From the NCBI GenBank assembly GCA_001872485.1, contig MNWK01000036.1, forward strand, positions 1-32,591: a stretch of 32,591 nt of DNA, in the 5' to 3' direction. The DNA is from Parcubacteria group bacterium CG1_02_44_31. GTDB taxonomy: Bacteria; Patescibacteriota; Minisyncoccia; UBA6257; Brennerbacteraceae. The notes under the pieces are model-generated. The model was not told where the DNA came from and did not search any database. It saw nothing but the letters and a program-made list of their open reading frames with translations. Below, piece by piece: positions 1 through 32,591 of the stretch. The position numbers and the translations under genes are program-made. The first letter of the stretch is position 1. Each line of letters starts with the position of its first letter.

Positions 1-10
1 TATTATTTAT

Positions 11-144
11 TAGCATTATTAGCGATTACTTTGTTTGAAAATATTATTCGCATTATTTTTATACCATTAGCATTATTAGCGATTACTTTGTTTGAAAATA
101 TTATTCGCATTATTTTTATACCATTAGCATTATTAGCGATTACT
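11..144. repeat. 57-bp tandem repeat, about 2.4 copies, upstream of yqeY
   Basis: 'tagcattattagcgattactttgtttgaaaatattattcgcattatttttatacca' recurs at offsets 11, 68 and 125 (period 57); may continue left of the window. Confidence 0.9.
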
Positions 145-154
145 CAAACTCAAT

Positions 155-634
155 ATGGCGTTATACGACACGATTAGACAGGATATGACGAATGCCTTGA
201 AACAAAAGGACGAGTTTCGTTTGGGCGTATTGCGTATGCTTGTTGCGGCATTGCAAAATCAGGAAATTGAAAAACATGCGAAACTGGTCAAATCGGGGAA
301 AGAACCCGAACCCTTAAACGATGAAGAGGTTATGGCTGTGATTGACCGCGAAACAAAAAAACGCAAAGAAGTCGCTATGGGATACGAACAAGCGGGAAGA
401 CCTGACGCCAGCAGCCAAGAGTTTGCGGAAGCAAAGATTTTGCAAATGTATTTGCCTGAGCGCATGCATGGCGATGAACTTCGTTTTGCGGTGAAGGCGT
501 TGTACGAATCAGTTCCGGAGACAGACCGATTGCAATTCGGCAAAGTGATGCAAAAAATTTCCGAGAACCTTCGGGGTAAAGCTGATATGAGCGAAGTGTC
601 TGTTGTGCTCCGCGAATTGATGCAGGCGCGATAA
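155..634 (+). CDS. yqeY: GatB/YqeY domain-containing protein
   Basis: MALYDTIRQDMTNALKQKDEFRLGVLRMLVAALQNQEI...YLPE is typical of YqeY. Confidence 0.9.
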   Translation: MALYDTIRQDMTNALKQKDEFRLGVLRMLVAALQNQEIEKHAKLVKSGKEPEPLNDEEVMAVIDRETKKRKEVAMGYEQAGRPDASSQEFAEAKILQMYLPERMHGDELRFAVKALYESVPETDRLQFGKVMQKISENLRGKADMSEVSVVLRELMQAR

Positions 635-1132
635 ATGCTGGAAATTATCAATACAACGAAATTTCGGGTTCCCGTTTCACGCATACAGCGCGATATGGGA
701 ATCCTTTTTTCGTTATTGCATATTCCTGCAATGTCCACGTGCGAGGTGATTGTGGTCGGGTCTCGGCGCATGCGTGCAATCAATGCGGCGTATGGATTTA
801 AACGCTATTCAACCACGGTATTGAGCTTTTCAGTTCCAAAAAGGTTTGTAACCGGCCCTCATAGGCATCTGGGCGAAATATACGTGTGTGTTTCAGACAT
901 GAAAAAACAGGGGTTGACATTCAACCCGCGCCCCGCAAGGCCCAGTGCGTCAGTATGGGGTGCGGGGTACGCTGTGCACAAGTCGCGCGTTGGTTTTTAT
1001 CCTGTTTTGATATACTATATACTACATGGGTTGCTCCATTTGATCGGGTACGACCACGAAGGTTCGGAAGTGCGGCGAAAACGCATGGAGAAAAAAGAGC
1101 AATCGTTGTGGCATAAATTATGTGGCGCATAA
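635..1132 (+). CDS. ybeY: Endoribonuclease/rRNA maturation factor YbeY
   Basis: Metal-binding signature HGLLHLIGYDHE; follows yqeY directly. Confidence 0.9.
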   Translation: MLEIINTTKFRVPVSRIQRDMGILFSLLHIPAMSTCEVIVVGSRRMRAINAAYGFKRYSTTVLSFSVPKRFVTGPHRHLGEIYVCVSDMKKQGLTFNPRPARPSASVWGAGYAVHKSRVGFYPVLIYYILHGLLHLIGYDHEGSEVRRKRMEKKEQSLWHKLCGA

Positions 1133-1145
1133 ATCATTAATCATT

Positions 1146-2369
1146 ATGAGCACAAAAACGCTATTTGCACTTGACATTGGAAGTTCAACGCTGAAAGGCA
1201 TTATCGCCGAAGTGAATGTGAAAAAAGGTTCGGTTGCGATTTGCGCAAGCGCTCAAGTAAAATCATCTGGCATTCGGCGCGGAATCATTTTTGACATTGA
1301 AGATGCCGCCCGCGCGGTAAGCGAGCTTATCAATGAATTGGAAACGACGTATAAACATGAAATCACCGAGGCGCATGTGTTGGTTGGCGGTCCATATTTG
1401 GAAACGCGATTTGCCAAAGGAAATATTATCGTATCGCGTCCGGACGAACAAATAGGACAAGAAGATATTGACCGTATGTATGATACGGTGCAGGCGCTGC
1501 CGTCTCCGCAGAATCGGACGGTTTTGCATGTTATTCCGCAGAATTTTGTGATTGATGAGGTTGACCGTGTGAAAAACCCCATTGATATGCAAGGCAGCCG
1601 GTTGAGTTTGGAAGCTACGGTTATTGATATTTTCAATCAAGCGCTCATTAGTTTGCATAAAGTTTTAAATATTGTCGGGTTGCGGTCTGTTCAGACCGTT
1701 GCGCATCCGCTCGCAACCGCAAAGGCGCTTCTGCCCAAGCGGGACCGCGAGCAAGGCGTGTGCGCGATTGATTTCGGAGCAGAAACAACATCACTTACCG
1801 TTTTTGAAGATGATGAATTAAAACACATTGTCGTGATTCCGTTAGGGTCGCAAAATATCACCAACGACATTGCCAATGCGCTTCGTATTCATTTTGACAG
1901 CGCGGAGCGCATCAAGGTCGGGTTTGGGTCTGCGCTTGCGGCTAAAGTGAGCAAGAAAGATATGATTGAATTGTCGCAATTCATTGAAGGAGAGAAAGAA
2001 GCGGTTTCGAAAAAATATATTGCGGACATTATTGATGCGCGGCTTTCTGAAATTTTGGGGTTTGTGAATGATGAGTTAAAAAAACTCGGCAGAGCGGGCA
2101 AACTCCCGGCTGGAGTTGTTGTGTACGGCGGCGGAGCCGAACTTCCGTATATGAAGAATATTGTCAAACGAGAACTGAAAATGTCCGTGCGCCGGGCTGA
2201 TATGAATCATTACAATCGGCTGTTTCCTGAAGAAATTCCGCCTGCGCTGTACGGCGTGTATAGCATGGTAGTATGGTACTTTGACTCTGTTGTTGGCGAA
2301 CAGCGTCAGATGTATCAAAAAGGGCCAATAGGATTTGTGAAAAGAATCATTGAAAACTTCCTTCCATGA
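1146..2369 (+). CDS. ftsA: Cell division protein FtsA
   Basis: MSTKTLFALDIGSSTLKGIIAEV... actin-like fold motifs; precedes ftsZ. Start moved from 1122 to ATG at 1146. Confidence 0.93.
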   Translation: MSTKTLFALDIGSSTLKGIIAEVNVKKGSVAICASAQVKSSGIRRGIIFDIEDAARAVSELINELETTYKHEITEAHVLVGGPYLETRFAKGNIIVSRPDEQIGQEDIDRMYDTVQALPSPQNRTVLHVIPQNFVIDEVDRVKNPIDMQGSRLSLEATVIDIFNQALISLHKVLNIVGLRSVQTVAHPLATAKALLPKRDREQGVCAIDFGAETTSLTVFEDDELKHIVVIPLGSQNITNDIANALRIHFDSAERIKVGFGSALAAKVSKKDMIELSQFIEGEKEAVSKKYIADIIDARLSEILGFVNDELKKLGRAGKLPAGVVVYGGGAELPYMKNIVKRELKMSVRRADMNHYNRLFPEEIPPALYGVYSMVVWYFDSVVGEQRQMYQKGPIGFVKRIIENFLP

Positions 2370-3688
2370 AGAAAAAAAACAAAATGAAGTCCTCCGTGCG
2401 CGGAATCCCGCGCCAGAAGACCATTCATCTACGGGTAAACCAGCAGTCTCCTCGCGCGTGGACAAAATCCTTGCAGCGGGAAACGCAAAACAAAGCGTCA
2501 AAGAAGCGGGAAAAACATGCTGCAAAACAAATACATGAATTGTTGGTTTCCCGTCAGCAGGAACAGCTAAACGTTTTTTTGCCCAAAATAAGAATTGTCG
2601 GCATAGGCGGCGCGGGTGGAAACGCATTGACGCGCATGGAAGGGATTATGAAAGGTATTGAAACAATTGCGTTCAATACCGATGCGCAGGATTTGAAAAT
2701 GTGCCGCGCTTCAAAAAAGGTTCAGATTGGAAAACACCTGACGCATGGTCGTGGGGCGGGCATGAACCCCGAAATTGGCAGGCAAGCTGCCGAAGAAAAT
2801 AAAGAAGAAATCGCAAAAACCCTTGAGGGTTCGGAATTGGTTTTTTTGACATGCGGATTAGGCGGAGGAACAGGGTCTGGCGCCGCGCCGGTGGTTGCCC
2901 AAATTGCGCGCAGTCAAGGGTCTTTGTGCGTGGCAATCGTGACTATGCCGTTTTCGTTTGAGGGTACGCAACGTTACGCCATTGCCTCTCGCGCGTGGGC
3001 TATGCTTCGCGACTGCGTTGACGCGTTGATTACGGTTTCCAATGACCGTGTGTTCAATGTTATTTCACAGGATACATCTTTGAAAAAAGCATTTTGGCAT
3101 ATTGATGAAATTTTGCGCGAAGGCGTGCAAGCGGTATACGATATTATTATGAAACCCGGGCTCATCAATGTTGATTTTTCAGATGTAAAAACTATTATGC
3201 AAAATTCTGGTCCTGCGCTTTTGGGCATCGGTATGGCAAAAGGAAAAGACCGCGCGCACGACGCGGCAAATCGTGCGATTGGGTCGCCGCTGCTGGACAT
3301 GACTATGGAGAACGCGCATCATGTGCTATTGAATATTTCTAGCCGCGAAGGCCTCACAATGTTAGAAGTTCAACAAGCTGCGCAAACGATTACTGCGTCC
3401 ATCGCGCAAGACGCGCGCGTCATTTTCGGAGCGACATTTGACCATAGATTGGGTAAAGGCGATATGAAAATCACAGTGATTGCAACCGGATTTGGCGAGG
3501 ACAGCGGGTCTGTTGCGTCGCGCGCGCTGCCATTGGGATACGAACAAAAACACATTGCGGAAATATCAACAGAGGAATCGCAATCGCACAAAGATATGTT
3601 GAGCGAAAAGATGAAGCAGTTTGAAGGTTTGGAAGAGCCGGCATTTTTGCGAAGAAAAAAACCCAGCGAAGCTCAACGGGCTGATTGA
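2366..3688 (+). CDS. ftsZ: Cell division protein FtsZ with basic N-terminal extension
   Basis: [40 protein letters not shown] tubulin signature. Confidence 0.96.
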
Positions 3689-3690
3689 AT

Positions 3691-3842
3691 GCCGCATAAG
3701 GTATTCCACGTTGGCATTCGTGGCATTGCGCATTTTGGATTTCAAGAGCTGAAACCCCGTTACTGTCCCGCAACGCGGGTCTGGTACTGGGGCGGTTTTA
3801 TCTTGTTATGCGGACTAAAAACGGGCGTACGCCCGTTTTTTT
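3691..3842 (+). ncRNA. Candidate structured RNA (P1-closed multi-hairpin) followed by intrinsic terminator, upstream of nrdJ
   Basis: CCGCATAA (3692-3699) pairs with TTATGCGG (3806-3813); internal hairpins CCACG/CGTGG and CCCCG..TAC[CCCGC AAC GCGGG]GTAC.GGGG; then ACGGGCGTACGCCCGT+T8 (3821-3843). Confidence 0.55.
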
Positions 3843-3843
3843 T
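3821..3843 (+). terminator. Rho-independent terminator
   Basis: ACGGGC GTAC GCCCGT followed by T-run. Confidence 0.85.
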
Positions 3844-4043
3844 GATTTTGGTGCGTTGTGTTTTGACAATGTTTTGAAAATAATGTCTGATTTTTTGTTG
3901 TGTTGCCGATGTGTTGACTTGGTGTAATTTGTATGATGCCGTAAATCGGCAAAACCCGTATGGGACGGTTAGTTTTTATCCACTGTTTTTTGTTGCGCGA
4001 GTGATACAATCCAGCCATAAATTTAATCAAGATTCATAGGATT

Positions 4044-6299
4044 ATGTATCAGCAAAACGCCGTAACCAAAATTCGCAAACGAGATGGGTCAATCGAAGAT
4101 TTTGATTTGGACAAAATTGTTCAAGTTGTTTATAAAGCGTTATTGTCAACCAAGGAAGGAACAGAAGCGGATGCTCATCGCGTTGCGGATAGCGTGTTAA
4201 ATGATTTACTGGCTATAGCAAAGGATCAAAAAGATTTTTTACCGACCGTAGAAGGCATTCAGAATTTGGTAGAGAAAAACCTCATGCTTCATAAATTGCC
4301 GGAGACCGCAAAGGCGTACATATTGTATCGTCAACAACATACTGATTTACGGAAAAAGGGGTTGGGTGTGCCGGACGACGTGAGAAAGAAATTCAATGAA
4401 AGCAAGAAATATTTTAAAAACCCTTTGTCTGAATTGGTATATTACAAATCATATGCGCGTTGGGTTGAAAAAGAGGGACGCAGAGAAACATGGCCAGAGA
4501 CAGTTGACCGGTTTATGGTTTTTATGAAAAATAAGATGAAGAAAAGATTGACTGATGTAGAATATGAAAAAATCCACCTGATGATTCTTGAGCAAGATAT
4601 TATTCCTTCAATGCGCTTGATTTGGGCAGCCGGAGATGCGGCCAAGAAAACCAATGTGGCTGCTTATAATTGTTCTTTTGTTGCTCCTTCTTGCTGGAGG
4701 GATTTTGGTGAAATGGCATATATTTTGATGTGCGGCGCCGGAGTTGGCGTTTCGGTGGAGAGTCACGTGGTGCAAGGGTTACCGCAAATAGCAAAACAAT
4801 CTGGTAAGAAATTGAAAACGCATGTCGTTGCGGACAGTAAGGAGGGATGGGCAAATGCAATTACGCTTGGGCTTTCAGCATGGGCTTCGGGTAAAGATAT
4901 TGACTTTGATTATTCAAAAGTCCGTCCAGCAGGAGCGCGGTTAAAGACTATGGGTGGCAGAGCTTCTGGCCCAGAACCATTGAAGAGTTTGCTCGTTTTT
5001 GCGCGTCAAAAAATGTTGGCAAAACAGGGCAGACGTTTATCCAACATTGATGTACACGATATTATTTGTAAAATCGGAGAGGTTGTGGTTTCTGGAGGTG
5101 TGCGTAGAAGCTCGATTATTTCTTTGTCGGATTTAGACGATAACGAAATGCGAAACGCGAAGGCCGGTCAGTTTTTTATTACTGAGCCGCAGCGAAGCAT
5201 GGCGAATAACTCTGCGGTTTATACGCAAAAACCAACCACAGCTGAGTTTCTTGACGAATGGGTTGCGCTTATGAAGAGCGGTACAGGGGAACGGGGTATT
5301 TTTAATAGAGGGTGTCTTGAAAAACAGCTCCCTTCACGCCGCTGGAGAAAATTCAAAAAGTATTTAGATACGGCGGGCGTTAACCCATGCGGAGAGATTA
5401 TTTTACGTTCAAAACAATTTTGCAATTTGTCCGGCATTGTTATTCGTCCCGAAGATACACGAAAAACCCTTTTGGAGAAAATAAAATACGCGACTATTCT
5501 GGGAACATACCAGGCTCTTCTGACGTATTTTCCGTATCTGTCGTCTGATTGGCAGAAAAATTGCAAAGAAGAAATGTTGCTTGGAGTTTCTTTGACTGGA
5601 TACTGGGATAACGTAGTGGTGCGGAATGCAAAAGTTCTTGAAGAAATGCGCAAAGAAGCAATTAAGACCAATAGAAAGTACGCAAAACGGTCTAAAATTC
5701 GTCCATCAACGTGTGTAACGTGCGTAAAACCATCGGGCAATTCTTCCCAGTTTTTGGATACCGCTTCTGGTATGCATCCCCGTTTTTCGAAGTATTATAT
5801 TCGTCGCGTCAGAATAAATACGACCGACCCCATATTGAAAATGCTTCGCGATCAAGGGGTACCCGTGTATCCAGAAGTTGGTCAACGCGCGGATAATGCG
5901 ACAACGTTTGTTGTTGAGTTTCCAATTAAATCGCCGGAAGGATCAATAGTAAAAGATGATATTTCAGCGATAGAGTTGCTTGAACAATGGAAGTTATTGA
6001 AAATACACTTTACCGAACATAATCCTTCAGCAACTATTTATGTAGGGGATAATGAATGGATAGAAGTAGCGGATTGGATCTATCGGAACTGGGAAATTGT
6101 CGGTGGGTTGACTTTTTTGCCGCGCGATAATCATGTGTATCAACTCGCGCCGTATGAAGAAATAGATAAAGAAACATACGAAAAATTGGCAAAAATTTAC
6201 GAACACGTTGATTTCTCGAAATTATATCTATACGAAAAGCAAGACGAAACAAGCGGAGCAAAAGAGTATGCGTGCGGCGGTGGCGCATGTGAAATATAA
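4044..6299 (+). CDS. nrdJ: Adenosylcobalamin-dependent ribonucleoside-triphosphate reductase (class II)
   Basis: MRLIWAAGDAAKKTNVAAYNCSF, MCGAGVGVSVE, NPCGEIILRSKQFCNLS, C-terminal CGGGACEI redox cysteines; monomeric RTPR size. Confidence 0.93.
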   Translation: MYQQNAVTKIRKRDGSIEDFDLDKIVQVVYKALLSTKEGTEADAHRVADSVLNDLLAIAKDQKDFLPTVEGIQNLVEKNLMLHKLPETAKAYILYRQQHTDLRKKGLGVPDDVRKKFNESKKYFKNPLSELVYYKSYARWVEKEGRRETWPETVDRFMVFMKNKMKKRLTDVEYEKIHLMILEQDIIPSMRLIWAAGDAAKKTNVAAYNCSFVAPSCWRDFGEMAYILMCGAGVGVSVESHVVQGLPQIAKQSGKKLKTHVVADSKEGWANAITLGLSAWASGKDIDFDYSKVRPAGARLKTMGGRASGPEPLKSLLVFARQKMLAKQGRRLSNIDVHDIICKIGEVVVSGGVRRSSIISLSDLDDNEMRNAKAGQFFITEPQRSMANNSAVYTQKPTTAEFLDEWVALMKSGTGERGIFNRGCLEKQLPSRRWRKFKKYLDTAGVNPCGEIILRSKQFCNLSGIVIRPEDTRKTLLEKIKYATILGTYQALLTYFPYLSSDWQKNCKEEMLLGVSLTGYWDNVVVRNAKVLEEMRKEAIKTNRKYAKRSKIRPSTCVTCVKPSGNSSQFLDTASGMHPRFSKYYIRRVRINTTDPILKMLRDQGVPVYPEVGQRADNATTFVVEFPIKSPEGSIVKDDISAIELLEQWKLLKIHFTEHNPSATIYVGDNEWIEVADWIYRNWEIVGGLTFLPRDNHVYQLAPYEEIDKETYEKLAKIYEHVDFSKLYLYEKQDETSGAKEYACGGGACEI

Positions 6300-6366
6300 T
6301 GGTATTATTCGTTTATTTTATGCAGGAATTGTGTTTCCCACGTTTTTGTGGTACACTTAGTTTCAT

Positions 6367-7122
6367 ATGACACAGACATTATCAGCACATGTGCGAACCG
6401 TAACGGGCAAGCGCGTTGCTTCAAACCGCGCAGCTGGCATGGTTCCCGCAGTGGTATACGGTCCGGATGTGAAGCAAAACCGTGTTATTGAAATTGATGC
6501 GGTCCAGCTGCAAAAATTTTTGCATTTCATGAAACCAAACGAAGTGGTGGCGCTTGATATTGAAGACACGGAAGGCAAAAAGGAAACGCATCAAGTTCTT
6601 ATCCATGAAATCTCGCGCGACCCGATAAAGGAAACAATTATGCATGTTGATATATATGCGTTCAGCGCGAAGAAAAAAGTCCATGTGGACTTACCAATTG
6701 TCTTGTTCGGCACATCTCCGCTTGAAGCAGAAGGCGCCTTGATGATGAAAAATATTGAAGAATTAGGTGTTGAATGCTCGCCGCTTCATATTCCGGAGAA
6801 CATTTCCATTGACATTTCCAACTTGGTTTCTTTTGACCAAACCATTTATATCCGAGATTTGAAATTGCCCGAAGGTATTGTGTGCCGTATTGACCTAAGT
6901 ACTCCTGTGGTGTCCGCAGTTGCGCCGGTAAGCGAAGAAGAGCTTGCAGCGATGGAAGCAGTTTCTACAGAGTCCATGAAAGAGCCTGAATTAGCGGGGA
7001 AGATAAAAGAAGAAGTTGAAGAGCAGGAACAAGGGGAAAACGACAAACAACAATCGTCAGACGTTCCAAGGGGCGCCAGGCGTCCCAAGCAAGAAAAAAA
7101 ATCCAAGCAAGAAAAGAAATAA
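6367..7122 (+). CDS. rplY: 50S ribosomal protein L25/general stress protein Ctc
   Basis: RTVTGKRVASNRAAGMVPAVVYGPD..., DPIKETIMHVDIYAF; charged C-terminal tail. Confidence 0.92.
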   Translation: MTQTLSAHVRTVTGKRVASNRAAGMVPAVVYGPDVKQNRVIEIDAVQLQKFLHFMKPNEVVALDIEDTEGKKETHQVLIHEISRDPIKETIMHVDIYAFSAKKKVHVDLPIVLFGTSPLEAEGALMMKNIEELGVECSPLHIPENISIDISNLVSFDQTIYIRDLKLPEGIVCRIDLSTPVVSAVAPVSEEELAAMEAVSTESMKEPELAGKIKEEVEEQEQGENDKQQSSDVPRGARRPKQEKKSKQEKK

Positions 7123-7342
7123 AGATGGCCGCGTTCATACAGGGGACATCAAGATATTTCAAGCGTAATTATTCTCAATGCGTATGATTGAGGATATTAA
7201 AAAAAGAGCGCGTCGCGTCACGGTGTTGGTGGAAAAGCAGATACCGTACGGCAGGCCTGCCTGTGTCGTCCCCCGCTGTTTGCAGGATGCGGGCAGGCAC
7301 GCCTGCGTGCCGGAACGCACTTCGGTGTGCAGGCATGTTGCG

Positions 7343-8707
7343 ATGTCAATACACCATATTCGTATCAAAGCATACGGCCGTTTTGCATTGTGGTTATGTA
7401 TATTTGCATCGTGTATAATGGTGTTTAATCTTCGCACCGATTTTGCGAATGCGCCCGTTTCGTTTTCGTTTGGACCGTCCGTATTGTTTGCTGATACATT
7501 TGAAGAACGGCAGAATCTTGAAAATCAGCTGACTCAAATCCAAAATCAGATTGACCAATACGAAAAAAACATCGCTGATATCCAAGGACAGAAAAAGACG
7601 CTCGCCAATGAAATTAAACTGTTCAACGCCAAAATCGCCAGCATAAATTTACAAATCAAATCGCTTGATTTAGAAATTCGACGGTTAAATTTACGCGTTA
7701 CGGACGTGGGATTGGATATCAAAGATTCGGAATCGAAAATCGACACGGCACATAAAGTGTTGGCAGGTTCCTTGAATAATTTATATGAAATGGACCGCAT
7801 ATCATTGCTTGAAATGCTTGTGGCACAGGGTACTATTTCAACATTTTTTGATGAATTAAATGCCCAAACTGTAGTTCAAGAACAGGCAAAAGCACAACTG
7901 GACAAGATTAAGGTGCTGAAAACAAATTTAGAAACACAGCAAGAAGATTTAGTTAGCAGGCGAGAAGACCAACAAAGTTTGCGCCAGTTGCAAGCAAATC
8001 AGCGTCAAGCGTTAGCGAATCAGGGCGCAGCAAAAAACAAACTTTTGGCTGATACAAAAGGAAAAGAGAACGCGTATCAGAGCTTGCTCCAAAAGTCCAA
8101 GCAGACCGCTGCGCAAATTCGGGCGCAGTTATATGAATTATTGGGAGGAGGAGAGATTAAATTTGAAGATGCTTTAAAATATGCTGATTTTGCGTCCGGG
8201 CAAGCAGGCGTGCGTTCCGCGCTGATTTTGGCTGTTCTGGACAGAGAATCCGCTTTGGGGAAAAATGTAGGCAAGTGCTCATGGCAAACCGCAATGCATC
8301 CTACGCGCGATAAGCCTTTGTTTGCGCAAATTACACAGGCATTGGGGCTCAATCCGGATTCTATGCCTGTTTCGTGCCCGATTCTCAGCGATGGGTCGTA
8401 TGGCGGAGCTATGGGGGTTGCGCAATTTTTGCCTTCCACATGGATGTTGTATAAAGACCGAATTCAGAAAATTACCGGTTCATATCCTTCACCATGGAAT
8501 CCGCGCGATGCGTTTTTGGCTACTGCGTTGTATTTGGCTGACGCAGGAGCGCGAGACCAGACGTATGCGTCTGAACGTATTGCAGCGGCAAAATACTACG
8601 CGGGGAGCAGGTGGCGGTATTATCTGTATTCGTACGGAGCACGGGTGATGGAACGCGTAAGTTATTACGCAGAACAAATTTCCATTTTGCAAAAGGCAAA
8701 CTCTTGA
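7343..8707 (+). CDS. Secreted coiled-coil protein with lytic transglycosylase-like C-terminal domain
   Basis: N-terminal hydrophobic segment, long coiled coil, then LALILAVLDRESALGKNVG..GSYGGAMGVAQFLPSTWMLYKDRI. ORF is open to 7178 but ATG 7343 (MSIHHIRIK) precedes the signal-like segment. Confidence 0.8.
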   Translation: MSIHHIRIKAYGRFALWLCIFASCIMVFNLRTDFANAPVSFSFGPSVLFADTFEERQNLENQLTQIQNQIDQYEKNIADIQGQKKTLANEIKLFNAKIASINLQIKSLDLEIRRLNLRVTDVGLDIKDSESKIDTAHKVLAGSLNNLYEMDRISLLEMLVAQGTISTFFDELNAQTVVQEQAKAQLDKIKVLKTNLETQQEDLVSRREDQQSLRQLQANQRQALANQGAAKNKLLADTKGKENAYQSLLQKSKQTAAQIRAQLYELLGGGEIKFEDALKYADFASGQAGVRSALILAVLDRESALGKNVGKCSWQTAMHPTRDKPLFAQITQALGLNPDSMPVSCPILSDGSYGGAMGVAQFLPSTWMLYKDRIQKITGSYPSPWNPRDAFLATALYLADAGARDQTYASERIAAAKYYAGSRWRYYLYSYGARVMERVSYYAEQISILQKANS

Positions 8708-8782
8708 AAAAGAAAGAACATCAAATATTCCAGTCATTCATGGACTATCTTGTCAGACGGGACTGGCGCGTTGGCAAGCAAC

Positions 8783-8811
8783 TTGCATATCGCGCTGTTT
8801 TTTGTTATACT
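8783..8811 (+). promoter_or_regulatory. Putative sigma70-type promoter upstream of RNase P RNA
   Basis: TTGCAT (8783-8788) - 17 nt - TATACT (8806-8811). Confidence 0.55.
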
Positions 8812-8949
8812 TATGTTTCGAGAAGGGACCGTCCGATCGCCCCGCCCCAATTTTGCCTTTGAGTTATCAAGCGGCACATCCCGTAAATGCGGGATCCCTA
8901 TTCGGGAACAGTGCCGCGCGATGTATCCACGGTAATATAAAAATATTAT

Positions 8950-9645
8950 TGTTCACAGTGATACTCGGGAGCAAAATTGGAGCGGGGAGGAAAGTCCGGA
9001 TACCTGTTGATTTTGTAACTACCTCAGGTAGGCAAAATCAACAACGTAGCGGGTAACACCCGCCACCGTTGCTTCGCACTGGTGACTAATGACAAATAAC
9101 TAAAGACTAACAATAAAATTCGTTATTAGTTGTTGGTTGTGAGTTATGAGTTACCAATGCGGAGCAGCGGTAGAGGTGCGAACAGAGACGCCGAGTCGCG
9201 AAAGCGCCGAGGCGCCCTTCGAAGCGTTTCGTCGCCATAGCTATGAAGCGTCGGTGACTTTATGCGTAGGAGGGCGAGCGCAGCTATAAAGCAGGCTCAT
9301 CATTATCAAAACTTTGGTGGGTCTTTGTCTAGGGCTGCGATGAAACGGCTAAATCCTTACGGGGTACAAGGCCGTGCCTCCAGTGCTCCGCACTGGAAAT
9401 TCGAAATCCGAAACGTTTAGAATTTAAATATTTTAATTTGTTTCGTGCTTCGAGTTTCGTGCTTCCAATGCGGAGCATTGGTTGGAGTGCCGCAATTTGC
9501 CCTGAGCTTGTCGAAGGGCTTGAGCCCGAGAGTAATCAAGGGCCTAGAGTAATGATCGGATACCTTGCCGCAATGCTTTCCGCCATTTGCGGGATGCAGG
9601 CGGGGAAACAGAATCCGGCTTACGAATCCTTTCTCGTTATATGTA
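8950..9645 (+). ncRNA. rnpB: RNase P RNA (bacterial type A-like) with two large insertions
   Basis: CR-I GGGGAGGAAAGTCCGGA; GCGGGTAACACCCGC (P8); GAGGTGCGAACAGAGA; GATGAAACGGCTAAATCC; CTTGAGCCC..GGGCCTAGAGTAATGATC; CR-V ACAGAATCCGGCTTACG. Ends approximate. Confidence 0.9.
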
Positions 9646-9655
9646 ATGTATTGAT

Positions 9656-9979
9656 ATGAAAAAAGATATTCATCCTGCGTATTATCCGAACGCGAAAATA
9701 ACCTGCGCATGCGGGCATGTGTTTACAATTGGCGCGACAAAACAATCTATGGAAGTGGAAATTTGTTCGCAATGCCATCCGCTTTATACCGGAAAAGAAA
9801 AGCTTGTTGATACTGCCGGCCGCGTGGAAAAGTTTCAGGCAAAACTGAAAAAGAGCGCGTATGCTCAAGCGGCGCATGCGACCGTAAAGAAAAAAATGGC
9901 GCGCACGCAAAAACAAGCAATCAAAAGTGAAAAACGACAGCGCATCACGCATACGCCAAAACCGCTGCACGAGAAATAA
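9656..9979 (+). CDS. rpmE: 50S ribosomal protein L31 with C-terminal extension
   Basis: [55 protein letters not shown]. Confidence 0.95.
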
Positions 9980-10098
9980 CGCGTATCCAGCCCAGCCCCG
10001 CCCTTTTGGTCAGAAATTCAGATTATTCAATACCAAAAGGGCGGGGTTGGATTTTATCCCTTACGCCAGAAGACCACGGGCTTCGCCCGTGGAGCTCC

Positions 10099-11178
10099 AT
10101 GAAACAAGCATACCAAATTATTTTGAAAGAATACGAAAATACAGAGAATCTGTTGAAGTCGTTGGATATGGCGACGCAGAAACGGGCGTACATTGAAGCG
10201 AGCAAGAAACTCGGTAAACTGAACGCGGTTGTTGAGAATATACGCGCTATTCAGACGCTGGAATTTGAAATATCAAAAACAGAAGCGCTTGCATTGCAAG
10301 AATCCGATTCTGAATTGATAACATTATATTCAAACGAAATTGATTCGTTGCGTGAACGCATCCGTGTTTTGGAAAGTCATATAGATGCATCGCGTTCGGA
10401 CGGAAAAGATGCGGGGCGCGACGCGGCGTCTATTACCAAGGTCATTTTGGAAATTCGCGCGGGAACCGGCGGCGATGAAGCCGCGTTATTCGCGCGCGAC
10501 CTGTTCCGCATGTATACAAAATACGCGGAGCTCAAAGGATGGGATATGGCATTGATTGATGAAAACAAGGACGAATTGGGCGGGTATAAAGAAGTTGTAT
10601 GCGAAATAAAAGGCATAAGCGTGTATGCGCTGCTTCAATATGAAGGCGGCGTGCATCGGGTTCAGCGGATTCCGGAAACGGAAAAAGCAGGACGCATTCA
10701 TACCTCAACCGCAACCGTTGCGGTGTTGCCGGAGCTTGACTGCGTGCATGCGGATATTGAAATTCCTGAAAAAGATTTGGAAATAGAATTTTTGCGAAGC
10801 GGCGGCGCGGGCGGACAAAATGTGAACAAGGTTGAAACGAGTGTGCGCATCAAACATATTCCGACCGGCATAGTCATTCGATGCCAGTCAGAACGGCATC
10901 AGCACCAGAACAAGGAAAAGGCAATGATGATTTTGAAAGCCAAACTCTATGAAATGAAAAAACAAGAAGACGAATCAAAACTTGCCAAGGAACGCAAACA
11001 GCAAGTCGGCGCGGGCGAGCGCTCGGAAAAAATACGCACATACAATTTTCCACAAGACCGCATCACAGACCACCGCATCGGCGCATCATGGAAAAACATC
11101 TCGCGGATTTTAGGCGGCAATGTGGATATTATAATTGATGCGTTGATACATCACCGACAAGATGAAAATGCGATATAA
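10099..11178 (+). CDS. prfA: Peptide chain release factor 1
   Basis: [21 protein letters not shown] contains the GGQ motif; RF1-type length from ATG 10099. Confidence 0.95.
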
Positions 11179-11186
11179 TCGTATGG

Positions 11187-11327
11187 TATGCCCCGTAGTA
11201 GAATTTCGACAGTCGCAAAGCGACAGAGAATATAAAGTATCACAAGAAGAAATAGTTGGATATACTATAAGGTCAATGATTCAATGAGTATGAACGTTTG
11301 TTAAGTCGAAATTTCACTACAGGGTAT
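11187..11327. mobile_element. MITE-like element E1 (141 bp), TIR TATGCCCCGTAGTAGAATTTCGAC / GTCGAAATTTCACTACAGGGTAT
   Basis: Inverted termini; ~60-bp internal core shared with E3; right end overlaps the murJ start codon. Confidence 0.75.
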
Positions 11328-12942
11328 GACTTTTTTTGAACGGTTTGCGCGATTTGAGCGGAAATCTTTGGAAACAGGCGCTTTTATTGTTGGAGGCGCG
11401 ACGATTGTCGGTTCTTTTTTAGGAATTTTGAAAAATTCATTGCTCGCGTCTCGGTTTGGAGCAAGCGCGTCGCTTGATGTGTATTTTGCTGCGTTTCGCG
11501 TGCCAGATTTGTTGTATAATATTTTCATTTTTAGCACGCTTTCCGGAGCGTTTTTCCCTATTTTTTCGCGCGTGTTGCTTCGCGGAAAAGACGAAGCGTG
11601 GAAATTATTGAGTTCTTTGATGTGGCTGTTTTCGTTGGTGTTGGGATTGGGCGCCATCGCGGTATTTATCACCTCGCACGCATTTGCATCATTTTTAGCC
11701 CCGGGATTTTCAACAAGCCAACTTGACCAGTTGAGCGTTTTGCTGCGGATTTTGATGCTGCAGCCCATTGGCATGGCGCTTGCGAATTTGTTTGCGAATG
11801 TTTTACAAATCTTCAAGCGATTTTTCATTTCAACGCTTGCGCCCGTGTTTTATAATGGCGGGATTATCATCGGCACGGTCTGGTTTTCGCAATGGTGGGG
11901 CATAGCTGGTGTGGCGTGGGGTGTTGTGTTGGGGTCGCTTGCGTATGCGTTAGTTCAGATTCCTACGCTTCGCAATCTTGAATTTCGATTTTCGTTTCGG
12001 TTTCGCGAAGTGTATGGTGATATCAAGGATATGATGTTGTTGATGATTCCGCGTTCTATGACGCTGGTGATGAACCAATTCGTTCTGTTTTGGATTACCA
12101 TTCTTGCGTCGCTTTTGCCCGTAGGGTCGCTTGCCATATATTCATTTGCCGATTCCATTCAAGCGCTGCCTCAAACCGTGATTGCGTTGTCGTTCGTGAC
12201 CGTTGCATTCCCGCGCTTGGCTGATTTATGGGTGCGTTCGGAGCGCGGTTCGCGCGATAAAGAAAAACAAGCGTTCATCAGAGTTTTTGACCGTTCTGCC
12301 GCAGAAACATGTTTATGGCTTATTCCCCTTGCGATGCTTTTGGTTGTTTTTAGCGAACCCGTGGTGCGGTTTTTGCTTGGATATGGGAATTTCGTTGCGC
12401 AAGACCAGAACATAACAACATTGACGCTTATCGTGTTTGCGATTGGAATTCCATTTCAGGGCCTACTGATGCTTTTGATTCGGACATTTTTTGCCATGGA
12501 AGACACGAAGCATCCGCTTTTTGCCGTGTTGGCATCCTTGGGATTTATTATTCCCGGCACATGGTTTCTCAGCAGTCGTATCGGCGCCCCAGGGCTTGCT
12601 GCGGGGATGGTGATAGGAGTGGTGCTGACAACTGTGTATTTGCTGTTTTTGCTTTCTAAGCGTTTAGGCGCGGTATCGTTTCCGAAATTGCGCTATGCGA
12701 TACAACGCGGTTTGGCAATAGGAGCTATCGGCGCTCTTCCCGGTGGAGCAGCGTATATGCTATTGGATTTTTTCATGCAGGGAAATGGGTTCGGCGTTAC
12801 GTTTGTGCGTACAAGCATCAGCGGCGCCATATCGCTTGCGGCAATGGGAATTGCGGTATTGATATATAAATTGATTGATGTGTCTGTGTTTGCCGACGAA
12901 CAAAATCATCGCGAGGAAGAGAATACGGCGCAAATAAATTGA
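11326..12942 (+). CDS. murJ: Lipid II flippase MurJ (MviN family)
   Basis: Multi-TM protein; SRFGASASLDVYFAAFRVPDLLYNIF, LSGAFFPIFS motifs. Confidence 0.93.
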   Translation: MTFFERFARFERKSLETGAFIVGGATIVGSFLGILKNSLLASRFGASASLDVYFAAFRVPDLLYNIFIFSTLSGAFFPIFSRVLLRGKDEAWKLLSSLMWLFSLVLGLGAIAVFITSHAFASFLAPGFSTSQLDQLSVLLRILMLQPIGMALANLFANVLQIFKRFFISTLAPVFYNGGIIIGTVWFSQWWGIAGVAWGVVLGSLAYALVQIPTLRNLEFRFSFRFREVYGDIKDMMLLMIPRSMTLVMNQFVLFWITILASLLPVGSLAIYSFADSIQALPQTVIALSFVTVAFPRLADLWVRSERGSRDKEKQAFIRVFDRSAAETCLWLIPLAMLLVVFSEPVVRFLLGYGNFVAQDQNITTLTLIVFAIGIPFQGLLMLLIRTFFAMEDTKHPLFAVLASLGFIIPGTWFLSSRIGAPGLAAGMVIGVVLTTVYLLFLLSKRLGAVSFPKLRYAIQRGLAIGAIGALPGGAAYMLLDFFMQGNGFGVTFVRTSISGAISLAAMGIAVLIYKLIDVSVFADEQNHREEENTAQIN

Positions 12943-12949
12943 GATAGCC

Positions 12950-15247
12950 ATGCGTAGGAGCACAAATACGGAGCAGGAAGCGATACGGAATTTTTGCATC
13001 ATCGCGCACGTGGACCATGGTAAGTCAACATTGGCTGATCGGTTTTTGGAATTGACGCATACGGTTGAGCCGCGCCAGATGAAACCTCAATATCTTGACC
13101 AATTAGATTTGGAAAGAGAGCGGGGGATTACAATAAAAATGGCGCCTGTCAGGATGGTATACCATCCTGACCGCGGAATGACGCGGACTGAAACGCGGAA
13201 TGACGCGGAAAACGAATTATTATATAAAGATATAACTTATAAAATACGAGGTGCTGTTTTTGAGGTTAGAAAATATTTGGGCTTGGGTCATAAGGAAAAT
13301 GTTTATCATAATGCATTAGTGCAGGAATTTAATAAAAAAGGATTACAGTTTGAAACTGAGAAGAGTATTAGTATTTTTTATAATGGCAAAAAAGTTGGCA
13401 ATTATCAGCCGGATTTTATTATTGAGAATAAAATTATTATTGAATTAAAAGCATTGCCTGAGATTGGCCGCCCGCAAATTGAGCAATTATGGAGTTATCT
13501 TAAGGGTTCTGATTATAAATTGGCCTTGCTTGTTAATTTTGGCAGTAAAAATCTTGAAATTAAAAGAGTTGTATATGATATCGCTCGTTTTCCGCGACCT
13601 TCTGCGTCAATTCCGCGAGGTTCCGCGCAGGTTGAGTATATACTCAACCTGATTGATACTCCCGGCCACGTTGATTTTTCGTACGAAGTATCGCGTTCGC
13701 TTGCCGCGGTTGAAGGAGCGATTCTTTTGGTTGATGTAAGCCAGGGCATTCAGGCGCAGACATTGGCAAATCTTCACCTTGCGCAACAACAGGGGCTGGT
13801 CATTATTGGTGCGTTGAATAAAATTGATTTGCCGCAACCGCCTGAAAAGATTGAAGAATTACGCATAGAACTTGCGCATCTGTTGCATCAGAGTCCTGAA
13901 GATATTTTTTCCATTTCCGGAAAAACAGGGCAGGGGACAGAGGAATTGCTTCGCGCAGTTGTGCAAAAAATTCCATGCCCCCAAGGCAATCGCGACGCGC
14001 CGCTTACCGCATTAGTTTTTGACTCGCTGTACGACGCGTATAAAGGCGTTGTGGCGTTTGTGCGAATTATGGACGGAACAGTTTTGAAAAATGACCGCAT
14101 TCAATGCATGGCAACCGGAGCGCAGGCCGTAGCGATTGATGTTGGTTTTTTTAAGCCGCTGCTTGTTTCCTGCGATGCGTTGTATGCAGGGGAAATCGGA
14201 TACATCGCAACGGGAATTAAAGACCCGAATGTGGTGCGGGTAGGCGATACTGTGACGCTTGCCGACGCGTGTGCGGCAGCATCCCAAAGCATCACGCCGC
14301 TTCCAGGATACCACGAACCCCAGCAAGTGGTGTTTGTCAGCATGTATCCTGCGCAAACTGATGACATTGACGCGTTGGCAGACGCGTTGGGAAAACTCAA
14401 ACTTAATGACGCATCGCTTTCATTTACGCGTGAACGTCAGGAAATGCTCGGCCAGGGTTTTCGCATTGGTTGTTTGGGAACGCTTCATTTAGAAATTATC
14501 AAAGAGCGCTTGTTTCGCGAATACGGGCTTGAACCGATTATCACTGCGCCATCTGTCAAATACGAGGCAGTGCTCAAAAATGGAACTGTTCGCGACATAT
14601 TTACACCAAGCTATTTGCCAACGTCTGACCAATTGCTTTCTATACGCGAACCATGGGTGCACGGAGAGATTATTACGCCAAGTGCGTATGTGGGCGGAGT
14701 GCTGAATGTTATCCACGCACGGCGCGGAGTTTCTGGGAATGTTTCAAATATTTCATTGGGAAATGTGTTGGTTCAGTTTGATATGCCGCTTGCTGATGTT
14801 ATTTTGGATTTTTACGATAGATTGAAAAGCGTATCGCAAGGATACGCGTCCGTGAGCTATGAGGTTACTGAATGGATGCAGGGGAATCTGGTCAAGCTGG
14901 ATATCTTGGTGCACGGTGAAGTAGTGGATGCATTTTCGCGCATTGTGCCAAAAGAAAAAGCCCGTGCCTTGGGATTGGCGATTATTGAGAAATTAAAAGA
15001 ACTGCTGCCGCCGGAAGTATTTAGCGTGCCGATACAAGCAGCTATCGGGTCTGAAATTATTGCGCGCGTGACGCTTGCCGCTTCGCGCAAGAATGTGACC
15101 GGGCATTTGTACGGCGGAGACCGGACGCGCAAAATGAAGTTATGGAAAAAACAGCAAAAAGGCAAAAAGCGCAGGGCGCTCTACGGCGTTGTAGATGTCC
15201 CTGCATCAATCTTTTTTAAGGTTTTTCAGATGACAAAAAACGAGTAG
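12950..15247 (+). CDS. lepA: Elongation factor 4 (LepA) with a 152-codon in-frame insertion
   Basis: CIIAHVDHGKSTLADRF, LERERGITIK, LIDTPGHVDFSYEVSRSL, LNKIDLP; LepA C-terminal domain MKLWKKQQKGKKR. 765 aa versus about 600 expected. Confidence 0.95.
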   Translation: MRRSTNTEQEAIRNFCIIAHVDHGKSTLADRFLELTHTVEPRQMKPQYLDQLDLERERGITIKMAPVRMVYHPDRGMTRTETRNDAENELLYKDITYKIRGAVFEVRKYLGLGHKENVYHNALVQEFNKKGLQFETEKSISIFYNGKKVGNYQPDFIIENKIIIELKALPEIGRPQIEQLWSYLKGSDYKLALLVNFGSKNLEIKRVVYDIARFPRPSASIPRGSAQVEYILNLIDTPGHVDFSYEVSRSLAAVEGAILLVDVSQGIQAQTLANLHLAQQQGLVIIGALNKIDLPQPPEKIEELRIELAHLLHQSPEDIFSISGKTGQGTEELLRAVVQKIPCPQGNRDAPLTALVFDSLYDAYKGVVAFVRIMDGTVLKNDRIQCMATGAQAVAIDVGFFKPLLVSCDALYAGEIGYIATGIKDPNVVRVGDTVTLADACAAASQSITPLPGYHEPQQVVFVSMYPAQTDDIDALADALGKLKLNDASLSFTRERQEMLGQGFRIGCLGTLHLEIIKERLFREYGLEPIITAPSVKYEAVLKNGTVRDIFTPSYLPTSDQLLSIREPWVHGEIITPSAYVGGVLNVIHARRGVSGNVSNISLGNVLVQFDMPLADVILDFYDRLKSVSQGYASVSYEVTEWMQGNLVKLDILVHGEVVDAFSRIVPKEKARALGLAIIEKLKELLPPEVFSVPIQAAIGSEIIARVTLAASRKNVTGHLYGGDRTRKMKLWKKQQKGKKRRALYGVVDVPASIFFKVFQMTKNE
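13172..13627 (+). mobile_element. In-frame GxxExxY-family (PD-(D/E)XK nuclease) element within lepA
   Basis: Encodes YKDITYKIRGAVFEVRKYLGLGHKENVYHNALVQEF...YQPDFIIENKIIIELKAL; ends CGCGGAA...TTCCGCG, inner TIR CGCGGAAAACGA (13204-13215)/TCGTTTTCCGCG (13585-13596); 456 bp, divisible by 3. Confidence 0.85.
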
Positions 15248-15268
15248 AGAAAATATCGTATTGCGATG

Positions 15269-15294
15269 CCCCCACACCTAATTAGGTGTGGGGG
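15269..15294. repeat. 26-bp perfect palindrome CCCCCACACCTAATTAGGTGTGGGGG
   Basis: Read directly; related palindrome at 19720-19740. Confidence 0.9.
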
Positions 15295-15385
15295 CGATGT
15301 CCTGCTCTTTTGAAAAGCCATAATAAGCCAAAAGGACTGGGCGATGTTGATAGACGATTCATTAAGCCGAAAATTCTTTGCGTGG

Positions 15386-15460
15386 TATACCCCGTAGTAG
15401 ATTTTCGGCATCCCGCAAAGCGGGAAGCTGAAAGCAGCCGAAAACTCACTACAGGGTATA
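15386..15460. mobile_element. MITE-like element E2 (75 bp)
   Basis: TATACCCCGTAGTAGATTTTCGGC...GCCGAAAACTCACTACAGGGTATA with internal CCCGCAAAGCGGG and GCTGAAAGCAGC hairpins. Confidence 0.75.
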
Positions 15461-15598
15461 CCCCGTAGTAGATTTTCAACGGTCGCGAAGCGACAAAAAA
15501 ATATCGGATATCGCAAAAAGAAATAGTCGTGTATACTAAAGGTTAATAATGTAATGAGAATGAACGTTAATTAAGTTGAAAATTCACTACAGGGTATA
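15457..15598. mobile_element. MITE-like element E3 (142 bp), abutting E2
   Basis: TATACCCCGTAGTAGATTTTCAAC...GTTGAAAATTCACTACAGGGTATA; internal core homologous to E1; shares TATA with the end of E2. Confidence 0.75.
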
Positions 15599-15607
15599 CT
15601 CATACAT

Positions 15608-15937
15608 ATGAACAAACTTCGGACAATCGGATTCGGTGTGTTAGCTGTTATTGTATGTTATGTCGCGATTTTGACATGGGTCAAGCGCAATGATTTGGTT
15701 TTTCAATTTGAACATTTACAAAAAGAATATACAAAACTCCAGCAGGAAAACGCAGACCTGAAGCAGTTTGCCCAGTCTATTCAACTTGATTCAGTTAAAG
15801 AAATGGAGGTGAAAAAACGCCTGAATTACGCAAAGCCGGGCGAAACATTGGTATTATTTATATCTCCAAGCCCAACGTCGCAACCGCAAGAATCCAATAC
15901 GCTTATTGACTGGTTGAAAAGATTATTTGGAAAATAA
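15608..15937 (+). CDS. FtsB/DivIC-like septum formation initiator
   Basis: One N-terminal TM followed by coiled coil (FQFEHLQKEYTKLQQENADLKQ) and VKKRLNYAKPGETLVLF. Confidence 0.75.
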   Translation: MNKLRTIGFGVLAVIVCYVAILTWVKRNDLVFQFEHLQKEYTKLQQENADLKQFAQSIQLDSVKEMEVKKRLNYAKPGETLVLFISPSPTSQPQESNTLIDWLKRLFGK

Positions 15938-15949
15938 AGAATACAAAAA

Positions 15950-15983
15950 GCGGGATTAGTACAGTGGTAGTATATGTGCTTTC
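15950..15983 (+). pseudogene. Partial tRNA-Gly-like 5' half
   Basis: GCGGGATTAGTACAGTGGTAGTAT matches the 5' half of the downstream tRNA-Gly with one mismatch (the downstream gene has GGCAG), then breaks in the anticodon loop (TGTGCTTTC|TCC...). Confidence 0.6.
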
Positions 15984-16004
15984 TCCATCCTCCGTAGCAG
16001 TTAT

Positions 16005-16075
16005 GCGGGATTAGTACAGTGGCAGTATGTCAGCTTCCCAAGCTGAAGACGCCAGTCCGATTCTGGTATCCCGCT
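16005..16075 (+). tRNA. tRNA-Gly(CCC)
   Basis: GCGGGAT/ATCCCGC acceptor; anticodon loop TTCCCAA; T loop region present. Confidence 0.88.
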
Positions 16076-16186
16076 CAATTTTGCTACTGCGGAGGACGGG
16101 CAAGGTTGAGACATTGGTTCGACTTGTGGTGAGCGTAGTCGAACCACTTGTTACCCGCTTTGGTTTGTCGTGCGTTGATAAAATGA

Positions 16187-16747
16187 TTATTTTGCTTTTT
16201 CGCAGTATTCGCCTGTTTGAGTGTTTACTACTATCACATCATCTTGTTCTACGAAAAGCGGGGCATTAACGCTGTATCCGGTTTCTAGCACAACCGCTTT
16301 TTTCCCGCCAGTTGCGGTATTTCCTTTGATTGCCGGCGGCGCCTCCACTACTTTGAGTTCCATTTTTGCCGGGAGAGAAATAGCATACGGCTTTTCGTCA
16401 AGGTGCATAACTATGACTTCGGTGTTTGCTTTTAAGAAGTTCAATTCCCATTTGAGTTGTTCAATTGGGAATGAGATGCGTTGTTTTGCTTCACCAATCG
16501 TAAACACCGCGTTTCTTCTATCCTTATACAAGAATACGCCTTTTTTGCGTTCCAGTTCTATTTCCTCAAATGCTTCTCCTGATTTGAACGCGCGCTCAAC
16601 AACCTTGCCGGTTTTGAGATTTTTCAAAGTGGTGCGCGTAAACGCCGCGCCCTTGCCCGGATTCACAAAATGATACTCAACGATTTGCCATGGCTCGTTT
16701 TCAATTCTAAGTACGATTCCTTTTTCAAATTCGTTTGTGGAACGCAT
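16187..16747 (-). CDS. efp: Elongation factor P
   Basis: EFEKGIVLRIENEPWQIVEYHFVNPGKGAAFTRTTLKNLKTGKVVE; PGKG loop lysine. Confidence 0.95.
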   Translation of the reverse strand: MRSTNEFEKGIVLRIENEPWQIVEYHFVNPGKGAAFTRTTLKNLKTGKVVERAFKSGEAFEEIELERKKGVFLYKDRRNAVFTIGEAKQRISFPIEQLKWELNFLKANTEVIVMHLDEKPYAISLPAKMELKVVEAPPAIKGNTATGGKKAVVLETGYSVNAPLFVEQDDVIVVNTQTGEYCEKAK

Positions 16748-16828
16748 ATTGACTTAGTCATTAGTTATCAGTTATTCGTCATCAGTCATCAGTTATTAGT
16801 TATTAGTCACAAACATTGTACCGCGTTT

Positions 16829-17905
16829 TTATTCAGATTTGAACAAAGTGTTTACGGGAAACGTCATCAAATCATTAATGTCTTGGATATTCAATAAAAC
16901 CATTTGCAAACGTTCTACGCCTACAGCAATGCCGCCTGTTTCTGGTATGCCTGATTTGAGCCCGGCGATAAAATCCATGTCAATGGCATATGCATCTTTG
17001 CCGAGTTTTCTGCGCAGCGCTTGTTCATGTTTCAAACGAGTATATTGTTCTTTCCAATCAGTGAGTTCTGAAAACGCGTTGCCGATTTCCACGCCGCCGA
17101 TATATGCTTCAAAGCGTTCTGCGTAGAAAGATGGGAGTTTACCCTGCAGTGAATTACGGCTTTTATTTGCGCCATGAGCTGCCGTAATTCTACTGCAGGG
17201 TTTTCTTTTTGCAAGCGCGGCTTGCGGCAAGGGATAATCATATACAATTATCGGCTTGTTTTTGGGAAAATTCTGCTCAATGTCGTTTAAAAATACGGTG
17301 TAAAACAAATCGTCCCAGTTTGCATTTTTCGGAATAGGGTATGGTTTATGCCCCAGTTGTTTACGGAATGATGAAACTGTGCGTGCGTTATCCAGATTCA
17401 CGTGCGCGTATTTTTGAAATGCCTGTTTGACCGAGATTTTTTGCCACGGTTGTTTCAGGTTGATAATCGTATTACCAAAAGGAATTAAAAGAGTTTTATG
17501 CACTGCCAAAGCAGCTGCGCAGGTCAATTGTTCCACGTCTTTCATAATCTGTGTGTAATCCGAATGCGGACGGTACCATTCCAGCATGGTGAATTCAGGA
17601 TTGTGCATTGGGCCAAAACTTTCTCCTTGACGGAATACGGTTGCCATTTGGTATATGTTGGGAAATCCTCGTGAGAGCAGTTTTTTCAGCGAATACTCGG
17701 GCGAGGTAATGACATATCCTTTGTATGATTTGTTTTTTTCATCTTGAAACGTGTACGGCAGGGGATTGAGATACGGTTCCATGCCGGGCAATTTCACAAA
17801 TGTTGGCGTGAACACTTCCAAAAATCCCTTGTGCTTGAAAAACAGCCGTATGGCGTCAATGATTTTCGCGCGCTGTTTTTGAATTGTGATGAAATTACGC
17901 GTCAT
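16829..17905 (-). CDS. epmA: Truncated-type lysyl-tRNA synthetase, EF-P lysine ligase EpmA/GenX-like, with small in-frame palindromic insertion
   Basis: FLEVFTPTFVKLPGMEPYLNP, YVITSPEYSLKKLLSRGFPNIYQMATVFRQGE, NPEFTMLEWYR, GGIAVGVERLQMVLL; no anticodon-binding domain; next to efp. ORF is open to 17992; start placed at MTRNFITIQ. Confidence 0.85.
   Translation of the reverse strand: MTRNFITIQKQRAKIIDAIRLFFKHKGFLEVFTPTFVKLPGMEPYLNPLPYTFQDEKNKSYKGYVITSPEYSLKKLLSRGFPNIYQMATVFRQGESFGPMHNPEFTMLEWYRPHSDYTQIMKDVEQLTCAAALAVHKTLLIPFGNTIINLKQPWQKISVKQAFQKYAHVNLDNARTVSSFRKQLGHKPYPIPKNANWDDLFYTVFLNDIEQNFPKNKPIIVYDYPLPQAALAKRKPCSRITAAHGANKSRNSLQGKLPSFYAERFEAYIGGVEIGNAFSELTDWKEQYTRLKHEQALRRKLGKDAYAIDMDFIAGLKSGIPETGGIAVGVERLQMVLLNIQDINDLMTFPVNTLFKSE
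17141..17201. mobile_element. Small palindromic element inserted in frame in the epmA-like gene
   Basis: ACCCTGCAGTGAATTACGGC...GCCGTAATTCTACTGCAGGGT; ends resemble the E1-E3 TIR (ACCCTGTAGTGAATTTTC). Confidence 0.75.
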
Positions 17906-17919
17906 GCGAATATGCACTC

Positions 17920-17950
17920 GTCTTCGCAAGAACTTTGTTCTTGCGAAGAC
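17920..17950. repeat. 31-bp palindrome GTCTTCGCAAGAAC-TTT-GTTCTTGCGAAGAC
   Basis: 14-bp perfect arms; reverse-orientation copy at 25314-25344. Confidence 0.9.
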
Positions 17951-18138
17951 ACTATTTTGGGTTTTGGAAATTGGAATTTGTTCAAGATTCAAGATTCAGG
18001 ATTCAGGATTTGAAAAGAAGCCCACGACCTTCCCGCACTTTCTTATCCTTAGAGTATATTTACGATTTCGCTCGAACCCTACTTTATCAAAAATTCGTAA
18101 TCAAAGGAAGCTGCCCCGCCTGCCATAGCCTAAGTCTG

Positions 18139-18323
18139 AGCCGATGGACAGAATCGAACTGTCGTCCGTGGTTTACCTGCCCGCCAAGCGCTTGGAGCCG
18201 ATGAGAGGAATTGAACCTCCAACCTATCCCTTACGAAGGGATTGCTCTGCCTATTGAGCTACATCGGCGCTATGCGACTGGCAGGCGGGCGAAACCACTG
18301 TTTTACCATTAAACTACATCGGC
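18139..18323 (-). tRNA. tRNA-Thr(GGT) interrupted in the anticodon loop by a 114-bp insertion (18178-18291)
   Basis: Joining minus-strand halves gives GCCGATGTAGTTTAATGGTAAAACAGTGGT-TTGGTAA-ACCACGGACGACAGTTCGATTCTGTCCATCGGCT (71 nt), a complete cloverleaf with anticodon GGT. Confidence 0.8.
18196..18268 (-). tRNA. tRNA-Thr(CGT), nested in the insertion within tRNA-Thr(GGT)
   Basis: GCCGATGTAGCTCAATAGGCAGAGCAATCCCTTCGTAAGGGATAGGTTGGAGGTTCAATTCCTCTCATCGGCT followed by encoded CCA; anticodon loop TTCGTAA. Confidence 0.93.
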
Positions 18324-18485
18324 ATAAGGCCTTGGCGGGCAGGCCCGCCTACTATCGCTATGCGAAGCATTGCGGGCAGGTCTGCAAGTTGAGTCTCGAC
18401 ATTTCGGTCGGGGCCTTGACAAATAGTTATTTCGTAGGGGATAGATTGGCATAGCAATACTATATCAAAATTTTTGATGTTTGTG

Positions 18486-18562
18486 TATGCCCCGTTAGAA
18501 ATCTCGCCCGCGCGCAAGCGCGCCAGTAGGGCTTATGGGCTGGCTATTTCTAACAGGGTATA
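18486..18562. mobile_element. MITE-like element E4 (77 bp)
   Basis: TATGCCCCGTTAGAAAT...ATTTCTAACAGGGTATA; shares the outer TATRCCCYGT / ACAGGGTATA motif with E1-E3. Confidence 0.65.
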
Positions 18563-18566
18563 GATA

Positions 18567-18776
18567 TTATGAAAAGAAAAAGCGACCTTGTATGTCAGGG
18601 TCGCTTTTTTTTGGGGGACGGCGTTCTCCTCGCGGACCATAGGTCCGCTTGGAAATCAGGACGCCGTTTTGATAAAATCGGTGAGTTATTCTCACCGGCT
18701 GAGGCAGCGCTGCTGCCTCATACCCTACCTCAGCCCACAATTGAGCTGGGGGATTGCGATAAATTTTATCTTTCAT
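18567..18776 (-). CDS. Small (<=69 aa) hypothetical protein in hairpin-rich cassette
   Basis: Strong SD AAAGGAGGTACC-ATG on the minus strand; MKDKIYRNPPAQLWAEVGYEAAALPQPVRITHRFYQNGVLISKRTYGPRGERR; 3' end overlaps a terminator hairpin. Confidence 0.6.
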   Translation of the reverse strand: MKDKIYRNPPAQLWAEVGYEAAALPQPVRITHRFYQNGVLISKRTYGPRGERRPPKKSDPDIQGRFFFS

Positions 18777-18852
18777 GGTACCTCCTTTCGCAATCTTGTT
18801 GACAATATCATAATAACGGCATTTTAGTCAATGCAAGGTATTAAAGTATTAT

Positions 18853-18881
18853 TTGACGAATATGGCGCATTATGCTATATT
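18853..18881 (+). promoter_or_regulatory. Sigma70-type promoter for lipoprotein gene
   Basis: TTGACG (18853-18858) - 17 nt - TATATT (18876-18881). Confidence 0.7.
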
Positions 18882-18963
18882 TTATCAGGCCAAAGTTCTC
18901 TCATAATCTAACCTCGAATCGGTTGGCCTGCCGATTCGGATAATTCTGCTAGGAGGCAGAAAA

Positions 18964-19650
18964 ATGAAAACCAATTTTAAGTTTTTTGTTTTTCTCGTGA
19001 TCGTGAGCATGGTGCTCGCGGCCTGCGGTCCGGCGACCAAAGCCGAGATCGCGCCAACCGTCATCCCGCAAGACCTACCCAATGGGGATTATTATGTAAT
19101 TTACGCCCCGGGGCAGATCGGAGCCGATGAAATTTTTAACTCTTCGGTTCCTATAGTCCTTGCAGTCAGCGGCGTAGCTGCCGCTGATGACTTAACCGTC
19201 TGGGGGGTTGCAAATGACCCACTGGCGGTCTCGGTCGTCGTGACCATTGTGGCTTATACCGCCTGTACGGCAAGCGAGCCGTGCCGCGGCGCAATGGTCG
19301 TGGGGATTGAGGGGGCTGTGGATTACATCCACAGCATTGCCCCAGCGGCAAGGGTTGCCGTCATCGATGGCTGGACAGCAGCCGAGTTCAACCCCCGCAA
19401 GGGTACCTTGCATTTGTGGGATGACTACACAAATGCAAGTGTTTCATGGATGGTCACCGGAGGCGGCGGCTGTAAGTATGATTTCTTTGGGGCATTTGGT
19501 CCCCAAAGATATTCATACTTTACAACAGATCCCTGTTCACGACAGGGTATTGTGGAGGCTATCAATCAGTTCGTCAAAGAACTGGAGGATGATGGCTATC
19601 GTATTTTTGGAGAGATGTTAGAATGGATGTTAGATATCTTTGGGGGATAA
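18964..19650 (+). CDS. Putative lipoprotein of unknown function
   Basis: MKTNFKFFVFLVIVSMVLAACGPATK signal with lipobox LAAC; SD CTAGGAGGCAGAAAAATG. Confidence 0.75.
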   Translation: MKTNFKFFVFLVIVSMVLAACGPATKAEIAPTVIPQDLPNGDYYVIYAPGQIGADEIFNSSVPIVLAVSGVAAADDLTVWGVANDPLAVSVVVTIVAYTACTASEPCRGAMVVGIEGAVDYIHSIAPAARVAVIDGWTAAEFNPRKGTLHLWDDYTNASVSWMVTGGGGCKYDFFGAFGPQRYSYFTTDPCSRQGIVEAINQFVKELEDDGYRIFGEMLEWMLDIFGG

Positions 19651-19669
19651 TAAGATACCAAACATCCTT

Positions 19670-19700
19670 GCAGGCAGAGCATAGCTCTGCCTGCGTTTAT
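19670..19700 (+). terminator. Rho-independent terminator after lipoprotein gene
   Basis: GCAGGCAGAGC-ATA-GCTCTGCCTGC followed by GTTTATTTTT. Confidence 0.8.
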
Positions 19701-19719
19701 TTTTAATCAGGGTATGCCA

Positions 19720-19740
19720 CCACACCAAATTTTGGTGTGG
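19720..19740. repeat. Palindrome CCACACCAAATTTTGGTGTGG
   Basis: Second copy of the CCACACC/GGTGTGG family (see 15269-15294). Confidence 0.85.
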
Positions 19741-19744
19741 GGGC

Positions 19745-19773
19745 TTGCACATTACTTATATTGCTGCTATACT
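19745..19773 (+). promoter_or_regulatory. Promoter for rplJ leader
   Basis: TTGCAC (19745-19750) - 17 nt - TATACT (19768-19773). Confidence 0.65.
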
Positions 19774-19788
19774 ACTAAAAGCGATTTC

Positions 19789-19875
19789 GAAGACAATGGG
19801 TTCTGGAAGGATTAAATTTGCCCATCGAGAAATACTCGATTTCATATTGTCTGCGGAAACGCAGAATTTTTTATT
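19789..19875 (+). promoter_or_regulatory. Ribosomal protein L10 leader with terminator
   Basis: AGACAATGGG...GGATTAAATTTGCCCATCGAG...ATTGTCT resembles the L10 leader; then CTGCG GAAA CGCAG + AATTTTTT; just upstream of rplJ. Confidence 0.7.
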
Positions 19876-20004
19876 CTAAAGTATCACCTCGAATTACAAT
19901 GGCAATCCACCTGTCGATGGAACGAATGAATACTAAATAATACAAATATTTGTATCCATTCGTATCATTAGTATAAATTAGTATATTCGTATCGATACAT
20001 TGTT

Positions 20005-20550
20005 ATGGCCATTACCAAACAACAAAAACAAACCGCGCTTACGGAGTTGGAAACGATTGTCGCACACAACCCAATTATTTTTTTGGTTGATTTTTCGCGC
20101 GCAAAAACGCTTGATGTCACTGAATTCAGGAAAAAACTTATGGCATTGGACGCTGGGTATCGCATGGTGAAAAAAACGTTAGTCAAACGCGTGTTTGACG
20201 CCCATGGGCTTGCGTTTCCGAATTGGGAAACATACGCCGGTTCGTTTGGGATTGTGTACGCACAGCAAAACGAGATTGATGTGGCAAAAGCAGTGCGTTC
20301 GTTCGTGTCTGCTACCGCAAACAAAGTGAAAGTCAAAAACAGTTTGGCAGTGCTTGGCGGATTTATGGATGCATTATTTATTGACACATCAAAAGTCACG
20401 ATGCTTGCCCAGATTCCTTCGCGTGAGGTTTTGATTGGCCAATTAGTCAATGCTATTGCGAGTCCTCTTTCAGGATTAGTGTATGCTTTGCAGTATAATC
20501 TTGCGCATTTTGTTATGACCGTGAAAGCGATTGAGGGCTCAAAAAAGTAG
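20005..20550 (+). CDS. rplJ: 50S ribosomal protein L10
   Basis: MAITKQQKQTALTELETIVAHNPIIFLVDFSRAKTLDVTEFRKKL; followed by rplL. Confidence 0.93.
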   Translation: MAITKQQKQTALTELETIVAHNPIIFLVDFSRAKTLDVTEFRKKLMALDAGYRMVKKTLVKRVFDAHGLAFPNWETYAGSFGIVYAQQNEIDVAKAVRSFVSATANKVKVKNSLAVLGGFMDALFIDTSKVTMLAQIPSREVLIGQLVNAIASPLSGLVYALQYNLAHFVMTVKAIEGSKK

Positions 20551-20664
20551 TTGAAAATAAAGTGGTCATAAGTTATAAGTTGTGAGTTATAAGTTATATA
20601 TTAAGGTCGAAAACAAAATAGTCATAAGTTGTAAGTTATTAGTTATAAGTAGTTAGTTAAATCT

Positions 20665-21048
20665 ATGTCTGACAAATACGCAAAAATTATTACAGAAATT
20701 GAAAAATTGAGCGTGCTTGAGCTTGCCGAATTGGTTAAAGAACTTGAAGAAAAGTTTGGTGTCAAAGCGCAAGCGGCAGTTGTCGCAGCGCCGACTGCAA
20801 ACGCAGGAGGCGAAGGCGCTGGAGCAGGCGAGGAAAAGAGCGCGTTTACCGTGATGCTCACAGCAGTTGGCGACCAAAAAATCGCAGTTATCAAGGCTGT
20901 GCGTGACATTACCGGCCTTGGGCTCAAGGAAGCAAAAGATTTGGTTGACGCAGCACCGAAAGCAGTCAAGGAAAATGTTTCCAAGGACGATGCGGAAAAT
21001 ATCAAAAAACTTTTGACAGAAGTCGGAGCTAGTGTTGAATTGAAATAA
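20665..21048 (+). CDS. rplL: 50S ribosomal protein L7/L12
   Basis: [72 protein letters not shown]. Confidence 0.97.
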
Positions 21049-21138
21049 AGCTCTGCGAATCACATCCGCGACATTCATATTATTTTATCCACGCACCAGT
21101 ACTGTTTAATGGGACCGGTGCGGGATTTACCTGCGCAC

Positions 21139-21181
21139 CCGTCCCGCACTAGTTCCGCTTAGCGGAATTGGTGCGGGACGG
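21139..21181. repeat. Large hairpin CCGTCCCGCAC...GTGCGGGACGG
   Basis: 11-bp perfect outer stem enclosing TTCCGC/GCGGAA. Confidence 0.85.
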
Positions 21182-21353
21182 CTTGCCTTGTTAGATAAAC
21201 AGCGAAACTGTATTTAATAGGGTTTACCCTATTAAATTGCCTTCAGCACTATTTAACAGGGTGAAGGTTCCGCGTCTCGAAGCCACGAAAAAGGAGCCGC
21301 GAATGTAAACCCGCGGGGCTCCACATGACTATACGTCAGTATAGTATAACGCA

Positions 21354-21387
21354 ACCATTCTCATATTCTTAAGAATATGAGAATGGT
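21354..21387. repeat. 34-bp perfect palindrome ACCATTCTCATATTCTTAAGAATATGAGAATGGT
   Basis: Perfect dyad; related copies at 22453-22486 and 22798-22831. Confidence 0.92.
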
Positions 21388-21404
21388 CATGAATGCATGC
21401 GCTT

Positions 21405-21437
21405 GAATTTGTTTTTATGCAGCATAAAAACAAATTC
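21405..21437. repeat. 33-bp palindrome GAATTTGTTTTTATGC-A-GCATAAAAACAAATTC
   Basis: 16-bp perfect arms. Confidence 0.9.
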
Positions 21438-21491
21438 TCGTGAAATGCCAAAAAACCCGCACTGCGGATTTTTTTGGTATACTGAATATAT

Positions 21492-22154
21492 ATGAAATTG
21501 AACAGCAAGGCGCCAAAGAAATTTTTTATCAAGGAAAATATTTGGATTGTTTTGCTTTCGTATGTGTTGATTATTTTGTTTACGCGCGCAATTCTATATT
21601 TTTCCAGTGTGCGATGGGGTATTTTTTCCGGACTTATTATTAAAGGCGTGCATTATCACCATTATTTCTGGGGATATTTCATATTGCTTATTGGCTTGAT
21701 GTTGTATCGCACATCGTTTCGAGCCGCGGGATTGATGGCAATTGGTATAGGGACGGGATATATTTGTGACGAACTGACGATGTTGTTTTCTTTTGGCTCA
21801 ATCGGATATTGGTCATTGTGGAGTTTAGTTCCCATTACGTTTGGTTTGCTCGTGCTTAATTTTATTTTTTTCCTTTGCCCTGATATGATTGACGAAAAGG
21901 CAAAGCAATTTAATCTTGAAGAGTTTGGCAAGAGGTTTCAGTGGTATGTCAAATGGGCGCAAAAGATTTTGTTTTCGAGGTTCGGGCCTGTACGTAAAGA
22001 AACATACAAACCTCTTGCGCTGGGATATGTCGTAACGCTTGTGCTATTTTTGGTTTTGGTTTCGTTTATCATATACGCAAGCGCAGAGCGTTTGGAGGAT
22101 AATACTTTTGGCGTTTTGCCGTGTGAAAGCCAGTGTTCATTCATGCGGTTTTAA
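21492..22154 (+). CDS. Integral membrane protein of unknown function
   Basis: Several hydrophobic segments; conserved-looking GVHYHHYFWGYFILLIGL. Confidence 0.75.
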   Translation: MKLNSKAPKKFFIKENIWIVLLSYVLIILFTRAILYFSSVRWGIFSGLIIKGVHYHHYFWGYFILLIGLMLYRTSFRAAGLMAIGIGTGYICDELTMLFSFGSIGYWSLWSLVPITFGLLVLNFIFFLCPDMIDEKAKQFNLEEFGKRFQWYVKWAQKILFSRFGPVRKETYKPLALGYVVTLVLFLVLVSFIIYASAERLEDNTFGVLPCESQCSFMRF

Positions 22155-22183
22155 AAATTTTATGTTATAGTGAACTGAAATAT

Positions 22184-22255
22184 GCGCGATTGGCTCAGTG
22201 GTAGAGCGCTTCGTTCACATCGAAGAGGTCGTAGGTCCGATCCCTACATCGCGCA
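22184..22255 (+). tRNA. tRNA-Val(CAC)
   Basis: GCGCGATTGGCTCAGTGGTAGAGCGCTTCGTTCACATCGAAGAGGTCGTAGGTCCGATCCCTACATCGCGCA; loop TTCACAT. Confidence 0.92.
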
Positions 22256-22452
22256 CATGCAAAAGAGCGGGGGTTGTTCTGCTTAGTAGGGCATCGCGTA
22301 CATAATGCGATTTCCATTCAATATAGATTTGTTTATGATATGATGAATCCTATGTTGTCCACATTATGCACTACGCAAAACATGCAGTAACAGAGTTTTG
22401 GTAATAGAGTTCCAGCTTCATTTTTTGTTTGGGGTAATGGTAATTTATTAGA

Positions 22453-22486
22453 ACCATTCTTAAATTCTTGAGAATTTGAGAATGGT
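22453..22486. repeat. 34-bp near-perfect palindrome ACCATTCTTAAATTCTTGAGAATTTGAGAATGGT
   Basis: Same family as 21354-21387; upstream of the wHTH gene. Confidence 0.9.
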
Positions 22487-22545
22487 AAGGTTATGTAGTA
22501 TAATACGCATACGTATAATAGATTAAACGCAAGTACATATAAATT

Positions 22546-22830
22546 ATGGATAAAGAAAATAAGCAAGCCTTTTCTAAATTAGAAAAAATTGTTAAGGGTT
22601 TTTCCAATCATTGGAGAATAGAAATTCTTATGCTGCTTGATAGAGAGCCGGAACTATCTGTTGTAGAGATTGTTGAAATGCTCAACATGAACTATAAAAC
22701 TGCTTCAGAGCATATTCGGAGAATGGCACTTGCAGGATTAATCGCAAAACGGTATGACAATGCGAATGTGCGCCACAAACTTACGTCGCGTGGCGAGGCC
22801 ATTCTTAAATTCTTAAGAATATTGGAATAG
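22546..22830 (+). CDS. Winged-helix (ArsR-like) transcriptional regulator
   Basis: SNHWRIEILMLLDREPELSVVEIVEMLNMNYKTASEHIRRMALAGLIAKRYDNANVRHKLTSRG. Confidence 0.85.
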   Translation: MDKENKQAFSKLEKIVKGFSNHWRIEILMLLDREPELSVVEIVEMLNMNYKTASEHIRRMALAGLIAKRYDNANVRHKLTSRGEAILKFLRILE

Positions 22831-22870
22831 TTTTTAGTTGTTAGCTGTAAGTTGTAAGTTAATTTGTGGT

Positions 22871-22996
22871 ATGAATTTATCTGTTGGTATCGTTGGATTA
22901 CCAAATGTCGAGTCCCGAACAAATTTATGTCATAAATTTCAACGGAACTCGACATTGTGTTGGTTTCTATCTATTAAATATATGATAATTCTATGA
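22871..22996 (+). CDS. 41-aa mini-ORF: ychF N-terminal mimic (MNLSVGIVGLPNV) + hairpin insertion
   Basis: MNLSVGIVGLPNVESRTNLCHKFQRNSTLCWFLSIKYMIIL*; TGA overlaps next ATG (ATGA at 22993). Confidence 0.6.
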   Translation: MNLSVGIVGLPNVESRTNLCHKFQRNSTLCWFLSIKYMIIL

Positions 22997-23112
22997 ATCT
23001 GAGCGTAGGCATTGTTGGGCTTCCCAACGTCGGCCCCGAACAAAGCTATCGCACTGTACGGGACTCGACGTTATATACGTTTTGTGTATTATTACATTTT
23101 ACTAACATATGA
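22993..23112 (+). CDS. 39-aa mini-ORF: second ychF N-terminal mimic + hairpin insertion
   Basis: MNLSVGIVGLPNVGPEQSYRTVRDSTLYTFCVLLHFTNI*; TGA overlaps ychF ATG (ATGA at 23109). Confidence 0.6.
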   Translation: MNLSVGIVGLPNVGPEQSYRTVRDSTLYTFCVLLHFTNI

Positions 23113-24212
23113 ATTTAAGTGTAGGAATAGTCGGATTGCCAAACGTCGGCAAATCAACGTTGTTTAACGCGCTATTAAAAAAACAACAGGCATTTGTTGC
23201 CAATTTTCCATTCGCGACCATTGAACCGAATGTGGGCGTTGTGCCTGTGCCCGATGTTCGTTTGGAAAAACTTGCGGACATGATTCGACAAACTGAAAAT
23301 CTTGACCATATGCCGCCGCTTGTGCCCGCTACGGTTGAATTCGTGGACATTGCGGGCTTGATTGCCGGAGCGCATAAAGGCGAGGGATTGGGAAATAAAT
23401 TTCTTGCGCATATTCGCGAAACGAACGCGATTTGTCATGTGGTGCGCGCGTTTTCGGATCTGGATATTATTAAACATGGAAGCGTTGCTCCCAAACAAGA
23501 TTTTGAAGTTGTGCAAACCGAATTGTTGTTGGCAGACATGCAAACATTGGATAAGCAAAAAGACCCCGGTGTGACACCCGACAAAGAAGCGCAAAAGCGA
23601 TGGAGTGTGATGAAAAAAATCAAAACTGCGTTATCACAGGGAATATCAGGTCGCGATATCCGATTAGCAAAAGACGAACAGCCGTATGCGCGCGACGTGC
23701 ATTTGCTTACTGCAAAACCGATTCTCATTGCGTTGAATGTTTCGGAAGACGATTTGAAAAATGCAGATGAACTTGAAAAAAAATACGCAGCAGAATTCGG
23801 CGTAGGCATAGACCAAGTGATTGCCATTTGCGCGAAAACCGAAATGCAGCTTGCGGACTTACCAGAATCAGAACAAGTAGCGTATTTGGAATCGTTCGGC
23901 ATTGCAAAATCAGGATTAGAACGTATTATTGTCAAAGCGTTTGCGACCCTGGGGTTGATGACATTTTTGACAGCAGGAGAAAAAGAAGTACGCGCGTGGA
24001 CTATTCAAAAGGGAATGACCGCACCCGAAGCCGCAGGCGTGATTCACACGGATTTTCAGGAAAAGTTTATCCGTATGGACGCAATTCATTGGGAAAAACT
24101 TATACAAGCTCCAGGGTGGACTGCGGCGCGCCAAAAGGGCCTTATCAGGTCTGAAGGCAAGGAATATGTGGTGCAAGAAGGGGATGTGATTATCGTGAAA
24201 CATAACGCGTAG
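23109..24212 (+). CDS. ychF: Redox-regulated ATPase YchF
   Basis: MNLSVGIVGLPNVGKSTLFNALLKKQ...VEFVDIAGLIAGAHKGEGLGNKFLAHIRE; TGS domain. Confidence 0.96.
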   Translation: MNLSVGIVGLPNVGKSTLFNALLKKQQAFVANFPFATIEPNVGVVPVPDVRLEKLADMIRQTENLDHMPPLVPATVEFVDIAGLIAGAHKGEGLGNKFLAHIRETNAICHVVRAFSDLDIIKHGSVAPKQDFEVVQTELLLADMQTLDKQKDPGVTPDKEAQKRWSVMKKIKTALSQGISGRDIRLAKDEQPYARDVHLLTAKPILIALNVSEDDLKNADELEKKYAAEFGVGIDQVIAICAKTEMQLADLPESEQVAYLESFGIAKSGLERIIVKAFATLGLMTFLTAGEKEVRAWTIQKGMTAPEAAGVIHTDFQEKFIRMDAIHWEKLIQAPGWTAARQKGLIRSEGKEYVVQEGDVIIVKHNA

Positions 24213-24234
24213 TGTTTGAAACACTAAAAATTTG

Positions 24235-24275
24235 CAAACAACAAAACTGGGGACAACCCCCAGTTTTGTTGTTTG
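24235..24275. terminator. Long terminator-like palindrome after ychF
   Basis: CAAACAACAAAACTGGGG-acaac-CCCCAGTTTTGTTGTTTG. Confidence 0.7.
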
Positions 24276-24311
24276 TGGCTCGACAGGAATAAACCAATAA
24301 ATCGTTCCTAA

Positions 24312-24343
24312 CTATCCGATTGGACGATCGTCCAATCGGATAG
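24312..24343. repeat. 32-bp perfect palindrome CTATCCGATTGGACGATCGTCCAATCGGATAG
   Basis: Perfect dyad read directly. Confidence 0.92.
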
Positions 24344-24512
24344 TACGTTTTCCCTGTTTCATTTCTTGTAATTTCGTCATTGAGTATGGCTTAGGTTTAT
24401 TACTATTCTTGAACGCCTATGGACATATGGACAAGTCGAAGTGTTGATGGATTTAGCAAGCTCTTCATCAATCTTCTTGAAATTGAGCCTCGGAGTCGAA
24501 GTTCAGGAAGCC

Positions 24513-24619
24513 TGTGGATAAGTCAAAGGTTTGACAGGTGGCGCAAGTAGCATAGAATACATACCAAGGGTGGGGAATTGTGGATAAGTGTGTGGATAAG
24601 TGGCGGTAACTGTGGATAA
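24513..24619 (+). promoter_or_regulatory. Cluster of four TGTGGATAA boxes (DnaA-box-like / MraZ-operator-like) upstream of mraZ
   Basis: TGTGGATAA at 24513-24521, 24579-24587, 24591-24599, 24611-24619; GTGGR repeats at about 10-nt spacing, followed by an AT-rich stretch. Confidence 0.65.
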
Positions 24620-24791
24620 CTAAGTCATTCGCCAAAGAAATAAGTAAATCTGTATATTTGTACTAATTTATTATTTTATTCATTGATTTCGCCATTTGAA
24701 ATATATTTTATAAAAAACTTGATTGTAATCTATGTAATTGTAATTCGTTTATTCGTAAATTTGTATTAATTCGTTATTCGTTAATTTTATT

Positions 24792-25223
24792 ATGTTTATC
24801 GGAGAATATCAGCATAACATTGACCAAAAAGGCAGGATGGCCGTTCCTGTGAAGTTTCGCAAACAAGTAAGCGGCGGTGCGGTGATCACGCGCGGTCTTG
24901 ACGCATGTTTGTTTGTGTTTACAAAAGACGAGTGGGAAAAACTTGCGCAAAAACTTTCCGTGTTGCCGCTTACACAATCAAATTCGCGCGCGTTTGCGCG
25001 ATTGATGTTTGCGGGCGCGCACGATGTTGAACTGGACAGCCAGGGCAGGATATTAGTTCCCGACCATTTGCGCACGTACGCAGGACTTACCAAAAAAGTT
25101 ATCGTAGCAGGCGTATTTAACCGATTGGAAATTTGGGACAGTTCCAAATGGGGCGAATACAAAAATAAGACCGAACGTGACTCAGGGGAAATTGCGGAAC
25201 AATTAATGGAGCTAGGCATCTAG
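24792..25223 (+). CDS. mraZ: Transcriptional regulator MraZ
   Basis: MFIGEYQHNIDQKGRMAVPVKFRKQV, two SpoVT-AbrB-like repeats; precedes rsmH. Confidence 0.95.
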   Translation: MFIGEYQHNIDQKGRMAVPVKFRKQVSGGAVITRGLDACLFVFTKDEWEKLAQKLSVLPLTQSNSRAFARLMFAGAHDVELDSQGRILVPDHLRTYAGLTKKVIVAGVFNRLEIWDSSKWGEYKNKTERDSGEIAEQLMELGI

Positions 25224-25313
25224 GTAAATTCCAAATAACAAATCCTAAACTCTAAATAATGACCAAAATCCAAATTCTTAGTATCAAAAATGTTTTGAAT
25301 TTGGAACATTAAA

Positions 25314-25344
25314 GTCTTCGCAAGAACAAAGTTCTTGCGAAGAC
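25314..25344. repeat. 31-bp palindrome GTCTTCGCAAGAAC-AAA-GTTCTTGCGAAGAC
   Basis: Reverse complement of the copy at 17920-17950. Confidence 0.9.
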
Positions 25345-25380
25345 GAGAACATTAGTGCTTAGAATTTCTGATTTAGCAGT

Positions 25381-26268
25381 ATGCACATTCCTGTTCTTTT
25401 ACAAAAAACATTGGAGTATTTGCAACCCCGAAATGGCGGACGATACATTGATGCAACTGCGGGACAGGGCGGACATTTGCGCGAAATTTTAAAACATATT
25501 GGTGCGCGCGGCCGCGTGATGGCAATTGATTGGGACCCTGTCGCGATCGCGTATTTGAAAAGCGAATTTGCATCAGACGCACGAAACGGACGGTGTATGT
25601 TTGTCCAGGGAAATTTCGCGCATATCAAAGAATATGTAGTACGGTTTCACATGGGGCAATTGGATGGCGTGCTGTTTGATTTCGGATTATCGCGCGCGAC
25701 CATTGAAGAATCGGGCAAAGGATTTTCGTTCCAAAAGAATGAACCGCTTGTGATGACGTATGGTTCTGACGTGGAGCAAACCGCAGAGGACGTGGTGAAT
25801 AATACGCCCGAGCGCGAACTTGCGGATATTATTTTTCAGTTCGGCGAAGACCGGTTGAGCAGGCGCATTGCGCACGCAATTGTTCTTCAACGTCAAAGAC
25901 ATCGCATCACAATGACCAGCGAATTGGTCGCGTGCGTCATGTCAGCATATCCGCCGCGTTTCCGCCACGGAAGAATTCATCCCGCAACCAAAACATTTCA
26001 GGCAATTCGTATTGTGGTAAACAAAGAACTGGAAAACATCAGCCGCGCGCTTCCCGACGCACTGGATATGCTTTGCTTAAGTGGCAGGATTGTGGCTTTG
26101 AGTTATCATTCGCTTGAGGATCGGATAGTTAAAAACGTTTTTCAAGATGCGTCCCGCGACCATCAAGGATTGATTTTGACTAAAAAACCGATTACGCCGC
26201 TGAAACAAGAAAAAGAGCAAAATCCTTCAAGCAGGTCGGCAAAACTCCGTGCTTTTGAGAAAAAATAA
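25381..26268 (+). CDS. rsmH: 16S rRNA m4C1402 methyltransferase RsmH (MraW)
   Basis: MHIPVLLQKTLEYLQPRNGGRYIDATAGQGGHLREIL; LSYHSLEDRIVKNVF. Confidence 0.95.
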   Translation: MHIPVLLQKTLEYLQPRNGGRYIDATAGQGGHLREILKHIGARGRVMAIDWDPVAIAYLKSEFASDARNGRCMFVQGNFAHIKEYVVRFHMGQLDGVLFDFGLSRATIEESGKGFSFQKNEPLVMTYGSDVEQTAEDVVNNTPERELADIIFQFGEDRLSRRIAHAIVLQRQRHRITMTSELVACVMSAYPPRFRHGRIHPATKTFQAIRIVVNKELENISRALPDALDMLCLSGRIVALSYHSLEDRIVKNVFQDASRDHQGLILTKKPITPLKQEKEQNPSSRSAKLRAFEKK

Positions 26269-26388
26269 CAGGCATGATGCCAATCAACAAATATCATGCC
26301 AATAATGCGTATACAGTAAAGATGTTTCTAAAATTAAATTCGCAATTTGTAGATTCGCATATTCATTCGTAAATTTGCATCACATTGT

Positions 26389-26814
26389 ATGACCGTTATT
26401 ACTCCTACACAACGACAGCTTATTTTTACCACTTCGTTTGACGAGGAGTTTGGCCGTCCGCGTTCTTCTGAATTGCGTAAAACCTTGAAACGGTTCAACC
26501 AAGGCAAATTGAGTGTTCAAGATGCGGTGTGTTTGGTTGTTCCCATTGTATGCATAGCTGGTGTTGCTGCGTTGCTTTTGGGCGGCGTGAGTTCGGTGAT
26601 TTTGTCGTATCATGTAAATCGCCTGAGCACCGAAATAGAACAGCAAAAACGGATAAATGAGTCACTCGGGGTTTCGCAAGCAGAATTTTTATCCCCGGAG
26701 GCGCTCAGCGCATACGCATCCATGATACAATTGAGTAGTCCTGCGCACACGCATTACGTATCCAATACCGTAGACCATCTGGCTGCGCAGGAGACACTCG
26801 TTGCGTTGCCATAG
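26389..26814 (+). CDS. FtsL-like single-TM cell division protein (by position and architecture)
   Basis: Between rsmH and ftsI; one TM segment followed by coiled-coil-like stretch. Confidence 0.55.
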   Translation: MTVITPTQRQLIFTTSFDEEFGRPRSSELRKTLKRFNQGKLSVQDAVCLVVPIVCIAGVAALLLGGVSSVILSYHVNRLSTEIEQQKRINESLGVSQAEFLSPEALSAYASMIQLSSPAHTHYVSNTVDHLAAQETLVALP

Positions 26815-26815
26815 C

Positions 26816-28591
26816 ATGCGAAAGCGGATTTTCAAGAAATCATTTTCTTTTCATTCATTTTCTATCCGGATGATTTTGCTGGCTGGTTTTTTTGTCGTTG
26901 CGGTCGGTGCAGTGAGCGGAAAATTCTTTATACTTCAAATCAGCGGATATGAATATTGGAAAGGCAAGGCATTGGCTCAACAAATGCAAATCGTGCAGAC
27001 TCAACCGGATCGTGGAGATATTTTTGTGCAGGATAAAGATGGCGGGTTGCATGCGGTTGCCGTGATCAAACGTTTGTTTGACATATCGGTTAATCCTTCA
27101 AAACTTGTCGGCTCTCCTGCTGACCACGCGCGGATACTTGCGGATATGTTATCCCTTTCGTATGCGGATGTATTGCAAAAATTGTCAAAACAAAACGACC
27201 CATATGAAGCGCTTGCGCGCGGCGTTTCGCAGGCAACAGCCGAAACGCTTGCCGCGAAAAAAATACAAGGATTGACGATTCAAGAACGCAAGGCGCGGTA
27301 TTATCCGCTTGGCTCGTTTGCAAGCCATGTGATCGGTTTTGTGGGGTCTGATGCGGCTGGGAATTTGTCAGGGCAGTATGGCGTTGAATTAAAATATGAC
27401 GATGTGTTGCGCGGCGCCGGACCCACACAGCAAAACATTCAGGCATTGGTGGAAAAAGGATCGTTTTTGGGCGCGCATGATTTATATTTGGAAAACGGCG
27501 CAGTGCTGATTTTGACCATTGACCCAAATATACAAGCTGAAGCTGAACGTGATTTGCGCGATGAAGCGCAAAAATGGAACGCGAAAGGCGGCAATGTTAT
27601 CGTCCTTGACTCCAAGACCGGCGCTATCAGGGCGTTTGCAAATTATCCGGCATTTGATTTGAACGCGTACGGAAAAGTAAAAGACCTTTCTATTTTTTTG
27701 AACAGCGGCACATCGCTCCGATACGAGCCAGGTTCAGTGTTTAAACCTTTCACCTTAGCTGCTGGTTTGACCCAAGGAAGCATTACACCCGATACGCAAT
27801 ATTTTGATTCTGGTGTGATTCGCATCGGAAATAACGTGATTCACAATGCCGGCAATTCTGCTCCGAATAAATGGATCAGCATGGCTTTGTTTTTGCAGCG
27901 TTCGTATAATCTCGGCGCGGTATTTATTGAGCGAACCATTGGAAACGCATATTTCAGCGATTTTCTGGTTAAAACCCTGCATTTTGAGGATAAAACCAAT
28001 GTTGATTTACCTCAGGAAATCAATAGCTCTTTTGCGAATCTTAAAGCAAAAGATGCTGTTGATATTGATTTTGCCACTGCCGCATTCGGCCAAGGCATTG
28101 CCGTCACGCCCATCAAGCTTATTCAGATGTTTTCTGCGTTTACCAATCACGGCATCGTGATGCAGCCCTATATTGTTGATGCGATAAAACGCGCTGACGG
28201 AAGCGTGCAAGCTACAATACCAAAACAACTTGGGCAAATGATTTCTTCGTCGGTTGTTGATAAAGAAGTTCCTCTTTTGGAAAGCGTTGTATCCGGAGAG
28301 CGGGGGTCGGGTATGCTTGCGCGGATTGCGGGGTATCGCATTGCTGGCAAAACCGGAACAGGCGATATTGCAAATGAAAACGGAACTGGATATACAAATA
28401 GGGTTAATCATACGTTTGTGGGGTTCGGTCCGGTGACTGACCCGCGATTTGTGATTCTCACGCGCCTCGAAGAACCACAAGGAGTCAGGTACGCGGAAAC
28501 AACCGCGGTGCCGTTGTTTAAAAAAATTATGAAGTTCGCCTTGGAGTATTACGGCATCCCGCCGGATGCACAAATATCCCCGACTCCATAG
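26816..28591 (+). CDS. ftsI: Penicillin-binding protein 2/FtsI-like transpeptidase
   Basis: PDRGDIFVQDKDG, YEPGSVFKPFTLAAGL (SxxK), SYNLG, GKTGTGDI (KTG). Confidence 0.93.
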   Translation: MRKRIFKKSFSFHSFSIRMILLAGFFVVAVGAVSGKFFILQISGYEYWKGKALAQQMQIVQTQPDRGDIFVQDKDGGLHAVAVIKRLFDISVNPSKLVGSPADHARILADMLSLSYADVLQKLSKQNDPYEALARGVSQATAETLAAKKIQGLTIQERKARYYPLGSFASHVIGFVGSDAAGNLSGQYGVELKYDDVLRGAGPTQQNIQALVEKGSFLGAHDLYLENGAVLILTIDPNIQAEAERDLRDEAQKWNAKGGNVIVLDSKTGAIRAFANYPAFDLNAYGKVKDLSIFLNSGTSLRYEPGSVFKPFTLAAGLTQGSITPDTQYFDSGVIRIGNNVIHNAGNSAPNKWISMALFLQRSYNLGAVFIERTIGNAYFSDFLVKTLHFEDKTNVDLPQEINSSFANLKAKDAVDIDFATAAFGQGIAVTPIKLIQMFSAFTNHGIVMQPYIVDAIKRADGSVQATIPKQLGQMISSSVVDKEVPLLESVVSGERGSGMLARIAGYRIAGKTGTGDIANENGTGYTNRVNHTFVGFGPVTDPRFVILTRLEEPQGVRYAETTAVPLFKKIMKFALEYYGIPPDAQISPTP

Positions 28592-28594
28592 CAT

Positions 28595-29884
28595 ATGAAA
28601 CGATTGCTTATCAAATGTATTTTGGGACTTTCTACAAAGCGCATCATAGCGAAATATCATCCGTTGATTATCGCGGTGACTGGAAGTGTAGGAAAGACAT
28701 CAACAAAAAATGCGATTGCGCAAACATTGGCGTCACGTGTCACGCTTCGCAAAAGCCAACGGAACTTAAACAGCGATATCGGCGTGCCGTTGGTGTTTAT
28801 AAATGGTGAAGATGCAAAACGAAGCATCGCGGGGTGGTTGCGTAATGTTGGCAAGGCAATTTTCTTGATGGTAAAAAAATCAGCGTTGTATCCTCGTGTG
28901 CTTGTGGTTGAAATGGGGGCTGATCGTCCGGGCGACATCGCGTATCTTACAGGTATTGCAAAACCAGATATTGCAGTTGTAACTGCGATAGGTGATGTGC
29001 CGGTCCATGTCGGGTATTACAAGAATAGCGACGCCGTGATCTTGGAAAAGGCGAATGTGGTGCGATGTTTAGACAAGAACGATTTGGCGATTTTGAATTG
29101 TGATGATGAATATGTGTTCCGTATGCGTGTTATGACTCAAGCGCGCATTTGCACATTTGGATTCTCCAGCCAAGCGGATATTCGGATTGTTGATTTTCAG
29201 ACAAAAACAGGACGCGATGCTTTAGGAAACGAATTTCCTTTAGGCATTTCATTCAAGTTGGGATATAGAGGAAGTTTTGTGCCTGTCAGTATTTTGGGCA
29301 CATTGGGAAAACCAGTTGCGTATGCGTTTGCAGCTGCAGCAGCATGTGCTATGTCCTTCGATATGCATATGATAGAGATTGTTGAAGCATTATCCGATTT
29401 CGAAAATGAACCGGGTCGTATGCGGTTGATCCCGGGCGTACATCATACAATGATTTTGGATGATACATATAATGCTGCCCCTATAGCAATGCGCGCAGCA
29501 CTTGATACATTTGCCGCGTGTTCAGGGAAACGAAAAATTGCTATTTTAGGAGATATGTTGGAACTCGGTTCGTATGCACAAAAAGTTCATGAAGACATGG
29601 GAGCGTATGCGGCAAGTATAAGCGCCCTATTGATATTTGTGGGTGAGCAATCGCGTTTCGGGTATGAGCAGGCGTTGCGCAATGGGTTTCCCGCAGATCG
29701 ACTGTTTCACTTTTCTATTTCAACTGAAGTGATTGATATGATACGCACTATGCTTCAACCCGGTGATATTGTTTTAATTAAAGGATCGCAGGGCATGCGT
29801 ATGGAGAAAATTATTAAAGGTATAATGGCAGAGCCGAAAAAAGCAGGGGAATTATTAGTGCGCCAGAGTCCAGAATGGAAGTAG
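28595..29884 (+). CDS. murF: UDP-N-acetylmuramoyl-tripeptide--D-alanyl-D-alanine ligase (Mur ligase)
   Basis: IIAVTGSVGKTSTKNAIAQTL, VLVVEMGADRPGDIAYLTGIAKPDIAVVTAIGDVH-like, DDTYNAAPIAMRAALDTF. Confidence 0.9.
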   Translation: MKRLLIKCILGLSTKRIIAKYHPLIIAVTGSVGKTSTKNAIAQTLASRVTLRKSQRNLNSDIGVPLVFINGEDAKRSIAGWLRNVGKAIFLMVKKSALYPRVLVVEMGADRPGDIAYLTGIAKPDIAVVTAIGDVPVHVGYYKNSDAVILEKANVVRCLDKNDLAILNCDDEYVFRMRVMTQARICTFGFSSQADIRIVDFQTKTGRDALGNEFPLGISFKLGYRGSFVPVSILGTLGKPVAYAFAAAAACAMSFDMHMIEIVEALSDFENEPGRMRLIPGVHHTMILDDTYNAAPIAMRAALDTFAACSGKRKIAILGDMLELGSYAQKVHEDMGAYAASISALLIFVGEQSRFGYEQALRNGFPADRLFHFSISTEVIDMIRTMLQPGDIVLIKGSQGMRMEKIIKGIMAEPKKAGELLVRQSPEWK

Positions 29885-29925
29885 CTGTACATTAAATTTT
29901 CTCGCATATACACGTATGCAAAAGC

Positions 29926-29955
29926 AAAAAACTCCGCATTTGCACGGAGTTTTTT
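29926..29955. terminator. Bidirectional rho-independent terminator
   Basis: AAAAAACTCCG CATTTGCA CGGAGTTTTTT. Confidence 0.85.
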
Positions 29956-30064
29956 GCACATTTTCTGTCGTATCTTGAACAAGTATATATTCTGAATAAG
30001 CAAGGAAAGCTTGCTCAAGACACGACAGAAGGAGGATACTGCCGTGTCGAAATTATAAGGTACT
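29926..30064 (-). ncRNA. Candidate minus-strand small RNA with promoter, long hairpin and terminator
   Basis: Minus-strand TTGCCA - 17 nt - TATAAT (30099-30071); 21-bp hairpin with two G.U pairs (30030-30010 / 29983-29963); terminator AAAAAACTCCG..CGGAGTTTTTT (29955-29926). Confidence 0.6.
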
Positions 30065-30183
30065 GCGCACATTATAGCAGAAAAACCTTATTTTGGCAAT
30101 AGTTGCTCTTCGTTGCCTATTTTAAATCCAGTAGTTATTTGTTAAAATGAATATAAGCGTTTTTACCCACCCAATTTGTTTTT

Positions 30184-30259
30184 GCCGCTTTCGTCTAGTG
30201 GCTTAGGACGTCACCCTCTCACGGTGGAAACACGGGTTCAATTCCCGTAAGCGGTACCA
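30184..30259 (+). tRNA. tRNA-Glu(CTC) with encoded CCA
   Basis: GCCGCTTTCGTCTAGTGGCTTAGGACGTCACCCTCTCACGGTGGAAACACGGGTTCAATTCCCGTAAGCGGTACCA; loop CTCTCAC. Confidence 0.92.
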
Positions 30260-30325
30260 ACAATTGACAGCTTATCAAAAATCGCTAAAGTGTTAAATGT
30301 TAAGGTGGACGATTTAATAAAATAA
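30257..30325 (+). pseudogene. 3' remnant of an Xre/Cro-type HTH regulator fused to the tRNA-Glu CCA end
   Basis: Frame from tRNA CCA: PTIDSLSKIAKVLNVKVDDLIK*, typical C-terminal end of an HTH_3 domain; no upstream portion. Confidence 0.6.
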
Positions 30326-30331
30326 AATTTT

Positions 30332-31120
30332 ATGCAAAATACAATAGCCGTAAAACAGAATACGAAAGTTGATGAGATAAAATCTCAAAAACCATATTTT
30401 GAAAATGACAAAATTTCTATTTTTAATGAAGATATTTTGAGAATTACGGCTATTCCGGAAAATTCTGCTGATTTAATTATCACCTCGCCGCCTTATAATA
30501 TTGATATTCATTACAATTCCCGTGCGGACAATTTAACTTACGATGACTATTTGGAATTTACCCAAAAATGGATTAAGAAATGTTTTAACTTGGCAAAAAA
30601 TGAGGGGCGATTTTTGCTAAATATCCCTCTTGATAAAAATAAAGGCGGCCAAAAATCAGTCGGCGCGGATATTACAAAAATCGCAAAAGATATTGGCTGG
30701 AAGTATCACTCAACGATTATTTGGAACGAGGGAAATATTTCTCGCCGCACTGCTTGGGGTTCGTTTATGTCCGCCTCTGCCCCTTATGTTATCGCTCCAG
30801 TTGAATTGATTTTGGTTTTGTATAAAGATAGTTGGAAGAAAACAGGTGGGAGTAAAAAAAATGACATCACAAAACAAGAGTTTATGGATTGGACAAATGG
30901 AGTTTGGACTTTCAATGGCCAAAGTAAAAAGGGGGCGGGCGGACACCCTGCGCCATTTCCTATTGAATTACCAAGACGATGTATAAAATTATTTAGTTTT
31001 ATTGGCGATACGGTTTTGGACCCATTTTTGGGTAGTGGCTCAACGCTTATCGCTTCATATTTGCATGGCAGAAAAGGCATAGGCGTTGATATTGACGAAA
31101 AGTATTCTTATGTCAATTAA
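30332..31120 (+). CDS. DNA methyltransferase (N4-cytosine/N6-adenine type)
   Basis: LIITSPPYNIDIHYNSR (motif IV), VLDPFLGSGSTLIAS (motif I) in beta-class order. Confidence 0.92.
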   Translation: MQNTIAVKQNTKVDEIKSQKPYFENDKISIFNEDILRITAIPENSADLIITSPPYNIDIHYNSRADNLTYDDYLEFTQKWIKKCFNLAKNEGRFLLNIPLDKNKGGQKSVGADITKIAKDIGWKYHSTIIWNEGNISRRTAWGSFMSASAPYVIAPVELILVLYKDSWKKTGGSKKNDITKQEFMDWTNGVWTFNGQSKKGAGGHPAPFPIELPRRCIKLFSFIGDTVLDPFLGSGSTLIASYLHGRKGIGVDIDEKYSYVN

Positions 31121-32171
31121 AAGAGAAAAAAATATAAGTGAAAGCCAAATTGAAGATGCGCTCGCCGCAAATTTAATTTTTTTGGCAAAATTGTTGCAAT
31201 TACCACTTGATTTAAAGTTGATTACTCGTCAGCTGAGATTGAAGTCAGGCGATGAGAGAATTGATCTTTTATTATCGAGCGGAAAAAATTTATGTTTAGT
31301 TGAGTTAAAAGTTGTTGGCTTTTCTGAAGATTGGATGAAACAAATACTTTCTTACAGAGATGAACTTATTCGTTTGCAAAATGTTGGTGAGTTGGTTGCT
31401 GGCGACATATTCTGCTATTTAATGGTAACAGAAGCAAAAGGTAATGATTTTGATTTGGCAAAACAAAGTGGTATCGCATTGATTATCTACGAACCGATTG
31501 ATGTTTTGAAAGATTACTACGATAATCTTTCTGCGGTTGCGCCTTTCCTAAAAATTAAACCGAATGATTATGGCGTATTCAGTTTTGGTCTAATAAATCG
31601 TGCCCTGAGTTATTTAATCATGGGTGAGACAAAGCAGGAAGAGATAGCCACAAAAACAGGGCTCTCTAAACAGAGTGTGCATAATCATCTGAAAGTAGCA
31701 AAGGAGTTCGGCTTAGTGCGAGAGCGGGACAAAAATTATTTTCTTACTGATATTGGTGATCAATATGCGCAAAATATAAATAGAGATACATTTATTGACC
31801 GATTAAATGATGATCAAATTGGAATTCTTAAGCAATTCGTAGCAAGTGACCCGTTCTATTCTTCAACCGTTTTTGGCATCTATTCAATTGTTGAAAGCGC
31901 TTTTCTATTATCACGAAATTCATACCCACTGAGGCTCGCTGATTTGAGAGAGATGTTTAAAAAAGTTTCTGGTAAAGTCAATGAGTGGCAAGCAGAGAAA
32001 TCGTTGAGTACAGCCACCTACACATTTCTTAATTTTGCAATTGAATTGGAACTACTCGGTAAAGTCGGGCAACAAGTTGTTATTACGCCCGCAGGATTCA
32101 GATTTATTTTGATGCTTCAGTTGCATAAAAGTATCGAAATGATCGAAAGTTTATCAAATAATAACAAATGA
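31110..32171 (+). CDS. Putative PD-(D/E)XK nuclease with HTH domain (R-M associated)
   Basis: DERIDLLLSSGKNLCLVELKVVGFSEDWMKQILSYRDEL (D-x(n)-ELK) and TKQEEIATKTGLSKQSVHNHLKVAKEFGLV helix-turn-helix. Confidence 0.65.
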   Translation: MSIKREKNISESQIEDALAANLIFLAKLLQLPLDLKLITRQLRLKSGDERIDLLLSSGKNLCLVELKVVGFSEDWMKQILSYRDELIRLQNVGELVAGDIFCYLMVTEAKGNDFDLAKQSGIALIIYEPIDVLKDYYDNLSAVAPFLKIKPNDYGVFSFGLINRALSYLIMGETKQEEIATKTGLSKQSVHNHLKVAKEFGLVRERDKNYFLTDIGDQYAQNINRDTFIDRLNDDQIGILKQFVASDPFYSSTVFGIYSIVESAFLLSRNSYPLRLADLREMFKKVSGKVNEWQAEKSLSTATYTFLNFAIELELLGKVGQQVVITPAGFRFILMLQLHKSIEMIESLSNNNK

Positions 32172-32175
32172 ACTT

Positions 32176-32591
32176 ATGACCAACCTTAGTTTTAGTCGGG
32201 AATGGGAATTTGTAATTACCGAGACGCATAGTAAAAAATTTAGGACAAACTTAATAAAAAGAGAAATGTTATTTGGCTTACAGATTTTATTAAGCAAAGT
32301 CGAAACTAAAAATTATCTTGATCTGAAAAAATTATATTTAACGGAAAAATCCAAACAGAGATATTAAACATCCCGAAGTCGTTGATTGGGTTGTTTTTAC
32401 CTACAAGAAAAGAACAGGAAAAGTTTTTCGTGATCCCGACAGGGCAATTCGCCAGTTATCTCAAAGTGGTTTTCTGATAAAAATTGCCAAGGGAATTTAT
32501 AAATATGATCCTGAAAAGGCATATAAAAGAGAGTTGGAGGATTTTACCGCCACACAAAAAGAAGCAATTCTCAAAAGAGACGGCTATAAGT
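32176..32591 (+). CDS. HNH endonuclease-like gene, apparently frameshifted near 32345 and truncated by window end
   Basis: ORF 32176-32367, then another frame: NRDIKHPEVVDWVVFTYKKRTGKVFRDPDRAIRQLSQSGFLIKIAKGIYKYDPEKAYKRELEDFTATQKEAILKRDGYK (HNH N-terminal style). Confidence 0.55.

Follow-up and report, generated by a model that had tools for sequence, protein, structure and literature searches.

Palindromes inside open reading frames (ORFs) are known from the Rickettsia palindromic elements and similar repeats, which are repeated insertions. In GORS, a feature of some RNA virus genomes, the coding RNA folds better than its synonymous shuffles over the whole ORF. ORF-wide mRNA structure is also a property of single genes in E. 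coli operons, where it correlates with translation efficiency (PMC5318159). Type I toxin mRNAs, for example those of Helicobacter pylori (PMC6733600), combine a small ORF with a structured message and folded translation signals, and act as a metastable switch.

Here we describe a cassette of two divergent ORFs whose coding sequences are chains of hairpins. It lies at positions 18567-19700 of a 32,591-nucleotide contig (MNWK01000036.1; the window) from Parcubacteria group bacterium CG1_02_44_31. As in GORS, the coding RNA surpasses its synonymous shuffles along the entire ORF, but the structure here belongs to individual genes on a bacterial chromosome, and a genome has one or a few of them. 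The RNA genome of a replicating virus is ruled out, as the genes sit on a chromosome beside ribosomal and tRNA genes and match no phage or viral contig. As in E. coli, structure at the level of the ORF is a property of the single gene. However, when 83 ORFs from 100 kb of E. coli K-12 were examined as a control, one lay below -6 kcal/mol per 120 nt and the minimum was -6.5, whereas hairpin-chain genes reach about -10 to -18 and, unlike the E. coli ORFs, have discrete perfect hairpins and a strong Shine-Dalgarno (SD) sequence. The cassette also resembles type I toxin mRNAs in its small ORF, structured mRNA and folded translation signals, but here there is a hairpin chain instead of a metastable switch, and ORFs extend up to 283 codons. 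In type I systems, a small hydrophobic toxin comes with an overlapping antisense RNA; the minus ORF of the cassette does not overlap the plus gene. In contrast to the repeated Rickettsia elements, each hairpin of the cassette is unique, and together they fill the entire gene.

Results

Lysyl-tRNA-synthetase-like and tRNA-Thr genes border the cassette at one end, rplJ-rplL at the other. Its features, in window coordinates, are as follows.

18567-18776, minus: 69-codon ORF with SD and hairpin chain
18574-18612, T runs on both strands: terminator-like stem within the 3′ end of the minus ORF
18618-18667, minus (minus ORF): outer stem ACGGCGT/ACGCCGT around hairpin GCGGACC..GGTCCGC (18632-18648)
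18679-18697, minus (minus ORF): hairpin CGGTGAG..CTCACCG
18700-18720, minus (minus ORF): hairpin TGAGGCAGC..GCTGCCTCA
18781-18786, minus: minus-ORF SD (AGGAGG), lying in the loop closed by helix 18788-18795 / 18752-18759
18802-18831, minus: promoter-like site TTGACT-18-TATTGT for the minus ORF
18853-18881, plus: promoter-like site TTGACG-17-TATATT, with TG ahead of the second hexamer
18915-18938, plus: 5′ UTR hairpin CGAATCGG..CCGATTCG
18944-18961, plus: hairpin TTCTGC-TAGGAG-GCAGAA, carrying the SD AGGAGG (18951-18956) 7 nt 5′ of the ATG
18964-19650, plus: lipoprotein-like ORF of 228 aa with signal peptide, lipobox LAAC and a hairpin-chain coding sequence
19164-19192, plus: hairpin AGTCAGCGGC..GCCGCTGATGACT, codons for VSGVAAADD
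19315-19335, plus (coding sequence): hairpin GCTGTGGATtacATCCACAGC
19346-19360, plus (coding sequence): hairpin CGGCAAgggTTGCCG
19369-19383, plus (coding sequence): hairpin GGCTGgacagCAGCC
19407-19439, plus (coding sequence): 12-bp hairpin CTTGCATTTGTG..CACAAATGCAAG
19474-19520, plus (coding sequence): long hairpin AAGTATGAtttCTTTGGGG..CCCCAAAGataTTCATACTT
19531-19547, plus (coding sequence): hairpin CCCTGTtcacgACAGGG
19669-19695, plus: plus-gene intrinsic terminator with a 12-bp stem and a T run

All palindromes quoted in the initial annotation were found, at 18618-19520, as were the strong SD sites that it had claimed for both genes. It had also given both genes intrinsic terminators. The plus gene has a normal one (19669-19695), but that of the minus ORF lies inside the ORF and precedes its stop codon. 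A transcript ending at this terminator (18612-18574) would lack a stop codon, which makes it doubtful that the minus ORF encodes a protein. The ORF runs through the terminator to reach its stop, and termination there, if it works, would yield a non-stop message or an sRNA. The minus ORF, which is divergent from the plus gene and does not overlap it, is either a second, smaller member of the class described below or a structured sRNA that carries a frame resembling an ORF.

Counting perfect stems that were 6 bp or longer, we obtained 12 for the 1,134 bases of 18567-19700. Among 836 other stretches of equal length from the same 527-kb genome, the mean was 1.83 (standard deviation 1.65) and one contained 12 or more. 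Folding z-scores, computed on mean MFE per 120 nt against codon shuffles that keep the protein and the codon counts, were -8.1 for the plus ORF (-45.8 versus -34.7 kcal/mol) and -7.6 for the minus ORF (-55.3 versus -31.7 kcal/mol), placing both about 6-9 standard deviations under their own shuffled versions. The remaining 25 genes in the window ranged from +0.8 to -3.5. With dinucleotide shuffles, z was -8.0 for the plus ORF and -9.5 for the minus ORF, compared with -2.0 for the adjoining rplJ. The initial annotation had staked its reading on a difference from synonymous shuffles, and this difference is large.

BLAST against ~510 kb of the genome revealed no copies of either ORF. The hairpins are single-copy, and insertion of palindromic repeats (RPE/REP/MITE type) was rejected for this reason. 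Rfam matches in the window at or above the gathering score were tRNAs only. From its sequence, the plus ORF has the N-terminal signal peptide and lipobox cysteine of a lipoprotein (MKTNFKFFVFLVIVSMVLAAC). Searches of Pfam, PHROGs, NCBIfam, PADLOC and PDB assigned neither cassette protein to a family; for the lipoprotein, the PHROG and NCBIfam matches were sub-threshold and to signal peptides. Phage, plasmid, viral-contig and genome-contig searches with the lipoprotein gave no match, and an AlphaFold model built without an alignment had a pLDDT of 43.7 and was uninformative. We found one weak reciprocal relative, L002 in genome G001 (29-30% identity over ~60 residues, E 2e-5), which is mildly structured (z -2.6 to -3.3).

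Several other features of the surrounding DNA were observed. A MITE-like family of palindromic elements with ends CCCCGTTAGAAAT..ATTTCTAACGGGG and variable middles recurs within the window genome, at 18486-18560 of the window and in L004, L006 and L007, and similar ends lie upstream of rplJ in G001 (L095). The element at 18486-18560 contains GTTAGAA..TTCTAAC, which is inverted relative to RYYYAAC / GTTRRRY, and inspection revealed no such site after the gene; an integron gene cassette was rejected. A perfect hairpin, GTCTTCGCAAGAAC-TTT-GTTCTTGCGAAGAC, has many intergenic copies (window 17920-17950, L005, L007, L025, L042). An 8-bp direct repeat, CAGGGTAT, flanks the cassette at 18554-18561 and 19707-19714 and may be due to chance; a similar sequence, CAGGGTATAGNTATTATG, lies ahead of the gene in L005. 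The intergenic stretch 21040-21480, 3′ of rplL, is a strong hairpin chain (z -7.6 for its composition). In a LepA-like ORF (12950-15247), a PDDEXK_3 nuclease-superfamily domain at residues 93-207 interrupts the GTPase domain and could be an in-frame insertion.

We looked for this design in six patescibacterial genomes (about 1,400 ORFs) and in 71 SD-led genes. Most of the genomes are metagenome assemblies, the relatives were read in part (400 of 680 kb for G035), and E-values between orphan proteins are weak; several tests were made, and the main effects are large. The design recurs in other genera and families, including one closed genome. These genes share a single-gene arrangement, their own sigma-70-type promoter, a strong SD and an orphan exported or membrane protein; GC is often high, and most have a terminator. 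With z of about -5 to -12, the design was found in the window genome (G000 L011), G004 (L073), G003 (L208 and L209), G001 (L057) and G035 (L127), with z of -12, -11 and -10 for L011, L073 and L127, respectively.

In the scan of the window genome outside the window, 1 of 186 ORFs of at least 300 nt (227 kb) fits the design. This ORF, L011 16687-17112, encodes 141 aa with a transmembrane (TM) segment and a P/T-rich region and has nine perfect stems in 426 nt. A 47-codon TM ORF with an SD-like AAGGAG and extreme folding (L047 1316-1459, minus strand; delta -22.7 kcal/mol) is a possible further member. At the top of 625 ORFs from three genomes (627 kb) stands L073 14557-15030 of G004, from another genus of the same family. 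Like the window gene, it is a lipoprotein gene upstream of rplJ. The 5′ end of this hairpin gene is duplicated at L073 14330-14560, and the duplicate is followed by a run of N, which represents a scaffolding gap or a tandem duplication. In G003, the place upstream of rplJ is occupied by the 3′ part of an ORF that weakly matches L073 (pairwise E 0.007); this genome also carries two additional hairpin genes, L208 and L209. In G035, which belongs to another family, L127 6496-7347 has 60% GC, against AT-rich flanks of roughly 22-34% and a genome of about 28%. It has a TTGACG-17-TATAAT promoter-like site, an SD and a terminator. Since L127 resides in a complete genome (AP024681.1, Candidatus Parcubacteria bacterium KatS3mg097), a binning artefact is unlikely.

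Strong SD sequences are rare in these genomes. Allowing every start within the first 40 codons, 75-86% of ORFs of at least 600 nt in G000, G001 and G004 have no SD of at least 4 bases, and AGGAGG precedes about 1% of ordinary ORFs of at least 200 codons. Stand-alone genes led by an SD are uncommon, and their structure exceeds that of ordinary ORFs: in G000, delta was below -6 kcal/mol per 120 nt for 36% of SD-led genes versus 1.1% of the others. The top five of all 1,436 ORFs ranked by perfect-stem density were SD-led. When 200 genomes of the order were searched for the pattern TATAAT, 15-45 nt, AAGGAGG, 4-10 nt, ATG, 118 had matches, and the reversed-control pattern gave few. Of the 71 SD-led genes from the order, 14% fell below -6 (median delta -1.65). 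Thus, hairpin chains mark some SD-led genes and are clearest in the window's family and in G035. A search of 10 genomes for the anti-SD pattern TGGATCACCTCCTTT gave no match; 16S ends vary or may be missing in these genomes.

Other SD-led genes were also noted. L228 572-1567 (minus strand) and L199 1166-2200 (plus strand), which by their sequence look like tryptophanyl-tRNA synthetase and glutamine synthetase, exceed their flanks in GC by 22 and 13 points, which suggests that these genes were acquired and retained their own SD. A cluster of small SD-led orphan genes, many with about 50-56% GC, lies at L060 5513-8627 of G001.

A DNA palindrome is strand-symmetric, while G-U pairs aid one RNA strand only; thus, a bias towards folding of the sense strand points to RNA. 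We compared sense and antisense energies, relative to shuffles, for the top 40 ORFs in a strand-neutral ranking by perfect-stem density. This strand-symmetric preselection was used because selecting on sense energy biased the test (Stouffer -5.4). The sense strand folded better than the antisense strand in SD-led hairpin-rich genes (Stouffer -3.54; 17/21 negative), and palindrome-bearing control ORFs, many of them on palindromic repeats, gave a Stouffer value of -0.39 with 8/19 negative. In the two window ORFs alone, the bias was non-significant (z -0.54 and +0.23), so we infer the RNA reading for them from their class. Together, the far worse folding of synonymous shuffles, the recurrence in other genomes and the sense-strand bias support the proposal of the initial annotation that RNA structure has shaped which codons are used.

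We also compared orthologs. G113, from the genus of G035, contains a partial ortholog of L127 with 46% identity over 141 residues. Divergence by codon position was 0.46/0.30/0.65, as would be expected for a protein under purifying selection, and third-position GC differed between the copies, at 0.60 versus 0.41. Since an earlier null also destroyed shared ancestry, we adopted a strict null in which the 29 identical codons were fixed and the differing codons permuted among synonyms, with a variant that used resampled synonyms. The G113 copy was more stable than this null (z -3.7, 0/300 permutations; resampled synonyms z -2.5, p 0.007), and its hairpin centres correlated with those of the G035 copy (r=0.46; p 0.007 and 0.043, strict nulls). 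By the same strict nulls, neither the number of conserved base pairs nor covariation at that level was significant in this pair (p 0.21 and 0.37). Thus, folding strength and hairpin positions persist though most codons differ. For two very distant pairs, the window gene with L002 and G003 with G004, conservation of hairpin positions was non-significant, and the conservation seen there by eye (VSGVAAAD/IDGIAIAD; SEF) failed the statistical test. Homologues without conserved hairpins would have weighed against the initial annotation; one ortholog pair keeps the positions, and the two very distant pairs are non-significant. The ortholog data support maintenance of folding and give limited support to exact hairpin positions.

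Discussion

We suggest that hairpin-chain genes are a so far undescribed class shaped by its own RNA fold. We came across no report of genes like these in the open-access literature that we searched, although this does not prove that there is none. The reading that we favor, at a probability of roughly 55%, is that the plus gene stands alone, has an accessory role and encodes an exported lipoprotein, and that it belongs to a class whose coding RNA is selected for rows of sense-strand hairpins, besides selection on the protein.

By leaving few single-stranded entry sites for RNases, the hairpins would make a short single-gene mRNA long-lived. They may also slow or pace ribosomes during synthesis of the exported protein, and the strong SD could conceivably compensate for mRNA structure. 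Our best guess is that they let mRNAs for exported proteins last long and be translated slowly. The correlation reported for E. coli (PMC5318159) makes an effect on translation plausible and does not imply high protein output. The idea that start regions are open was dropped, as predicted pairing at -20..+3 was 0.43-0.80.

An origin of the hairpins at the DNA level or by mutation appears less likely. Palindromes could form cruciforms or single-strand folds that, for example, help a mobile cassette to recombine, be taken up or be packaged, with the RNA fold as a by-product. Such a role would fit the often perfect stems, the cassettes' own promoters and often raised GC (60% versus about 28% for G035 L127), and the repeat CAGGGTAT near both cassette edges. 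It is made improbable by the G-U-dependent sense-strand bias of hairpin-rich SD-led genes, by hairpins that span the whole ORF instead of sitting at its ends, and by the lack of attC-like ends, repeated copies and viral or plasmid matches. Alternatively, template-switch repair could perfect near-palindromes in dispensable DNA, where ORFs drift and hairpins are useless. As this explanation would have it, intergenic palindromes abound in the window genome, hairpin chains also occur in certain intergenic stretches (21101-21400 of the window), and the encoded proteins are orphans. We nevertheless consider it unlikely. The frames stay open for 141-283 codons and are accompanied by SD, terminators and either signal peptides or TM segments; divergence by codon position follows the pattern of purifying selection; the sense-strand bias is missing from palindrome-bearing control ORFs; and the G035 and G113 copies keep their folding despite their difference in GC.

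The structure could also be a property of SD-using, GC-richer donors from which the genes were recently acquired. Strong SD and high GC do distinguish hairpin-chain genes from their host genomes, and the order contains enzyme-like SD-led genes, L228 and L199, with GC well above their flanks. While a foreign origin would explain SD and GC, it does not explain folding beyond codon-shuffled controls; E. coli genes at similar GC are unlike these, and our searches found no donor homologue or transfer signature, so we give it little chance. None of these alternatives alone accounts for the synonymous folding excess, the sense bias and the ortholog persistence together. Most speculative, and quite improbable, is the idea that Patescibacteria have a dedicated set of "combed" mRNAs whose conserved product is the hairpin array itself, with the exported protein changing around it. 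At the extreme, the RNA would act beyond ordinary gene expression, for example as a very long-lived or even transferred message for the SD-dependent ribosomes of a partner cell.

Coding-wide RNA structure this strong is known from RNA viruses and not as a discrete class of bacterial chromosomal genes. If selection on coding RNA for sense-strand hairpins is confirmed, these genes would be natural experiments in which one sequence meets the demands of a protein and of an RNA fold together. The class would have a computable signature, consisting of a single gene, a strong SD in an SD-poor genome, a hairpin array and an exported orphan product. In ultra-small bacteria, it would also open a direct way to ask how hairpins in coding regions affect protein export and how long a message lasts.
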